Assembly: GCA_018242665.1 (NCBI GenBank)
Contig: JAFEBL010000036.1
Span: forward strand, 1 to 64,000
Source: Nitrospira sp.
GTDB taxonomy: Bacteria; Nitrospirota; Nitrospiria; Nitrospirales; Nitrospiraceae
Length of the DNA: 64,000 nucleotides
Direction of reading: 5' to 3'
Both the position numbers and the translations under genes were made by a program. Below the pieces are notes generated by a model. It was not told the DNA's origin, searched no databases, and was given only the letters and a program-made list of their open reading frames with translations. This document shows, one piece after another, positions 1-64,000 of the stretch (its first letter is position 1; each line of letters begins with the position of its first letter).

Positions 1-1
1 A

Positions 2-2017
2 AAGATCGTGGGTAGCCATGTCTACGCGGCGAAGATGCACGATAAGCGATTTAAGCAGATGGAGGCCGGCCTTCCAGAAGAATATCACGACGAGAAGGAG
101 CTCGACCGCCAGCGCCAGATTCACGATTCGCTGATCACCCGCGGCCTTCAGATCATCACGGATTCCTACCTCGACTACGTCGATAAGAAATGTAACGAAG
201 CCAACCTGCCGGTAGAACGTCGCTCGCTGGAAGGACGCAACTGGAAAGTGCTGGCTGAGGATATCAATACCAACGCCTACGACCTCGTGATCATGGGCGC
301 CTTGGGAGTCGGAGCCGTCAAAGACAGCGTCATCGGCAGCAATACCGAACGAGTCCTGCGTCGCGTGCGTAACTCCGACATGCTGATCATCAAGCAGCCG
401 ACACCCGTCGGGACGGGGAAGATCGTCGTTGCGGTCGACGGCAGCCCCTATTCTTTCGGCGGGCTCATGACCGGTTTGGCACTCGGCAAAGCTTTTAATG
501 TCCCGGTTGAAGTCATTTCCGCGTTCGACCCGTACTTCCACTACGCCGCGTTTCACAGCATCTCCGGCGTCCTCAATGAAGAAGCCGGCAAGGTCTTCCG
601 CTTCAAAGAGCAGGAAAAGTTGCATGAGGAAGTGATCGACAGCGGTCTGGCCAAGATCTACCAGTCACACCTCGATATTTCCCGCGAAATCGCTCAAGCC
701 GAACAGACCGATGTGAAAACGACTCTGCTGGACGGCAAGGCCTTCGAAAAAATCATTCAATACGTGCGAAAAGAGAATCCTTGGCTGCTCATCGTGGGCC
801 GAATCGGCGTCCACAGCGACGAAGATATGGACATCGGCAGCAACACGGAAAACCTGCTCCGATCTGCAACGTGCAATATCCTGGTTTCCAACCGCAAATA
901 TGTGCCGCCAATCGATACCCAGGCGGAATATACGATTGCCTGGACGGAAGAAGCCTTGCGCCGGATGGAGCGCATCCCGGTGTTTGCCCGCGGAGTCGCC
1001 AAAACAGCCATTCACCGCTACGCCATCGAAAAGGGACATACGATCATCAGCAACACGGTCGTGGACTCCGCCGTCGGCCATATCCTGCCGAAGGGCGCGA
1101 TGGACGCCATGCGGGCACTGGGCGGGAACCTGGATGCGGCCGGCATTGATCGCGACAAGATGCAAGCTGACGACTCCGTTGCACAGGATCTGATGGGTTC
1201 CACGCTGAGCGGCATGATGACCCAGGTCGTGGAAGAAAAACCGGTTCATAGCCCCGGCACACAGGCCTATCTGGACCGCATGAGCCAAAACTATTTTGTC
1301 TGTGACGGGTGCGGCTACGTCGGCAAAGGCGATACCCCTGTCAAATGCCCCGTGTGCAGCGCTGACGGCGATCGTTTCAAGCAGGTCGACAAGTCGATCT
1401 TCGAAGCGGCAGCCAAAGCGGAGGGCGGCCTTGAGACCGACGTCGCCTATGACGACATTCCGATGCAGTGGACCAAAGACGCCAAAGAAGCCATTCGAGC
1501 GGTACCGGCTGGATTCCAGCGCCGCCGGGCCAAAGCCAAGATCGAAAAGAGTGCTCGCAAGCTCGGCATGACGACGATCACCCTCGAATACGCCAACCCT
1601 ATGATTCAAGAAGCGGCCTCCGAGGATTACACGCCAATCTTTGCGAACAAGGGAAGCGGAACCGCAGCCCAACCTTCGGCCGACCTGCCGACCACCAATG
1701 GCACCGCAGCGAATACGGAGAACGGAACTGGCACTGAACCGACTCAGGCCTCCCAAGAACCGGCATCGCCCTATACCTGGACTCCTGATGCACAGGGCCG
1801 GTTAGATCGGGCGCCGGAAGGATTTATGCGGGAGTGCACGAAGGCGTTGATCGAGAAACACGCCGACAAGATCGGCACGACGGTCATCACGCTTGAAGTG
1901 GCCACCGAAGGGATTGAGCAAGCCAAGGGGTACATGGCCGATGCCATGAAAACCGGCAATCTGAAGGACATGATTGCCAACCTGACCGGCTCCTCCAAGA
2001 CCGGGGCGAACCGGTGA
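2..2017 (+). CDS. Universal stress protein fused to rubredoxin-like and PCP-reductase-like domains (5' end outside window)
   Basis: The reading frame is open to the first bases of the window, so the N-terminus is missing; 671 residues are visible. Two UspA-type domains occupy roughly residues 1-300, each with the ATP-binding pattern ending in IGSNTE (GALGVGAVKDSVIGSNTE in the first). After them come a PCP_red-like segment (starting YTIAWTEEAL), a rubredoxin-like zinc/iron knuckle with two CxxC pairs (CDGCG and CPVC), and two further PCP_red-like segments (MQWTKDAKEAI and YTWTPDAQGRL). PCP_red is the small domain found at the C-terminus of light-independent protochlorophyllide reductase subunit B. 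Nothing else here suggests photosynthesis, so a redox or tetrapyrrole-related stress function is inference. The stop codon overlaps the next gene's start (TGATG), indicating translational coupling with the radical SAM gene, which carries the same domain. Confidence 0.85.
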   Translation, partial: KIVGSHVYAAKMHDKRFKQMEAGLPEEYHDEKELDRQRQIHDSLITRGLQIITDSYLDYVDKKCNEANLPVERRSLEGRNWKVLAEDINTNAYDLVIMGALGVGAVKDSVIGSNTERVLRRVRNSDMLIIKQPTPVGTGKIVVAVDGSPYSFGGLMTGLALGKAFNVPVEVISAFDPYFHYAAFHSISGVLNEEAGKVFRFKEQEKLHEEVIDSGLAKIYQSHLDISREIAQAEQTDVKTTLLDGKAFEKIIQYVRKENPWLLIVGRIGVHSDEDMDIGSNTENLLRSATCNILVSNRKYVPPIDTQAEYTIAWTEEALRRMERIPVFARGVAKTAIHRYAIEKGHTIISNTVVDSAVGHILPKGAMDAMRALGGNLDAAGIDRDKMQADDSVAQDLMGSTLSGMMTQVVEEKPVHSPGTQAYLDRMSQNYFVCDGCGYVGKGDTPVKCPVCSADGDRFKQVDKSIFEAAAKAEGGLETDVAYDDIPMQWTKDAKEAIRAVPAGFQRRRAKAKIEKSARKLGMTTITLEYANPMIQEAASEDYTPIFANKGSGTAAQPSADLPTTNGTAANTENGTGTEPTQASQEPASPYTWTPDAQGRLDRAPEGFMRECTKALIEKHADKIGTTVITLEVATEGIEQAKGYMADAMKTGNLKDMIANLTGSSKTGANR

Positions 2018-3420
2018 TGGGAAAGTCGTTGCCGGTTCTCAATATCCCCTTTCTTGGAGACAAGCTGGAGTCACTTCAGCAACAGATCTCGAAGTTCATC
2101 TCTCCGACGTCGCCGGCGGCAACGCCGAATGATGGCCGGACGGTCGATGACTTCAAGCCCTACCTCGTCGCCCTGAACCTGACCAAGCGGTGCAACCTCA
2201 AGTGCGACCATTGTTATCTCGACGCCACCACGAAAGCCGGCGGCGGATCGGATGAACTCAGCACAGAAGAATGCTTCCGCCTTATCGATCAGATTGCCGA
2301 GGTGAACAAGGGCTGCCTGCTGGTCATCACCGGCGGCGAGCCGCTCGTGCGACCTGACATTTTGGACATTGCCCGCCATGCCGTCGGACTCGGCTTTATC
2401 GTCGTGTTCGGGACCAATGGCATGCTGATCAATGATCGCATGGCGAAGACGCTGGTTGAAATCGGCGTGATGGGCGTCGGTATCAGCATTGATTCGCTCA
2501 ATCCTGACAAGCACGACCACTTTCGCGGAGTGCCGGGCGCCTTTGCCAGCGCACTGGCCGGTATTGAGGCCTGCAAGCGCAATGGCCTGCAGTTCCAAGT
2601 ACATTTCAGTGCCCAGCCCATGAATTATCAAGAGCTGCCCGCAGTGGTGGAATGGGCCCATACGCTGGGCGCGCGAGTCTTAAACGTCTTTTTCATGGTC
2701 TGTACCGGCCGCGGTGAAGAACTGACGGACATCACACCCCAACAGTACGAGGAAGTGCTGGGATATCTGGTCGAATGCCAGGATCAATACAAGGATATGT
2801 TGGTGCGAGCACGGTGCGCGCCCCATTTCAAACGCCTCGCCTATGAGAAGGATCCCAATTCTCCGCTCACCAAGGCGACGGGATACATGGGCGGCGGCTG
2901 CTTGGCTGGAACCAATTATGCTCGTGTCACGCCGAACGGCGAACTGACACCCTGCCCCTATATGCCGCTGTCTGCCGGCAATGTTCGGGAAACGAGTTTT
3001 GCTGATTTGTGGGAACGGTCGGATGTATTCAATTCCTTCCGATATCCTCAACTCAAAGGCAAATGCGGGGACTGCGAATACACGGATATCTGTGGCGGCT
3101 GTCGTGCTCGTCCCTATGTCGACCACGGTGACTGGCTGGATGAGGACCAGTGGTGCCTCTACACGCCCAAAGGTGGGGAGAAAATTAAAGTCGCCTTCAA
3201 TACGCCGGAAGAATCTGCGGTTGCGTGGGATGAAGCATCAGAGCTGCGGCTGAGCCGGATTCCTTACTTCCTCCGCGCCATGGTCAAGAAGGGTGTGGAG
3301 CGACATGCTCGGGAAAATGGCATCGCCCTCATCACCATTGAGCTCATGGAAGAACTTCGCAAGAAGCGGTTCGGCAACGACGCCCCCGTCTTCAATTTTG
3401 ACATGAGAGGGAAAGAGTAA
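2017..3420 (+). CDS. Radical SAM/SPASM protein with C-terminal PCP_red domain (haem-maturation-like family)
   Basis: This 467-residue protein has the radical SAM cluster motif CNLKCDHCY with cysteines 59, 63 and 66. It has a SPASM-type C-terminal cysteine array (CLAGTN, CPY, CGDCEYTDICGGC, WCLY), as in NirJ/AhbD-like enzymes that modify haem or peptides. The last 60 residues (from AVAWDEASEL) form a PCP_red-like domain, also found three times in the upstream coupled gene. The ATG at 2017 overlaps the previous stop by one base; a GTG three bases earlier is an alternative start. Family knowledge supports iron-sulfur radical chemistry, but the substrate is unknown. The shared accessory domain and overlap suggest that the two proteins work together. 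Confidence 0.85.
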   Translation: MGKSLPVLNIPFLGDKLESLQQQISKFISPTSPAATPNDGRTVDDFKPYLVALNLTKRCNLKCDHCYLDATTKAGGGSDELSTEECFRLIDQIAEVNKGCLLVITGGEPLVRPDILDIARHAVGLGFIVVFGTNGMLINDRMAKTLVEIGVMGVGISIDSLNPDKHDHFRGVPGAFASALAGIEACKRNGLQFQVHFSAQPMNYQELPAVVEWAHTLGARVLNVFFMVCTGRGEELTDITPQQYEEVLGYLVECQDQYKDMLVRARCAPHFKRLAYEKDPNSPLTKATGYMGGGCLAGTNYARVTPNGELTPCPYMPLSAGNVRETSFADLWERSDVFNSFRYPQLKGKCGDCEYTDICGGCRARPYVDHGDWLDEDQWCLYTPKGGEKIKVAFNTPEESAVAWDEASELRLSRIPYFLRAMVKKGVERHARENGIALITIELMEELRKKRFGNDAPVFNFDMRGKE

Positions 3421-3487
3421 AGGACCGGCCTTCTGCAGCAGTTGCAGGAACCTGGCTGCCATTGTCGCCGCTCCTCGCCCATCGACC

Positions 3488-4003
3488 ATGGATTCCGTAC
3501 AAAGCATCTTCCTTGACCTGAACCAACTCATTCCCATCGTCAATCATTGGTTTCATTTGCTGTCTGCGGTCATCTGGATCGGCGGGCTGGCATTTCTCGT
3601 GATGGCCGTCACCCCAGGGCTTCGCGAAGGGGGCCTTCCCAAAGAATACATCCGCCCGATCACCGACGCGTTCTACCGGCACTACAAGCGTGTGGCAGGC
3701 ATTCTCCTGGTTGTCCTCCTGTTCACCGGTGGCATCAACCTCCATTACGTCAATCAGATCTTCGTCTCCCAGACCGGGCAAGGGTTGCAGAACCACCCGA
3801 AATATCTGTGGATCTTCTGCATCAAGTTGATCCTCGTCCTCTGCCTCCTAACCCTGTTCCTCTATACCGTCATCTTTCAATCGGACGAAGACGAGGAAGA
3901 GGAAGGTGAAACCTACGAATCGATCCCCTTTCAACGCGCCGCGCTCTGGATGGGTTTCTTTATTATCCTCTGCGCCGCTGCCATGAAACACTTGCATCAG
4001 TAG
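3488..4003 (+). CDS. CopD-like integral membrane protein
   Basis: This 171-residue protein has four predicted transmembrane helices: around NHWFHLLSAVIWIGGLAFLV, VAGILLVVLLFTGGINL, YLWIFCIKLILVLCLLTLF and LWMGFFIILCAAAM. The first helix has a conserved His and the HLLSAVIWIGG pattern typical of CopD and related cytochrome-b-like membrane proteins. A strongly acidic cytoplasmic or periplasmic loop (DEDEEEEGE) precedes the last helix. It lies 67 bases after the radical SAM gene on the same strand and may belong to that unit. CopD proteins are linked to copper or haem handling, but substrate assignment here is only an inference. Confidence 0.7.
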   Translation: MDSVQSIFLDLNQLIPIVNHWFHLLSAVIWIGGLAFLVMAVTPGLREGGLPKEYIRPITDAFYRHYKRVAGILLVVLLFTGGINLHYVNQIFVSQTGQGLQNHPKYLWIFCIKLILVLCLLTLFLYTVIFQSDEDEEEEGETYESIPFQRAALWMGFFIILCAAAMKHLHQ

Positions 4004-4070
4004 ACTTAGCCCGAGCTCATTCCCTTCTGCCAAATTCGACCGTCGCCACACTCTCTCCCTGAGCCAGCTC

Positions 4071-4088
4071 ACCCGGAAACATCCGGGT
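4071..4088. promoter_or_regulatory. 18 bp inverted repeat ACCCGG-N6-CCGGGT
   Basis: This is a perfect 6+6 dyad with a 6-base spacer. It lies 68 bases after the CopD-like gene and about 118 bases upstream of the predicted transcription start of the sigma-54-like promoter at 4173. It has no following T-run, so it is a poor terminator. Its position would suit an activator site, but there is only one copy. Confidence 0.3.
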
Positions 4089-4172
4089 CCATATCACATT
4101 GCCTCGATCCCCCACCTGTTCAAAATCTATTGGCATTCGTGGACCGATCCAGGTACCCTTCGACCGCGTATA

Positions 4173-4188
4173 TGGCATGTGTGTTGCT
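4173..4188 (+). promoter_or_regulatory. Sigma-54-like -24/-12 promoter upstream of the di-haem cytochrome
   Basis: The sequence TGGCAT-GTGTG-TTGCT has the GG and GC pairs separated by exactly ten bases. It differs from the consensus TGGCAC-N5-TTGCW only at the sixth base. It is 149 bases upstream of the cytochrome start and would drive the cytochrome, kinase and porin genes. Confidence 0.5.
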
Positions 4189-4336
4189 TGCTTTTACGGA
4201 GGATGCGCGATTACTCGCTTCCGCATCGCCGTGGCCCTGAACGAACCCATAAGCCTGCAGCCGACTCGGCTCCAGAGGTTGATTCGAGCTGTCTTCGCCG
4301 TGTCTTTGATCATCGCCCTATCTGAGGAGATGAACC

Positions 4337-6109
4337 ATGCCTATCCGTCTGCGCCGTGCCCTGGTCTTCACCACTCTCCTGGTCACACTGACACCTCTGC
4401 ATTGCAGGGCCATCGATCCACCTCCGAATCCGGTCCGGGTTCTTAACCAAGAATTGTCGGATCAGGATCTGCAGCAGTGGTACCACCTGTCGGCCGGAAC
4501 CCAACTGATTCCCTATGATTGGCTGGTCGCATTAGGAGATGATTCCCTCGCCAACGCCTTCGCGGTCACCGGGTCCATCGCAGATCTGAATCATCCCGAC
4601 AAGCTTCCGATCGGCTTTGCGAGGACCGAAGGACCGAACGTCTCAGTGCCTCAAGTTGGCTTCACCTGTTCGTTTTGCCATACCACCCAGTTCAGTTATC
4701 GCGGGCAATCGATCAGGATCGAGGGCGGTCCCTCGCTCCAGTACAACACGCGCCTCGTCAGCGCTCTCATTCAACGACTCGGCTCGCTGTTCCCTCCCGA
4801 TCTGTCCACATTTCAGAAGAGTCTAAACGACCTGGCTCCGCCTGACCCGTTCAAGACCTTTGCGTCCCGCGTGTTGGCCAGTCGTGGAGAAGCCGTCACC
4901 GCATACACGCTCACCAAGTTGGCGCAGGATGTCAGGACGCACGTTCACGGGCTGATTTCACGCAGCGGGAAAGATCTTTCGCCTGAGCAGTGGGGGCCCG
5001 GCCGATTTGATGCGCTTGGACGCGGCGGGAATATGGTATTCACCATGCTCAGTCCCGACAATCTCCGTCCCGCCAATGCACCGGTCAGCATTCCTCCCCT
5101 GTGGGGCGTCTGGGAATTTGATTGGGTCCAGTGGGCCGGATCGATTCAACACCCTGTTGGAAGAAATATCGGGCAGGTGATCGGCGTGAATGCCGGGCTC
5201 TTCAATTGGGCTCAATCCGGCGGGCCCCCTCCCTCGGATAAGAGCCTGCTATTCCGATCATCAGTCAATATCGAGTCCCTCAAGACGCTCGAAGCGCTGG
5301 CGCGCCGGTTGCCTGCGCCGCAGTGGCCGTCCGTATTCCCCGCCATTGATCGAGCGTTGGCCGCGCGCGGGAAGGACCTGTACCACGGCAACAAAACCAA
5401 GGGTATCCCGAACCTTTGTGCCCATTGTCATGTACCAGAAAAACATCCCGCTCCCTCCGAAAACACTCCGAGCTTACAGATCACCATGGTGCCACTCAAA
5501 GAGATCGGCACCGATGCGCTCTATCTGGAGAATTTTGCCGGACGGGTCGTGGATACGAGTTTCTTAGGGCGCGGACGGATTTCTGCGCGAGAAGCCTCGG
5601 AATACATCACGTCGGAAATCATGGCGATCAACAATGCCGGAAACGATCCTCACTATCGGAACCGGCCCAACAGCTGGCGAGACACGGCGCAATACATCGC
5701 CCGGCCGCATCTGGCTGTATGGGCGACTGCTCCATATCTGCACAATGGATCCATCCCCACACTCTACGAACTCCTGTCTCCGGCGAAAGAGCGCCGCACC
5801 TGTTTCGTCCTCGATCCGAACATGGAGTTTGATCCCAAACACGTGGGGTTTGTCGCGGAGAATTGCACCGGCCTTCCTGCATCGGCGAAACAACCCGCGC
5901 GCTTCGAATTCAAGACGGTCTTGCCGGGCAACAGCAACCGGGGCCACGAGTTCACCAACACCTCTGATTGCGACGGCGCAAAGAGCGGTGGGGTCTTGGG
6001 ATGTGAGCTGCCGGTGGACGATCGCTGGGCCATCATTGAATACTTAAAAACGTGTGATCTCGATCGCTTGATATTGCCGAATGCGCAGACCTGTGCAAAC
6101 TTCGATTGA
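4337..6109 (+). CDS. Exported di-haem c-type cytochrome, RoxA/cytochrome-c-peroxidase-like
   Basis: This 590-residue protein has a signal peptide (MPIRLRRALVFTTLLVTLTP) and two haem c motifs, CSFCH at residue 111 and CAHCH at about residue 361. The C-terminal region (APYLHNGSIPTLYELL, then VDDRWAIIEYLKT) matches the MauG/di-haem peroxidase and RoxA-like rubber-oxygenase superfamily. The protein should act in the periplasm or outside the cell. A good Shine-Dalgarno GAGGAG precedes the ATG. The next genes encode a V4R-domain kinase and a FadL porin, which suggests oxidation of, or electron transfer to, a hydrophobic compound; the substrate cannot be read from sequence. A simple peroxidase role is the main alternative. 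Confidence 0.8.
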   Translation: MPIRLRRALVFTTLLVTLTPLHCRAIDPPPNPVRVLNQELSDQDLQQWYHLSAGTQLIPYDWLVALGDDSLANAFAVTGSIADLNHPDKLPIGFARTEGPNVSVPQVGFTCSFCHTTQFSYRGQSIRIEGGPSLQYNTRLVSALIQRLGSLFPPDLSTFQKSLNDLAPPDPFKTFASRVLASRGEAVTAYTLTKLAQDVRTHVHGLISRSGKDLSPEQWGPGRFDALGRGGNMVFTMLSPDNLRPANAPVSIPPLWGVWEFDWVQWAGSIQHPVGRNIGQVIGVNAGLFNWAQSGGPPPSDKSLLFRSSVNIESLKTLEALARRLPAPQWPSVFPAIDRALAARGKDLYHGNKTKGIPNLCAHCHVPEKHPAPSENTPSLQITMVPLKEIGTDALYLENFAGRVVDTSFLGRGRISAREASEYITSEIMAINNAGNDPHYRNRPNSWRDTAQYIARPHLAVWATAPYLHNGSIPTLYELLSPAKERRTCFVLDPNMEFDPKHVGFVAENCTGLPASAKQPARFEFKTVLPGNSNRGHEFTNTSDCDGAKSGGVLGCELPVDDRWAIIEYLKTCDLDRLILPNAQTCANFD

Positions 6110-6178
6110 TAGAGTACCACCGATCCCCCCGGTGCGCGCCATGCGCGCCGGGAACTCGTCCCATAGGGCCACGCACGT

Positions 6179-8896
6179 ATGACGGATCTCCTCTCCAAAG
6201 ACCATTCGATCCTTGAACGCCCGTTCATGGAATTTCGCCCCTTCGGCTTGAACGATCGCGGGGAGAAAATTTGTGATATCAGCGGGGTCGTCGTCCAATC
6301 CAACGTAGACTATATGGTCGACTACCTGACGCGCACGGCCAGTACGACAGAGGCCGATCACGCGCTGGACGAACTGTGCCGGTTGTTGAACGCGCGCCTC
6401 CCCGATCGGTCCTATCACGTCACGCCCGACTTTCTGCGCAACATTTGGAACAGCTATTCGTACGAGTTCGTTTGCTACCTGCGAGAATTCTGCGAGCAGC
6501 TCTCCGGTGACCCGGACTTCCACGCGAACGTGGGTACACAGCGCAAGGTGCCCCCGCTGATCCAAATCCTCTGCCGGCCGTTTTCGACGCCACAGCTCTA
6601 CAAGATGTGGCCCCATATCGGCAGAAAGTATGTCCGCGATGTGTTGGTGTTCGAGGTCGGCCGGGTCACTCGACGCTCCGCCGTCTTGCGCATGACGTTC
6701 ACCGATCGGGCACTCTCCCAGTTCGGCCCCTACCGCAAGCGCTGCGTCGACGTGATCTGCCTCTCCTGCAAGACCAGCATCGCACGCGTGCAAACCCAGT
6801 TGCATGGCACTCCGCCGGCCACCGTCCGCGATCTGTCCTGCACGGCCAATGGCGATCCGTATTGTGAATGGGAATTCGCCTGGACCCCGCAGGTCCGGAG
6901 CTCCATCCCACTGGCGATGTGGCTGCTGGTGGCGGGAGGCACGTTCGCCTATCTCCATCTGCGCTGGCCAAGCGTGCCGACCATCGAATCGCTGGGACTG
7001 GCTGCGATTCCCGCCTCGCTGTTGTGGTGGATGATGACCAGCCAGATGCGCCGGGCCGCAAAGCCGTTGCAGCGACTCATCAAGGACCAGGAACAGGTCG
7101 TCGATGCCCGGCACGAAGAACTCCGTGAAGCCTATCTCGAACAGCAAAGCACGACCGTGACCTTACGGCGGAAGGTCAATGAGCTGACTACCTTGCACCG
7201 CGCAGGCCTGTTGTTCAGCTCCACATTTGATCGGGAGGAGCTGCTGTCCAACGTGCTGGATACCATCGTCCGAGACCTGCACTACGACCGTGCGATCATC
7301 GCCCAATTCGATCGCGGGCGGCAGGTGCTGCATGATTTTCGCGTGCGGGGTATGCCCCAGGAAGTCGCGGATTTCTTACGGACCCAGGAAGTCGCCATTA
7401 CCGACCCGAACAGCATAGACGCAGCCGTGTTCCTGCGTGGCGAACCGGTGCTGACGAACAATATCCAGGACATTTGGGATCGCCTGCACCCGTTCGATCA
7501 ACAATTGATCACGATGATCAATGTGAAATCGTTCATTACGGTTCCGCTGAAAACGCATCACGCCGTCCTCGGCTCGCTCTCTGTCGATCGCACACACCAG
7601 CAACCGTTGACACAGGACGACCTCGACATGCTGATGACCCTCGCCGGCCAAGTCGCCATTGCGCTCGACAATGCCGAGGCGTATCGGGAGATCGAATCGC
7701 TGAATGCCGGACTGGAAGCGCGTGTACGAGAGCGGACTGCGGAATTGGAAGCCGCGAATGCGCAACTCAAGCAAATGGATCGCCTGAAATCCAAATTTCT
7801 TGCCCACGTGTCCCATGAGTTGCGCACGCCGCTCACCAGCATCGTCGGCTTTGCGGACAACATGCTCGAGGGATTGGTCGGTTCCCTCAACGTCAAGCAG
7901 GAGCAGTACCTCACCCGCATCAAGGCCAATGGAACCAGGCTCGCGCGCATGATCACCGATCTGCTTGATCTCTCCCGGGTCGAGGCGGGCAAGCTGGTGC
8001 TATCCTTTGACCATATCGCTCTTCAAACGGTGGTGACTGACGTCATCGAACAACTGCTTCCCTTTGCCATCACCAAACATCTCCAGATCGAACTTCAGAG
8101 TCCCGACCCGACCTTGCTGGTGTGGGCCGATCCGGATCGGCTCAGTCAGATTTTGACGAATCTGTTGGATAATGCTATCAAGTACACGCCCGACGGGGGG
8201 CACATATCGGTGGCGCTTTCGGTCATGGATCAAGAGATGGCCCGCATCGTCGTCCGGGACAACGGCCAAGGCATCCCTCCCGACGCCCTCCCCAAACTCT
8301 TCGACCCCTTTTTCCGCGTGCACCCTGAAGAGCGGAGCCAAACGAAGGGACTGGGGCTGGGACTCGCGATCGTGAAAGACCTCATCGAGTTGCACGGCGG
8401 CACCATCGCCGTGCACAGCGCGTTGGACCAGGGAACCGAATTTACCTTCACGATTCCGCTCCATGCCCGAGCCACGTTGCCCGCCGACCCAATGCCAGCT
8501 GTCCGGCGCCGGTTGCTGGTGGTCGATGACGACCCGGATATTTGCGACCTGCTTCGGGATCGGCTGGAATCAGAAGGCTTTCATGTTGAAAGCGCCGCAG
8601 ATGGAGAAACCGCGTTGCGCATCTTGGCCGACACAGCGGTGGATGGCATGCTCCTGGACATCGCGCTCCCGAAAATGGACGGGTTCGATGTGTTACGGGA
8701 ATTACGGACATCCCAACCGGCGCTTCCGGTGATCATGATGACGGCCGTGGAAGCACTGGATCGAGCCATGGCCGCCGTGGAAGCGGGAGCCCAAGGTTAT
8801 CTTCTCAAACCGTTTGATCCCACCAGGCTTCGACACATCATTGATCGCTGGTTTCTGGACAGTCCGGTCCACACCGACTCACCACGAGGACGATAA
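6179..8896 (+). CDS. V4R-like/GAF hybrid histidine kinase with C-terminal receiver domain
   Basis: This 905-residue protein starts with a cytoplasmic ligand domain of about 230 residues, ending in CTANGDPYCEWEF, the cysteine-containing signature of V4R (4-vinyl reductase) domains. Two adjacent transmembrane helices (about residues 241-283), a coiled coil and a GAF domain (about 335-510) follow. The HisKA domain has the phospho-acceptor His546 in SHELRTPLTS, and the ATPase domain has DNGQGIP and GLGLGLAIV. A receiver domain has Asp827 in LLDIALPKMDG and the conserved Lys in LLKPFD. V4R domains are thought to bind small hydrophobic ligands. The gene sits 69 bases after the cytochrome and 4 bases before the porin gene, so all three are probably co-transcribed. 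The target of phosphotransfer is unknown. Confidence 0.85.
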   Translation: MTDLLSKDHSILERPFMEFRPFGLNDRGEKICDISGVVVQSNVDYMVDYLTRTASTTEADHALDELCRLLNARLPDRSYHVTPDFLRNIWNSYSYEFVCYLREFCEQLSGDPDFHANVGTQRKVPPLIQILCRPFSTPQLYKMWPHIGRKYVRDVLVFEVGRVTRRSAVLRMTFTDRALSQFGPYRKRCVDVICLSCKTSIARVQTQLHGTPPATVRDLSCTANGDPYCEWEFAWTPQVRSSIPLAMWLLVAGGTFAYLHLRWPSVPTIESLGLAAIPASLLWWMMTSQMRRAAKPLQRLIKDQEQVVDARHEELREAYLEQQSTTVTLRRKVNELTTLHRAGLLFSSTFDREELLSNVLDTIVRDLHYDRAIIAQFDRGRQVLHDFRVRGMPQEVADFLRTQEVAITDPNSIDAAVFLRGEPVLTNNIQDIWDRLHPFDQQLITMINVKSFITVPLKTHHAVLGSLSVDRTHQQPLTQDDLDMLMTLAGQVAIALDNAEAYREIESLNAGLEARVRERTAELEAANAQLKQMDRLKSKFLAHVSHELRTPLTSIVGFADNMLEGLVGSLNVKQEQYLTRIKANGTRLARMITDLLDLSRVEAGKLVLSFDHIALQTVVTDVIEQLLPFAITKHLQIELQSPDPTLLVWADPDRLSQILTNLLDNAIKYTPDGGHISVALSVMDQEMARIVVRDNGQGIPPDALPKLFDPFFRVHPEERSQTKGLGLGLAIVKDLIELHGGTIAVHSALDQGTEFTFTIPLHARATLPADPMPAVRRRLLVVDDDPDICDLLRDRLESEGFHVESAADGETALRILADTAVDGMLLDIALPKMDGFDVLRELRTSQPALPVIMMTAVEALDRAMAAVEAGAQGYLLKPFDPTRLRHIIDRWFLDSPVHTDSPRGR

Positions 8897-8900
8897 CCGT

Positions 8901-10289
8901 ATGGTGCTTATGCAGTGTTGCCGCCACGCTCTTCTTCTAAGCTTCTTCTTTCTACTGTCTGACTATCTGGTAACGGGAACACTGGCTCAGGCCCAGACCC
9001 CGCGGCTCCAAGCGCAATCGGCCACCGCCGCCGGCATGGGCAACGCCTTCGTTGCACAAGCCGATGATCCATCGGCCTTACACTACAACCCGGCCGGCAT
9101 GACTCAGTTGCACGGGTTTCAAACCACGTTCGGGACGTCGCTGATCGGCGGGACTACTCAGTTCACCAGTCCGACCGGCAGACAGGTCACCGGGGATCGA
9201 AACGGGAGCTTGGCCTGGCCGCCCCCTGGCCATGTCTACCTCGTGGCCAATCTGAAAGATCTCGGGATCTCGGCACTGGGAAATTTCACGGCAGGCATTG
9301 GCTTCAACAATCCCTTCGGCTCGCTGACGAGATACCCGAACAACGGTCCCTTCAACAGCGCGCTGACCTTTACCACATTGCCGTTGCTGGATATCAAACC
9401 GACGATTGCCTACAAACTCAATGACCAATGGTCGTTCGGGTTGGGAGCCGATATCTACACGTTTTCGGGGCTGTTTGGTGAGGGGCATCTCGAACAAAAA
9501 TCCGTCTCACCCGGCGCGTTCGGCATTCCCTCCGGCTCGCTGGTTGAAATCAACGGCAGTGATACCACCGCAGGATTTAATGTCAGCCTCCTCTATACGC
9601 CGTTTCGAAACAGCGACGGGAAGCCGCTGGTCAACGTCGGCCTCGTCTATCGCAGCCAGTCGACCTTCCATCTCACTGGAACACTCCTCGCCAACGGGGC
9701 GTTGGTGGCGAATACCGCGGCCACGTTTGTCCTCCCGCAAATTTTTTCAGGCGGCATCGCCGTCTGGCCGATTCGCACGGCCGACCGTGAATGGAAACTG
9801 GAGTTCGACGTGGACTACGTCGGCTGGAAGAGCAACCGCAACCTCGATATTCATCTGTCCAACGGCGTGCTGCTGCCATTTCCGCAAAACTGGCAAAGCG
9901 GATATACCGCGATGGTCGGCACCGAATATCGTTGGCTGCACGTCCCCGCCATGCCGGACTGGGATATCGCGCTGCGGGGCGGGTACATGAACCAACAGAC
10001 GCAGATTCCTGACCGCACCTTCAACCCCGGCGTGCCATCAGCCAACTCCCACATTCCTTCGGTAGGAATCGGACTGGCCTGCCACGAAAACGGGTCTTTC
10101 CTTGGATTGCTGCGTTGCGGCGAATTGGGCATTGGACCGCTCAAACCGAAATTGTTTGCGATTGATCTGGCCTACCAAGCTGCGATCTACGAAGTCCGCA
10201 CGGTGACCGGCAACCAAAACCCAACCGTCAATGGTCGCTACGACACCCTCATTCACGCTGGCTCCATTTCCTTACGATTCAACTATTAG
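8901..10289 (+). CDS. FadL/OmpP1-type outer membrane transporter
   Basis: This 462-residue protein has a signal peptide ending near LAQAQT. It has the hallmark N-terminal segment ATAAGMGNAFVAQADDPSAL followed by HYNPAGM, typical of the FadL hatch region. The rest alternates as in a 14-stranded beta-barrel and ends with a terminal aromatic strand (SLRFNY). The ATG at 8901 is chosen over an upstream in-frame start because GAGGA lies ten bases before it and the start follows the kinase stop by four bases. FadL proteins import long-chain fatty acids, alkanes or aromatics. In this operon it could supply the ligand sensed by the V4R kinase or the substrate of the cytochrome. Confidence 0.85.
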   Translation: MVLMQCCRHALLLSFFFLLSDYLVTGTLAQAQTPRLQAQSATAAGMGNAFVAQADDPSALHYNPAGMTQLHGFQTTFGTSLIGGTTQFTSPTGRQVTGDRNGSLAWPPPGHVYLVANLKDLGISALGNFTAGIGFNNPFGSLTRYPNNGPFNSALTFTTLPLLDIKPTIAYKLNDQWSFGLGADIYTFSGLFGEGHLEQKSVSPGAFGIPSGSLVEINGSDTTAGFNVSLLYTPFRNSDGKPLVNVGLVYRSQSTFHLTGTLLANGALVANTAATFVLPQIFSGGIAVWPIRTADREWKLEFDVDYVGWKSNRNLDIHLSNGVLLPFPQNWQSGYTAMVGTEYRWLHVPAMPDWDIALRGGYMNQQTQIPDRTFNPGVPSANSHIPSVGIGLACHENGSFLGLLRCGELGIGPLKPKLFAIDLAYQAAIYEVRTVTGNQNPTVNGRYDTLIHAGSISLRFNY

Positions 10290-10528
10290 CTCCCGGTGAT
10301 GACCACACGAGAATAGTTCCGGCATCTTCCTCTGCCAGCAGGGCACAGCGGTTGCTCTCCTTCACGAGTAGAAATCAGCCAGGGGTTGTCGTCGGCCCCT
10401 ATAGTAGTCGAGGCGTGGCGTAGAGCCGGACGACCCGTCGCCGGTTGTTAAGATCCAACCGGTCGCACTCATGGCCTCTGGATCGTGCCCATCCAGCGCT
10501 ATCTGGTCCGCCTTTACCACGCCATCCG

Positions 10529-10575
10529 CCGCGTCTTCGTCGCCGACGAAGACGCGGTTCTTTTCTTCCTTCAAT
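10529..10575 (+). terminator. Intrinsic terminator after the FadL gene or after a 3'-UTR RNA
   Basis: A perfect 13 bp stem (CCGCGTCTTCGTC and GACGAAGACGCGG) with a 3-base loop is followed by a T-rich tract (TTCTTTTCTTCCTT). It lies 240 bases after the FadL stop codon, so either the porin mRNA has a long structured 3' end or a small RNA ends here. Confidence 0.7.
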
Positions 10576-10650
10576 TCCATCACCCCTCGCGTCTTTTCAT
10601 AACATCCATTTCACAAGCTTCCGGGAGCTTCCTAACGTCTGCTTTCCGTC

Positions 10651-10688
10651 GTATCGAATTCGATACGGCACAGAATCCAATCCGATAC
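10651..10688. promoter_or_regulatory. Tandem dyad pair 1 (GTATC-N6-GATAC), putative enhancer
   Basis: Site A at 10651-10666 is a perfect palindrome, GTATCGAATTCGATAC. Site B at 10673-10688, GAATCCAATCCGATAC, has one arm with a single change. The starts are 22 bp apart, about two helical turns. The pair is centred about 155-176 bases upstream of the predicted start from the sigma-54-like promoter at 10810. Pairs 2 and 3 have the same layout. Confidence 0.6.
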
Positions 10689-10809
10689 AGTCTCAGGCTT
10701 CTACGTACACTTGCATAACGTAGGAATGGGCCTACCAGATCCCAGGATGTCATGAGAATGTCTACAGATCTTCAATTCTCGCATTTGCCGAACGCTGGCA
10801 GGGCATCCA

Positions 10810-10825
10810 TGGCACAGGCTTTGCG
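10810..10825 (+). promoter_or_regulatory. Sigma-54-like promoter upstream of the two-partner secretion locus
   Basis: The sequence TGGCAC-AGGCT-TTGCG matches the -24/-12 consensus at all key bases, with GG and GC ten bases apart. It ends 72 bases before the start codon of the small membrane protein at 10897, exactly as at the second locus (23545 to 23617). Confidence 0.65.
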
Positions 10826-10896
10826 CGTCCGCCATCCATACACATAGTCCTTCCGAAATGGCTCACTGAGAGCGAACGCCGCCTCCAGGAGGTGCC

Positions 10897-11085
10897 ATGA
10901 TGGTTGCGCTGTTCTTTATCCTACTCGGAGCCATCATCCTTTTCATCGCCGCTTGCCGCATCTGGATGAACAGGCCTCACCAAACCTTCAAGGAGACGAA
11001 TTCATTGCTCACCACACCCACGACATGGCCGAGTCGAGAGACAGGGCCTGGACCACCTCATGAGCAACCCACGACGAGGGCCTGA
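10897..11085 (+). CDS. Small single-pass membrane protein
   Basis: This 62-residue protein has an N-terminal hydrophobic helix (ALFFILLGAIILFIAACRIW) followed by a polar, Pro/Thr-rich tail. A very strong Shine-Dalgarno AGGAGG is placed just before tandem ATG codons (10897 and 10900). It is the first open frame after the sigma-54-like promoter and precedes the adhesin genes. No family is recognised. A second small membrane protein sits at the same distance from the next sigma-54-like promoter. It may be a leader or regulatory peptide, but its function is unknown. Confidence 0.55.
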   Translation: MMVALFFILLGAIILFIAACRIWMNRPHQTFKETNSLLTTPTTWPSRETGPGPPHEQPTTRA

Positions 11086-11248
11086 TGGTACGGTCAATAG
11101 TCGGCAAACGTATGATCAAATCACGAGAATCAGATGAGAGGGCCCTTGCTACAGGTCTGAAACGGTGTAGTATGGCGCCTGCATGAACCTGTACCAATCC
11201 GGCTGCGGTTGGGATTTGTAAGCGCAGCCATGCCGACCTGGGTCATTC

Positions 11249-14200
11249 ATGACTGCTATGGTGAACAGAAGCGTACGTGCCGGGCCTGCAGAGCTCCCGC
11301 ACCTGGCAGTCCTACTCGCCTGCCTGCTAGCCCAAGTCGACATGCCTGGTCTGTGCCAGGCTCAAGCGTCCTCTCCGATCACCTCCACGGGCCTCAATAC
11401 CACCGTCACAAAAAACGCAACCACCTTCGACATCACCGGCGGCACACGTCCTGGAAATGGCACCAATCTCTTTCACAGTTTTGGTGAATTCGGCGTCCCC
11501 GCCAACCACGTCGCCAATTTCCTCAATGACTCTGGGCTAGCCACCTCAAATATTCTCGGCCGCGTGACGGGCGGGAACCCTTCCAACATCTTTGGCACCA
11601 TCCAAACAACCGGTTTTGGCAATGCCAACCTGCTGTTCATGAATCCGGCCGGGATCGTCTTCGGTCCCAATGCCTCCTTGAATGTCGGGGGTTCGGTCAC
11701 GCTTACGACAGCCGATTATCTCCGTTTGGTAGACGGCGCTCGGTTTGCGGCCATTCCAGGCGCGCAGGATGCGGCCCTCTCCAGCGCGCCCGTGGCGGCG
11801 TTCGGCTTTCTAGGATCAAACCCCGGAGCGATCACCGTGCAGGGAGCTCACCTCGCCGTTTCGGAAGGGCACGGCCTCTCGTTCGTGGGCGGAAATATCA
11901 CCGTGCAGGGCGGGACGCTCGCGAATGCCACGGTCCAACCTGCTCACCTTTCCGCCCCCAGCGGACAAGTCAACTTGGTGAGCGTCGCCTCGCCAGGCGA
12001 ACTCCTGACGGGTACGTTTGGACAGGCACCCAATATTCATGGTCAATCCTTTGGTGTGCTCGGAGCGATCCAGGTTTCCCAACAATCCGTCATTGAATCT
12101 AGTGGTGGGGGGAGCGGCAGCGTATCCATTCGCGGCGGCCAATTTGTCATGAATGACTCTACCATTTCCGCGACGGCTGCCAGTCCCGGTGCTGGCTCGC
12201 CGGCTACTGAGCATAGAGGGGCCGTCACGCTCTCCGCATCAACCATCCGACTGGAAAATAGATCGACCATTCGGACCAATGCAGAAAACGGAGGAAGCGC
12301 GGGGACAATCCTAATCCAAGGAATCGATGGAGCGAACAGCGCCGCCCAGAGCGTGACTCTAGATCATGCCACCCTTAGCACGATCACCAATGGAGGCAGC
12401 GCGGCGAATACACCTGGGGCTATCACCATCACAGCAGATCAAGTCATCTTGAATAATGGCACCTATATCACGGCTGATACATTCGGAGCTGCGCCAGCGG
12501 GCAACATTACATTCAATGTGGGAACCTTGACCACAACGGGAGGCCCGATTCGCTTACACGTCTCTCCGGAGAGTTTGATCACGAACCCGACCATTTCTGA
12601 AACAGGCGTACTGGTCGAGAGTACGAGCAGAAGTGCGGATAGCCTGGCGGGTAACGCCGGTCATATTACAATCCAAGGACTAGATGGTCCTGGGAGCATA
12701 CCGAGGGCGATCAGTCTTAACGATACCATTCTACACACGCGGTCGTTTGGTGGAACGGGCGCTTCTCTACCGGGAGGGATCACCATTGTCGCGGATGTAC
12801 TCACGCTCAGTGACCAGGTGGAAATTTATACCACGACCAACGGGGCTGCGCCGGCAGGTCCTGTATCGTTGCACGTCAACCAGTTGTGGTCGAATTGGAA
12901 GCCGGATGGATCGTTCATCGAAGGAAGACCCGTGCTGATCGGTAGCCCTACTGAATATCCTGATAGGACGGCCGGCCCGCCGGGAACCGTTACGATCTCT
13001 GGACCTGGCTCCTCATCTACAGACCTCGCCAAACTCGTCATGCTCAGCAATACGGAAGTTGACACCTTTGCGGTGGGCGGATCTTCACCAATACCAGCTC
13101 CGATTGTCATCACAGCGGACACTGTGGCGCTCAGTAATCTGACCATCCTTGTGACGACCTCAGGCGCCGCAGCACCGGCACCTGCAGGAGATATTGTACT
13201 CAACGTCAACAGTTTGCGGGTGAACGTGAACCCCGATGGTACGCCGATCACAAACGCCAATCGAGTTTTCTTCAATAGCCCCAGCGGGCGTTTGGACAGC
13301 ACGGCCGGACCACCAGGAACTATCACCATTTCAGGCCCTGGCCCGGAAGCCACGGACCCGGCCCACGTCGTTGCCCTTTACAACGCACAGATGAGCACAG
13401 CGGTGGAAGGTGGGACAGAAGCCCTATCCCCGGGGACCATTACAATCACCGCAGATACCATGACCATGAGCGGAACAACCCGGATTTTTGCCTTTACAAC
13501 CAGCCCCGCACCGGCGGGGAATATCGCCCTCAACGTCAACACCTTGCGGTCGAATGTAAACCCGGACGGAACGCTCATCAACGACGGGCAGCCGAGATCA
13601 CTCCTCGCCAGTGTCGGCGTGGGAAAAGACAGTACCTCTGGACGGGGAGGAACCGTGACCATATCCGGACTTGCTCCTGGAAATACGGACCCAGCGAAGC
13701 TCATTGCACTCAACAATACCGAAGTGAGCACCGCTGTGAGCGGTGGCACACCCGCAACCATTCCGGCATCCATCACCATGACTGCAGATACCATCAGTCT
13801 GACCAATAGCCCCAACATTCATACCGACTCTACCGGCGCAGCCCCTGCTGGGAACGCCATCTTCAATGCGAAGAATCTGAAGATTGACCAAGGCACCACG
13901 ATCAGCTCCACCAGCTCCGGAGCCGGACCTGGTGGAGCAGTGACGGTTTCCGCCACAGAATCCGTGAGTCTACACGACGGATCATCGATTACGGCAAGCA
14001 GCACCGGTTCCGGCAACGCGGGAAACATTACGATTAATGCTGGGTCTCAATTTCTCAGCCAGAATGGAACGTTGTCCACGGAGGCCAAACAAGCCAGCGG
14101 CGGCAATATCACGGTCCAGGCGACGGACGCGATTCGCCTCATCAACAGCCAACTCAGCACATCGGTCCAGGGCGGGCCCAATACATCCGGCGGGAACATC

Positions 14201-14692
14201 ACGCTTGATCCGGCGGTGGTGACCCTGCAGAATAGCCAGGTCCTGGCACAAGCCGCACAAGGGGCAGGCGGCAACATCAACATTATCGCGGGGACGTTCC
14301 TGGCTGACCCCACGAGCCTCGTCAGCGCGTCCTCGCAATACGGCTTGAGCGGCACGGTGAATATCCAATCACCTGTCTCGAGTTTGAGCAACACATTGGC
14401 CACGCTGCCACAACGTCCGCTGCAAGCCCAACCACTCCTCAGTCAACGCTGCGCCGCGCAGGTATCCGGCCATCTCAGCAGCCTGGTCATCGCGGGGCGA
14501 GAGACGCTGCCGACCGAACCGGGCGGCTGGCTCATGAGTCCTTTTGCGGGGATCATTGACGACGAACCGACTCCGCACGCTCACCGAATCACGAACGGCA
14601 TCTTCGAGGCTTCGGCGCATCTCCGGACGCATACGGGAGACTCGCTCCCCCAACGAGGTGTATGGGACCGACCCACCGAGTGTGGGTCCTAA
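11249..14692 (+). CDS. Filamentous haemagglutinin-type exoprotein (TpsA), copy 1
   Basis: This 1147-residue protein has a long signal peptide ending near LCQAQA. A two-partner secretion domain follows (about residues 42-170), with the characteristic FHSFGEFGV, NPAGIVFGPNASLNVGGS and TTADYLRL segments. The remainder is a Gly/Thr/Ser-rich beta-helix. It includes five repeats of about 112 residues marked by AAPAGN-type sequences, near bases 12487, 12843, 13165, 13503 and 13837. The C-terminus (QRCAAQVSGHLSSLV, then PGGWLMSP) resembles large cyanobacterial S-layer/FHA proteins. The protein is predicted to be exported by Sec and then secreted by the TpsB pore encoded two genes downstream. A second ATG at 11258 is an alternative start. 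A role in surface attachment is inferred from the family. Confidence 0.88.
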   Translation: MTAMVNRSVRAGPAELPHLAVLLACLLAQVDMPGLCQAQASSPITSTGLNTTVTKNATTFDITGGTRPGNGTNLFHSFGEFGVPANHVANFLNDSGLATSNILGRVTGGNPSNIFGTIQTTGFGNANLLFMNPAGIVFGPNASLNVGGSVTLTTADYLRLVDGARFAAIPGAQDAALSSAPVAAFGFLGSNPGAITVQGAHLAVSEGHGLSFVGGNITVQGGTLANATVQPAHLSAPSGQVNLVSVASPGELLTGTFGQAPNIHGQSFGVLGAIQVSQQSVIESSGGGSGSVSIRGGQFVMNDSTISATAASPGAGSPATEHRGAVTLSASTIRLENRSTIRTNAENGGSAGTILIQGIDGANSAAQSVTLDHATLSTITNGGSAANTPGAITITADQVILNNGTYITADTFGAAPAGNITFNVGTLTTTGGPIRLHVSPESLITNPTISETGVLVESTSRSADSLAGNAGHITIQGLDGPGSIPRAISLNDTILHTRSFGGTGASLPGGITIVADVLTLSDQVEIYTTTNGAAPAGPVSLHVNQLWSNWKPDGSFIEGRPVLIGSPTEYPDRTAGPPGTVTISGPGSSSTDLAKLVMLSNTEVDTFAVGGSSPIPAPIVITADTVALSNLTILVTTSGAAAPAPAGDIVLNVNSLRVNVNPDGTPITNANRVFFNSPSGRLDSTAGPPGTITISGPGPEATDPAHVVALYNAQMSTAVEGGTEALSPGTITITADTMTMSGTTRIFAFTTSPAPAGNIALNVNTLRSNVNPDGTLINDGQPRSLLASVGVGKDSTSGRGGTVTISGLAPGNTDPAKLIALNNTEVSTAVSGGTPATIPASITMTADTISLTNSPNIHTDSTGAAPAGNAIFNAKNLKIDQGTTISSTSSGAGPGGAVTVSATESVSLHDGSSITASSTGSGNAGNITINAGSQFLSQNGTLSTEAKQASGGNITVQATDAIRLINSQLSTSVQGGPNTSGGNITLDPAVVTLQNSQVLAQAAQGAGGNINIIAGTFLADPTSLVSASSQYGLSGTVNIQSPVSSLSNTLATLPQRPLQAQPLLSQRCAAQVSGHLSSLVIAGRETLPTEPGGWLMSPFAGIIDDEPTPHAHRITNGIFEASAHLRTHTGDSLPQRGVWDRPTECGS

Positions 14693-14732
14693 CAGCAGCC
14701 ACGTCGAGACATGTGTGGCGAGAAGGGCTTCT

Positions 14733-17663
14733 ATGCTCAGTAGACCGCGCCGCTTCCACATGGATCGCCCGCATCTCGCACCCCTACTGCTGGTCTGTTG
14801 GCTCATCCAATCGTTCGTGCCAGGCTGGGGACATGCCCAAGTCTCTCCACCCATCACATCCTCGGGACTGAACACGATCGTCACGAAACAAGGCACCGCG
14901 TTCGACATCACCGGCGGGACACGCCCAGGCAATGGCTCAAATCTGTTCCACAGTTTCGGCGAATTCGGTGTGCCCACCAATCAGGTCGCCAACTTTTTGA
15001 ACGACTCGGGGCTCGCGACTTCGAATATCCTTGGCCGCGTGACCGGCGGGAATCCCTCCTCCATCTTCGGTACCATCCAGACGACCGGCTTCGGCCAGGC
15101 GAACGTGTTTTTGATGAATCCCGCTGGGATCGTCTTCGGTCCCAGCGCATCCCTGAATGTCGGAGGCTCGGTGAGTTTCACGACGGCCGATTATCTCCGC
15201 TTAGCGGACGGAGCGCGGTTTACGGCCATTCCCGGCGCGCAGGATGCGGCCATCTCCAGCGCACCCGTGGCGGCATTTGGATTCCTAGGATCAAACCCCG
15301 GAGCGATCACCGTGCAAGGGGGACGGCTCTCTATCGCTGAGGGACAACTCCTCTCCTTCGTAGGCGGGAACATCGACGTCAAGGCCGGCACACTCGAAAA
15401 TGGAACCTCGCAAGCCGCGCTCCTCTCGGCACCAGGCGGGCAGATCAATCTGGTCGCGGTCGCCGCGCCGGGAGAGGTGTCGGCGAACAGGATAGGAGGG
15501 AAGACCATTGAACCGGCAGTGACCGGCATCAGCTCGTTCGGCACTATTTCGCTTTCCCAAGGGACCAGCATTGAGACAAGCGCCGACAAAGCAGGGCGAA
15601 TTGTTATTCGCAGCGGTCAGTTTGCGATGGATGATGCTTCCCTTAAGGCCATTTCCGTGAATGGCCAAAATGGTGGTCCGAACACCTCGCATGATTCCCC
15701 GGCTATTGCCATCACAGCTGAGAACATCACACTCACCAATGGAACCCTTATCACCGCAGATACCCATGGTTCAGCGCCAGCAGGCGACATCACAATCAAT
15801 GTCGATACATTAATCACGAAGGCTGGCATCAACCGTGTTCTCCTCAATCCACCAGTGAACGATGGAACCTTGAATGGAAATCTGATTGCGAGCGACAGTA
15901 GGAGCACGGAAGCATCGGGCGGCGCGACGGGCAAGATCACCATTCAAGGTCTCGGCGGGCAAGGGACTGCGGCGACGAGCATCACGCTCGAGGATATTTC
16001 CATCAGCAACAGGATCTTTGGTGGGACGACGAATACGACCCCCTCCCCGATCACGATTACCGCCGACTCAATACTTTTCACCAACAGAGTGTTGCCGGAT
16101 GAAAACGGGGCTGGTGGGGCCACCATTGTGGCATCCACGATCGGCCCCGCACCTGCAGGAGACGTTTCGCTCAACGTCAACACATTTCGCGTGAATGCGA
16201 ATCAGGATGGGACGCCGATTCCTGGTGCGCGCCGGGTCTTTATCAATACAACCAATGATGTGGGCAGTACGGCCGGCCCGGCTGGGAAATTGACCATCTC
16301 CGGTCTCGGCCCGGAGACCACGGATGCGGCCCAACTGGTGATCCTCTACAACGCACAACTCAGCTCGGGAATCGATGGTGGAACACCGACCACCCCGTCC
16401 GGTTCAATCACAATCACGGCGGATACGGTGAGTCTTGGCGGCCGGACGGTGTTTTTTGCCAACACCTTTGGGAATGCCACCGCACCGGCAGGAAACGTCG
16501 CGTTCAACGTCAATACGCTACGGGCGAATGTGCGGCCGGACGGAACGTTGATCAATGGCCAACCTCCTTCCTCCGTCAACAGCTCAAGTCCAGCCTGGCA
16601 AGCGGGAACATTGACTGTTTCCGGCCTGGGCCCCGGGAATGGCGACTCGGCGAAGCTCGTTGCACTGAACAATATAGAGTTCACCACAGCCGTGGCTGGA
16701 GGAACGGCGACCGTCACCCCCGCCACGATCACCATGATTGCAGACCAACTGCGTTTGACCAATAGCACCTTGAAGACCGACACGCTGGGACCAGCTCCGG
16801 CCGGAAACATCGTGCTCAGCACCGGCACGTTCTCAACGGATCAGGCTGCGAGAATCACCAGCACCACCTCCGGAACCGGACCTGGAGGCAACATTTCTCT
16901 CACCGCCGGTCAGACCGTCTCCTTGAGCAACGGCGCATCAATCTCTGCCAGCAGCACCGGGACTGCCAATGCCGGCAACATTACGATCAACGCCGGAGCC
17001 CAATTCCTCGCTCAGAACGCCACCGTCACGACACAAGCAGATCACGCCAGCGGCGGCAATATTACGGTCCAGGCCCGGGACGCGATCAGGCTCACCAACA
17101 GCCAATTAAATACTTCTGTCCATGGAGGCCCGAACACGGCCGGAGGAAATATTCTCCTCGATCCGGCCGTCGTGACCCTTCAAAACAGTCAAGTACGAGC
17201 GGAGGCCGTGCAGGGCGCGGGAGGGAATATCAGTATCATCGCGAGGACGTTCCTTGCGGATCCGACCAGCGTCGTCAGCGCCTCCTCGCAGTACGGCTTG
17301 AGCGGCACGGTGAATATCCAATCACCCGTCTCCAGCCTGAGTAACACCCTGGCCACACTGCCGCAACGTCCGCTGTCGGCTCAACTCCTTCTCGCTCAAC
17401 GCTGTGCGGCACAGGCAACAGGCCAACTCAGCAGTCTCGCGGTCGCGGGACGGGATGGGCTCCCTGTCGAGCCGGGTGGGTGGCTGATGAGCCCATTGAG
17501 CGTGCTAGCTTCTGACACCCACGATCAGGGGATTCGTCCGATCGCAGGCATCAGCCCCGAGGCATGGGAGCAGAACGACAGCATGGCAGAGCTGACGCTT
17601 GGGTCTCAGGATGCTCAGCCCCGATCGAGCCTCACCGCCTTGAGAAGAGGCTGTCGCTCATAA
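14733..17663 (+). CDS. Filamentous haemagglutinin-type exoprotein (TpsA), copy 2
   Basis: This 976-residue tandem paralogue of the preceding exoprotein has a signal peptide (LAPLLLVCWLIQSFVPGWGHA). Its two-partner secretion domain is nearly identical to that of copy 1 (NLFHSFGEFGVP, NPAGIVFGPSASLNVGGS). The middle is more diverged, with APAG-type repeats near 15769, 16144, 16481 and 16792. The C-terminus, ASSQYGLSGTVNIQSPVSSL, is shared with copy 1. The ATG at 14733 is preferred: it follows a GAGAAGGG-like ribosome-binding site and gives a normal signal peptide. An open frame reaches back to 14544 inside the previous gene. Shared ends with a divergent middle suggest duplication followed by exchange between copies. 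Confidence 0.85.
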   Translation: MLSRPRRFHMDRPHLAPLLLVCWLIQSFVPGWGHAQVSPPITSSGLNTIVTKQGTAFDITGGTRPGNGSNLFHSFGEFGVPTNQVANFLNDSGLATSNILGRVTGGNPSSIFGTIQTTGFGQANVFLMNPAGIVFGPSASLNVGGSVSFTTADYLRLADGARFTAIPGAQDAAISSAPVAAFGFLGSNPGAITVQGGRLSIAEGQLLSFVGGNIDVKAGTLENGTSQAALLSAPGGQINLVAVAAPGEVSANRIGGKTIEPAVTGISSFGTISLSQGTSIETSADKAGRIVIRSGQFAMDDASLKAISVNGQNGGPNTSHDSPAIAITAENITLTNGTLITADTHGSAPAGDITINVDTLITKAGINRVLLNPPVNDGTLNGNLIASDSRSTEASGGATGKITIQGLGGQGTAATSITLEDISISNRIFGGTTNTTPSPITITADSILFTNRVLPDENGAGGATIVASTIGPAPAGDVSLNVNTFRVNANQDGTPIPGARRVFINTTNDVGSTAGPAGKLTISGLGPETTDAAQLVILYNAQLSSGIDGGTPTTPSGSITITADTVSLGGRTVFFANTFGNATAPAGNVAFNVNTLRANVRPDGTLINGQPPSSVNSSSPAWQAGTLTVSGLGPGNGDSAKLVALNNIEFTTAVAGGTATVTPATITMIADQLRLTNSTLKTDTLGPAPAGNIVLSTGTFSTDQAARITSTTSGTGPGGNISLTAGQTVSLSNGASISASSTGTANAGNITINAGAQFLAQNATVTTQADHASGGNITVQARDAIRLTNSQLNTSVHGGPNTAGGNILLDPAVVTLQNSQVRAEAVQGAGGNISIIARTFLADPTSVVSASSQYGLSGTVNIQSPVSSLSNTLATLPQRPLSAQLLLAQRCAAQATGQLSSLAVAGRDGLPVEPGGWLMSPLSVLASDTHDQGIRPIAGISPEAWEQNDSMAELTLGSQDAQPRSSLTALRRGCRS

Positions 17664-17700
17664 CGGATCATGCCGGTATGTCGACGGACAGGTAGAACAC

Positions 17701-19461
17701 TTGGCTTTGCGCATCTTTACGTGCCGATCGTGGTGTCAAGTTTTGGTACTGAGCCTTTGTCTCATGAACCTCCAAGCCCTGGCTCAAGTGGCACCCCCAC
17801 TCCCACCGATTTTTGACCCGACCGGCAAATCGACGAAACCGCCTGCTCTGCTCAAGGAAGACTTCAACGCTCCTGCGCCGGAACCACCCAGCTCGATACT
17901 CCCGAACGTGCCGACCACCCCACCTTCGCTACCAGACAACCGGTTGGGAGCGTTCCAAGTGTTCGTGCATGACATCCATGTGACCGGCAGCACCGTCTTT
18001 TCTGAAGCTGAACTCGCTGAGGTGACCGCGCCATATCGCAATCGAACCCTCACGACTGAGGATTTGGAAAAGGTACGGCTCGCCCTCACCCTCTTGTATG
18101 TGAACAGGGGCTATCTCACATCAGGGGCGGTGATCCCGGACCAGGATGTGACGTTCGGCACGATCATCATTCAGATGGTGGAGGGAAAACTCGCGGGCAT
18201 CGACGTCGAGGGCAATGAGTGGTTCCGGAGCTCATATCTCCGCGACCGCGTGGCGCGCGGCCTGTCGACGCCTCTCAACATTTACCCGCTTCAGGAACGG
18301 ATACAACTTCTCCAGCAAGATCCTCGCATCGAACGGATCAATGCGGAATTAAAACCTGGAGACATTCGCGGCGAGAGCGTCTTGAACATACGCGTCAAAG
18401 ACGCCAACCCCTTTAGAGCCTGGCTGGAGTTCAATAACTATCAAACACCGACGGTCGGCGCCGAACGCGGCCTGGCGACCGTGGCCCATCAGAATGTGAC
18501 CGGTCACGGCGACCAATTCATGTTTACCTATGGACGCTCACACGGCGTCAATCCCATCATCGACACGTCGTATAGCGTACCGGTCAATCGCTATGAGACG
18601 ACCCTGACCGCCTACTATCGGCGCAATGCCTTTCTCGTCGTGGAAAATCCTTTTCGAGCCCTGAATTTGAACGTGGACTCCCAGGTGATCGGGATAGCCC
18701 TGCGGCAACCGGTCTATCGGACGGTGACCGATGAGTTCGCACTGACCCTGACGGGGGAGCACTTATATTTGAAGACGACTTCGGCGTTTGACGCTCCCGG
18801 CCTGCCCTCTCTGTTCATTCCTGGTTCATCCACGACAGGAGTGGCCACGGTCAGCGCACTGAGGTTCAGCCAGGAGTATACCCATCGTTCTTCTTCCTTG
18901 GTGTTTGCCGCCCTGTCCCGAGTCAGCGTCGGGTTGAACGTATTAGGGGCCACCATCAATAGCGGACCTCTCCCCGATGGACAGTTTGTGTCCTGGTTGG
19001 GTCAGGCTCAGGTCGTAAAGCGGTTGGATGACTGGTGGGGCGTGCAATTGGTAGGGCGCGTGGCGGCACAACTGGCAAGTGACAGGCTGTTCCCCCTTGA
19101 ACAAATGCCGGTAGGAGGCCGCTTCAGCGTGCGCGGCTATCGCGAGAACACGCTCGTGCGGGACGACGCCGTACTGGCATCGTTCGAGACGCGAGTGCCG
19201 TTACTACGGTTTCCATCCGGTGAAGACCGTTTGCAGTTCGCCCCGTTCGTCGATGCCGGCCACGCCTGGAACGCCAAAGGACATACCCCTGATCCGCACA
19301 CGTTGGCCAGCGTGGGGGCTGGGCTCCGCTGGATGATCCTTCCTCAGGAGCGCGCCCGCTTTGAGGTGTATTGGGGCCAGCAACTCAACCATGTCCGAAG
19401 CGGCGAGGGCAATTTACAGGATCATGGCATTCATCTCCAACTCGTCGTGCAGGTGCTCTGA
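17701..19461 (+). CDS. Two-partner secretion outer membrane transporter (TpsB, ShlB/FhaC family)
   Basis: This 586-residue protein appears to start with TTG, which gives a full signal peptide (LVLSLCLMNLQALAQ). A proline-rich linker, a POTRA_2-type domain (from VFVHDIHVTGSTVFSEAEL) and a second POTRA-like region follow. A 16-stranded ShlB barrel comes last, containing the Omp85-family VRGYRE motif and the FVDAGHAW strand. Family knowledge says that such proteins recognise the TPS domain of FHA-like exoproteins in the periplasm and pass them across the outer membrane. Here it follows two such exoproteins by 37 bases and abuts the CHAT gene, so one operon is likely. Confidence 0.9.
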   Translation: MALRIFTCRSWCQVLVLSLCLMNLQALAQVAPPLPPIFDPTGKSTKPPALLKEDFNAPAPEPPSSILPNVPTTPPSLPDNRLGAFQVFVHDIHVTGSTVFSEAELAEVTAPYRNRTLTTEDLEKVRLALTLLYVNRGYLTSGAVIPDQDVTFGTIIIQMVEGKLAGIDVEGNEWFRSSYLRDRVARGLSTPLNIYPLQERIQLLQQDPRIERINAELKPGDIRGESVLNIRVKDANPFRAWLEFNNYQTPTVGAERGLATVAHQNVTGHGDQFMFTYGRSHGVNPIIDTSYSVPVNRYETTLTAYYRRNAFLVVENPFRALNLNVDSQVIGIALRQPVYRTVTDEFALTLTGEHLYLKTTSAFDAPGLPSLFIPGSSTTGVATVSALRFSQEYTHRSSSLVFAALSRVSVGLNVLGATINSGPLPDGQFVSWLGQAQVVKRLDDWWGVQLVGRVAAQLASDRLFPLEQMPVGGRFSVRGYRENTLVRDDAVLASFETRVPLLRFPSGEDRLQFAPFVDAGHAWNAKGHTPDPHTLASVGAGLRWMILPQERARFEVYWGQQLNHVRSGEGNLQDHGIHLQLVVQVL

Positions 19462-21804
19462 ATGGCCCATTATCGGCCCACTCGATGCCCGTCGGCCCTA
19501 CGCTTCCCTCGATCCCTATCAAGGACGCTCTGTGTATGCCTGCTCATGCTGTTCGCCTGTGCCGGCTCTCTGGCTGCAGACAGTCCGCCTTCGGCTGATG
19601 AACTGATGCAACGAGGTCAAACGGCTTCCGGACAAGGTGCCTTCGAGGAAGCCCTCCTCGCCTGGAAGGCAGCCGCAAGTCTATACGATCAGAGAGGCGA
19701 GACGAAGGGCCATATTCACGCGCTTACACAGGCCGCCTTTGCCGCTCGTACGTTGGGGCATGTGAATCAGGCGTTCCTGCAAGAAGAGTTAGCCCTGCAC
19801 CTCGCGCGCAAACTGCGCGATCCTCACTGGCTGGCGGTCACGCTCTCCGAGTTGGGGAAAACCTATGTCGTCAATCATCAATACGAGGTTGCAGCGGACT
19901 ATATCGCCCAAGCATTTGAGATCGCAGAGGCACAGCCGTTCCGAACACTGAGTGCCGCACTCCAGAACGATCTTGGAATTGTGCTGGCATTGCAGGGGCG
20001 CCGGGAAGAAGCCTTGGCGGCATTCCACAAATGCGCGGTGAGTTCGAAAGACCAGGGGCTTACCCCTCTCTTCATCCGTGCCCTCGTCAACGCAGCCCGA
20101 ATGGCTATTCAACTCGCACAGTTCGAGGCGGGCGCGTCAGCCTTGGATGAAGCGGCAGAACGGCTCGCCGACACGCGGACTTCTTACGACAAGGCCGAAG
20201 GACTCGTTAATCTGGCTCTGGGATATCGCGATCTGGCCCTGGCTCATCAGGAGTCCTACACCTCCGCCATGAAGCGATCCGCTGCGTTATTGCAGGAAGC
20301 GGCCGGGCTCACGCGCACACCCGGGGAGGCGCGCCTTGCGTCCTACGCCTATGGCCACCTCGGGCATCTTTACGAAGTCGAACGCCGGTTTGATGAGGCG
20401 CTTCAGCTGACTCGGCAAGCAGTGTTCACCGCCCAGTCAGCTCGGGCACCGGAGTCGCTGTACCGGTGGCAATGGCAAAGCGGACGGTTGCTGAATCGTC
20501 TCGGCCGCCTCGACGAGGCCCTCTCGGCTTATCAAGAAGCCGCACTGACTCTGCACCCCATTCGAAGCGAAGTCACCTTCGCCATACAGGCGAACCCGGA
20601 TCAGAATCAGCCCTCGGTTCGCGCACTCTATTTTGAATTGGCCGACTTACTGCTGAGGCGAGCGGCCTTGATACGCGACAATCGGGAAGCCGAACCCTAC
20701 TTGCGCGCGGCCCGGGATGTGATTGAAGCATTTAAGGCGGCAGAACTTCGGGACTACTTTCGAGACGATTGCGTCGACCAGATGCAGGCCCGCATCACGA
20801 AACTGGATACGCTCTCGCCTTCCACCGCCATCGTCTATCCCATCGTCTTCAGCGATCGCACCGAATTACTCGTGAGCCTTCCTGACGGGCTCACACGACA
20901 TTCGATTCCGGTGACCGCTGCGATCCTGACGGACGAAGTCCGCCGCTTCCGGCATAGGCTCGAAAAACGCACCACCCGTGAATATCTGCCTCACGCCCAG
21001 CAATTGTATGATTGGCTGATTCGGCCGCTTGCTCCAGACCTTCGCCGGCTCAACGTAAACACATTGGTCTTTGTCCCCGACGGTTCGCTCCGCACCATTC
21101 CCATGTCGGCGCTGCATGACGGAGACCGATTCCTGATCGAGCAGTATGCCGTGGCCATGTCTCCTGGTCTTGATCTGACCGACCCTCACCCCATCAACCG
21201 GACTGGGGTCCGCATACTGTCCAGTGGGTTGACCAAAGCCGTGCAGGGCTTTCCTCCATTACCGCATGTCGCGGAAGAAATCAGTTACATCCATTCGCTC
21301 TTCAAGGGAGAGCAACTGCTCGACAGCAACTTCATTGCGCCGCGGATTGAAACAGAATTGGAGGACGGCCGCTACACCATCCTCCACATTGCCACCCATG
21401 GACAGTTTGCCACGGACGTCAATCAGTCATTCCTTCTCACCTTTGACGATCGGCTGAACATGACTCAGTTGGAGCGGCTGGTAGGGCTGTTTCGCTTTCG
21501 TCAAGATCCGCTGGAACTGCTGACCTTGAGCGCCTGTCAAACCGGCATTGGTGATGACCGGGCCGCGCTTGGCCTTGCCGGCATTGCGGTGAAAGCGGGA
21601 GCCAGGAGTGCGCTCGCCACACTCTGGTTCATCAATGACGATGCATCATCCGAACTGGTGTCCGAATTTTATCGGCAACTACATGACGCACCCATCTCAA
21701 AGGCACGTGCTTTGCAGCTTGCACAACTGAAGCTGTTGTCGGACCGCGTCTATGAGCATCCTGCCTATTGGGCAGCGTTTCTGCTATTGAATAACTGGCT
21801 GTGA
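19462..21804 (+). CDS. Exported TPR-CHAT domain protein (caspase-like protease fold)
   Basis: This 780-residue protein has a signal peptide (LCVCLLMLFACAGSLAA) and an alpha-helical TPR array over about residues 50-430. A C-terminal CHAT domain carries the expected catalytic pair: His646 in HIATHGQF and Cys692 in LSACQTG, followed by GLAGIAVKAGARSALATLW. CHAT proteins are caspase/separase-like peptidases. This one should be periplasmic or secreted, so it is unlikely to be an intracellular cell-death effector. Its ATG directly follows the TpsB stop codon, implying coupling. Processing or quality control of the two exoproteins is a reasonable inference; similar FHA/ShlB/CHAT/DUF928 neighbourhoods are known in cyanobacteria. 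Confidence 0.85.
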   Translation: MAHYRPTRCPSALRFPRSLSRTLCVCLLMLFACAGSLAADSPPSADELMQRGQTASGQGAFEEALLAWKAAASLYDQRGETKGHIHALTQAAFAARTLGHVNQAFLQEELALHLARKLRDPHWLAVTLSELGKTYVVNHQYEVAADYIAQAFEIAEAQPFRTLSAALQNDLGIVLALQGRREEALAAFHKCAVSSKDQGLTPLFIRALVNAARMAIQLAQFEAGASALDEAAERLADTRTSYDKAEGLVNLALGYRDLALAHQESYTSAMKRSAALLQEAAGLTRTPGEARLASYAYGHLGHLYEVERRFDEALQLTRQAVFTAQSARAPESLYRWQWQSGRLLNRLGRLDEALSAYQEAALTLHPIRSEVTFAIQANPDQNQPSVRALYFELADLLLRRAALIRDNREAEPYLRAARDVIEAFKAAELRDYFRDDCVDQMQARITKLDTLSPSTAIVYPIVFSDRTELLVSLPDGLTRHSIPVTAAILTDEVRRFRHRLEKRTTREYLPHAQQLYDWLIRPLAPDLRRLNVNTLVFVPDGSLRTIPMSALHDGDRFLIEQYAVAMSPGLDLTDPHPINRTGVRILSSGLTKAVQGFPPLPHVAEEISYIHSLFKGEQLLDSNFIAPRIETELEDGRYTILHIATHGQFATDVNQSFLLTFDDRLNMTQLERLVGLFRFRQDPLELLTLSACQTGIGDDRAALGLAGIAVKAGARSALATLWFINDDASSELVSEFYRQLHDAPISKARALQLAQLKLLSDRVYEHPAYWAAFLLLNNWL

Positions 21805-21830
21805 CGGACTTGGTATAGGAGGGTGATGTC

Positions 21831-22559
21831 TTGGCGACACGGTTCCATCGCTGCATGGCTCACATGCTCGGCGTGACGATCCTGTTCACCGCGCTGGTGA
21901 ATTCGAGCGCCGCGATAGCGGATGGGGAGCCTGAGCTTCCGACCTACCATGCACCGCAAAAGATGACTCCCCGTGCCCGCATTGGAGGAAGCTTGCGTGG
22001 CAGTGACGGTGACGACCCCGCGATCGCCGCGCTCGTTCCCGACCATGTCGGCATGACCGCCAGGCAACATCCAGCCTTCAATTGGTTCGTATCCAAACCT
22101 ACGTCGTTGCCGATCAGATTCACGCTCATTGATGAACGATCGATCCGCGCTTTGGTCGAACAATCGCTTCCGGCTCCAAGCCAACCCGGAGTCTACACCG
22201 TCAAGCTCGAAGACTTGGACTTCGCACTGCAAGCGAACGTTCAATACCGATGGTATATCTCCGTGATCAAGGACGCCGACTCTCCCTCGCAGGATATCGT
22301 GACCGGCGGAATGATCGAGCGTTGCGAATTCAACGAATGCTCCATATTGGGTGCCATGACGACCTGTACCCGCGAAGCGGTCTCGACCAGCGCCATCAAG
22401 GGATTTTGGTACGATGCCATGGGTTGTGTATGCGAACTGATTGAATCCAATCCGACAGACATCGGCCTCCGGAAACAGCGTGCGGCCTTACTCAGGCAAG
22501 TAGGCCTGCACGAGGTGGCGGACTGGGACCTCGCACATTCCCATGCCTGGCACCGGTGA
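21831..22559 (+). CDS. Exported DUF928-like protein, copy 1
   Basis: This 242-residue protein starts with TTG: AGGAGG lies seven bases upstream, and the frame then gives a signal peptide (LGVTILFTALVNSSAAIA). An ATG at 21855 is an alternative start. The mature part has the DUF928 layout: a Pro/Arg-rich start (PRARIGGSLRG), LVPDHVGMT, FNWFVSKP, a Gly-Gly-Met-Ile-Glu-Arg segment after YRWYISVI, and a helical C-terminus. DUF928 has no established function, but the family accompanies CHAT and FHA/ShlB genes in cyanobacteria. The gene lies 26 bases after the CHAT gene. Confidence 0.75.
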   Translation: MATRFHRCMAHMLGVTILFTALVNSSAAIADGEPELPTYHAPQKMTPRARIGGSLRGSDGDDPAIAALVPDHVGMTARQHPAFNWFVSKPTSLPIRFTLIDERSIRALVEQSLPAPSQPGVYTVKLEDLDFALQANVQYRWYISVIKDADSPSQDIVTGGMIERCEFNECSILGAMTTCTREAVSTSAIKGFWYDAMGCVCELIESNPTDIGLRKQRAALLRQVGLHEVADWDLAHSHAWHR

Positions 22560-22562
22560 CAA

Positions 22563-23303
22563 ATGCCCTACTGTCGAACCGTCTTTCTACTGGTCCTTGC
22601 AGCACTAGGGATAGCCGGCCCACTCCCGTCATGGCTTCCATTCAGCCCTTCCGACAGTTTCGCTACCGAATCTGCCGTCTCGCCTGACAGCCGCCTGCCT
22701 CAGTACAAACCACGAAAGCCCAATGCCCCCAGAGCACGCCTGGGCGGGCAGATGCGCGGAGACGCAGGCACGCTCGTTCTCATCGCCCTGGTCCCCGACC
22801 ATGTGGCATTCACCGTGAAGAATGATCCGACTCTCTGTTGGTATCAATCTCTGCGCACGCCTCAACCCATGATGCTCACCGTGGTCGACTCTCGCGGGAT
22901 CCGCCCCATCCTTGAACATTCATTTCCCTCGCCAGTCCGAGCCGGCATTCATTGCCTGAAGCCCCGCGACTATGGAGTCGAGTTCCGGGCAGAAGAGTCG
23001 TATCGATGGTATGTGACGGTCGTGATGGACCGCAACAGACCATCGCTCGATGTCGTCGCGGGTGGAATGATCGAGCGCATCGCCCTCGATGAGGCTTGCG
23101 CTCTCGGCCTTCCATGCCCCTCGCCGTCCTGTGACACCGATGGAATTTTTCGCTATGCCGAGTCAGGGCTCTGGTACGACGCCATCGCCTGTTTGGTGGA
23201 ACTCCTCGAACAGGATCCGCGCAAAGATGGCGTAGAACAAATGCTCGACCACTTGTTGCGTCAATCCGGTGTACACCTGCCGAAAGACTCTTCTCTCGAA
23301 TAA
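22563..23303 (+). CDS. Exported DUF928-like protein, copy 2
   Basis: This 246-residue paralogue of the preceding protein starts three bases after its stop. It has a signal peptide (VFLLVLAALGIAGPLPSW) and the same landmarks in order: PRARLGGQMRG, LVPDHVAFT, LCWYQS, YRWYVTVV, VAGGMIERI and a C-terminal helical segment with GLWYDAIACLVELLEQDP. Tandem duplication of this accessory gene parallels the tandem duplication of the exoproteins, so each DUF928 copy may serve one exoprotein (inference). It is the last gene of the secretion unit before a 313 bp gap. Confidence 0.75.
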   Translation: MPYCRTVFLLVLAALGIAGPLPSWLPFSPSDSFATESAVSPDSRLPQYKPRKPNAPRARLGGQMRGDAGTLVLIALVPDHVAFTVKNDPTLCWYQSLRTPQPMMLTVVDSRGIRPILEHSFPSPVRAGIHCLKPRDYGVEFRAEESYRWYVTVVMDRNRPSLDVVAGGMIERIALDEACALGLPCPSPSCDTDGIFRYAESGLWYDAIACLVELLEQDPRKDGVEQMLDHLLRQSGVHLPKDSSLE

Positions 23304-23384
23304 GTGTCTCTTTCAGAAGACTCCCCTAGTTCTCTCACCATCAGCATGCTTCCCGCTCCACACAAAGGACAGAATCCCATCGCG

Positions 23385-23421
23385 GTATCGAATCTGATAC
23401 GTCCCGCATCTGATTCGATAC
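23385..23421. promoter_or_regulatory. Tandem dyad pair 2 (GTATC-N6-GATAC), putative enhancer
   Basis: Site A at 23385-23400, GTATCGAATCTGATAC, has perfect arms. Site B at 23406-23421, GCATCTGATTCGATAC, has one arm base changed. The starts are 21 bp apart. The pair lies about 142-163 bases upstream of the predicted start from the sigma-54-like promoter at 23530. As at pair 1, the right-hand site continues as GATACAGT. Confidence 0.6.
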
Positions 23422-23529
23422 AGTGACTCGGCAATGGCTTTCATCCAGCCTCATCAGTCGCGAGAACCAGATGCGCGACGACCCAGTTTTTTCTATGCAT
23501 CATCATTGCAGCCTCGTGGCAATGCCAAT

Positions 23530-23545
23530 TGGCACGACTGTTGCT
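23530..23545 (+). promoter_or_regulatory. Sigma-54-like promoter for the small membrane protein and RHH cassette
   Basis: The sequence TGGCAC-GACTG-TTGCT is a full match to the -24/-12 consensus, with correct GG-GC spacing. It ends 72 bases before the ATG at 23617. Confidence 0.7.
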
Positions 23546-23616
23546 GCACCAGAAGGCCTAGGCGATATTCGGGCGACTGTGAACCCAGTGCCCTTCGAGA
23601 TAGAAAGGAGCCTGAC

Positions 23617-23742
23617 ATGGAACTCGTCATGGGTGGTCTCCTTGTGGGAGTCAGCGGCATGTTGGCGTTGCTGATCGTGGCCGTTTGGAAGGACAGCGCT
23701 TCCAACAAAAATGAAACGAATGCGCCGCACCGGGGAGCCTGA
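23617..23742 (+). CDS. Very small membrane protein
   Basis: This 41-residue protein is essentially one transmembrane helix (GGLLVGVSGMLALLIVAVW) with a short charged tail. It has a clear Shine-Dalgarno (AAAGGAG) and lies 72 bases downstream of a sigma-54-like promoter, the same geometry as the small membrane protein at 10897. The two proteins share little beyond size and topology. No family is recognised. It precedes the ribbon-helix-helix gene by about 100 bases on the same strand. Confidence 0.5.
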   Translation: MELVMGGLLVGVSGMLALLIVAVWKDSASNKNETNAPHRGA

Positions 23743-23846
23743 TCAGACCAGCACCGATTCAGAGGGCCAACAGCACAGCCAGACGACGAATCAAGGAGCA
23801 ACAGAGAGGCATCGCCCCTTCGCCCCTCGCGCAAAGGAGTTGCACG

Positions 23847-24128
23847 ATGAATCGACTCATCTACCTCAGACCGCAAAAGCGCCAACGCATGACCGTCAGC
23901 CTTCCTGCCGAATTACTCGAACGTATGCGGGATGCAGCCTATTGGACATCCGGCACCACGATGGCTGGGCTGATTTCCTCGGCCATGGAACACATGCTGC
24001 ACAATTTGGAGACTCAAAACGGCCGCCCCTTTTCCCCTCGCCTTCAAGACCTGAAACCCGGACGTCCTCGCACGAATAAGGCCGTCCCCACGCCTGTATC
24101 TGAACACATACAATCCGTATCCGGATAG
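23847..24128 (+). CDS. Ribbon-helix-helix (CopG/ParD-like) DNA-binding protein
   Basis: This 93-residue protein has a basic start followed by the beta-strand MTVSLPAELLERMRDAAY and two helices (TTMAGLISSAMEHMLHNLE). The basic C-terminal tail includes LKPGRPRTNK. This is a ribbon-helix-helix fold of the kind seen in small regulators and antitoxins. No partner toxin is adjacent. AAAGGAG lies upstream of the ATG. The stop codon at 24126-24128 lies inside the second dyad of pair 3, so the gene overlaps the next control region. It may regulate this locus, but the GTATC dyads look more like enhancer sites for a sigma-54 activator. Confidence 0.65.
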   Translation: MNRLIYLRPQKRQRMTVSLPAELLERMRDAAYWTSGTTMAGLISSAMEHMLHNLETQNGRPFSPRLQDLKPGRPRTNKAVPTPVSEHIQSVSG

Positions 24129-24132
24129 ATAC
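24096..24132. promoter_or_regulatory. Tandem dyad pair 3 (GTATC-N6-GATAC), putative enhancer
   Basis: Site A at 24096-24111, GTATCTGAACACATAC, has one arm base changed. Site B at 24117-24132, GTATCCGGATAGATAC, has perfect arms. The starts are 21 bp apart. The pair overlaps the 3' end of the ribbon-helix-helix gene and lies 150 bases upstream of a degenerate sigma-54-like element. Confidence 0.5.
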
Positions 24133-24245
24133 GAGCGCTCCACGGTTTCGTTCACTGTCCTGCTCCTTACTCCTGAGAAATCTCCTACAGTCGTGGAAGG
24201 CCTTCCGTCCATGTGACGATGAGGCCCTCATGCCAATCACTGCAC

Positions 24246-24260
24246 AAGCACGCCTTTTGC
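24246..24260 (+). promoter_or_regulatory. Degenerate sigma-54-like promoter
   Basis: The sequence AAGCAC-GCCTT-TTGC keeps the -12 TTGC and the spacing, but the -24 GG is AG. It lies 150 bases after the start of dyad pair 3, matching the 145-159 bases at the other two pairs. It may be weak or decayed. Transcription from it would lead into the TonB receptor. Confidence 0.35.
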
Positions 24261-24579
24261 GTGAGCACATTCTGAATCAAACGACTCCCAGGTTATTCTT
24301 CCATGTGACAACACCAGAGACATCCGGCCGGGGTCTTACGGAATGCTATACGCCTTCGAATCCAGCCGCACGCCACATCTCCTCACGCCCTCTCGCCGGC
24401 TGTGTTTTCTCACCACTCACACGTACCGTTACGGCAGGACAGGATGCGATGGCGACAGACATTGTGTGCATTCTGTCGTGGGCTCAGGAGCCTCCGTTGC
24501 CCCATTACCTACCAGGCTCAACGCCTGTCACGTTGTACGGAGGCTGACCCTATCCTCTCGCCCGCCGGCGAAGCGCGAG

Positions 24580-24654
24580 CATTTCTCAAAGCGGAACCTG
24601 TCCACAGGCGCAGTCGGCACCCGGGTGATGGGCTGGGTCACGGTGGGATGGTGA
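24580..24654 (+). pseudogene. Possible remnant of a TonB-dependent receptor C-terminus
   Basis: The frame ending at 24654 finishes with VGTRVMGWVTVGW. The intact receptor downstream finishes with IGRRVMGWLTLRF. The match is confined to the last dozen or so residues, and no upstream receptor body is present. This suggests a deleted neighbour copy; chance similarity remains possible. Confidence 0.3.
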
Positions 24655-24661
24655 GCAACCC

Positions 24662-26713
24662 ATGATGCGAACCGGCCTCACGAACATCTGGGCACCGTTC
24701 ATCGTTGCTGTCTTCGCCCTGAGTCTGGATACAGTGGCGGTCGCAGCATCGGCCCCGGCGGGCTTTGAGGACGCGCTTTCCTTTCCACTCAACAACGATC
24801 TGGAATTGCTCAAGGAAGAGGAAACCGTGAGCATTGCTTCGCGGTACGAACAACCCATTTCTCAAGCGCCGTCGAACGTCTATGTAGTCACCGATGAAGA
24901 CATCCGGCAGTCCGGAGCTACAGATTTACCGACCGTGCTGCGTCGTATCCCCGGCCTGGAAGTCATGCAGATGACGGGCGGAGATTTCAATGTCAGCGCG
25001 AGGGGAGGCAATCAACCGTTCGCAAACAAAATGTTGGTGATGGTGGACGGCCGCTCTATCTATCTCGATGTGCAGGGAATCGTCTATTGGAAATCGATCC
25101 CCGTCACACTCCCGGAGATTAAACGGATCGAGGTGCTCAAGGGACCGGCCGCAGCCATGTATGGATTCAACGCCTTCGACGGGGTCATCAACATCATCAC
25201 CAAAACGCCGGAGGAGATGAAGGGCACCACACTCCAATTCGGCGGGGGCGAACTGGGCACGATCAGCAGCGCGGCTGTCCATGCAGGAACCGTCGGCAAA
25301 TTCGGCTATCGGCTCTCCGTCGGACGCGACCAGACGCAGCAATGGGGGGACCACGACGCCCTGGCGTTCCGGTCGCACAAGTTCAATGTGCAGACCGACT
25401 ACGCCCTGTCGGCCGTTTCCAAGCTGCAGGTCTCCGGAGGGTTGATCGAGACCAACCGGTTCGACGGGCAGGTCGGCGAAATCACGAGTAACTCCGTTCG
25501 TCCGTCGTTCGGATATGCCAACGTCCTCTACGAACGGGGCGCGTTGCTCGTTCGGGCCTGGTGGTCCGGCTATACCGACGACGCGACGATCAGCCCCAGC
25601 CCGCAATTGGCCAGCCTGATCCGGATCACCGACAGGAACGGATCGTCCACCAACCCCTTCTCCGCAAACACCTATAACGTGGACGTGCAACATGCGGCCG
25701 ATCTCTGGTTCGCGAATCGGTTGCTCTATGGGATCAATTATCGTCACAACTCGCTGTCGAGCAGCGCGACGGACCAATTCAGCCGGGAGGATCGGCTGGG
25801 TCTGTTCATCCAGGACGAATGGCGTCCGACAGCGGCCCTGACGGTCGTCGGCGGCATTCGCTACGACCTGCATACTCAGATCAATGGCACCTGGAGCCCG
25901 CGTTTAGCCATTCTGTATCAGCCGATCGAGGGCCACACGTTTCATCTCTCAGGCTCGGCGGCCTACCGGCCGCCGACACTCTTCGAATCACATCAAGACC
26001 AGCGAGTGCTCTCACCGAACCCGTTTGCACCTCCCGGCTTCCTCACGGTTCCAGTCACGGGCTCGACCGGGCTCGCTCCGGAACAGATCACCTCCTACGA
26101 AGTCGGGTATCAGGGTTGGTACTGGAAACATCGCCTCCGCGTCCGCGCCGATCTTTTTTTCAATCATATCTCCGATCTGATCGGCAGTCGCATCACCGCC
26201 AGCGGGGCCTCGGCCTTCGTCAACGACCCGGGGACGGCCGACATCTATGGAGGTGAGGCCGGCATCGAGTTTTTGGCGAGTCGCTGGTTGAGCGGCTTCG
26301 CCAACTACGCGTACGAGGAAATCGGCCAGTCGTTCACCGGAACGGTCAGACGCGGCGCCCCTCGTTCGAAAGTCAACGTGGGACTCAGGACGGAGTGGGA
26401 AAACGGTCTCAGCGGGGAAATCACCTATTACTATGTGGGAGCCGCCACCTATCCGCTCGCCCAGAGCTTTACCAGTTTGGCGGCGTTTCCCGGGGCCGGA
26501 ATCATTGTGCCGAGCGATCGCGTCGGCAGCTACAACCTGCTCAATCTGCGCGCCGGGTATCGCTTCTGGCAGCAGAAGGCCGCCGCGGGCTACATGCGCG
26601 ATGCCGAAGTGGCCGTCTCTGTGTTCAATGCCCTAAATGATGAGCACAGGGAGCACCCGCTAGGGGATCTCATCGGTCGGCGGGTAATGGGGTGGTTGAC
26701 GCTCCGGTTTTAG
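24662..26713 (+). CDS. TonB-dependent outer membrane receptor
   Basis: This 683-residue protein has a signal peptide (FIVAVFALSLDTVAVAAS). A plug domain follows, with EEETVSIASRYEQPI, VYVVTDEDIRQSGATDLP, LRRIPGLEV and the motif IEVLKGPAAAMYGFNAFDGVINIITK. A 22-strand barrel typical of siderophore/vitamin receptors follows and ends in a terminal Phe. Tandem ATG codons (24662, 24665) can serve as start. The ligand cannot be deduced; iron complexes or cobalamin are usual. Its stop is followed 17 bases later by the REC-PAS protein, and a periplasmic ligand binder and two kinases come next, so transport and sensing are probably linked. Confidence 0.88.
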   Translation: MMRTGLTNIWAPFIVAVFALSLDTVAVAASAPAGFEDALSFPLNNDLELLKEEETVSIASRYEQPISQAPSNVYVVTDEDIRQSGATDLPTVLRRIPGLEVMQMTGGDFNVSARGGNQPFANKMLVMVDGRSIYLDVQGIVYWKSIPVTLPEIKRIEVLKGPAAAMYGFNAFDGVINIITKTPEEMKGTTLQFGGGELGTISSAAVHAGTVGKFGYRLSVGRDQTQQWGDHDALAFRSHKFNVQTDYALSAVSKLQVSGGLIETNRFDGQVGEITSNSVRPSFGYANVLYERGALLVRAWWSGYTDDATISPSPQLASLIRITDRNGSSTNPFSANTYNVDVQHAADLWFANRLLYGINYRHNSLSSSATDQFSREDRLGLFIQDEWRPTAALTVVGGIRYDLHTQINGTWSPRLAILYQPIEGHTFHLSGSAAYRPPTLFESHQDQRVLSPNPFAPPGFLTVPVTGSTGLAPEQITSYEVGYQGWYWKHRLRVRADLFFNHISDLIGSRITASGASAFVNDPGTADIYGGEAGIEFLASRWLSGFANYAYEEIGQSFTGTVRRGAPRSKVNVGLRTEWENGLSGEITYYYVGAATYPLAQSFTSLAAFPGAGIIVPSDRVGSYNLLNLRAGYRFWQQKAAAGYMRDAEVAVSVFNALNDEHREHPLGDLIGRRVMGWLTLRF

Positions 26714-26730
26714 ACCGGTCGGAGGATGCG

Positions 26731-29700
26731 ATGGCGCCAGCAACACTCACTCATTCCATCCTCGTCGTGGACGACGATCCTGACATTGCTCTCGGCTTGC
26801 AAGATTTGCTGGACCACGACGGATATCAAGTGAACGTCGCCACGACCTGCGCGGACGCGCTCGCGCAAGCCGGAGCCCATCACTACAATGCCGTGTTGCT
26901 GGATCTTGGCCTGCCGGACGGTGACGGCTCCTCCGTCCTGCTCACGTTACAGCAGCAGCAGCCCCAGCTCCCCGTCATTATTCTGACCGCCTATACGAGC
27001 GCCGATCGCACCGTCGGCTCACTGACCCAAGGCGCTTTCGCGTACCTCACAAAACCCTACAATCGTGACGAGCTGCGAGCCGTACTGCATCGGGCCGTCG
27101 GCGTTCAGGCGCTGGCCGCCCAGGTTGAACATGCGGAGCACGCCCTTCACGAGAGCGAAGCACGATTCCGCTCTCTCGTGGAAGCCGCGACCGACTCCAT
27201 TGTGCTGGCGAATCACCAAGGCCACATCATTTCATGGAATCGCGCCGCCTCACAGCTGTTCGGCTATACGGCCGAGGAAGTCCGAGGGAAGTCTCTCAGC
27301 ATGCTGATGCCGCCTCGGTACCGCGTTGCGCATGAACGCGGCCTCGCACGCGTGAGAGATACGGGGCAATCTCGTCTCATCGGACGCCTCGTCGAGCTGG
27401 AAGGACTGCGGAAAGACGGCACGGAATTCCCGCTCGAACTGTCGTTGGCCATGTGGAAAACGGATGACGCCATCTTTTACAGCGGCATCATCCGTGACAT
27501 CACTCAACGCCGCCGTGCAGAAGACATTCTCGACCGCCTGCGCCATCTGCATGAGGTCATCCTCACGCAGGCCGGTGAGGGCATTTACGGACTGGATGAA
27601 AAGGGCAGAACGACGTTTGTGAATCCGACGGCGGCCCACTTGCTCGGCTATGAACCTTCTGAATTAATCGATCAGCCGATGCATGCGCTGCTGCATCACT
27701 CGCGACCCGACGGCAGCCCCTATCCCCTTGGCGACTGCCCGATCTACGCAGCGCTTCGTGACGGCCTCGTGCACCGAGTGTCGACTGATGTGTTCTGGCG
27801 AAAGGACGAGAATCCCGTACCCGTGGAATATGTGAGTACACCGATCATCGAAAAGGGGCGTGTGGCCGGTGCCGTGGTGGTGTTCCGGGATATTACCGAA
27901 CGTAAGGAGGCGGAACGCGCCGTCGAAGAAAGTCAGGAACGGTTCCGGCAACTCGCGGAACACATTCGAGAAGTATTCTGGATCACGAATCCGGAAAAGA
28001 CACGCGTGATTTACATCAGTCCCGGCTATGAGGAAATTTGGGGGCGTAGCTGCGAGAGTCTCTACGCGCACCCCACCTCCTGGCTCGCCTCCATTCACCC
28101 CGAGGATCGTCCACGGATTCGAGAAGCCGCCATGAACCGGCAAACCTTGGATGCCTATGATGAGGAATATCGCATTCTCCGCCCCGATGGCTCTCTGCGA
28201 TGGATCTGGGACCGGGCCTATCCGATCCGGGATGCCTCGGGACAGGTGTATCGCATCGTTGGATTCGCCGAGGATATTACCGAACCCAAGCGGGTTCAAT
28301 CAGAGTTAATCGAGAGCGAGCGGCGCTATCGCGCGTTGTTTGAAGATAACCCCTCCATGTATTTCACGGTGGACGCTGACGGCCTCATCCTGTCAGTGAA
28401 TCGCTCTGGCGCAGAGCGTCTCGGATACGAACCACAGGAGTTGATCGGATCGCCTCTGCTTGCGCTCTCCCATCCGGATGATCAGGCCACCGTCGGACTG
28501 AACCTCGCCTCCTGCCTTTCTGCCATGGGGCGACCCAGACGCTGGGAACTGCGTAAGATCCGCAAAGACGGGAGCGTCATCTGTGTGCGTGAAACCGCCC
28601 AGGCCGTGCGCAACCACCAACAGGCCACCATGCTGCTGATCGTGAGTGAAGATATCAGCGCCATGAAGGAGGCCGAGGTGGCCCTCCATGACAGCGAGGA
28701 GCTCAAGAATCAGATTCTTCGCAGCAGCGCCGACTGTATCAAGGTGTTGGATCTGGACGGGCGACTACAATACATGAACGACGCGGGGCAGCGGCTGCTC
28801 CATATCATGGATTTCGCCGACTATGCCGGGAAACCCTGGGCCGAGTTCTGGGAGGGAGATGATCGTGACGCCGCCTTGGCAGCGCTCGAAGCAGCACGAT
28901 CCGGTGATATCGGGAAGTTCGTCGGTTTCTGTCCCACTACCGGCGGGCAGGCAAAGTGGTGGGACGTGCAGATTACTCCCATGCTGGATACGCGCGGACG
29001 TGTGCATCGCCTGTTGTCCATTTCCCGCGACATCACGGCGTACCGGCAGGCCCAGGAATCCCTCCGGGCAAGTGAAGAACGCTTGGAACACGTCATTCGC
29101 GGATCCCACGATGGGTTCTGGGACGGCCATCTATTACCAGAACAGCCGTGGCCATCACCGACCACCCCCGTCTGGTGGTCGTCTCGTGTTCGCGACATGT
29201 TGGGATACAATGCGGAAGATTTTCCAGATATCCTCGAAAGCTGGGTTTCGCGATTGCATCCTGACGATCGCGAGGGCGTCTTTCAGCGACTGAATGCCTG
29301 CATGGATCCGAGTGTCTCGCACTACGATATCGAATATCGGATCCTCAACAAGCACCAAGACTATCAATGGTTCCACGCTCGGGCCGACGTCGTTCAGCGT
29401 GATGCGCAAGGACGCCCTGTGCGTATGGCCGGCGCCTTGCAAGACATTACCGACCGCAAACGGACGGAGGCGCGCCTGCTGCTCAGCGAAGAGCGGTTGC
29501 GCATGGCTCTGACCGCATCGGACCTGGGCATTTGGGATTGGGATGTGCCGTCGAACCGATTGTATTGGTCGGATGGCGTTGAAGCCCTGTTCGGCCTGGC
29601 TCCCGGAATGTTTCCGGGCACCTATCCCGCGTATATCGGCTTGATCTACTTGCTGGATCGCGGCACAACCCTGACCCGCATCGAAGGCAGTCTGCGCGAC

Positions 29701-29853
29701 CATCCCTCGATCAGCGTCCGGCATCGCGTGGTATGGCCTGACCGCACGTTACATTGGCTCGCCTGGACGGGGCGCATTTACCGAGATGCCGACGGAGCCG
29801 CCACGCGCGTGCTCGGCATCATTCAGGACACGACGGGGCACCACGAGGCATAG
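26731..29853 (+). CDS. Receiver domain fused to seven PAS domains, no output domain
   Basis: This 1040-residue protein begins with a receiver domain (ILVVDDDPDIALGL, LLDLGLPDGDG, LTAYTSADRT, YLTKPYN) that keeps the phosphorylatable Asp and the conserved Lys. Seven PAS/PAC units of about 120 residues follow, each closed by a DIT-type PAC ending (RDITQRRRAED, RDITERKEAE, EDITEPKR, EDISAMKEAE, RDITAYRQAQ, QDITDRKRTE, QDTTGHHEA). The protein then stops, with no histidine kinase, GGDEF, EAL or other effector. GGAGG at 26721 supports the ATG at 26731. It may pass signals by protein contact, or a kinase module may have been lost. The receiver-PAS start resembles that of the hybrid kinase at 33439. 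Confidence 0.85.
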   Translation: MAPATLTHSILVVDDDPDIALGLQDLLDHDGYQVNVATTCADALAQAGAHHYNAVLLDLGLPDGDGSSVLLTLQQQQPQLPVIILTAYTSADRTVGSLTQGAFAYLTKPYNRDELRAVLHRAVGVQALAAQVEHAEHALHESEARFRSLVEAATDSIVLANHQGHIISWNRAASQLFGYTAEEVRGKSLSMLMPPRYRVAHERGLARVRDTGQSRLIGRLVELEGLRKDGTEFPLELSLAMWKTDDAIFYSGIIRDITQRRRAEDILDRLRHLHEVILTQAGEGIYGLDEKGRTTFVNPTAAHLLGYEPSELIDQPMHALLHHSRPDGSPYPLGDCPIYAALRDGLVHRVSTDVFWRKDENPVPVEYVSTPIIEKGRVAGAVVVFRDITERKEAERAVEESQERFRQLAEHIREVFWITNPEKTRVIYISPGYEEIWGRSCESLYAHPTSWLASIHPEDRPRIREAAMNRQTLDAYDEEYRILRPDGSLRWIWDRAYPIRDASGQVYRIVGFAEDITEPKRVQSELIESERRYRALFEDNPSMYFTVDADGLILSVNRSGAERLGYEPQELIGSPLLALSHPDDQATVGLNLASCLSAMGRPRRWELRKIRKDGSVICVRETAQAVRNHQQATMLLIVSEDISAMKEAEVALHDSEELKNQILRSSADCIKVLDLDGRLQYMNDAGQRLLHIMDFADYAGKPWAEFWEGDDRDAALAALEAARSGDIGKFVGFCPTTGGQAKWWDVQITPMLDTRGRVHRLLSISRDITAYRQAQESLRASEERLEHVIRGSHDGFWDGHLLPEQPWPSPTTPVWWSSRVRDMLGYNAEDFPDILESWVSRLHPDDREGVFQRLNACMDPSVSHYDIEYRILNKHQDYQWFHARADVVQRDAQGRPVRMAGALQDITDRKRTEARLLLSEERLRMALTASDLGIWDWDVPSNRLYWSDGVEALFGLAPGMFPGTYPAYIGLIYLLDRGTTLTRIEGSLRDHPSISVRHRVVWPDRTLHWLAWTGRIYRDADGAATRVLGIIQDTTGHHEA

Positions 29854-29959
29854 TGGGATAGGCATTCGGCCCCCTCACGTGTGGCCGGTTGATTCGATGA
29901 GGACGCAGATTGTGATGTTCGCATGTCGACAGATGCGAGGCTCGTGGCCTCAGGCTAGG

Positions 29960-30880
29960 ATGCGCCTGCTCGTCCTGTCCCGAATCCTGGCCGGCTTCCT
30001 GTGGCTCGCACTCGGTGCTCCCCTCGCCTCGGCAACCGACATCATCATCCTCAAGTCTTCGGACATCGCGGCCTACAACCAGGCGATCACTGGATTCAAA
30101 GCCGCCCTTCCTCACGGGGTGATGCTATCCGAGTACGACCTGCAGGGCGACCTGGAGAAAGGGCGAAAGTTCGCGCAAAAAATTCGCGCGTCCGATCCAG
30201 CCTTGGTATTCGCCGTGGGCCTGAAAGCCGCGAAGGCGGCTCAGTTGGAGATCGTTGATATTCCGGTGGTCTATTCCATGGTGTTGGACCCCGCCAAATA
30301 CGGGCTCAATACCCCGAATATGACCGGCATTCTTCTTGAGGTCCCCGTCGAACGGCAACTGGCGGTCATTCGTACCCTGCTCCCTCACCTCAAGCATCTC
30401 GGCACACTCTACGATCCGACCAAGACCACGCCGCTCATCGATGACGCCCGGCGCCTGTTGAAGTTCAGCGGCGCGGAACTGATCCCACTTCAGGTCGGCA
30501 ATGAGCGGGAAGTGCCGGGAGGTCTGCGGGCCTTGCTTCCATCGATCGAAGCGCTATGGCTCGTCCCTGATTCCACCGTCCTGAACGACGAGTCTCTGCG
30601 CTTCATTCTGAATACCGCCTTGGAAGAACGAGTCCCCGTGATCGGATTTTCGCGAGAATTTGCGCGGAGCGGTGCCCTACTGTGCCTTTCGGTCAACTAC
30701 GGCGACATCGGACGGCAAGCCGGCCAACTCGCCCGCAAACTCCTCGACGGCCAACTATCGCTGCCCATGAAGCCGTGGCACCCGGAACGCATCGAAACCA
30801 GCTTGAACCTCAAGACGGCCAAATTTCTCGGCATCGAGATCCCTCGAGAACTCGAACAAAAGGCCGACGAGCTGTATTGA
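29960..30880 (+). CDS. Periplasmic ABC-type substrate-binding protein (ABC_sub_bind family)
   Basis: This 306-residue protein starts with a signal peptide (LLVLSRILAGFLWLALGAPLASA). The body has the two-lobed layout of the ABC_sub_bind family: DIIILKSSDIAAYNQAITGF, LVFAVGLKAAKAA, IPVVYSMVLDP, LGTLYDPTKT, and RVPVIGFSREFARSGALLCLSVNYGDIGRQAG. In-frame ATGs at 29897, 29915 and 29933 are alternatives, but 29960 gives the cleanest signal peptide. No ABC permease or ATPase lies nearby. The stop overlaps the start of a membrane histidine kinase (TGATG), which suggests a ligand-sensing partner for that kinase rather than a transport component. Confidence 0.8.
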   Translation: MRLLVLSRILAGFLWLALGAPLASATDIIILKSSDIAAYNQAITGFKAALPHGVMLSEYDLQGDLEKGRKFAQKIRASDPALVFAVGLKAAKAAQLEIVDIPVVYSMVLDPAKYGLNTPNMTGILLEVPVERQLAVIRTLLPHLKHLGTLYDPTKTTPLIDDARRLLKFSGAELIPLQVGNEREVPGGLRALLPSIEALWLVPDSTVLNDESLRFILNTALEERVPVIGFSREFARSGALLCLSVNYGDIGRQAGQLARKLLDGQLSLPMKPWHPERIETSLNLKTAKFLGIEIPRELEQKADELY

Positions 30881-33195
30881 TGAAAGGATCTGCCGTGAAC
30901 CATCCCAGCCTCCCTCCCACCACGCCGCCATATCTCTCGCATGGCCCGGGACGCTTTGTGAGCCTCCGAACGAAGTTCGTAGTGTTTTTTAGTTTAATCC
31001 TCGTCCTGACCTGCGCCGGCATGAGCTGGTACTTCATCCACAGCAAGCGCGTCGCCATGACGGAACAGGTGCGGGATCTTGGCGTCATTCTCGTGAAAAA
31101 CCTGGCCCACAACGTGCGCTACGGCATCATCATCGAAGAACGAGTGATGCTCGAACAATTCATCGCCGGCGTCCTGGGCGTGGAGGAAGTGGTATATGTG
31201 CGGATCACCGGAGCCGACGGCCAGGTGCTTGCCGAAAGAAGCAAGGGTACCTTGACGAGCCCGCTCGGGACGTTACGCTCTTCAGACCAGCCCTTTTACC
31301 CCGATTCCGATATTGCAGCCGCCCTCATCAAGGCTCCAGGGTCCGCCCCCACCATCACCCACCTCCGGCTGACTGCCACGGGAACTGTCCGCATTCAGGA
31401 GGGAGCCTCAACACTGTTCGTACCAGCCACCGGGCGTCAGAACGAAACGTTTTATGATTTTGCCCTCCCCGTATTGAGACGAGCAGAATCTCGCCTGGAG
31501 GCACTGGCGCTTCAGGAGGAGGAGACTCATCACACGCGCGCCATCCAGCCCGCGCCGCAAGCGTATGGCGTGGTTCAAGTCGGACTCACCGAGGTGTCGA
31601 TGCAACGGGAACTTGCACAGGCGTTGCGGGCGTTTCTCCTGTTGACCCTCGGCATCATGGCCACTGGCATCCTCTGCACCAATTTGCTGGCACGGCGGAT
31701 TATCACACCCTTGCGCAATCTCGCTGCCGGTGCCCGTAAAGTCAGCGACGGTGACCTCGCAACCTTTGTGGTCCCCACAACCCGGGATGAGGTCGGCCAA
31801 CTCACCGCACTGTTTAATCTCATGACGAAATCGCTCCAGGAGCGGGATCAGGCCATCTCGACAAATCTCGAAACGATCCGCCGCCACGTGACCCAACTCA
31901 CGACGTTGAACCAGTCCAGCGCTGCGATCACCTCCACGCTCGACCTTGATCGCCTCCTTTCAACCGTGCTGCAGCTGCTCAGTGAAAATCTGGGGTTTGT
32001 CAGGATGGTCTTGTTTCTCTGGGACAGCGAGCGCGGGATCGCGACGGTGGGACAGATGCTTGGCATGCCGCCTGAGGCCGAAGAAGCCGCACGGCGTCTG
32101 GTCATTCCCGTGCGTCAGGACGGCGGGTTCGCTGCGGAGATCCTGCTTCATGGCAAACCCGTCCTGGTGCCGAATATCGAAACCGTCGCCGACCGCATTT
32201 CTCCGGCCGTGTTGCCCTGGCTTCGCCGGGTAGGGATGTCGTCCTTCGTCGCCGCCCCTCTTCGCAGCCAACAACGCATTCTGGGCTATGTTGGGGCCGA
32301 TCGCGGAGCACTGCCTTGTACCCAAGAAGATCTGGATCTGTTGGTCACCATCGCTAGCCATGTCGCGGTGGCCGTGGACAATGCGCGAGCCTATACGGAG
32401 CTCGCTACCGTCATGGAACATCTCGAACGGCGCGTCCAGGAGCGCACGCAAGAGCTGCAAACGGTCAATGAACGCCTGCAGGACCATGATCAGCGACGTT
32501 CGAAATTCGTCTCCGTGGCTTCGCACGAATTGCGCACTCCGATGACCTCCATAAAAGGATTCGTCGAAAACATGCTCGACGGGCTGACAGGGCAGCTCTC
32601 CGAACGACAAGCGCACTATCTGCAACGCGTGAAACACAACGTGGATCGATTGACCAGAATCATCAATCAGTTGTTGGACTGGTCCCGGTTGGATGTCGGG
32701 CGGGTCGACATCAAACCCGAGCCACTGGCGGTCGATCCCTTCGTCCGTGACGTCGTGGAAAGTTTTCAGACCCTCGCAGCGGAAAAGTCCATCACGCTGG
32801 AGGTGCTTCCTTGTGCGGAGGCCCTCATAGTACGAGCCGACCGCGACAAACTGGAGCAGATTCTGTGGAATCTCGTGGGCAATGCCATCAAGTTCACGCC
32901 CCATTCAGGACGTGTCACGGTCCGGTGCAGCCGCCACGACGAGCACATGGTCCACATCACCGTCGAGGACACCGGTTGCGGCATCGCGGCAGATGAGTTG
33001 CCTATCGTGTTCAACGAATTTTCCAAGGTGGAATCGGCCATGCCGGCCTCGCAAGGCGCGCAACTCGGACTCTTTATCACGAAAAGTCTGGTCACGTTAC
33101 ACGGCGGTCACATGTGGGTGGAAAGCCAATTGGGGCGCGGCACCCGCTTTTCCTTCTCCTTGCCGGTGGACCGCGTGCCGACCTCATCATCGTAA
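30880..33195 (+). CDS. Membrane-bound HAMP-GAF sensor histidine kinase
   Basis: This 771-residue protein has an N-terminal transmembrane helix (FVVFFSLILVLTCAGMSWYF) and a periplasmic sensor region of about 200 residues. A second helix (LLLTLGIMATGILCTNLLA), a HAMP linker, and a GAF domain (about residues 345-500) follow. After a coiled coil comes the HisKA domain with His549 in SHELRTPMTS, then an ATPase domain with NAIKFTPHSG and DTGCGI. The ATG at 30880 overlaps the stop of the substrate-binding protein; a GTG 15 bases later with AAGGA upstream is an alternative. The overlap suggests that the periplasmic binder presents ligand to this kinase. No dedicated response regulator is adjacent other than receiver-containing hybrids. 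Confidence 0.85.
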   Translation: MKGSAVNHPSLPPTTPPYLSHGPGRFVSLRTKFVVFFSLILVLTCAGMSWYFIHSKRVAMTEQVRDLGVILVKNLAHNVRYGIIIEERVMLEQFIAGVLGVEEVVYVRITGADGQVLAERSKGTLTSPLGTLRSSDQPFYPDSDIAAALIKAPGSAPTITHLRLTATGTVRIQEGASTLFVPATGRQNETFYDFALPVLRRAESRLEALALQEEETHHTRAIQPAPQAYGVVQVGLTEVSMQRELAQALRAFLLLTLGIMATGILCTNLLARRIITPLRNLAAGARKVSDGDLATFVVPTTRDEVGQLTALFNLMTKSLQERDQAISTNLETIRRHVTQLTTLNQSSAAITSTLDLDRLLSTVLQLLSENLGFVRMVLFLWDSERGIATVGQMLGMPPEAEEAARRLVIPVRQDGGFAAEILLHGKPVLVPNIETVADRISPAVLPWLRRVGMSSFVAAPLRSQQRILGYVGADRGALPCTQEDLDLLVTIASHVAVAVDNARAYTELATVMEHLERRVQERTQELQTVNERLQDHDQRRSKFVSVASHELRTPMTSIKGFVENMLDGLTGQLSERQAHYLQRVKHNVDRLTRIINQLLDWSRLDVGRVDIKPEPLAVDPFVRDVVESFQTLAAEKSITLEVLPCAEALIVRADRDKLEQILWNLVGNAIKFTPHSGRVTVRCSRHDEHMVHITVEDTGCGIAADELPIVFNEFSKVESAMPASQGAQLGLFITKSLVTLHGGHMWVESQLGRGTRFSFSLPVDRVPTSSS

Positions 33196-33236
33196 GCGCA
33201 TTCCTACGTATCGATTGAATGATGGCATCTGTGGCT

Positions 33237-33252
33237 GTATCCGATCCGATAA
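33237..33252. promoter_or_regulatory. Single GTATC-N6-GATAC-like dyad upstream of the hybrid kinase
   Basis: GTATCCGATCCGATAA has one arm base changed. A half site, GTATCGA, begins at 33208 but lacks a good right arm. The site lies 140 bases before the sigma-54-like promoter at 33377, close to the distances seen at pairs 1-3. Confidence 0.4.
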
Positions 33253-33376
33253 TAGCTGCATTGTTTTGAGCAGTCCGTTTTGCTCACCCCCATTGAGTTT
33301 CCCGGCGCAGACCGCGGCGGCCTCGCAGAATCAACCAGTTGTTGCCACCGCCTGACCACTGAGCACACCGTCTGCA

Positions 33377-33392
33377 CGGCACGCCTATTGCG
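33377..33392 (+). promoter_or_regulatory. Sigma-54-like promoter for the REC-PAS-GAF kinase
   Basis: The sequence CGGCAC-GCCTA-TTGCG has GG and GC ten bases apart and a full TTGC; only the first base departs from consensus. It ends 47 bases before the GTG start at 33439. This also argues against earlier in-frame starts such as 33280, which lies upstream of the promoter. Confidence 0.5.
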
Positions 33393-33438
33393 CCTCTGCC
33401 ACCTGGCGACGAGCTTTCACCGACCCTGTGGCGACATC

Positions 33439-36171
33439 GTGCAGAGCGCTATTCTCATCATTGATGATGATCCGGACATCCGTGAATCTCTCGGCGATAT
33501 GCTGCTTCACGAAGGCTATCTCGTCGAGAGCGCGGCGTCGGGGGAAGATGCGTTGCACCATGCCACACAGCGCCGCTTCCAGGCTGCGATTCTGGACATT
33601 CAGTTGCCTGATTTGAACGGGCTCTCGGTCCTCAAGCTGCTCACCGAGCTCGATGCGTCGCTGCCCGTCATTATCCTGACCGGCAATGCCACCGCCGAAA
33701 ACACGATCGGCTCTCTCGGCAAAGGGGCCTTTGCCTATCTGACCAAACCGTACAACTCTCTGGAGCTCAAAGCCGTGCTGCGCCGCGCCGTCTCGGTCAA
33801 GGGGTTGGCAGCGCGCGCGGAACACGTTGAACAGGCACTCCACGCCAGTGAGGAACGGTTTCGTGCGTTAGTCGAATCGGCGACCGATGCCATTGTCCTC
33901 GCTGATCGCGAGGGCCGCATCATGTGGTGGAACGGTGCGGCGGAACGGATGTTCGAGTACAGCAAGCAGGAAGCGCTGGAGGCTCCACTGACGATGCTGA
34001 TGCCTGAACGATTCCGCGCCGGCCACCGGAACGGTATGACCAGGCTCGCACAAGGAGGATCCGCCACGCTTATCGGCAAAACGATCGAATTGGTAGGAAT
34101 GACGAAAGCCGGGGACGAGTTTCCGATCGAATTGGCCTTGGCATCATGGAGTACGCACGACGGCGTCTTTTTCAGCGGGATCATTCGGAACATTCGCAGA
34201 CGAAAGCAGGCAGAAGAGGCTGTCGTCCGCCTCAGCCATCAAAACGCGTTAATACTGGATAGCGCCGGTGATGGCATTTTCGGCTTGGATTTGGAGGGAC
34301 GTGCGACCTTCGTCAATGCGACCGCCGCGCGAATGTTAGGCTGGAATGCCGCCGAACTCATCGGGAAAGCCTTGGCCCCGTTGATCCATCCGGCTGCGAA
34401 CCAACCACTCTCCGGTCCTGTAGACCAATTCTGGCTCCAGACCGCAGCCCGCGACGGCGCCATCCATCGAATGGAAAACGATATGTTCTCAAGAAGAGAT
34501 GGCTCGACGTTTCCGGTGCAATATGTCACTAGTCCCATCCGCGAGCAGGATCGTCCGGTCGGCGCCGTGGTCGTCTTTCAAGACATCACGACACGCAAAC
34601 AATTGGAGAGCCTGCAACAGGCTCAACTGTCCGTCAGCCATATCCTCGCGCAAGCCGGCACCCTTGAAGACGCGATTCCGCAGTTGCTCCGAGTGACCGC
34701 CGAAATGGGTCTATGGGATCTGGCGCTCTTCTGGACACGAGGCCCTGCCAGCGGCAAATTGACTTGCGGAGGCACGTGGCGTCGGGCCTCCGCTCCTTGG
34801 GATGAATTTCTTACCCTCTGCCGAAACAGTGACTTCCCTCCCGGTATAGATTTTCCTGGTCTCGCCTGGAGCACCAAACTTCCGTTCTGGATTCCGGACG
34901 TTCTGCGCGACGCACGCTTTACGCGAACCCCGACCGCTTCGCGCCTCGGCATCCGCGGAGCCTGCATCATTCCCATTCGCACCGGCACGAACATCCATGG
35001 GGTCTTGGAGTTGTTTGCCGGCCTGCCCCGCGCCTCCGACCACCAGCTACTCCAAATCCTCACCGATACGGGCATGAAGATCGGGCAATTCATTGACCGG
35101 GCGCAGGCCGGAGCGGCTCTTCGCGCAACACACCAAATGACCCAAGACCTGCTCGCCAGCCTGCCGGGAGCCGTGTTTCTGTGCGGTCGGGATCTGGACG
35201 TACAATATGCCAATACCCTGGCGCATCGATATTTTTCCCCGACGGGGGAATCATTGGTCGGCCGGTCCCTTGCCGACTGCCTTATCCTCCCGCAGGCCGC
35301 CGCACACCGCCTGGTTCAGGAATGGTCGTCGTTCTCGACGGAATCCCTGCCGGATCCGCCCGAACGTGAATGCGAAGTCGCCCAACGGATCTATCGATAC
35401 CGGTGCTTCCCGGTCACGCCGTCGGTCTCCGCCCCCTATCAGGTCGGCATGGTGCTGTGGGACATTACGGAGGATAAACAGTTGCAGGATCAGCTCATTC
35501 AATCTGAAAAACTCACGAGCCTGGGGACCATGGTGTCCGGCATGGCCCATGAAATCAACAACCCTGCGCAGGCCATTCTTAGCATGGCGGAGCTCATTCA
35601 AGCCGAACAGGATCCGGTCACGATCAAGGAGTTTGCCGCCGATATTGTGGGGTATGCTCGCCACGTCTCTCACGTCGTTCGAGATTTCGCCGGTTATGCC
35701 CGTTCGACGGGAACAGAGAACGCGAGTGAGATCGACGTGGCAGAACGCCTGCTGGAAGCCGTCAAAATGGCTCGACGGGGGCCGCACTTTGGCTACGTCG
35801 ACGTCGTCACCAAATTCGACGCGCCCGCGTTTTTACGTGCCCACAAAGGGGAACTCGATCAGGTCTTCATCAACCTCATTAATAATGCGGTCCAGGCCAT
35901 GAACGGGGAAGGCCGTTTGACATTGGGGACGGCGCAGGATGGGCGATGGATCGACGTAACCATCACAGACACCGGCCCCGGCATTCCGGCCGCCGTACGA
36001 CCAAAGATTTTCGATCCGTTTTTTACCACGAAAGCGCCGGGAAAAGGCACGGGGCTTGGCCTCAGCATCGTTCACAAAATCGTCAGCCGCCATGCGGGAA
36101 CCATTGCCGTCGAGAGCCTTGAAGGCCATGGAACGACGTTTCGATTGCGCTTTCCGGCCCTCTCAATGTAG
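33439..36171 (+). CDS. Receiver-PAS-PAS-GAF-PAS hybrid histidine kinase
   Basis: This 910-residue protein opens with a receiver domain ([14 protein letters not shown]; Asp53 in [17 protein letters not shown]). Two PAS units, a GAF-like region (about residues 400-550), another PAS unit and a HisKA domain follow, with His704 in [14 protein letters not shown]. The ATPase domain has [19 protein letters not shown] and [12 protein letters not shown]. The HEINNP form of the phospho-acceptor motif is typical of NtrB-like kinases, which often pair with sigma-54 activators. The start is GTG; the promoter position supports it. It is soluble, with no transmembrane helices. The receiver and first two PAS units resemble the protein at 26731. 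Confidence 0.85.
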
Positions 36172-36176
36172 CCGCA

Positions 36177-36212
36177 CTCCATGCCGATATCGGAATGGAG
36201 CCCCCATTCCTT
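36177..36212 (+). terminator. Probable hairpin terminator after the hybrid kinase
   Basis: A 24-base near-perfect palindrome (CTCCATGCCGAT and ATCGGAATGGAG, one mismatch) begins six bases after the stop codon, followed by CCCCCATTCCTTTC. The T-tract is weak. It separates the kinase from the convergent oxygenase gene. Confidence 0.45.
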
Positions 36213-36284
36213 TCACCCTGCCTGAGACCATAACAATCAGGTCAATGGATAGCCCGCTGGGAAACAGACGGAGAGGGATGCGGT

Positions 36285-37052
36285 TTAGGCACGCGGCCGC
36301 GAAGTGGAGGAATAGGCGCGCTTGAACACGGAGCGGAGGCCAAAGTAGGCGAACGAATCCTTCAGATTGGAATAGAGGCGTTTGAAGGCGCCCATGTCGG
36401 GATTGGTCACATACTCCAGGGTCAGCACGATCCGCTCTTCGTGATCGCCGAGCGGCGTCACAGCGTGCCAGAGCTTGTCGCCGTTGAAGATCACCATATC
36501 GCCGGGCGCCGTGGCCAATTCCCTATGCACGGGCTGTTTCCCCGGCACATCTTTAAACAGATCGCAGACCAAGCGGCATTGTTTGGACTGATCGAGCAAT
36601 CCCAGCAAAATCGTGTACCGCGCGCCTTTATAGTAGGAGGTGTCGTAGTGGTATCCGATGTGATCGCCGGCTTCCGTGTAGTAATACAACGCGCAGGAAT
36701 GTGGATCGTTGTCTGGGCAGAGCAACAAATTGACCTTGGTCAACCGGTTGAGCATGGCCCGAAAAGCATCTGAGCGATACAGGTCCATGAACTGCGGCGC
36801 CCGCTCCCTCACCGTATAGTAACTGACACTGCCGCCCTTCTTATGTCCAGGAATGTAGTTGCGATTCAACCCAGACTTGAGCACCTGCGCCTGCGACGTC
36901 AACTCCGCCTCGACAAACTCCCGCGGCAAGAACTGCGGAATATACAAAAACTCGTTCTGGTCCCAGTACTCCCGCTCCAGCTGATCGAGATTGAGGGCCG
37001 CGATAGCCCGATCGACCGCCTCAGTCACGCTGCTTGTACAGGCTTGTGTCAT
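36285..37052 (-). CDS. 2-oxoglutarate/Fe(II)-dependent oxygenase family protein
   Basis: This 255-residue protein has the facial triad His135 and Asp137 (GYHYDTS) and His196 (KLWHAVTP). Arg207 (EERIVLTLEY) is in place for 2-oxoglutarate binding. The overall layout resembles the prolyl-4-hydroxylase/phytanoyl-type superfamily. The substrate is unknown. It is on the minus strand, separated from the preceding lolA-like gene by a palindromic repeat, and ends convergent with the hybrid kinase. No signal peptide is visible, so it is probably cytoplasmic. Confidence 0.75.
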   Translation of the reverse strand: MTQACTSSVTEAVDRAIAALNLDQLEREYWDQNEFLYIPQFLPREFVEAELTSQAQVLKSGLNRNYIPGHKKGGSVSYYTVRERAPQFMDLYRSDAFRAMLNRLTKVNLLLCPDNDPHSCALYYYTEAGDHIGYHYDTSYYKGARYTILLGLLDQSKQCRLVCDLFKDVPGKQPVHRELATAPGDMVIFNGDKLWHAVTPLGDHEERIVLTLEYVTNPDMGAFKRLYSNLKDSFAYFGLRSVFKRAYSSTSRPRA

Positions 37053-37113
37053 ACGTCCCTCGTCACGTCCGGATTCACGATTTCCCGCGGATCTACTGAC
37101 TAATCATTCGTTT

Positions 37114-37238
37114 GCAGGATGGTCAAAAAGGCCGTCCAGCGAGGCCGCAGCGAGCAGAGAACCGAGGCGTACCCTTGCGGTACGTTGAGGTTGTCTGCGA
37201 TGCGAGAACAAAGCTGGCGGACTTTTTCACCATTCTGC
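37114..37238. repeat. Palindromic intergenic repeat of about 125 bp
   Basis: The ends are long inverted repeats: 37114-37140 and 37213-37238 are complementary apart from a few mismatches and one single-base indel. Both contain a run of A or T (TCAAAAAGG and CTTTTTCAC). The middle also pairs (GCGTACC/GGTACGT around 37168-37185), so the whole unit can fold into one hairpin. It abuts the lolA stop codon. I recall similar sequences recurring between genes of Nitrospira and relatives, but cannot check this here. It may act as a terminator or be a small non-autonomous mobile element. Confidence 0.6.
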
Positions 37239-37960
37239 TAGGGACGGCTCAGCACCGGCGCCCTGACGATTTCTACATCGGCCGGGGCCTTGAAATCAAA
37301 TAGGTCGTCCTTCAAGCCGCTGTTCGGCTTCAGTTCTGAAAATTCGAACGTGGCGACGTTGCCACTGACCTCGTGCAGCGCAATGGTCTTGAGAAAGTAG
37401 GTTTTGGGCTGCACTTCGATCACGATTTTCTGAATCGCCCGCTCCGGTTCGGCTCGTCCCTGCTTCGGCGTCAGCGACACCAGAAGAATGCCCCCGGCGC
37501 CTCGCTCCTTGTTCGGCATCGGTTCGATATCGAATTCTTCATCCAACTTGGCGACCCCCTGCAAGAGCTGCAGCGGCGCCTGTGACGCGGCCATATAGGT
37601 GAGCTTGCCGACCAGCACCTGCTTGTGCTCCGGCACATACATCTTCACATCGTCTTTGTTGACGTAAATTTCTTCCGTGGCCGGTTCGATATAGTCCCAC
37701 CGCAACTTGCCGGGCTTCTTGATATAAAAGTGACCAGTCGAAATCACCGGCGTGGAAAACCCTTCAATCCTGGTTTTCTGCGTGAATGACGCCTGCAGGT
37801 CCTTGGTCTTTTCATACCGTGCCTGGATGTTCTTCACCACCTCCTGCACTTCGTGCAGCGCCTGGAGGTCCACCGCCGGCTCATCGGGCTTCACCGGTTG
37901 CGCCAGAGCCGGCATTCCCATCACGAGCAGCCACAGGAACACGAACCATATCCGCATCAT
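37238..37960 (-). CDS. lolA: LolA-like periplasmic lipoprotein carrier
   Basis: This 240-residue protein has a signal peptide (MRIWFVFLWLLVMGMPALA). The LolA fold is seen in LQASFTQKTRIEGFSTPVISTGHFYIKKPGKLRWDY (written here in parts: LQASFTQKTRIEGF, TGHFYIKKPGKLRWDY), EIYVNKDDVKMYVPE and the C-terminal NSGLKDDLFDFKAP. LolA shuttles lipoproteins from the inner to the outer membrane. Its start overlaps the ftsK stop by four bases, an arrangement seen in many bacteria. It is the last gene of a long minus-strand operon, with the palindromic repeat immediately after it. Confidence 0.85.
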   Translation of the reverse strand: MMRIWFVFLWLLVMGMPALAQPVKPDEPAVDLQALHEVQEVVKNIQARYEKTKDLQASFTQKTRIEGFSTPVISTGHFYIKKPGKLRWDYIEPATEEIYVNKDDVKMYVPEHKQVLVGKLTYMAASQAPLQLLQGVAKLDEEFDIEPMPNKERGAGGILLVSLTPKQGRAEPERAIQKIVIEVQPKTYFLKTIALHEVSGNVATFEFSELKPNSGLKDDLFDFKAPADVEIVRAPVLSRP

Positions 37961-40398
37961 GCCTCATCTCCACCGACCGGGCCTCGGCGACCCAGCACTT
38001 CACGGCGCCCATCGCGACCGGCCGCCCCGACGACGCCTTCCGCTTCCATCTGTTCGATCATGCGCGCTGCCCTGGGATACCCCACTCGCAAGCGCCGCTG
38101 GATCAACGAGGCCGAAGCCTGACCCGTCGAGAGGACGAGATCCTTCGCCTGTTCATACACTTCGTCTTTCGCCTGTTCCTCTTCCGCTTCTTCGATCTTG
38201 AGCGATTGCAGTTCGCGACAATACGAGGGCAGCGCCTGCTTCTTCACAAACTCGACCACTCGCCGCACATCGTCATCCGACACAAACGAACCGTGGATAC
38301 GCATCAACTTCCCGGTTCCCGACGCGAGGTACAACATGTCGCCGCGGCCGAGCAACGCTTCCGCGCCGTTGGCGTCGAGAATCGTGCGGGAGTCGGTTTT
38401 GGATGAGACTTGAAACGCGATCCGCGCCGGGAAATTGGCTTTAATGAGTCCGGTCAACACATCGACCGACGGCCGTTGGGTCGCGAGCACGAGGTGAATG
38501 CCTGAGGCACGCGCCATCTGGGCCAGGCGGGCAATTTTATCTTCGACATCTTTCGGCGCCACCATCATGAGATCGGCTAACTCATCGATCATGACCATGA
38601 TATAGGGCAGCGGCTCCGGCGGGGTCGGGGCGACGGAATCCCTCGGGCCATTGTCGCCGGCCGGTTCCGCATTCTCCCCCTTCGAGAGCCGTTCTTCCTC
38701 GGATAGAAACGTCAATTCCACCTGTTCGGCCTTGCCGGATTGCCAGACGTCGGACACGGCCCCCTGCACTTCGGAAATGCGCCGATTGTACGCGTCGATG
38801 CTGCGCACTCCTGCTTCGGCCAGCAGCTTGTAGCGCCGCTCCATTTCCTGCACCACCCAGCCAAGACCGCGCGCCGCGGACTTAGGATCGGTGATCACGG
38901 GGCGGAGCAGGTGCGGAATGCCATCGTAACTTTGAAACTCGAGCATTTTAGGATCGATGAGGAGCAGCTTCACTTCGTCCGGCCGCGCGCTGAACAGAAT
39001 ACTGAGCAGCATCGTATTGAGGCCGACGCTCTTACCGGCACCGGTAGCCCCCGCCACCAGCAAATGCGGCATGGTCTTCAGATCGGCACAGACCGCGCCG
39101 CCGAAAATGTCTTTCCCGAGAGCCAGACTCAGTTTCGATCGGGAGCGTGAAAAGGCGTCACTGGTGACGACCTCTTTCATGGACACCATCTCCCGGTGCG
39201 GATTCGGCACTTCGATGCCGACGACCGACTTTCCCGGCAAAGGAGCCACGATGCGCAGGCTGATGGCTTTGAGCGCGAGCGCCAGGTCATCGGCCAGGTT
39301 CACGATCCGCGCGACCTTGGTCCCGGGCGCGGGTTCGAATTCATACATCGTGACGACCGGGCCTGGGCGCACTTCGGTGACGCGCCCCTCGATCGCAAAA
39401 CTCTTCAAGGCCTTGGTCAGGATCTCCGATTGAAGCTTCAACTCATCGTCGCTGAGGCGGGCGATAGGACCGGACGGATCGCTGAGTAATTCTTGCGGAT
39501 CGGGCAACACATATCCGTCGGACACAGATGGGCTCGTCGCCACCGCGGCGGCCGGCTCGTCTTCAGGCGGCGCACGTTTTTCCACTTTCATCGGCGGTTG
39601 AATCTTCGGCGGAATCATGGGAACCGCGATTTGTTCAACGGCCTCGGCCACCACCTGCACCTCGCGGTCGAGCTCCGGCTCTTCCATTTCGCGTCCCGGC
39701 CTCGCGACTTTGACACGAGCCCGTTTCGGTTGATCCGTCGGCTCTTCCTGCTTCACCGGCCACTCCGGTACGAGCCCCGCCATGCGCTCGCGGGCGGCGA
39801 GCCACCAGTCCGGGAGCCGCTGCAGCAATGCGGTCAATGACAACGGCACCGTAAACAGGAGAGCCACCATGAGACCTGTGAGGACCACAATATGCGCGCC
39901 GGTCGTGGCGAAATAACTGCGCACTCCGTCGGCCAACACCTGACCGATGATGCCGCCGGCCAAGCCGCGATTGACCCATCCGCTGGAGAGCGTAGGGACC
40001 GCCGTCACTTCGAGATGTAAGAGCGCGCTCAAAAATACCATTGCAGCCAGTCCACTGCCGGCATTCCTGAGTCGCATCGTGAGCGGGATGGGAGTGAAAC
40101 AGCGCGCGCCGAGGAGCCCGAGCAGAATCGGAAACAGGTAGGCGGCCCCACCGACCATGAAGAAACATGCGGCCGCCGACAGCGCGCCGACCGACCCGAT
40201 CATGTTTTTCGGCTGATTGCCGGCCGCTCCGGATGCCGTGATCGATTTGGCGTCGCCGGGAACAAACGACACCAGACTGAGCAGGATCAAGAGACCGACT
40301 GCGATCAGGAGAACCCCGATCACTTCGCGCTTCACATGAGAGGAACGGGAAGGGGCTGAGCGGGCGTCACCGCGCTTTGCCGTGGTGGATACACCCAT
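37957..40398 (-). CDS. ftsK: DNA translocase FtsK/SpoIIIE
   Basis: This 813-residue protein has four N-terminal transmembrane helices (from VIGVLLIAVGLLILLSLVSF) and a charged linker. The FtsK motor domain follows, with Walker A GATGAGKS, Walker B LLLIDPK and the ATQRPSVDV segment. A C-terminal winged-helix gamma domain (ASASLIQRRLRVGYPRAARM) recognises chromosome polarity sequences. It moves chromosome ends across the division septum. The ATG at 40398 is preferred; a TTG at 40446 would add 16 residues. It is followed, with overlap, by lolA and preceded by rsmA on the same strand. Confidence 0.93.
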   Translation of the reverse strand: MGVSTTAKRGDARSAPSRSSHVKREVIGVLLIAVGLLILLSLVSFVPGDAKSITASGAAGNQPKNMIGSVGALSAAACFFMVGGAAYLFPILLGLLGARCFTPIPLTMRLRNAGSGLAAMVFLSALLHLEVTAVPTLSSGWVNRGLAGGIIGQVLADGVRSYFATTGAHIVVLTGLMVALLFTVPLSLTALLQRLPDWWLAARERMAGLVPEWPVKQEEPTDQPKRARVKVARPGREMEEPELDREVQVVAEAVEQIAVPMIPPKIQPPMKVEKRAPPEDEPAAAVATSPSVSDGYVLPDPQELLSDPSGPIARLSDDELKLQSEILTKALKSFAIEGRVTEVRPGPVVTMYEFEPAPGTKVARIVNLADDLALALKAISLRIVAPLPGKSVVGIEVPNPHREMVSMKEVVTSDAFSRSRSKLSLALGKDIFGGAVCADLKTMPHLLVAGATGAGKSVGLNTMLLSILFSARPDEVKLLLIDPKMLEFQSYDGIPHLLRPVITDPKSAARGLGWVVQEMERRYKLLAEAGVRSIDAYNRRISEVQGAVSDVWQSGKAEQVELTFLSEEERLSKGENAEPAGDNGPRDSVAPTPPEPLPYIMVMIDELADLMMVAPKDVEDKIARLAQMARASGIHLVLATQRPSVDVLTGLIKANFPARIAFQVSSKTDSRTILDANGAEALLGRGDMLYLASGTGKLMRIHGSFVSDDDVRRVVEFVKKQALPSYCRELQSLKIEEAEEEQAKDEVYEQAKDLVLSTGQASASLIQRRLRVGYPRAARMIEQMEAEGVVGAAGRDGRREVLGRRGPVGGDEA

Positions 40399-40497
40399 GC
40401 GGCGGATCGTAGCACAGGGAAAATACCTTTTCAAACAAAGCGGCAATGTTACGCAGGCCGACTCTGCCGCTCTTCATTTCCGGGGAAACCGCCGTGA

Positions 40498-41304
40498 TCA
40501 CACCGGCTCCTCGTCGCCGAACGCCGTCGCGAGGGCGCGATAGTCATCAAGTGTCAGCGTCTCCGCGCGAGCCTGCACCGGAACACCGACGGTCTGCATC
40601 GCGCGGGCAATCCGCTCGGACGGATAGCCTTCGTCGCGCAGCGAATTCACTAGCGTCTTGCGCCGGTGAGCGAAGGCCGCCCGCACCAAACGCCGGAACC
40701 GCTCATACCGCTCCGGATCGACTCCATTCTGCGCCTTGAGTTTGAGATGCACGACCGCCGATCCAACGGTTGGACGAGGGCGGAAACAATTCGCCGACAC
40801 ACGAAACGCCACCTCCACCTCTGCCGCCTCCTGCGTCAGGACCGACAACACACCGTAGTCTTCGCTGTTCGGTTTGGCCGCCAGCCTGAGCGCCACTTCC
40901 GTTTGCAGCATGAGCACCAGACGATCGAGGTGGGCACGGGCATCGAGTAACGCAAACAGGATCGGCGTGGACACATAGTAAGGCAGGTTAGAAACCACTA
41001 CCGTCCGCGGCGGCAAGCTCTCGAAGGGAAACTCCAGCGCGTCCCCGATGCGCAGGTCGAGGTTGCGGCAATGACCGAGTGTTTCCTGTAATTGAGGCTG
41101 CAGTTGCGGATCGATCTCGACCGCGATGACGCGTCCGGCCTCGGCACACAGCCCGGCCGTCAGGGCGCCTCGTCCCGGTCCGATTTCCAAGACCGTGTCG
41201 TCAGGACGAAGCGCTGCGAGGGATACGATTTTGCGGATAATGTTCGGATCGATGAGAAAATTCTGACCAAGCCGTTTCAGGGCGGGGGGAAAGGAAGCAG
41301 CCAT
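40498..41304 (-). CDS. rsmA: 16S rRNA dimethyladenosine transferase RsmA/KsgA
   Basis: This 268-residue protein matches KsgA along its length: the start LKRLGQNFLIDPNI, the SAM-binding motif VLEIGPGRGALT, the catalytic NLPYY motif, and the C-terminal FRRLVRAAFAHRRKTLVNSL. It dimethylates two adjacent adenines in helix 45 of 16S rRNA during 30S maturation. The gene lies 16 bases after a small conserved gene and downstream of pdxA, a gene order (pdxA-rsmA) common in many bacteria. Confidence 0.95.
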   Translation of the reverse strand: MAASFPPALKRLGQNFLIDPNIIRKIVSLAALRPDDTVLEIGPGRGALTAGLCAEAGRVIAVEIDPQLQPQLQETLGHCRNLDLRIGDALEFPFESLPPRTVVVSNLPYYVSTPILFALLDARAHLDRLVLMLQTEVALRLAAKPNSEDYGVLSVLTQEAAEVEVAFRVSANCFRPRPTVGSAVVHLKLKAQNGVDPERYERFRRLVRAAFAHRRKTLVNSLRDEGYPSERIARAMQTVGVPVQARAETLTLDDYRALATAFGDEEPV

Positions 41305-41320
41305 GGTTTCACGCGGCTTT

Positions 41321-41641
41321 CTATCCGGCGTTGGGAGGAACTGCGGCCCGCAGACGTTTGGCCAATGTCACGAGATAGGACCGGTAACATTCGACCTCGT
41401 CGCTGAACTCTTCGATCAGATCGTTGGTGAACGACATCCCGGGCTTCTTCCGGGACAGGCCATCCGCCTCGGCTTGTCCGGCATGCTGCTGAAGCAACGC
41501 CACCGTGCGAATCTTCCACTGGCCCATACGTTCTGTGCCCAGGGTGGTATTCAAATCCTGGATGGTCCGCTTCGCGATTCCATCCAATTCCTTCACCTGC
41601 TGGTCGATAATGGCTGCTGCGGAAGAGCCTGCGTCTGACAT
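41321..41641 (-). CDS. Small conserved helical protein of unknown function
   Basis: This 106-residue protein is mostly helical and charged, with no signal peptide or membrane helix. It sits between pdxA (18 bases upstream) and rsmA (16 bases downstream) in an operon, which supports its being a real gene. No family is recognised. Segments such as QQVKELDGIAKRTIQDLN and FSDEVECYRSYLVTLAKRLR suggest a coiled or helical-bundle protein. Confidence 0.65.
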   Translation of the reverse strand: MSDAGSSAAAIIDQQVKELDGIAKRTIQDLNTTLGTERMGQWKIRTVALLQQHAGQAEADGLSRKKPGMSFTNDLIEEFSDEVECYRSYLVTLAKRLRAAVPPNAG

Positions 41642-41659
41642 GGAGATGATGCCTCTTTC

Positions 41660-42703
41660 CTATCGGGATGATGAGTGAACAGGAGACCAGGATTTGGCCA
41701 AACGAGCCGCGACCTTCACCGCCTCCAGCAAGCTTCCATGTTCGGCGACGCCTTTGCCGGCGATATCGTAGGCCGTCCCATGGTCGACCGAGGTGCGGAT
41801 AATCGGCAGGCCTACCGTCACATTCACGCAGGTGCCGAAGGCCACTAACTTGAGGGGGATTAATCCTTGATCATGGTACATCGCGACCACGCCATCGTAG
41901 TCGCCGCGCGCGGCTTTGCCGAACAGGGTATCGGCGGGCAGTGGATCGCTGGCCTTGATGCCGGCTGCCCGGGCCAGTTTGACGGCCGGTGCGATACTCG
42001 TAGATTCTTCGTTGCCGAACAGACCATGTTCGCCCGCATGGGGATTCAACGCCGCAACGCCGATCTTCGGCCACGCAATGCCGAAATACTTCCTCAGGCC
42101 AAGATGAGCCAGACGAATGGCCTTCGCAATCCGCTCCGTGGTCAGGAGCGGAGACAAGGCATGGATCGCGACATGGGTCGTCGTGAACATAATTTTCAAT
42201 GGTCCGCCCACGATCATCATCCCGAACTCTTTAGTCCCGGTCAGATCCGCCAGCAGTTCCGTGTGCCCCGGGTAGTGAAACCCGGCCATGTTCATCGCTT
42301 CCTTATTGATGGGCGCCGTGACGATTCCCCCGACGCTCCCCGCCTGCGCCAATTCGACGGCTTCTTTGATAAAGGCGATAGAGGCCGCCCCGGTGACGGC
42401 CGACGCCACGCCCATGCGAAATTTCGGCAACGGACGTTCCAACGGATCAACAACCGCAACCTGTCCTGGTTTCAATCGTGAACCGCCTGCCGAATCAAAC
42501 GACACCACGTCCAAGGGCAAATCCAGCCACTTGATCGTGCGTTCCATGACGGGACGGGAGCCGATGACCACCGGCTGACAGAGCCGCGTCAGCGCCTTGT
42601 CGGCCAAGGCCTTGGCGATGACTTCCGGGCCGATGCCGGCCGGGTCCCCCATCGTGAGACCTAACAGGGGGCGGACTGATCGTGGTGAGAGCTTACGAGC
42701 CAT
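41660..42703 (-). CDS. pdxA: 4-hydroxythreonine-4-phosphate dehydrogenase
   Basis: This 347-residue protein has PdxA hallmarks: LGLTMGDPAGIGPE near the start, VTAPINKEAMNMAGFHYPGHTELLA, and the C-terminal MYHDQGLIPLKLVAFG and TSVDHGTAYDIAG. Metal-binding His residues lie in GHTE, TTHVA and YHDQG. It oxidises 4-phosphohydroxy-L-threonine in the DXP-dependent pyridoxal phosphate pathway. The ATG at 42703 overlaps the end of the exchanger gene by 11 bases. A longer frame to 42730 is less likely. Confidence 0.93.
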   Translation of the reverse strand: MARKLSPRSVRPLLGLTMGDPAGIGPEVIAKALADKALTRLCQPVVIGSRPVMERTIKWLDLPLDVVSFDSAGGSRLKPGQVAVVDPLERPLPKFRMGVASAVTGAASIAFIKEAVELAQAGSVGGIVTAPINKEAMNMAGFHYPGHTELLADLTGTKEFGMMIVGGPLKIMFTTTHVAIHALSPLLTTERIAKAIRLAHLGLRKYFGIAWPKIGVAALNPHAGEHGLFGNEESTSIAPAVKLARAAGIKASDPLPADTLFGKAARGDYDGVVAMYHDQGLIPLKLVAFGTCVNVTVGLPIIRTSVDHGTAYDIAGKGVAEHGSLLEAVKVAARLAKSWSPVHSSSR

Positions 42704-43712
42704 GGGTGTACAAGAATAACGTGTAGCCAAGGTACAGCAGCGCGCTGCCGCTGAGCAACCAGGGCCGCCACTGCCCGGACCACAGGGCCTGTAACAGGCT
42801 CATGCTCATCGCAACGACCGCAAGGACCATCGTCGCCAGCGCCGTGGTGCCCAGGGTCCATTCGGTCCCGAGCAATCCGACAGAGACGGGGATCGATCCC
42901 TGGAACACCATCGCGCCGGTCACATTGCCCACCGCCAGCCGATCCTTTTTCCGGTACAACCACAAAAAGCTATTGGACATCTCAGGCAATTCCGTCGCCA
43001 GGGGGGCGATCAGCAACGCGAGGATGAGTGGCGAAACCTGTAATTCGGCAGAAATGGAGTTGGCGGCCGTGACAAACAGATGCGCGCCCCCGACCAATCC
43101 CAGCAACCCGACGACGCCTTGCGCCGCAATCACCACATAGGAAGGTTTTGTGGAGCGGCGAGCAAAGAGCAGCGGTTCCAGTTCGTTCCCCTCTTCGCTC
43201 TCTTCGTCCTCGGCTGAAAACTTCAGCTTCATGTAATAGACGTACATGCTCAGCAAGACCACCGCCACTGCAACATGCAAGACCCGGGAGGGAATCATCG
43301 CGCAGGTGAGCGCCAGCACATAACTGACGAGAAAGAAGCTGATGTCGACCCGAACCTCGCCATAATTCAGCTTGAACGTCGCGGTCCGCTTCCCCAACTT
43401 GGCATAGAGCACCAGCAGCAGCGCCAGAATCGGCAGGACTAAGGTGCTCAGCATGAATGGCGCTCCGAGAATCGCTCCCAGACCGACTTCCATCTGTTCG
43501 CGGCCGGTCCCGAAAAAGATGGCAATGATCGGAATCGATGTTTCAGGCAACGTCGTCCCGACGGCAGCGAACACACTCCCGACCGCGCCTTCGGAGATGT
43601 TCATGCGCTTGCCGAGCCACTCAATGCCGTTCGTGAAGAGATGGCACCCGGCGAGGGTGATCACGACGGAGGCGACAAACATACCCACGTAGAGGAGAAC
43701 CGTCACCGGCAC
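42693..43712 (-). CDS. CaCA-family sodium/calcium exchanger-like membrane protein
   Basis: This 339-residue protein has about ten transmembrane helices. It has two inverted alpha-repeat-like motifs, GSVFAAVGTTLPETSIPI in the first half and ALLIAPLATELPEMSNSF in the second. The GTTLPE/ATELPE acidic motifs are the ion-binding signature of cation/Ca2+ exchangers (YrbG-like). An acidic loop (AEDEESEEGNELE) separates the halves. Its end overlaps pdxA, so the two are co-transcribed, though no functional link is obvious. Confidence 0.8.
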   Translation of the reverse strand: MPVTVLLYVGMFVASVVITLAGCHLFTNGIEWLGKRMNISEGAVGSVFAAVGTTLPETSIPIIAIFFGTGREQMEVGLGAILGAPFMLSTLVLPILALLLVLYAKLGKRTATFKLNYGEVRVDISFFLVSYVLALTCAMIPSRVLHVAVAVVLLSMYVYYMKLKFSAEDEESEEGNELEPLLFARRSTKPSYVVIAAQGVVGLLGLVGGAHLFVTAANSISAELQVSPLILALLIAPLATELPEMSNSFLWLYRKKDRLAVGNVTGAMVFQGSIPVSVGLLGTEWTLGTTALATMVLAVVAMSMSLLQALWSGQWRPWLLSGSALLYLGYTLFLYTHGS

Positions 43713-43764
43713 CTCCAGGGGGCAAGAGGAAAGAGGGATGAGGGAACAGATACGATTTCGTGAA

Positions 43765-44973
43765 TCACGTGCGCCTTTTTCTTGTGGGACCTGCGCTTTG
43801 TGTCCGCCGATACACCGTCAGTGCCTCATCGAGAACGTCTTTGACGGGACGACCACTCCGTTCGGCCACGCGTTTACAATCTTCATATTCCGGAGCGGCT
43901 TTGCTGAGCCCCGGCCGAATATCGGCGAGTTTGATGCGCACATCCTGTCCGTTGACGCGCACCGAAACAAACCGGCGCGGCAAGACACGGCGCTGTACCT
44001 CGCGAATCCGGACACCGAGAGCCGTCGTTTCGGCAAAGAGCACCGCCAGGACCGCCTCTGCCTCTTCTTGCGGCACAAGGACCGACAGGACATTTCCCGG
44101 CCGCCCCTTCTTCATGATCACCGGCGCCAACGTCGCATCCACAGCCCCGGCGGCAAAGATGCGGTCGAACACCGTGTCGTACACTTGCGGGTTCACATCA
44201 TCGAGGTTCGTCTCCAGCTCGATGATCGTGTCCATCGCCCCGCTCGCGGGCGTTTCTTCGCCAATGAACAGGCGCAACACATTCGCCCACTGCGCCGGGT
44301 CGGCGGTCCCCGCCCCATATCCCACCTGGCGCACCTGCATGGAAGGCAGGCGGCCGAATTCGGTCGTCACGGTTTTGAGCAAGGCCATCCCGGTCGGCGT
44401 CGTCAGTTCTCGTTCAGGCCCCTTGGCATAAATCGGCACGCCGACCGCGAGGGCCGCCACGGCTGGTCCCGGCACAGGCAACGCCCCGTGCGCCGACTGA
44501 AGCATACCGGACCCGACATTGACGGCTGAGGCGGTCACGCGCTGGATGTCGAGCAGGTGCAGGCCCAGGATCCCGCCGACGACATCCACAAACGAATCGA
44601 TCACGCCCACTTCATGAAAATGGACATGCGACGGCTCGACCCCGTGGGCCTTCCCCTCGGCGCCTGCCAGCACATCGAATACCGCCTGACTTCGGTCTTT
44701 CACCACCGGCGGGAGGCCGCTCTTGCGTAGAATTCTGTCGATTTGTGCCAAGGTCAACGGGGTGCGGAAGCCCTTATCGATCAGCACATCGACTTTAGTC
44801 GCCGTGATGGCTCCGCGCTCAACCCTCTTCCGCGTGAGCCGATAGCCATCGATCTTCAGTGAAGCGAGACCACGCACGAGATCCTTGAACGGCAGCCCCG
44901 CATCGACCAGCGCGCCCAATGTCATGTCGCCGCTGATGCCGGAGAAACAATCGAAATGCAGATGCCTCGCCAC
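43765..44973 (-). CDS. larC: Nickel-pincer cofactor biosynthesis protein LarC
   Basis: This 402-residue protein has the LarC (formerly DUF111) start HLHFDCFSGISGDMTLGALVDAGL. It also has HVHFHEVGVIDSFVDVVGG, TPTGMALLKTV and the C-terminal ETNLDDVNPQVYDTVFDRIF. LarC inserts nickel into the dithiolated pyridinium cofactor of lactate racemase-type enzymes. The GTG at 44973 is preferred because AGGAG lies just upstream; a TTG at 45003 gives ten more residues. larB lies 770 bases further on, separated by an opposite-strand gene. larA and larE are not in the window. Confidence 0.88.
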   Translation of the reverse strand: MARHLHFDCFSGISGDMTLGALVDAGLPFKDLVRGLASLKIDGYRLTRKRVERGAITATKVDVLIDKGFRTPLTLAQIDRILRKSGLPPVVKDRSQAVFDVLAGAEGKAHGVEPSHVHFHEVGVIDSFVDVVGGILGLHLLDIQRVTASAVNVGSGMLQSAHGALPVPGPAVAALAVGVPIYAKGPERELTTPTGMALLKTVTTEFGRLPSMQVRQVGYGAGTADPAQWANVLRLFIGEETPASGAMDTIIELETNLDDVNPQVYDTVFDRIFAAGAVDATLAPVIMKKGRPGNVLSVLVPQEEAEAVLAVLFAETTALGVRIREVQRRVLPRRFVSVRVNGQDVRIKLADIRPGLSKAAPEYEDCKRVAERSGRPVKDVLDEALTVYRRTQSAGPTRKRRT

Positions 44974-45100
44974 GTCACTCCTACGATTGACTCGTTCGCG
45001 CAAACGAGCGGCATCTTACCGGAGCCGCACCCAGACAGCAATCATTCCGCTCGTTCGTTGACAGCCCTGCCATGCTGTGTTATCCCCAATCAAGAGACGC

Positions 45101-45712
45101 ATGCCATCGGACGACCGGCCACCACCTGCGACACCAACACCCATGATCAATTCAACATCTGCTTCCTCGACGACCGCCAGGCGCACATCGATTGGAATGA
45201 CATTCGGCCTGCTGATTCTGTTCAGCGGCATCTGCCTACTGGGATCGCCGAGTGTGCTGCTCGCCAAAACCAAAGGCAAGAGCAGCGTGCCGCGCCCGGA
45301 GCCGGATCTGAAAATCCTGTCGCTACACACCGCCCCGATGCCCTACAAACCGCAGGACGGCGCCTTCCACTTCGTCGCGACCGTGCAGTTACCGAAGGAG
45401 GTCGACGAACAACTCATGCTGGAGGTCTCCGCCCTCGTAACCTCCTCCTCCATGACCTCGTTGCGCTTCCTCTCGATCCGGCAGCCGGTCAATGAGCACG
45501 TGCAAACGATTCCAAGCGCCAACGGAGAGACGCCGCAAAGACACGTACAGGTCGATCTCACCTGGGACGGCCTCGATCACAACAAGCAGCAAGTCCCAGT
45601 CGGATCGTATGAGTATGAAGTGCGGGTCAAGCTATTGAGCAACGGAGAGAAGGGCCAGCGCACGCAAATGCTCTCCTGGCCCAAACGCGGCAAGATTGTA
45701 GTCAAAAACTAG
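45101..45712 (+). CDS. Exported protein of unknown function
   Basis: This 203-residue protein has a Ser/Thr/Pro-rich N-terminus, a hydrophobic export segment (GMTFGLLILFSGICLLGSPS), and a beta-rich domain with VQLPKEVDEQLMLEVSALVT and VPVGSYEYEVRVKLLSNGE. The latter resembles an immunoglobulin-like or FlgD-type fold, without certain family assignment. Starts at 45077 (GTG), 45101 and 45143 are possible. It lies between larC and larB on the opposite strand, convergent with larB. Confidence 0.6.
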   Translation: MPSDDRPPPATPTPMINSTSASSTTARRTSIGMTFGLLILFSGICLLGSPSVLLAKTKGKSSVPRPEPDLKILSLHTAPMPYKPQDGAFHFVATVQLPKEVDEQLMLEVSALVTSSSMTSLRFLSIRQPVNEHVQTIPSANGETPQRHVQVDLTWDGLDHNKQQVPVGSYEYEVRVKLLSNGEKGQRTQMLSWPKRGKIVVKN

Positions 45713-45745
45713 GCGAGCACGGTCCTTCGGTACAACACCGCTCCT

Positions 45746-46531
45746 TTAGCGGCGCTTTGCCCTTTCGGGCTTATGACTGTCCATCGCGCTCACCATATTG
45801 ATGCGGTGCGCCAGGCAGCCGGCGCCGAACCCGTTATCGATATTCATCACGCCGACACCCGCCGCGCAGGAATTCAGCATCGTCAATAACGCGGCCAGGC
45901 CGCCGAAATGCGCGCCGTATCCACGACTCGTGGGCACCGCAATCACCGGTTGCCGGACTAATCCACCGACGACGCTCGGCAACACACCGTCCATCCCGGC
46001 CGCCACGATGATCGCCCGCGCGTCATGCAACCGGTCTTGTTGACCGAGCAACCGATGCAACCCCGCCACGCCCACATCGTACAAGGTGTCGGTCTTGCTG
46101 CCCATGATATCGGCCGTCACGCGTGCCTCTTCGGCAACGGGAATATCGGCGGTGCCGGCCGTGACAATGAGCACAGAGCCCCGACGCACCAACTTGGGCG
46201 GCACAATCGCCACCACTCGAGCGGCCTCGTGATAGGTCGCCCGCTTACTCACTCGCAACAATGCCCGCGCGACAGCCGGTTCCACTCGCGTCGCCAGCAA
46301 CGAATTATTCTTCAGCAACAGGGTCTTGGCGATGGCCACCACCTGCGCCACCGTTTTCCCTTCGCAAAAAATGACTTCCGGAAAACCCTGCCGCAGAGCA
46401 CGATGGTGATCGAGTGAGGCAAATCCTAAATTCTCATACGGCAGCGTGCGTAACCGGTGCAGCGCATCCGGCACCGCCACGGCGCCCTGCTGAACCTCCA
46501 TGAGCAACGCCCGCAACTGATCTTGATTCAT
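45746..46531 (-). CDS. larB: Nickel-pincer cofactor biosynthesis carboxylase LarB
   Basis: This 261-residue protein has a C-terminal domain related to PurE (AIR carboxylase): VTAGTADIPVAEEARVTADI, IIVAAGMDGVLPSVVGGLV, and VPTSRGYGAHFGGLAALLTM. LarB carboxylates and hydrolyses nicotinic acid adenine dinucleotide in the first step of nickel-pincer cofactor synthesis. The start overlaps the gpsA stop by four bases (ATGA). The presence of larB and larC implies the cofactor is made, though the user enzyme is not in the window. Confidence 0.9.
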   Translation of the reverse strand: MNQDQLRALLMEVQQGAVAVPDALHRLRTLPYENLGFASLDHHRALRQGFPEVIFCEGKTVAQVVAIAKTLLLKNNSLLATRVEPAVARALLRVSKRATYHEAARVVAIVPPKLVRRGSVLIVTAGTADIPVAEEARVTADIMGSKTDTLYDVGVAGLHRLLGQQDRLHDARAIIVAAGMDGVLPSVVGGLVRQPVIAVPTSRGYGAHFGGLAALLTMLNSCAAGVGVMNIDNGFGAGCLAHRINMVSAMDSHKPERAKRR

Positions 46532-47553
46532 GACAGGGCCTTCTCTTCCTTCGCTTCGCGTTCCATCAAATCACCGACTGCCTGGCGGCAGGATTTGTCG
46601 GCGAAGAGGACAGCATTGACCTCCTGCACGATCGGCATATCCACCCCGCACCGTTGCGCCAACCCCAACGCCGCCTTGGCGGTCCGTACGCCTTCGGCCA
46701 CGGCCTGCATACTCGCCAAAATGCCTTCCAACCGTTCACCTTTTCCTAACCGTACCCCGACCGAATGGTTGCGGCTCAGCGGTCCGGTGCAGGTCAAGAT
46801 GAGATCTCCGACCCCGGACAATCCGTAAAACGTCCGCGGATCTGCGCCCATGGCCATACCAAGCCGAATCATTTCAGCCAGCCCGCGGGTGATCAGGGCC
46901 GCGCGCGCGTTATGGCCGAGTTCCAGCCCATCGACCACACCGGCAGCCAGGGCCATCACATTTTTCAACGATCCGCCGAGCTGGACTCCGATCAGATCGT
47001 CATCCGCGTAGACTCGAAACGTCGGCGTCATGAACAGCGCTTGGATGGCTTTGACGGCTCCAGCATCCTGGCCGGCGAGGCACAACGCGGTCGGTTTTCC
47101 TTGGCTGACTTCACTGGCAAAACTGGGTCCGGACAGGACCATCAAGGCACCTCGCATGTGCGCGGGCAGGACATCCTGCATCACCTGCGTCATCAACTCG
47201 AGCGTGGTTTCTTCGATGCCTTTGGTCGCGCTGACGAACGGAACGGACTGTGGCAGGAGGGGGCCAATCCGGCTCAGAACCAGTCGCGCCACGTGCGAGG
47301 GCACCGCGAAGATGACACAATCGGCGCCGGTCACAGCGTCGGACAACTGGTTCGTGGCGGTTAACGTGGCCGGGAGCCGCACGCCCGGCAAAAACACGAC
47401 GTTTTCACGTCGTTGTTCAATCGCCTGCACGACCTCCGGTTCATGCGCCCACAGACAGACCGAGATCTGTTTCTCGGCCAAATGCCTGGCCAAGGCGGTG
47501 CCCCAGGCGCCAGCGCCGATAACCGCGACACGTTGACCGGATGATCGCGTCAT
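46528..47553 (-). CDS. gpsA: NAD(P)-dependent glycerol-3-phosphate dehydrogenase
   Basis: This 341-residue protein has the nucleotide-binding motif GAGAWGTALA near the start and VSATKGIE. GPSFASEV, QLGGSLKNVMALAAG and NARAALITRGLAEM are also present, together diagnostic for GpsA. It reduces dihydroxyacetone phosphate to sn-glycerol 3-phosphate for phospholipid synthesis. It heads a two-gene minus-strand unit with larB. Confidence 0.95.
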   Translation of the reverse strand: MTRSSGQRVAVIGAGAWGTALARHLAEKQISVCLWAHEPEVVQAIEQRRENVVFLPGVRLPATLTATNQLSDAVTGADCVIFAVPSHVARLVLSRIGPLLPQSVPFVSATKGIEETTLELMTQVMQDVLPAHMRGALMVLSGPSFASEVSQGKPTALCLAGQDAGAVKAIQALFMTPTFRVYADDDLIGVQLGGSLKNVMALAAGVVDGLELGHNARAALITRGLAEMIRLGMAMGADPRTFYGLSGVGDLILTCTGPLSRNHSVGVRLGKGERLEGILASMQAVAEGVRTAKAALGLAQRCGVDMPIVQEVNAVLFADKSCRQAVGDLMEREAKEEKALS

Positions 47554-47674
47554 GGACGCGGATTATAGGAAGGGGTTTGGAAGAGTGTCAACGAACGCAT
47601 CCGGCACCTCCGCAGCGGCACTGGAATTCCGTTCGCGCAGACGGTAGGCTGCAGGTCCACGAGGAGCCAGCGCC

Positions 47675-48034
47675 ATGAAGCCTTGTCCAGCCTGCGGACG
47701 CGCCCTGCCCGAAATCAATCGCTACTGCACCTACTGCGGAACCGGCGTGGCCAACGACGCGGAGCAAACAGCAACGCCGCACCCATCCGGGTCGGCCAGA
47801 GACCAGCTCAATCTACACATCCTGTATGGCATGGTCACGGTCCTGATCGTCTCTGTCATCATGCCGCCCTGGGAAACGCCGCCTTCGCAACCGGCAGCCT
47901 TTCTCGGTTTTCACTTCATCCTTGCGCCGCCACAACCAGACGCCATCGTCAGCCGTTTGTTGCTCACGATCGAACTCACCACGACCGCCATTGCCGGGCT
48001 GTACCTCTCGTTTCTGTTTCGGTCGAAGGGGTAA
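47675..48034 (+). CDS. Zinc-ribbon membrane protein
   Basis: This 119-residue protein starts with a double-CxxC zinc ribbon (CPACG, then CTYCG). Two transmembrane helices follow (LYGMVTVLIVSVIMPPW and LLLTIELTTTAIAGLYLSFL). AGGAG (GAGGAGCCAGCGCC) precedes the ATG. Such zinc-ribbon membrane proteins are common and functionally uncharacterised. It is transcribed divergently from gpsA. Confidence 0.65.
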   Translation: MKPCPACGRALPEINRYCTYCGTGVANDAEQTATPHPSGSARDQLNLHILYGMVTVLIVSVIMPPWETPPSQPAAFLGFHFILAPPQPDAIVSRLLLTIELTTTAIAGLYLSFLFRSKG

Positions 48035-48065
48035 CGGTTCGGCGCTCAGGCGGGGCAGAGTGCTG

Positions 48066-48866
48066 TTAGTCCAATGCAAGGGTCAGGCATTTGGCGGCGC
48101 CGCCTGATTTCATGAACTCACCCAACTCTACTTCATGCGTGCGATACCCTCGGGATTCCAGAAGCCGCATTGTCCGGGGACAGCCGGCCGGAATGACGAT
48201 GTGCTTGCCGACGCAGACAGCATTGCAGGCAAATCGAATCGCTTCTTCCTCCGGGACAGCAAGCCGCTGCTCCTCTGGTATCCGTTGGGCGATGGCGGCC
48301 AGGCCATAGGCATCGAATGCGGCAGGAAAGTACAACAGCTCTCCGCCGCTGAGCGGGCAGAAGCAGGTATCGAGGTGGTAGAAACGGCCATCGATGAGTT
48401 CGAGCGGAATGATTTCACGCTGAAAGATGTCGCTCAACTTCGGAAACGAGCGGATATCCGATCGTTGGCGATAACCACCGAACCAGGTGTCGGGAAATCC
48501 CAAGAGGTCGCCGGCGCCCTCAAAATACAGCGATTCCTCGAGCGTCACCACGTCATAGCCGTGCTCGCGGAACCATTGCGCGAAGTACACCTCTTCACGC
48601 CGGCGTTCGGGATAACGAAACCGGCTGACCACGGCCCGGCGACCCGCAACCACCCCGGCATTGGCCGTAAAGACGAGATCCGGCAGACCGGGAACCGGCT
48701 GCATTCGTTCGACGCCCACTCCGACGTCCTGCTCCAACACGTGCATCAGCGTCTGCCATTGACTCACCGCGCGCGAAGGAACCACCGCATTCTCACGCTG
48801 CATCCAGGGATTGATTTCATAGTCGATCTGGAAATATTCGGGAGGACAGACCAGCAACCGGCTCAT
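48066..48866 (-). CDS. Arginine dihydrolase-like amidinotransferase-fold enzyme (ArgZ/AgrE N-terminal type)
   Basis: This 266-residue guanidine-modifying enzyme has INPWM (residues 18-22), LPDLVFTANAG with Asn69, and FEGAGD. The catalytic His164 lies in RFYHLDTCFCP and Cys260 in GGAAKCLTL near the end. These segments closely match the N-terminal domain of cyanobacterial ArgZ/AgrE, which converts arginine to ornithine, CO2 and two NH3. A dimethylargininase role is the alternative. Its ATG overlaps the stop of the next upstream gene, which matches the second domain of AgrE, so the two genes together look like a split version of the fused enzyme. Confidence 0.8.
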   Translation of the reverse strand: MSRLLVCPPEYFQIDYEINPWMQRENAVVPSRAVSQWQTLMHVLEQDVGVGVERMQPVPGLPDLVFTANAGVVAGRRAVVSRFRYPERRREEVYFAQWFREHGYDVVTLEESLYFEGAGDLLGFPDTWFGGYRQRSDIRSFPKLSDIFQREIIPLELIDGRFYHLDTCFCPLSGGELLYFPAAFDAYGLAAIAQRIPEEQRLAVPEEEAIRFACNAVCVGKHIVIPAGCPRTMRLLESRGYRTHEVELGEFMKSGGAAKCLTLALD

Positions 48867-50107
48867 AGCCGCCACCCCAGTTCACGCGCCAGCTCTTTGA
48901 GAAAAGAAGCGGCGTCCATCACGAGGCCGACGGCTTGAAAACTGCCGCGGTCCGCCAGTTTGGTCGGCACGGAAGGATTGACGTCGACGCAGACAGTGGG
49001 AACAGACGCGGGCAACAAATTGCCGGTCGCGATCGCGTGCAACGTAGAGGCCACCAACAACGCAAGGCCGACGCCTTGCACTTCCGCACGCATCGCTGCC
49101 TGGGCCTGCATGGAATCGGTCACCACGCCGGGCAATGGTCCATCGTCACGAATCGTGCCGGCCATCACCATGGTGACCCCATGGCGCACGCAGGCCGCCA
49201 TGATGCCTTCCGTGATGACACCGGAGCGCACCGCCTCATGAATGCTGCCGATCGCGCGGATGCGGTTGATCGTCCGCAAATGATGTTCATGCCCATGCGG
49301 AACGGAACGACCCGCGGTCAAGCCGTACCCGAGAGATGTCCCATACAATCCGGCCTCCATATCGTGCGCGGCCAGCGCATTGCCGCAGAACAAGACGTGG
49401 ACAAAGCCGGCCTCGATGAGCCAGGTCAACGCGTCACGGCCTCCGGCATGGACGATCGCCGGTCCGCCCGCAAGCAGCACCTTGGTGCCGGCTTGTCCCT
49501 GTCGATAGCCGGCGCGCAACTTCAGCATGCGCTGCGCGATATCGGCGATAACGGGCTGATGCGGCCGCTCCGAGGACACCACGGACTCCATGAACCCGAA
49601 GACGTCCCGCTCGCGGGGCCGGGCCAGCGGCGTCACCCTGATGCCGTCTCTCCCCGTCACGATCAAGTCCCCGGCTTTCACCGCTCCCATTGGGATGGTC
49701 CTCGCCCCAGCCTTGGTAGGATCAACACAAATGGCCAGATCCATTTCCATACCCCCGACATCCACCCACTCACCATCCAAACGGATCTGAGTCGGCAAAT
49801 GGGTCGTGGCATAAAACTCTTCTGGGAAAATACCCGCGGCGGGAGCAGATTCGAAGCGGCAATCGGCCTCACGCTCCAGCGTGGCGCCATGGGGTTGAAT
49901 GGCCCGCAAGATTTCCGCAAGACCACGGCTGGAAGGAGCCCGGATGATGATCCGCGCCTGCGACGGCGCATCTCTCGTTGCGCCGATCTTGACGTCCTGG
50001 AGATCGAACGTCCCGCCCATCATGACGATCGTATCGAGGACCTTCGCCAGAATCAGCGAATCGATGATGTGGCCCTGTAGGACGACGGTTTCTTGGGATG
50101 GGGTCAT
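48863..50107 (-). CDS. LOR/SDH (TIGR00300)-type protein, probable ornithine cyclodeaminase
   Basis: This 414-residue protein matches the conserved LOR/SDH bifunctional-enzyme region family. Landmarks are VVLQGHIIDSLILAKVLD at the N-terminus, FYATTHLPTQIRLDGEWV, KVLLAGGPAIVHAGGRDAL, FCGNALAAHDMEAGLYGTSL and GLALLVASTLHAIATGNLLP. Characterised relatives include archaeal ornithine cyclodeaminase and the C-terminal half of cyanobacterial AgrE, which yield proline and ammonia. It overlaps the arginine dihydrolase-like gene by four bases, so a two-step arginine to ornithine to proline route is likely. Substrate specificity is inferred from context. Confidence 0.8.
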   Translation of the reverse strand: MTPSQETVVLQGHIIDSLILAKVLDTIVMMGGTFDLQDVKIGATRDAPSQARIIIRAPSSRGLAEILRAIQPHGATLEREADCRFESAPAAGIFPEEFYATTHLPTQIRLDGEWVDVGGMEMDLAICVDPTKAGARTIPMGAVKAGDLIVTGRDGIRVTPLARPRERDVFGFMESVVSSERPHQPVIADIAQRMLKLRAGYRQGQAGTKVLLAGGPAIVHAGGRDALTWLIEAGFVHVLFCGNALAAHDMEAGLYGTSLGYGLTAGRSVPHGHEHHLRTINRIRAIGSIHEAVRSGVITEGIMAACVRHGVTMVMAGTIRDDGPLPGVVTDSMQAQAAMRAEVQGVGLALLVASTLHAIATGNLLPASVPTVCVDVNPSVPTKLADRGSFQAVGLVMDAASFLKELARELGWRL

Positions 50108-50206
50108 GGCCGGCCTCCCTCAGTCGTGACACCCCGGAAACTGCAGAAAGATTGAGGTACGTATACCGTAGATTCTACCATCTGCGAGGGAATTGGCGCA
50201 GAGAAG

Positions 50207-51259
50207 TTAGACTTCCTGTTTCACGACTTCTCGCAGCACACTGGTGGCATAGGACCCGGGGGGAAGCCAGAACGAGAGGGTCAGCACCGAACCCTCCAAC
50301 GACCAATCCAGATCGTTGAGGCACACGCGCAGGGCCCGCCGTTCGCCGCGAAATCCGCATTCCGCCCCGGCTTTCGACAAGAGCTCGGGCGTGGTGCCCA
50401 ATTCGGCGATCACCCCTCGCTCAATATCGCCCGGCACACCGGTGGCCCAGGGCGCGCGAGACCCGAAGAGCGGCCCTGTGGGACTGATCTCAAAGCGATC
50501 GGCGCGTGGTTGCTCGACCTCCGGCTGCTCCACGGGAAAACAGGCGCCGTTGTCAGACTTCATAGCCCAATCACCAAGCCACACCCGGTCGATACTGTCG
50601 ATTCGCTTCGCCACGATGTGATTGAAGACATACGACTGATAGGCATTCATAAACCACATGCGCTTGGAGCGAGGCATCTTGTTGCGGCGGGCCGCATCCT
50701 GCAGCAACTCGGCCCCCAGCTGGAAATTCGTCCCCGAGCGTCCTTGCCGTTGCGGGCCGAAATAGTTGGGCACCCCGCGCCGCGTCAGCTCGTCGAAGAG
50801 CAGCCGCAACAGATCCTCGCTGCCTGCGCGCACATCCCGCACCACCAGCCGGAAGTGATTACCCGCGTGATGCCCTTTGCGCAACCGATTACGGTGCCGC
50901 CCCAGGACCTCCAACGTCAGCAGCCGGTCATCGGTCGGTAACCCCGCCACGGTCTCGACCGTCACCCCTTGCAGCGACAGCATCTGCGTCGTCACGGCCT
51001 GCGCATCTTTCAACCCGGCGACGCCGATTGACTGCGCCTTGATGTGGAGTTGTGAGGAGAGTCGCGACAACAGGTCCGGAGTGGAGAGACCCCGTTTCTT
51101 GATTCGAATATACAGGTGCTCACCTTGCCCGCAGGGCAGATAGAGCGGCCGTTCCTCGACGCAAAAATCTTCCGGTGTAGTGCGAATACGGCCCCCCAGG
51201 GCTGGGACCGAGGCCGTGAGATAGGGCAGCGTTTGATCGAGCCACGAAGACATCGGCAT
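50207..51259 (-). CDS. truD: tRNA pseudouridine(13) synthase TruD
   Basis: This 350-residue protein has TruD motifs: IRTTPEDFCVEE near the start, the catalytic GLKDAQAVTTQ with its Asp, GNHFRLVVR, PNYFGPQRQGRSG and MNAYQSYVFNHI. It isomerises U13 in tRNA-Glu. The ATG at 51259 is supported by AAGGAG five bases upstream; an open frame extends to 51355 without a better start. Confidence 0.92.
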   Translation of the reverse strand: MPMSSWLDQTLPYLTASVPALGGRIRTTPEDFCVEERPLYLPCGQGEHLYIRIKKRGLSTPDLLSRLSSQLHIKAQSIGVAGLKDAQAVTTQMLSLQGVTVETVAGLPTDDRLLTLEVLGRHRNRLRKGHHAGNHFRLVVRDVRAGSEDLLRLLFDELTRRGVPNYFGPQRQGRSGTNFQLGAELLQDAARRNKMPRSKRMWFMNAYQSYVFNHIVAKRIDSIDRVWLGDWAMKSDNGACFPVEQPEVEQPRADRFEISPTGPLFGSRAPWATGVPGDIERGVIAELGTTPELLSKAGAECGFRGERRALRVCLNDLDWSLEGSVLTLSFWLPPGSYATSVLREVVKQEV

Positions 51260-51339
51260 GGCACTCCTTCTCGTTTCAGAATCCGTGCGATTCATGTCAT
51301 TTGAGTGGGCGACCAGACCACCCGTGTTATACTCAGGGC

Positions 51340-52041
51340 ATGTGGTCCTCGGCACGAACGCGTTGCGAACCCGGCGCCACCCGGCGACGCAGCGTACGTC
51401 AACGGTGCGCCGCCTTTTTCATCTGCTGCTGCGCGATTGCGGCTGCCCTGGCGCCCCCAACTTTTTCCGCCTCTAGGTTGAACGGCGTCGATGTCTTCGC
51501 GCAATTGACCCAACACATTCAACGCCAGGCCGACACCGACAAACAGGCCTTTGCGATGGCCAGCCAATGCATGACCTGGTTTTATAATCAGCAGCGCCAC
51601 AAACCGCCCCCCCCGGCCGTCCAGAACATCGCGTGGAACGGGCGCGTGCCCCGCGCAGTCGCCGAGTCCTCAGGTGAGGATGCCGCCGGTTGCCGGACCA
51701 AATATCCTGGCGGCCTCGATGCCGTCCGCAGTGATTTCCAACGCACGCAAGCGTTTCTCTCGTTGACGCTGACGTTTTATGAATTCGCACTGGTGGGCGA
51801 CGGCGACGACAATTCCCTCTACAGTGCGCGCGAATTGCATGACATGCTCACGGCGCTGAATCTGGCGGCAGAACCGTCAATGGGAACCGATGCCCATCTG
51901 CGTTCCCTCACCTCCCAATTCGATTCCCTGCATGAAACCCGCGGGATGGAAGCGCTCATGACCGGCATGGGCAAACTGTACGACCAAGGGTACCGGGTTA
52001 CCACCGCAGACAAGGCACACCTGAACCGAGTGATGGAATGA
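51340..52041 (+). CDS. Exported protein of unknown function
   Basis: This 233-residue protein has a basic N-terminus and a hydrophobic export segment (AAFFICCCAIAAALAPPTF). A mostly helical domain follows with no recognised family (QAFLSLTLTFYEFALVGDGDDNSLYS, cited in parts: LTLTFYEFALVGDGDDN). The DGDDN stretch followed by ELHDML has an EF-hand-like acidic pattern, but one loop alone is weak evidence. The stop overlaps the start of the metallophosphoesterase gene by four bases, so the two are coupled. Confidence 0.6.
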   Translation: MWSSARTRCEPGATRRRSVRQRCAAFFICCCAIAAALAPPTFSASRLNGVDVFAQLTQHIQRQADTDKQAFAMASQCMTWFYNQQRHKPPPPAVQNIAWNGRVPRAVAESSGEDAAGCRTKYPGGLDAVRSDFQRTQAFLSLTLTFYEFALVGDGDDNSLYSARELHDMLTALNLAAEPSMGTDAHLRSLTSQFDSLHETRGMEALMTGMGKLYDQGYRVTTADKAHLNRVME

Positions 52042-52871
52042 TCTCGTCCGTGATGCGATGGCAAGAGTCAGCGCGCGTCTGGATCGGCCATTGGCTGAGC
52101 CGCCCATTCCATCATTTTTTCAACCTGATGCCCGGTTTGGAGATCGGTCTCTCCGACCCGGAACTGACTCGCCTACCACTGACCCATTCCCCCCTGGCCG
52201 GGCGGCGCGCCGTCCATCTGACCGATCTGCACCTGGACCGGTACCGCCCACGGCATCGCGCATTAGTTCGCACTGTGGCCGAGTTGAGGCCCGATTGGAT
52301 CTTCCTTACCGGAGATCTCCTGAATGTGCGCGACGGATTGCCCCATCTGCTTCGATTCCTCACTGAACTGCGCAGACTCGCGCCGGTCTTCGTCACCCTC
52401 GGCAACCATGACCACTATAGCGGCATTCGTGTGGATGAATTCGCCGAACAGTTCGATCGCCGCAAGGTGACGCTGCTGCTCAACCAAGTGACCTTTATTC
52501 CCATGGAGGGCGGCGAATTGGCCATCGTCGGCCTTGATGACCCGTCGCTCCACCGGGCCGATCTCCGCTGCATTCCGTCACCACGACCAGGACGATTCAC
52601 CCTGATCCTCGCGCATGCACCCAACATTCTCGATCAGCTGACCGCAGAACACCATGCCGATCTCACGCTCTGCGGACACAGCCATGCCGGCCAATGGCGG
52701 TTTCCCCCGGTCCCGACATTCTGGCTCCCGCCTGGCTGCCATGGACGGACCAACGGCATGTACGAGAAGCAGAACCATCGCCTGTATGTAAGTCGCGGAC
52801 TGGGCTGGTCGGTGATCCCGATGCGATTGAATTGCCGGCCTGAAATCGTATTGCTCGAGTGGGGCGCCTGA
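52038..52871 (+). CDS. Metallophosphoesterase (YkuE-like)
   Basis: This 277-residue protein has the calcineurin-like metal motifs in order: TDLHLDRYRP, FLTGDLLN, TLGNHDHYSG, LILAHAPN and LCGHSHAGQW. The GHSHAGQ ending is typical of the YaeI/YkuE group, some of which act on phospholipids such as lipid A precursors. No clear signal peptide is present. It is translationally coupled to the preceding exported protein. Confidence 0.85.
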   Translation: MISSVMRWQESARVWIGHWLSRPFHHFFNLMPGLEIGLSDPELTRLPLTHSPLAGRRAVHLTDLHLDRYRPRHRALVRTVAELRPDWIFLTGDLLNVRDGLPHLLRFLTELRRLAPVFVTLGNHDHYSGIRVDEFAEQFDRRKVTLLLNQVTFIPMEGGELAIVGLDDPSLHRADLRCIPSPRPGRFTLILAHAPNILDQLTAEHHADLTLCGHSHAGQWRFPPVPTFWLPPGCHGRTNGMYEKQNHRLYVSRGLGWSVIPMRLNCRPEIVLLEWGA

Positions 52872-52909
52872 CCCATCTCACTGCCACGCGCGGGCCATTC
52901 ACCACCAAT

Positions 52910-53554
52910 TCAGCGAATACGCTCCAACGCCTCACGAGCGCGGCTCCGCACCGTCTGGTCCCAATCTTCCTTGCTGACATGCGCCAGCTTCTCCTTGGCC
53001 TCGGAGGCGCGTAACCGCCCAAGCCCCAAGGCCGCGCTGGACCGCACGTACGCATGGTCGTCCTCCAACGCCGCCAGCAGATGCGGCACCACCGTCTCAT
53101 CACCGATGACGCCCAAATGACTCGCCGCCATGCCGCGCACTTGATGCTGCTTGTCTCCCAACGCTCGCGTGAGCGTAGTGAGGAAGACATCCTGCAGTCG
53201 AGGCGCGATGCCCTCCAGGCCCTCACGGCGATACTCATTGATTTCTATCAAGGCGAACGCCAATTTGAGGCGTTTCTCGGCGACGGTCTGGCTCTCGAAC
53301 AACGTGATCAGTCTGACGCGAGCCTGTTTCTGTTGGCGCCGTGCGCGCATCTTGCCGACCAGCACCCACAGTGCAACCAGCGCGACCAGTCCCGCCGCCG
53401 CCAGGGGAATGGCCTGGTCGATGATGACATCCTGCACATCCGGCGACAGACGTTTCCAAATCCAGACACCGGACACAACCGTGCCCAGCAGAATAAAGAT
53501 GGTGGTCACATTCGCGTGACCGGCTTGCGCGCGACGAGCCATGGCAGGCGACAT
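52910..53554 (-). CDS. Membrane-anchored HEAT-repeat protein
   Basis: This 214-residue protein has two N-terminal transmembrane helices (VTTIFILLGTVVSGVWIW and AIPLAAAGLVALVALWVLVG), then a cytoplasmic helical domain. At least two HEAT-type repeats are visible: GDKQHQVRGMAASHLGVIGD and DDHAYVRSSAALGLGRLRAS. HEAT arrays mediate protein contacts. The partner is unknown. It is convergent with the metallophosphoesterase and divergent from the MarR gene. Confidence 0.7.
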   Translation of the reverse strand: MSPAMARRAQAGHANVTTIFILLGTVVSGVWIWKRLSPDVQDVIIDQAIPLAAAGLVALVALWVLVGKMRARRQQKQARVRLITLFESQTVAEKRLKLAFALIEINEYRREGLEGIAPRLQDVFLTTLTRALGDKQHQVRGMAASHLGVIGDETVVPHLLAALEDDHAYVRSSAALGLGRLRASEAKEKLAHVSKEDWDQTVRSRAREALERIR

Positions 53555-53603
53555 GATAGGGGGCCGGTCCGCGCGGCGTCAACGCGGCTCGCCACTGCGA
53601 CTC

Positions 53604-53633
53604 TTGACAGTAACCTATCGGGGTGACTAGGCT
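53604..53633 (+). promoter_or_regulatory. Sigma-70-like promoter with internal operator for the MarR gene
   Basis: A consensus -35 (TTGACA, 53604-53609) and a weaker -10 (TAGGCT, 53628-53633) are 18 bases apart. The spacer is filled exactly by an inverted repeat, GTAACC-N6-GGTGAC (53610-53627, one mismatch). This placement is typical of autorepression by MarR proteins. The start codon follows ten bases later, so the leader would be very short. Confidence 0.45.
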
Positions 53634-53642
53634 TCGCCCCCG

Positions 53643-54101
53643 ATGGACCTTCCCGATCTGAAAGACGATGCACATTTGAAGGTGCTCCGCCCGCTGGTGG
53701 AGACCTATCTCGCCTTTTGGCGCCTGGACAGCCGACATGTGCGCCAACTCCGGCTCACCCCCTCGCAATTCGATGTCATCGCCACACTCGGGGATACGAA
53801 AGGACTGACCTGCGCGGAACTCTCCGCCGCCACCCTGGTGACAAAAGGCACGCTGACCGGCGTCCTGGACCGGCTGGAAGGCAAGGGGTTGATTCGGCGC
53901 ACGCCGGTGGCCGACGATCGGCGCAGCACGCGCATTTGTCTCACGGCTAAAGGCGACAACTTATTTCAAAAAACCTTTGCCTCGCACATCGCGTTTCTCC
54001 GACCCTTCTTCGAGCGGGCGCTGACGACCACCGAAGCCGATCAGTTACGCGCCCTCCTGCTCCGTCTGCAACGCAGCCTACAGGGGAAGCCCGCCGTATG
54101 A
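53643..54101 (+). CDS. MarR-family transcriptional regulator
   Basis: This 152-residue winged-helix protein has LTPSQFDVIATLGDTKGLTCAEL, the recognition helix LVTKGTLTGVLDRLEGKGLI and the wing RTPVADDRRSTRICLTAKG. Each of these is characteristic of MarR proteins. It probably represses its own operon through the inverted repeat in its promoter and controls the coupled metallo-hydrolase gene, with which it overlaps by four bases. The ligand is unknown. Confidence 0.88.
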   Translation: MDLPDLKDDAHLKVLRPLVETYLAFWRLDSRHVRQLRLTPSQFDVIATLGDTKGLTCAELSAATLVTKGTLTGVLDRLEGKGLIRRTPVADDRRSTRICLTAKGDNLFQKTFASHIAFLRPFFERALTTTEADQLRALLLRLQRSLQGKPAV

Positions 54102-54856
54102 TCCGCGTGACCGTCTTGGGGTCCGGCACCAATGTGCACCCCACACGGGCGGCGGCCGGATACCTCATCCAAACCGATCAGACCTTTCTCCTGGATTTCG
54201 GTCCCCGCACGCTGACCAATCTGATCAAGAGCGGCGTTGATCGCCACCAAGTCACGCACATCCTGTTCTCTCATTTCCACGCCGACCATTTCGCCGACTT
54301 CATTCCCTTCTTTTTCGATGCCGTCATTTTCTGCAAATATCAGGGTGGACAGCGACCGCCGCTGACCCTCATCGGCCCCCGAGGGACCGCCAGGCTGATG
54401 CGCGCCATGATGACGACGTTTCCCAGTTTCGATCGCGCGCCGTTTCGAGTGACGATTCGAGAGGTCTCCGATCGAAGTTTTCGCATTGGAGACACGCGCA
54501 TCAGGCCTGCGACGGTCACACACGCACCACGACTCCATTGCGTCGGGTACCGGATCGAGTACGACCATCACGTCGTCGCCTATTCGGGTGACTCTCTGTA
54601 CTGCGACAGCCTGGTGACATTGTGCCGCGATGCCGATGTCGCCATCCTGGACTGTTCCTTTCCCGAGAACCAGCCTGGCGCCGGGCACCTGCATGCCGGC
54701 GAATGCGGCCGCGTGGCGCACGAAGCGGGCATCGATCGGCTGATCCTGTCGCATTTTTATCCGATTGCCGAACAGTACGACGTGCGCGCCCAGGCCGCGA
54801 AGTACTTCTCGGGACGGGTTCGGATGGCCAAGGACCTGCTGCGTGTCACCAGCTAG
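54098..54856 (+). CDS. Metallo-beta-lactamase-fold hydrolase (RNase Z-like group)
   Basis: This 252-residue protein has VTVLGSGTNVHPTRAAAGYLI, the zinc-binding HFHADHFADF, and further ligands in YSGDSLYC and FPENQPGAGHLHAGE, followed by LILSHFYP. This arrangement is that of the RNase Z/arylsulfatase-like branch. The long exosite of true RNase Z is not evident, so a small-molecule or phosphodiester hydrolase role is equally possible. It is co-translated with a MarR regulator. Confidence 0.82.
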   Translation: MIRVTVLGSGTNVHPTRAAAGYLIQTDQTFLLDFGPRTLTNLIKSGVDRHQVTHILFSHFHADHFADFIPFFFDAVIFCKYQGGQRPPLTLIGPRGTARLMRAMMTTFPSFDRAPFRVTIREVSDRSFRIGDTRIRPATVTHAPRLHCVGYRIEYDHHVVAYSGDSLYCDSLVTLCRDADVAILDCSFPENQPGAGHLHAGECGRVAHEAGIDRLILSHFYPIAEQYDVRAQAAKYFSGRVRMAKDLLRVTS

Positions 54857-54872
54857 TCTCGATTGAAGAAGG

Positions 54873-55739
54873 TTAGAGTCCTTCTTCGCGCTGTTCGCAA
54901 CCGAGGATCTCAATGAATCTGGGCAGGCGATACTTTTTCAGCGGCTCATCCAGCTTACTGTAGATCGCTAGGAGATTCTTGATCATGCGGGCGAGGATCG
55001 CCCTGGTGGGACTCTTCTGCAGGAACCGGTCTTCAAATCCATAACCGGCCTCGGTGAGGAACCGGGCGCAATTCTTCTCGGTCAGGAGTGCGCCGCCGTT
55101 GAAACAATCGATGAAGATTTTGTACCGGTCTGAATCGAACTTGACGAGGAAGTGACCCGGCATTCCGATGCCATGCACCGGCAGTTGCAAGCGACGGCCG
55201 ATCAACAGATATACCGTCGAAAGGCTGATAGGAATACCTGTCCGACGATCGATCACACAGTTCAGGTAACTGTTCTCGACCTCATAATAGTTCTTGGTAT
55301 TCCCTTTGAACCCAGCTTCGGTAAAGAGGTAGCGGTTGAGCGCCTTGACCGTCTCCTCACCCGACACCCGCGACCCGATCTGTTCACGGACATCTTGCGC
55401 CATGCGATCCAGCTGCCGTTGATAGGCCTGGATGTCCAAGGAGGGATAGGCATACCGCGCGAGGAGAAAGGCGCCGCGCTCAAGATCCACCTGCTCGTCG
55501 GGGAAGGCGATCAGGTCCCGGAAGTCTTCCTCCAGCTTCGTTCCGCGAATCTCTTCCAGCACGGTCACGATCCGGTCGGCCATCTCCGGCTGTTCAATTT
55601 CGGCTTCCTGCAGAAGCGGCACGGCAGAGTCGCCATAGTCGATCAGCTTCCCGCTGATCGTCTTGACGATGCGTTCATCCTCGTCGCCGAGGAGCCGGAT
55701 CAATGCGCGGATTTGGCTTTCGTTTACGAACATGGTCAT
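54873..55739 (-). CDS. SirB1-like transglutaminase-fold protein
   Basis: This 288-residue protein has the SirB1/Transglut_core2 pattern: YLFTEAGFKGNTKNYYEVEN, NCVIDRRTGIPISLSTVYLL, and LPVHGIGMPGHFLVKF. The N-terminus has HEAT-like helices (LIRLLGDEDERIVKTISGKL). The family is widespread but lacks a settled function. It is convergent with the MBL gene and separated from it by only 16 bases. Confidence 0.78.
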   Translation of the reverse strand: MTMFVNESQIRALIRLLGDEDERIVKTISGKLIDYGDSAVPLLQEAEIEQPEMADRIVTVLEEIRGTKLEEDFRDLIAFPDEQVDLERGAFLLARYAYPSLDIQAYQRQLDRMAQDVREQIGSRVSGEETVKALNRYLFTEAGFKGNTKNYYEVENSYLNCVIDRRTGIPISLSTVYLLIGRRLQLPVHGIGMPGHFLVKFDSDRYKIFIDCFNGGALLTEKNCARFLTEAGYGFEDRFLQKSPTRAILARMIKNLLAIYSKLDEPLKKYRLPRFIEILGCEQREEGL

Positions 55740-55754
55740 TCCAACGCCGACCGC

Positions 55755-56534
55755 CTACCCGATCGCCCGCCGGAAGGCTCGCGCGCCACCGTACAGGCAG
55801 AGGGCGTCGAACAGCACCATCACGCCGATGACCATGCCAACATGGGGCAAGGCTTCGGCCCAGCCCTGAAGAATCAAGGGCCGCACGGCATCGATGGCCC
55901 AGGTCATCGGATTAAATTGTGCGAGAAAGCCCATCCAGCCCGGCATGGCCGCCAACGGGACCAGCGCCGAACTCAAGAAAATCATCGGCAGGGAGAGAAA
56001 CCCGAGCACTGAAAAGAAATCGCCGTGGCTTTTGACGGAAAACGCCATTGCCATGGAGATGGCTGTTAAGCCGACTCCGAACATCATGCCGATCAATAAG
56101 ATTGTCGCCACCCCCAGCAAGCCGGTTACGGGCTGCACGCCGAACAGCCAGGCCACGCCGAGAATGACTAAGACCTGCAATGAGGTGATGGTCGTCACGA
56201 AAATGAACCGGCTCAGGATGACCGACGTCCGGTGAATCGGCGTGGACATCAGCCGTTCCAGAAAGCCATTCTCCTTATCAAAGAGCAGATCGACCCCACC
56301 GGCCAAACCGTTATTGAGCACCGTCATCACCACGACGCCGGCGGTGAGAAAGCTGATATAGCTCGATGACTGGGTCACCTGCATGTCGGCAGCGCGTTGA
56401 AACAAGTTGCCGAAGAAGATCAACCAGAACAACATGGGCTGGACCAACGTGAAGAGCATGCTGAACTTTTCACGGCTCAGCCGCCGCACCCACCGCATGG
56501 TCAACGCCCGGATTTCTTGCCAATATTCTTTCAT
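55755..56534 (-). CDS. ABC-2 type transporter permease
   Basis: This 259-residue protein has six predicted transmembrane helices and the ABC-2 permease signature around FLSLPMIFLSSALVPLAAMPG. The cytoplasmic start (EIRALTMRWVRRLSREKFS) is typical of DrrB/NodJ-like exporters. It follows the ATPase gene by 30 bases and would form the membrane part of a drug, lipid or polysaccharide exporter. Confidence 0.87.
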   Translation of the reverse strand: MKEYWQEIRALTMRWVRRLSREKFSMLFTLVQPMLFWLIFFGNLFQRAADMQVTQSSSYISFLTAGVVVMTVLNNGLAGGVDLLFDKENGFLERLMSTPIHRTSVILSRFIFVTTITSLQVLVILGVAWLFGVQPVTGLLGVATILLIGMMFGVGLTAISMAMAFSVKSHGDFFSVLGFLSLPMIFLSSALVPLAAMPGWMGFLAQFNPMTWAIDAVRPLILQGWAEALPHVGMVIGVMVLFDALCLYGGARAFRRAIG

Positions 56535-56564
56535 CGTCCCTCTGCCCTGCCCCTTGGACGCCTG

Positions 56565-57536
56565 TTACACGTCTTCTGTTTTGGGCTGGTCATCCTTGAT
56601 GGACCGGCCGGTGTGCGCGATAAACACATCATCCAGCCGCGGCCGGTGATAGTCGATGAATTCCAGCTGGCAGGTCAGGCGGTTGGCTGCCTCAAGAATC
56701 GCAGGCAACGCCTTCTCGGGGGAGTCGACTCGAATATCCAGGCCGGTCGCCGTCGCCGTCACCGCTCGGATAGCCGGAAGATTCTTCACGGCAACCGCCA
56801 GTTTTTCCACCCGATCGTGCTCCCGCACCGTCAGCGACACCAGATCTCCGCCCAACCCGGCCTTCAATTCAGTGGGAGCCCCCAGGGCCTTAATCCGTCC
56901 TCCGTCAATGATGGCAATCCGGTCGCACAACTGATCGGCCTCATCCAGATAGTTGGTCGTCATCACGACGGTGATGCCCCGTTCACGCATCGCCCGCACA
57001 TGGTCCCAGATGCGCAACCGGCTTTGGACATCTAACCCCAGGGTCGGCTCATCCAGGAACAGGATCTTGGGGTCTGGCAACAGACCGCAGGCGATATCCA
57101 GCTTTCGTTTCATGCCGCCAGAATAGGTCTTCGCAGGCCGATCGGCTTGCTGTTCCAGCTCGACGAGTTTCAGCAGCTGGGGAATGCGTGTCGTGGCTTG
57201 CTCGGGGGACAAATGATACAAGTCGGCCAGCAACTCCAGATGCTCCCGCCCGGTGAGAAATCGATCGATGGCCCGCTCCTGCGGCACGTACCCGATCGTC
57301 TGTCGGACGCGGTCGGCATCCTTGACGGAATCGAGCCCGAAGATGGTGGCCGATCCGGACGTCGGGGTGAGCAGGGTAATCAGAATCCGCAGCGTGGTGC
57401 TCTTGCCGGCCCCGTTCGGACCAAGCAGGCCGAAGATCTCGCCGGTATACACCTGAAAGGACAGGTCGTCGACGGCGCGGAGCTTGTCATAGGTTTTGCC
57501 GAGATGCGACACGTCTATGGCGACCGGACGAGCCAT
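56565..57536 (-). CDS. ABC transporter ATP-binding protein (DrrA-like)
   Basis: This 323-residue protein has Walker A GPNGAGKSTT, signature TYSGGMKRKLDIA, and Walker B ILFLDEPTLGLD. The DrrA-type C-terminal extension is also present. It powers the permease encoded next. Its start meets the stop of the LON-domain gene (one-base overlap), so the three genes are probably one operon. The exported compound is unknown. Confidence 0.9.
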   Translation of the reverse strand: MARPVAIDVSHLGKTYDKLRAVDDLSFQVYTGEIFGLLGPNGAGKSTTLRILITLLTPTSGSATIFGLDSVKDADRVRQTIGYVPQERAIDRFLTGREHLELLADLYHLSPEQATTRIPQLLKLVELEQQADRPAKTYSGGMKRKLDIACGLLPDPKILFLDEPTLGLDVQSRLRIWDHVRAMRERGITVVMTTNYLDEADQLCDRIAIIDGGRIKALGAPTELKAGLGGDLVSLTVREHDRVEKLAVAVKNLPAIRAVTATATGLDIRVDSPEKALPAILEAANRLTCQLEFIDYHRPRLDDVFIAHTGRSIKDDQPKTEDV

Positions 57537-58225
57537 TATCCCCAGCCTCCGGCGCTCCGCCGCTCCGCCAGTTTGAATTGGATCAGATCACTCAGACGGC
57601 GCGCCTGCTGCGCCACATGCTCCGCCTCCAGCAAGAATTGTTTTTCCAGCGGAGTACAGTCCAAGTAGGTGGAGAGGGAGTTCACAAAGACTTCGTCGTT
57701 GACGTCGGGCCGAATCAAACTATGCAGCGACGAGGCCTCTTCGTCTGCTTTGAGATATTCACCGAGCACATCCATCAGATATCGGCGCAACACCGGCTCC
57801 AGCGAGGCGGGACCGCCTCTCGGCTTCAGCGTAATGCGGGCTTCGCGGTAGCTTTTGTCAAAAAACTCTTCCTGAATTTCGTACCGATCCAGCCCTTGGA
57901 GGAGAATGTTCGAACGTCCGTCGGGCAGGGCCTGCACACTGGCCAATCGTCCCACACAGCCCATGGAAAAAATCGGAGGATTGCCGTCGTATTGCTCCTC
58001 CCATCCTTCTTTCAAGAGCGCCATGCCGATACATTGCCCTCCCGCTGCCGCATCCGCTACCATTTGGCGGTATCGCGGCTCGAAGACATGCAAGGGCAGG
58101 TAGGTTTTGGGGAAGAACACCACATTGGGAAGCGGGAACAGAGGAATACGATCCGGGATGGGAAAGGGCTGGGATTTTCCCGCCACCTCCCGGTTTGATT
58201 GTTCGCGTTCAGGCTCAAGAAACAT
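57536..58225 (-). CDS. LON-substrate-binding-domain protein
   Basis: This 229-residue protein consists of a Lon N-terminal-type domain: IPLFPLPNVVFFPKTYLPLH, VFEPRYRQMV, and GCVGRLASVQALPDGRSNIL. A helical tail with FVNSLSTYLDCTPLEKQFLL follows. It has no AAA or peptidase domain. Stand-alone proteins of this kind are widespread and poorly characterised. It heads a minus-strand unit with the ABC exporter. Confidence 0.88.
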   Translation of the reverse strand: MFLEPEREQSNREVAGKSQPFPIPDRIPLFPLPNVVFFPKTYLPLHVFEPRYRQMVADAAAGGQCIGMALLKEGWEEQYDGNPPIFSMGCVGRLASVQALPDGRSNILLQGLDRYEIQEEFFDKSYREARITLKPRGGPASLEPVLRRYLMDVLGEYLKADEEASSLHSLIRPDVNDEVFVNSLSTYLDCTPLEKQFLLEAEHVAQQARRLSDLIQFKLAERRSAGGWG

Positions 58226-58403
58226 GGCTCACGATAGCCGATGCTTTTCCATGTTGTCAACGCTGTCGCTGAGTCGTATCGCCATGAAGAACATGATAAA
58301 ACCATCATGAATACTGGCGTTTCTTCACCTGTCCATCTCAAAAGACGGTGCCGACATGACGATCCCCTCGTCGTCCACCGCGGCACCGATCGCTAGGCCG
58401 ACC

Positions 58404-59543
58404 ATGAGACGATTCTTCCTCGCATGCCTCACGCTGGTGTTCCTGTCGACAGGCTCGACGCTGTTCACTCCTGCCTCGACCGCGATGGATACGCCCTCAA
58501 GTGCCTTCGATCTCGCCACGTCGGGATACCAGTATCAATTCCCCCGGGATCACGGCGCCCACGAGCGTTTCCGCACCGAATGGTGGTATTACACCGGGCA
58601 TCTGACCAGTTCAGCCGGGCGACGGTTTGGGTTCCAACTGACATTTTTCCGGCGCGGCGTCCCTCCTGACCAGGTCCGCACTCTGCCCTCCCAATGGTCC
58701 ATCCAGCACCTGTACCTGGCGCACCTCGCTCTGACCGACTTGGAGAACGGACAATTCCTCTATGCCGACAAACTCAGCCGCGCAGGACTCGGCAAGGCCG
58801 GAGCCGATATGGGCCGTTTGCATGTGTGGATCGACCGCTGGTCTCTGTCGATTGAAGAGGCGTCTCCGCTACGACACCGCCTGCAAGCCGCGACGGACAC
58901 CTTTGCGATCGACTTGGCACTCACATCGGCGAAGCCGTTGGTCGTGCATGGCCAGAACGGAGTGAGCCGCAAAGGCCCGGCTCCAGGGCAAGCCTCGCAC
59001 TACTATTCACTGACTCGTCTCGCCGCCGAAGGCCACATTCGCCTGGGCACCGACACCTTCGCCGTCACCGGCCTGAGCTGGATGGATCATGAGTTCGGCT
59101 CCGCCGATCTGCCGGAGAATGTGGTGGGATGGGACTGGTTCAGCCTGCAACTGAGCGACTCGACGGAACTGATGTGGTATGTCCTCCGGCACGCCGATGG
59201 CTCACCAGACCCCGTTTCCGGAGGGACCCTCATCCTGGCCGACGGCCGGACCCGGTCTCTGGCGCTCCGGGATGTGACCATTGAGCCCCTTTCGCATTGG
59301 ACCAGTACCAGATCCGGCGGGCGATACCCTCAACGCTGGCGACTGACGGCACCCTCACTCGGCATAGACCTGGAAGTGGCATCACTACTGGCCGATCAGG
59401 AGTTGGATACGATCCGCAGCACGCGGGTCACGTACTGGGAAGGAGCCGTCTCTGCCTCGGGCCGGGCAGGCGGAACGCCCGTCACCGGCAATGGATACGT
59501 GGAAATGACCGGCTATGCCGAACGTGTGACGCCGAAATTGTGA
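58404..59543 (+). CDS. Exported AttH/CrtC-type lipocalin-like protein
   Basis: This 379-residue protein has a signal peptide (MRRFFLACLTLVFLSTGS). The family motifs are HERFRTEWWYYTGHL, RFGFQLTFFRRG, VTGLSWMDHEFGS and GWDWFSLQL. These occur in the carotenoid 1,2-hydratase/AttH superfamily (lipocalin-like double barrel). In many bacteria this gene is near ABC-type lipid exporters; here an ABC exporter is on the opposite strand upstream. True CrtC activity is not supported by any carotenoid gene nearby. ATG at 58356 is an alternative start that would place 16 residues before the signal sequence. Confidence 0.83.
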   Translation: MRRFFLACLTLVFLSTGSTLFTPASTAMDTPSSAFDLATSGYQYQFPRDHGAHERFRTEWWYYTGHLTSSAGRRFGFQLTFFRRGVPPDQVRTLPSQWSIQHLYLAHLALTDLENGQFLYADKLSRAGLGKAGADMGRLHVWIDRWSLSIEEASPLRHRLQAATDTFAIDLALTSAKPLVVHGQNGVSRKGPAPGQASHYYSLTRLAAEGHIRLGTDTFAVTGLSWMDHEFGSADLPENVVGWDWFSLQLSDSTELMWYVLRHADGSPDPVSGGTLILADGRTRSLALRDVTIEPLSHWTSTRSGGRYPQRWRLTAPSLGIDLEVASLLADQELDTIRSTRVTYWEGAVSASGRAGGTPVTGNGYVEMTGYAERVTPKL

Positions 59544-59637
59544 CCGTCTGTTGCCACAGCCCCATCTCTTACCTTGACTCGGTCGCGACGCTATGGTTAG
59601 GTCTGCGGCCACTGTGATGACCGTATCCACTCGAATC

Positions 59638-60666
59638 ATGACCCTGCTCCGACGATCCGCCTTGCTCGTTGTCCTGTTTCTCCTGGCCTGTGGCTCACGC
59701 GAATCAGCCGTGGTGTCGATCGCGCTCCATCCGTCCAACCCCAACATCGTCTATGTGGCAACGAACGATGCCGTGCACAAGACGCGCGACGGCGGGACGA
59801 CATGGGAACAATTTCCCGCGTTCACGGCTCGCCGCGTCACAACGCTCGCGATCGACCCGAAACTGCCCGCCACGGTGTATGCCGGCACCATGGGCGATGC
59901 CATCTACAAAAGTCCCGACGGCGGCCAACATTGGCTGCCGCACAATGTCGGGCTCAAAGAGCATGTGTCCTTCATCAACGAAATCATTTTCCATCCCGAC
60001 AACACCGAACTGATCTATCTCGCCACGACCGTCGGCGCGTTCATCTCCAAGAACGGCGGACGGGAATGGGAGGAACGCATGGCGGGCATGAAGGAAGTGC
60101 ATATCGTCACCTGCATCGCCATGGACCACCAGCACCCCCGCGTTCTCTACGCGGGAACGACCGGCGGCACCTATCGCAGCGAAGACGGCGGCTCCTTCTG
60201 GCGGAAAAAAAATCAGGGCCTCATTCCTGATGAGGTGTTGAACGCGGCCATGGCCCTAGGCGTGAATGTGTTGGCGGTGGATCCGCACCATTCCGAGGTC
60301 GTCTATGCTGCAACGACTAAGGGGTTGTTTCGCTCCACTGACCAGGCGGAGCATTGGACAGAAATTGGGCAAGGCCTCTCGAATCAGTTCGTCAGCACGC
60401 TGGCCCTGCATCCAACAGATGCCAACATTCTCTACGTCGGGGGGCCGGACGGCATCCGCAAGACCATCGACGGCGGGAAGAGCTGGCAACCACAGAATGA
60501 GGGACTGACGACCTTGAATATCCGAACCATCAGCATTAGCCCGAGCGATCCTCAGCTGCTGTACCTCGGCACCAATGGAAGCGGACTCTACCGTTCCACC
60601 GACGGCGGACAACATTGGGCGCCGATCCCACTGGCCAGTCCCAACCAGGCACCACCCAAAGTGTAA
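59638..60666 (+). CDS. Lipoprotein with sialidase/BNR-like beta-propeller repeats
   Basis: This 342-residue protein has a lipoprotein signal ending in LFLLACGS. At least six propeller blades follow, each with the Asp-box-like pattern: VHKTRDGGTTWEQF, IYKSPDGGQHWLPH, FISKNGGREWEE, TYRSEDGGSFWRKK, FRSTDQAEHWTEI, IRKTIDGGKSWQPQ and LYRSTDGGQHWAPI. Such propellers usually bind proteins or polymers; catalytic sialidase residues are not evident. In-frame ATGs at 59593 and 59614 are possible, but 59638 gives the best signal. Confidence 0.8.
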   Translation: MTLLRRSALLVVLFLLACGSRESAVVSIALHPSNPNIVYVATNDAVHKTRDGGTTWEQFPAFTARRVTTLAIDPKLPATVYAGTMGDAIYKSPDGGQHWLPHNVGLKEHVSFINEIIFHPDNTELIYLATTVGAFISKNGGREWEERMAGMKEVHIVTCIAMDHQHPRVLYAGTTGGTYRSEDGGSFWRKKNQGLIPDEVLNAAMALGVNVLAVDPHHSEVVYAATTKGLFRSTDQAEHWTEIGQGLSNQFVSTLALHPTDANILYVGGPDGIRKTIDGGKSWQPQNEGLTTLNIRTISISPSDPQLLYLGTNGSGLYRSTDGGQHWAPIPLASPNQAPPKV

Positions 60667-60685
60667 GAATCCACCAGGATCAAGG

Positions 60686-61294
60686 ATGCCGCGACTGCTG
60701 CTCATTCGCCATGGAGAAACCGACTGGAATCGATCCGGTCAGGTGATGGGGAACCAGCCGATTCCACTCAACCCCACCGGGGAACAGCAGGCCCATGCTT
60801 GCGCCGACTTGCTGGCGCAGACCCCGATCGCCGGAATCTTCACCAGCCCGGTATTACGCGCGGTGCAAACGGCCGACATCCTCAGCCAGGCACAGGCAAC
60901 CCGGCCTCAGCACCTAGCCGGGTTGAGTGAGATCGGCGTGGGCGATTGGCTCAATCGCTATTGGAAGGACTTTGCTGAGGATCCGGCCAAGCAAGAGTGG
61001 TACACGCACCCACACCGCGCCCGACCAGTAGGCGGTGAAACCTTGCGGGAAGTCCAGGAGCGGGCGGTAGCCGCCGTCGAAGAGGCGCTGCAACAGGCGC
61101 GGGAGGCCACCTATCTCATCGTGTCTCACGGCGACGTCATCCGGGCACTGCTTGCCCATTACCTCAGGCTCGACCTGGGCGTCCTCCGTCACGTGCGGAT
61201 CGACCACGCGGGGGTCAGCGGGCTGGAACTGAGCGGCGCCGCCACACACCTGCTGTTCTTGAACCATCGCCCAGGCCTGGACAGACTGGCCTGA
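60686..61294 (+). CDS. Histidine phosphatase family protein
   Basis: This 202-residue protein has the phosphohistidine motif LIRHGETDWN with His9, TSPVLRAVQTADIL, the Glu-containing EIGVGDW segment, and the second catalytic His in IVSHGDVIRALLAHYL. It belongs to the phosphoglycerate mutase-like superfamily. A CobC-type or general phosphatase role cannot be distinguished. AAGG lies just before the ATG at 60686. Confidence 0.87.
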   Translation: MPRLLLIRHGETDWNRSGQVMGNQPIPLNPTGEQQAHACADLLAQTPIAGIFTSPVLRAVQTADILSQAQATRPQHLAGLSEIGVGDWLNRYWKDFAEDPAKQEWYTHPHRARPVGGETLREVQERAVAAVEEALQQAREATYLIVSHGDVIRALLAHYLRLDLGVLRHVRIDHAGVSGLELSGAATHLLFLNHRPGLDRLA

Positions 61295-61308
61295 GCGATG
61301 GTCGCATT

Positions 61309-61785
61309 TTAGTGAGCGGAGGACCCCTCCGAGCCCGTCCCATAGTAACGACTCCCGTACCGCTTCAAGTCATCGGACATGGCCGTCCATTCTTCTGCCG
61401 TCAGTAGCGACTTCATCTTGAAGCGCAGGCCAAGAATTTTAGCTGCCGAGCGCATCCGGTTCGTGTTCAGTTCATCCAGGATCTTGGTGAACTCCTCCGG
61501 CGAGGCAGAATAGTTGGCGTTCAACTCGTACAGCGCACGATGTGATTGACGGTGTTGTTCCCGCGCCGACTTGATCTCGGTGATCATCTCCCCCATCACC
61601 ACATTCACCTGTTTGGCGGTTTCCGGATTCTTGACATGCTTGTCGATCAGACCACTGACATCCTCAGAGGCTTTGCTCCAGTAGTAATCACCCTTTCCAT
61701 GCGCATAGCTCCCATGGTGGTGGGAGCAGCCGGTCAATCCGACAGCCACAAGTCCGACAAGAAACAGGAACGATCGATACCGCAT
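61309..61785 (-). CDS. Small lipoprotein, Spy/CpxP-like helical protein
   Basis: This 158-residue protein has a lipoprotein signal (LFLVGLVAVGLTGC). A His-rich segment (SHHHGSYAHGKGDYYW) and a helical domain with EMITEIKSAREQHRQSHRAL and LTAEEWTAMSDDLKRYGSRY follow. The length and the LTAEEW pattern recall Spy/CpxP or periplasmic heavy-metal sensors. The ATG at 61785 is supported by AAGGAGG upstream. The His-rich stretch could bind metal (inference). Confidence 0.72.
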   Translation of the reverse strand: MRYRSFLFLVGLVAVGLTGCSHHHGSYAHGKGDYYWSKASEDVSGLIDKHVKNPETAKQVNVVMGEMITEIKSAREQHRQSHRALYELNANYSASPEEFTKILDELNTNRMRSAAKILGLRFKMKSLLTAEEWTAMSDDLKRYGSRYYGTGSEGSSAH

Positions 61786-61891
61786 GACGCCCTCCTTAAT
61801 GAAAAAGTGACTCTCTCTCAAACGCATTGCGCAATCGCTCGACCATCCCGTAAGCTTCCTTGAGTGGGACGCAACGGAACGGAGGAACGAC

Positions 61892-62248
61892 ATGGGTGAG
61901 GGAAAAGGGCGCCAATCAGGATCAGGGCCGATCGAGTCACTCCGGGAAGAATTCCGCGGACACCTCGCCCTGTTTTACAGCCGTCTCAAGCTGGCCGCCC
62001 CCTATGATAGTGTCGAAAAGGCCCTGGGCACGCTCACCAAGACACTCACCGCGCTGCCGCCCGAGGAACTCATTCGATTGGCCTCGGACACGTCAGCACG
62101 TTGGACTCATTTTCGAACGGCCTTCGTCGAGTCAGGCCTGAACCTGAAGCATCGCGGCATCATTGCCGGTCTGGCTCAATCGGGAACCCCTGTGGACTTA
62201 CCTCAAGAATTCGACCATCTGCTCAACTTGTACCGCCGCACGCCGTGA
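61892..62248 (+). CDS. Small cytoplasmic protein of unknown function
   Basis: This 118-residue protein is helical and soluble, with ACGGAGGAACGAC before the ATG. Segments include ESLREEFRGHLALFYSRLKL and LTKTLTALPPEELIRLASD. No family is recognised. It is transcribed divergently from the lipoprotein gene, 106 bases away. Confidence 0.6.
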   Translation: MGEGKGRQSGSGPIESLREEFRGHLALFYSRLKLAAPYDSVEKALGTLTKTLTALPPEELIRLASDTSARWTHFRTAFVESGLNLKHRGIIAGLAQSGTPVDLPQEFDHLLNLYRRTP

Positions 62249-62304
62249 TTCAGCCGCGAGCCCCAGCCCCCGCCCCTGTTCACCCACCCACACGACATCA
62301 CCGG

Positions 62305-62961
62305 CTATGCCGCCCGTGCATGCTGCACGGCTATCGCTTTCAACTCCTCATAGACAAGCATCAAGCGTGTGTTCTCGATGCGGTAGGCCACGGTGACCGT
62401 CAACAGTCCGAATGCCACGACGATGAGGCCGACCCCGGTGACCCCGATTCCCAGGAGCACACTCCCTAACGAATCGAGTCCGCCCTGCAGCAGATAGGTA
62501 ATCAGAAAGCCCAGGGTTCCGAACCCTACGAGGCTGAACCAGAGAAACGTGAGGACCGACGACGACCAGGGTACCCGCTTGGTACAGACCAGCCGCAGCC
62601 CCTCACCGTCCGCCATGAGTTCGATGGATCCCTTCAACGGCCAGGCCGTACGGAAGCGCATGGAGAACAGGCGATGCGTCGGCCTGAGCACCATACGATT
62701 CACCTCGGGAAACACCCGCGCGACACCGTGCGGCAGATTCACAAATCCGTTCGTGTCGAATGCGCGCTGCAATTTCGAGAGGGTGAGGGTAGGAAACCGA
62801 TCCTCCATGCGCCCGATTCCATACCCATATCGGCAGGCGTCGGATGAGAGTCGGGTGTAGTACATCCAGTCGCCGACCAGCAAGCCGATGAACAACACAA
62901 TCGCAAAGGCTCCCGCTAACATCATACGCGAAACTTCCCATAGGGCTTTCCGGAGAATCAA
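62305..62961 (-). CDS. Membrane protein of unknown function
   Basis: This 218-residue protein has an N-terminal transmembrane helix (AGAFAIVLFIGLLVGDWMYY), a middle soluble domain of about 90 residues, and two or three C-terminal helices (VLTFLWFSLVGFGTLGFLIT and SVLLGIGVTGVGLIVVAFGL). It is not assigned to a family. It is convergent with the small gene at 61892 and divergent from the methyltransferase. Confidence 0.65.
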   Translation of the reverse strand: MILRKALWEVSRMMLAGAFAIVLFIGLLVGDWMYYTRLSSDACRYGYGIGRMEDRFPTLTLSKLQRAFDTNGFVNLPHGVARVFPEVNRMVLRPTHRLFSMRFRTAWPLKGSIELMADGEGLRLVCTKRVPWSSSVLTFLWFSLVGFGTLGFLITYLLQGGLDSLGSVLLGIGVTGVGLIVVAFGLLTVTVAYRIENTRLMLVYEELKAIAVQHARAA

Positions 62962-63174
62962 GCCCGGATCACCCGCAGACGTTGAAAAACCTCAGGAACC
63001 TGTTGACTCCCCAGGAGCGCTTTGGCTACATTAAGCCCGTTCTTGTCCGGCGGGTGAGGACGAGTCATCCGGGTCGCAGTCCCGCCTTACTTTTTTCCAC
63101 GCCACACTTCTCGCTTCCGTCACTCCCGCACGGTGGAGTGTGCGGCCAGATTGGTGTGAGTTTGCGGAGGGACG

Positions 63175-63864
63175 ATGGATATCGCCAAAGTCGAGCGAGT
63201 GTACACCAGTTATTCCGGCGTCTACGATCACATTTTCGGCAAAATTTTCCACGAGTCGCGCGAAGCCTGTGTGCGCAACCTGAGAATCCGGCCGGAAGAA
63301 AATATTCTGGAAGTCGGCGTTGGAACGGGGATCGCTCTCGAATACTACCCGAAGAACTGCAACATCACTGGCATCGACCTCTCCTCCGGCATGCTCGCCA
63401 AAGCCCGGCAGCGACAGTCACACTATCATCTCGACCATGTGCGGCTGATGCTCATGGACGCCGGGAAGATGGAATTCCCCGACGACACCTTCGACACGGT
63501 CATGGCGGCGTACGTCGTGACGGCGGTTCCGGACTACCGTAAGGTAGTCAACGAAATGATTCGGGTGTGTAAACCCGGTGGCCGCATCATCATGCTGAAT
63601 CACTTCAGCAACGGAAACAAAGTGATCGCGGCTGTCGAAAAGGTCATCTCTCCCCTCTGTAAACACATTGGCTTCCGTACCGATCTCTCCCTGAACACCG
63701 TGCTGGAAGGCACCGAACTCCATGTGACCAGGAAAGAAAAGGTCAACCCCCTGAAGTTCTGGCACCTGGTGGAATGTGTCAACCGGAAGGGTGTGAATGG
63801 GAATGGCAACGGGACGGCTCACATCAATGGGAATGGGAACGGCAAGCACGGCCACGTCAGCTAA
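63175..63864 (+). CDS. PmtA-like phospholipid N-methyltransferase with NG-rich tail
   Basis: This 229-residue SAM-dependent methyltransferase has YSGVYDHIFGKIFHESRE, the SAM motif ILEVGVGTGIALEYYP, GIDLSSGMLAKARQRQ, LMDAGKMEFPDDTFDTVMAA, and VCKPGGRIIMLNHF. This order matches Rhodobacter-type phosphatidylethanolamine N-methyltransferase. Activity on phosphatidylethanolamine is probable but not proven. The last 25 residues are a low-complexity tail of Asn-Gly repeats encoded by repeated AATGGGAATGGCAACGG-like units. GAGGGACG precedes the ATG. Confidence 0.82.
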   Translation: MDIAKVERVYTSYSGVYDHIFGKIFHESREACVRNLRIRPEENILEVGVGTGIALEYYPKNCNITGIDLSSGMLAKARQRQSHYHLDHVRLMLMDAGKMEFPDDTFDTVMAAYVVTAVPDYRKVVNEMIRVCKPGGRIIMLNHFSNGNKVIAAVEKVISPLCKHIGFRTDLSLNTVLEGTELHVTRKEKVNPLKFWHLVECVNRKGVNGNGNGTAHINGNGNGKHGHVS

Positions 63865-64000
63865 GGGGCAGGTGCGCTCCTCTGATCCTGCAGCGCGCGA
63901 CCGGTTCTCCTTCATCGGTGATGATGTCGACCCTTTTCAGGAGGAAGTAGCGACTGCCCCGCCAGGCAGGTTCCTGCATACGCGTGTGTGATCACGTGGG

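Follow-up and report, generated by a model that had tools for sequence, protein, structure and literature searches.

PCP_red domains on a universal stress protein and a coupled radical SAM/SPASM protein in Nitrospira: a candidate module for tetrapyrrole modification

Four PCP_red domains in two coupled genes

The window, that is, the whole stretch of 64,000 nucleotides that we analyzed, opens a contig (C36) from a Nitrospira genome; N. moscoviensis (L064) and Ca. N. defluvii (L017) are among its close relatives. As can be seen in Table 1, its first gene encodes a protein in which two universal stress protein (Usp) domains are followed by three PCP_red domains, with a rubredoxin-like knuckle after the first of these. 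The product of the second gene is a radical SAM/SPASM protein that has a fourth PCP_red domain at its end. PF00582 matches two stretches of the first protein, both with the ATP-binding motif. Since the uncut homologue in N. defluvii is 703 aa long (L017:5893-8004), the first Usp domain in the window is short by about 32 residues. For the radical SAM gene, the sequence favors an ATG at 2017 as the likely start over a GTG at 2014.

Table 1. Features of the module at the start of the window
Feature	Positions	Strand	Remarks
Usp-Usp-PCP_red-rubredoxin knuckle-PCP_red-PCP_red protein	2..2017	+	5' end cut by contig start
ATP-binding motif G-2x-G-9x-GS, Usp domain 1	296..340	+	
ATP-binding motif G-2x-G-9x-GS, Usp domain 2	797..841	+	
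PCP_red domain 1	941..1072	+	52.5 bits; nearest solved structures are BchB chains
Rubredoxin-like knuckle CDGC...CPVC	1301..1357	+	RUBY_RBDX 25.8 bits
PCP_red domain 2	1469..1588	+	42.2 bits
PCP_red domain 3	1778..1903	+	37.1 bits
TGATG stop/start overlap, Usp gene / radical SAM gene	2015..2019	+	sequence
Radical SAM/SPASM/PCP_red protein (NirJ2/AhbD-like)	2014..3420	+	likely start ATG 2017
Radical SAM cluster motif CNLKCDHC	2191..2214	+	
CAPH motif, common to AhbD and NirJ2	2815..2826	+	
SPASM region, seven cysteines	2896..3156	+	
PCP_red domain 4, three helices	3226..3360	+	56.5 bits; domain model pLDDT 91
Hydrophobic CopD-like protein, 171 aa, conserved downstream partner	3488..4003	+	

PCP_red is a small domain known chiefly from the synthesis of chlorophyll. 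All four copies score above the curated cut-off of Pfam PF08369 (37-57 bits against 32.5 bits), with whole-protein E-values of 7e-33 and 6e-14 for the two proteins. The original prediction that three such domains and a knuckle are fused to a double Usp protein, and that a fourth ends the radical SAM/SPASM protein of the coupled gene, is confirmed, with the correction that the first gene is cut at its 5' end. A predicted model of the domain (pLDDT 91) matches 2KRU, the BchB PCP_red domain as solved by NMR (Z 9.1, rmsd 1.6), 2L09 (Z 7.6), and chain D of 2YNM (Z 6.4, rmsd 1.4), and the modeled fold is thus that of solved PCP_red domains. Likenesses to AAA+ lids and histone folds (Foldseek, VIA) were ascribed to a common small helical arrangement. 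There is no conserved Cys or His in PCP_red, which makes it unlikely that the domain itself ligates haem axially. A literature search on PCP_red returned nothing relevant.

The knuckle consists of two CxxC pairs (1301-1312 and 1346-1357). Its RUBY_RBDX score lies just below the cut-off of 26.5 bits, while a relative reaches 55 bits, and the four cysteines are kept in Nitrospira and in relatives of families f4 and f16.

The window's own genome holds 12 PCP_red copies in four loci, eight of them in the three loci besides that in the window (L001:904-1659, L004:1462-2457, and L005:1465-1959), and none of the 12 is carried by a BchB-like protein. Two of these other proteins are Cys-rich, have two PCP_red domains each, and adjoin an Mrp/ApbC-like ATPase and a DUF420 protein; a four-copy PCP_red protein, on contig C5, adjoins an SppA-like protease.

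The radical SAM protein sits with AhbD and NirJ2

The NCBIfam models that match the radical SAM protein best are NirJ2 (TIGR04055, 322 bits) and AhbD (TIGR04545, 317 bits), both short of their cut-off of 500, and these two also come first in each of the five further clade members that were scanned. The protein displays the AhbD-type CxxxCxxC, CAPH, and eight-Cys auxiliary pattern. Among the groups compared, CAPH (or CAPQ) together with the eight-Cys pattern occurs only in the PCP_red clade, AhbD, and NirJ2, and is missing from NirJ, AhbC, and TIGR04053. In a tree built from 48 radical SAM sequences, the 29-member clade with PCP_red groups with AhbD, NirJ2, and TIGR04053, split from AhbC, NirJ, and NirJ1 with 100/100 support. 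Its nearest branch is Paenibacillus NirJ2 (91/80), which is a single long branch, and support for the monophyly of the PCP_red clade is modest (80/54). There are 11 columns that are conserved in both the PCP_red clade and AhbD and yet differ between them, and at eight of these NirJ2 sides with the PCP_red clade. By these sequence criteria, the protein belongs among the tetrapyrrole radical SAM enzymes, on the side of AhbD and NirJ2. The full-length AlphaFold model (pLDDT 53) was too poor to reveal an active site.

One genome (G006) carries PCP_red on a separate AhbD-like protein (489 bits on the AhbD model vs a cut-off of 500; PCP_red 37.4 vs 32.5 bits), and the domain has thus been fused to such an enzyme a second time. 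A search of the window's own genome with the window protein found no second relative, and a search for an NirJ1/AhbC-like partner found none there either, the single match to the AhbC/NirJ1-type model scoring at the level of the radical SAM protein itself.

Most SPASM enzymes have peptide substrates, and the original prediction had left the choice between tetrapyrrole and peptide modification open. The protein could accordingly be a maturase acting on a neighbor (the Usp, CopD-like, or cl1 protein), with PCP_red as a recognition domain, and several partner proteins in the same genome do carry PCP_red. Yet the best peptide-maturase models reach at most about 152 bits, half the score of the tetrapyrrole models, and the nearest relatives act on tetrapyrroles. 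We consider a maturase unlikely, noting that short conserved precursors were considered only from 90 aa up, which makes the test a weak one. While we found no supporting evidence for the peptide half of the prediction, its tetrapyrrole half is strengthened by the phylogeny, the CAPH/eight-Cys pattern, the PCP_red fusion to an AhbD-like protein, and the HemY linkage described below.

The Usp/radical SAM pair is conserved across Nitrospirota

Our survey covered Nitrospirota. The best 80 loci of one contig scan are all Nitrospira-like; all neighbor counts are raw tallies, set against no genome-wide random baseline. Among these 80, the Usp gene lies upstream of the radical SAM gene in 67 of the 67 loci with enough flank, and the CopD-like gene comes next in 74 of 75. 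The CopD-like partner also accompanies the pair in relatives of families f2 to f5, as a weak match in f3 to f5. Farther out, Usp adjoins the radical SAM gene in 29 of the 32 divergent Nitrospirota loci with flank, spread over at least 14 families; in four families (f26, f27, f31, and f37) PCP_red is missing from the Usp partner, while the radical SAM protein retains its own. In f5 and f8 the next gene encodes the four-copy PCP_red protein, which in f18 forms a fusion with the radical SAM protein; on this pattern it is part of the same system. Members of a protein family about 220-255 aa long also adjoin the radical SAM gene at six loci (L161:6173-6826, L164:6051-6785, L166:7888-8649, L171:7560-8291, L172:5964-6638, and L246:6951-7718); a Pfam scan of two of them gave no match.

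Within Nitrospira, the neighbors of the module are quinone-related genes and the CopD-like gene, joined in the window by a gene for a di-haem cytochrome c peroxidase-like protein. Nitrospira makes methyl-plastoquinones (PMC12324825), and the operon might serve their synthesis, the radical SAM enzyme hydroxylating or methylating the quinone ring: MpqE (414 bits vs a cut-off of 335) is encoded just upstream in 54 of 57 Nitrospira loci, and a B12-binding radical SAM protein in 52 of 57. Across the phylum, however, this association breaks down. In f12, f16, f26, f36, and others, genomes with the PCP_red radical SAM protein lack MpqE, MpqE occurs without it in f11, f19, and several f18 genomes, and in f2 MpqE lies away from the pair. 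We therefore rejected a methyl-plastoquinone operon on co-occurrence and regard such a role as quite improbable. The B12-binding protein, whose gene is flanked by those for MpqE and Usp in most Nitrospira loci, is of the Slr0320 family (L017:4072-5727; 446 bits, cut-off 775) and is a candidate for an extra ring methyltransferase in methyl-plastoquinone synthesis.

Linkage to haem genes and coexistence with four haem b routes

A search for haem synthesis genes next to the module in Nitrospira itself found none. In family f18, the one family in which this linkage was seen, a HemY gene directly follows the radical SAM gene in all three genomes with the module (G008, G049, and G054, from two genera), after a gap of 1 to 175 bp; the HemY proteins score 291, 304, and 305 bits vs a cut-off of 97.85. 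Since G008 has a complete hemE-hemN-hemH-hemY cluster elsewhere, its module-side HemY is a second copy. Moreover, a cytochrome bd-like subunit is encoded beside or near the pair in f18 (G049), f26, f27, f31, and f36, usually with a cytochrome c; that of G049 was recognized by BLAST to the other copies only, with no Pfam match in the part scanned. In two f26 genomes (G243 and G237), the pair adjoins a cytochrome d1-domain cluster and an NirJ-like protein. The linkage to haem genes in relatives that had been proposed as a check is thus found in three genomes, and neither a lack of PCP_red matches nor a neighborhood unrelated in all other genomes was observed.

The enzyme could simply have the function of AhbD, haem b synthase, acting as an oxygen-independent coproheme decarboxylase for low oxygen beside ChdC. 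There is a precedent in Haloferax, which uses ChdC with oxygen and AhbD anaerobically (PMC5746218), and Nitrospira has HemY and a ChdC-like protein and neither HemN nor HemF above cut-off; the score of 317 bits on the AhbD model and the HemY neighbor in f18 fit as well. That score is nevertheless far under the cut-off, and the 11 otherwise conserved columns are unlike AhbD, with NirJ2-like residues at eight. The module also coexists with at least four haem b routes: ChdC-like proteins in f1, f2, and f8 (identified by PF06778 alone, which also covers chlorite dismutase), HemF in f3, f4, and f6, HemN in f18, and AhbD-like proteins next to HemH in f26 and f36. An enzyme kept alongside four different routes is unlikely to be a housekeeping haem b synthase, and the module does not fill a last step for which other coproporphyrin(ogen) decarboxylases are lacking, ChdC-like, HemF, HemN, or AhbD proteins being present in the different families. 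We hence judge the AhbD function, for low oxygen included, to be unlikely.

PF00762 (ferrochelatase) was not found in the window's own genome. A siroheme route deduced from the missing ferrochelatase is unsupported, PF00762 being present in 14 of the 14 other genomes of the genus that were searched and AhbC being absent. At one locus of the window's own genome (G000:C12, L226) there is no ferrochelatase between HemE and HemY, where a congener (L230) has one. The f2 genomes searched (L227 and L228), complete ones included, have HemE, HemY, and a ChdC-like protein and no ferrochelatase. At three further loci (L188, L191, and L236), an AhbD-like protein without PCP_red adjoins HemE and HemH, and in the first two also HemY; judging from this gene order, the coproporphyrin route is apparently finished by AhbD in some Nitrospirota.

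Discussion

We lean, with confidence a little better than even, toward the reading that the Usp-linked radical SAM module modifies a dedicated haem-type tetrapyrrole for high-potential respiration, and does not provide the general supply of haem b. This reading builds on the identity of the domains, the placement of the enzyme in its clade, the conserved pairing, the links to HemY and haem proteins, and coexistence with four haem b routes, from which we infer a substrate, a reaction, a role for PCP_red, and control by ATP and stress. The substrate of the radical SAM/SPASM enzyme would be a haem-type or haem-precursor tetrapyrrole. By abstracting a hydrogen from one of its peripheral side chains, the enzyme would oxidize or remove that chain, as by AhbD and NirJ, whose target is the propionate side chains of tetrapyrroles (PMC10548856; PMC7242693). 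The product would be destined for bd-like oxidases, cytochromes c, and cytochrome d1-type proteins. The PCP_red domains on the enzyme, the Usp partner, and the four-copy protein may serve for mutual docking or for holding the tetrapyrrole, while the Usp domains would bind ATP and govern activity or assembly, with the rubredoxin-like knuckle as a possible carrier of electrons. Control by stress, part of the original prediction, is suggested solely by the Usp domains and by CRP-type neighbors in some relatives.

The chemistry would probably be performed on a haem-type pigment in a way not yet described. A bolder version, speculative and unlikely in our estimate, is that the product of the module is a modified haem of a kind not yet described, made for the bd-like terminal oxidases and related high-potential respiratory proteins of Nitrospirota. 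PCP_red would then be a tetrapyrrole handler used on several proteins, and some lineages would have a second HemY for this purpose alone. In soils, water works, and sewage plants, Nitrospira oxidizes nitrite and performs complete nitrification, relying for respiration on haem proteins of unusual kinds. An enzyme that is conserved, is encoded next to HemY or bd-like oxidases in relatives, and differs from every known haem b synthase would point to a missing tetrapyrrole step and, if true, would give PCP_red a role outside chlorophyll synthesis.

How does the module compare with known systems? With BchB/ChlB of dark-operative protochlorophyllide reductase and with the stand-alone PCP_red proteins (2KRU, 2L09), it has PCP_red in common by sequence and predicted fold. 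Unlike in BchB/ChlB, no nitrogenase-like domain lies ahead of PCP_red; the domains in that place are solely of the Usp or radical SAM/SPASM type, and PCP_red is carried by other enzymes. The Usp protein has two Usp domains with the ATP-binding motifs of universal stress proteins but, unlike these, it combines them with a rubredoxin-like knuckle and three PCP_red domains, and its gene is coupled to that of a radical SAM protein. With AhbD (TIGR04545), the radical SAM protein shares the radical SAM core, CAPH, the eight-Cys pattern, and a CRAR motif. In contrast, six of seven AhbD proteins examined are without a PCP_red domain, and AhbD has HemE, HemH, and HemY as neighbors, scores far higher on its own model, and differs at the 11 conserved columns. 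NirJ2 (TIGR04055), the putative haem d1 radical SAM protein of Gram-positives, is the nearest tree branch and has the same residue at eight of these columns, but it lacks PCP_red and is paired in Paenibacillus with NirJ1 and an AsnC-family gene.
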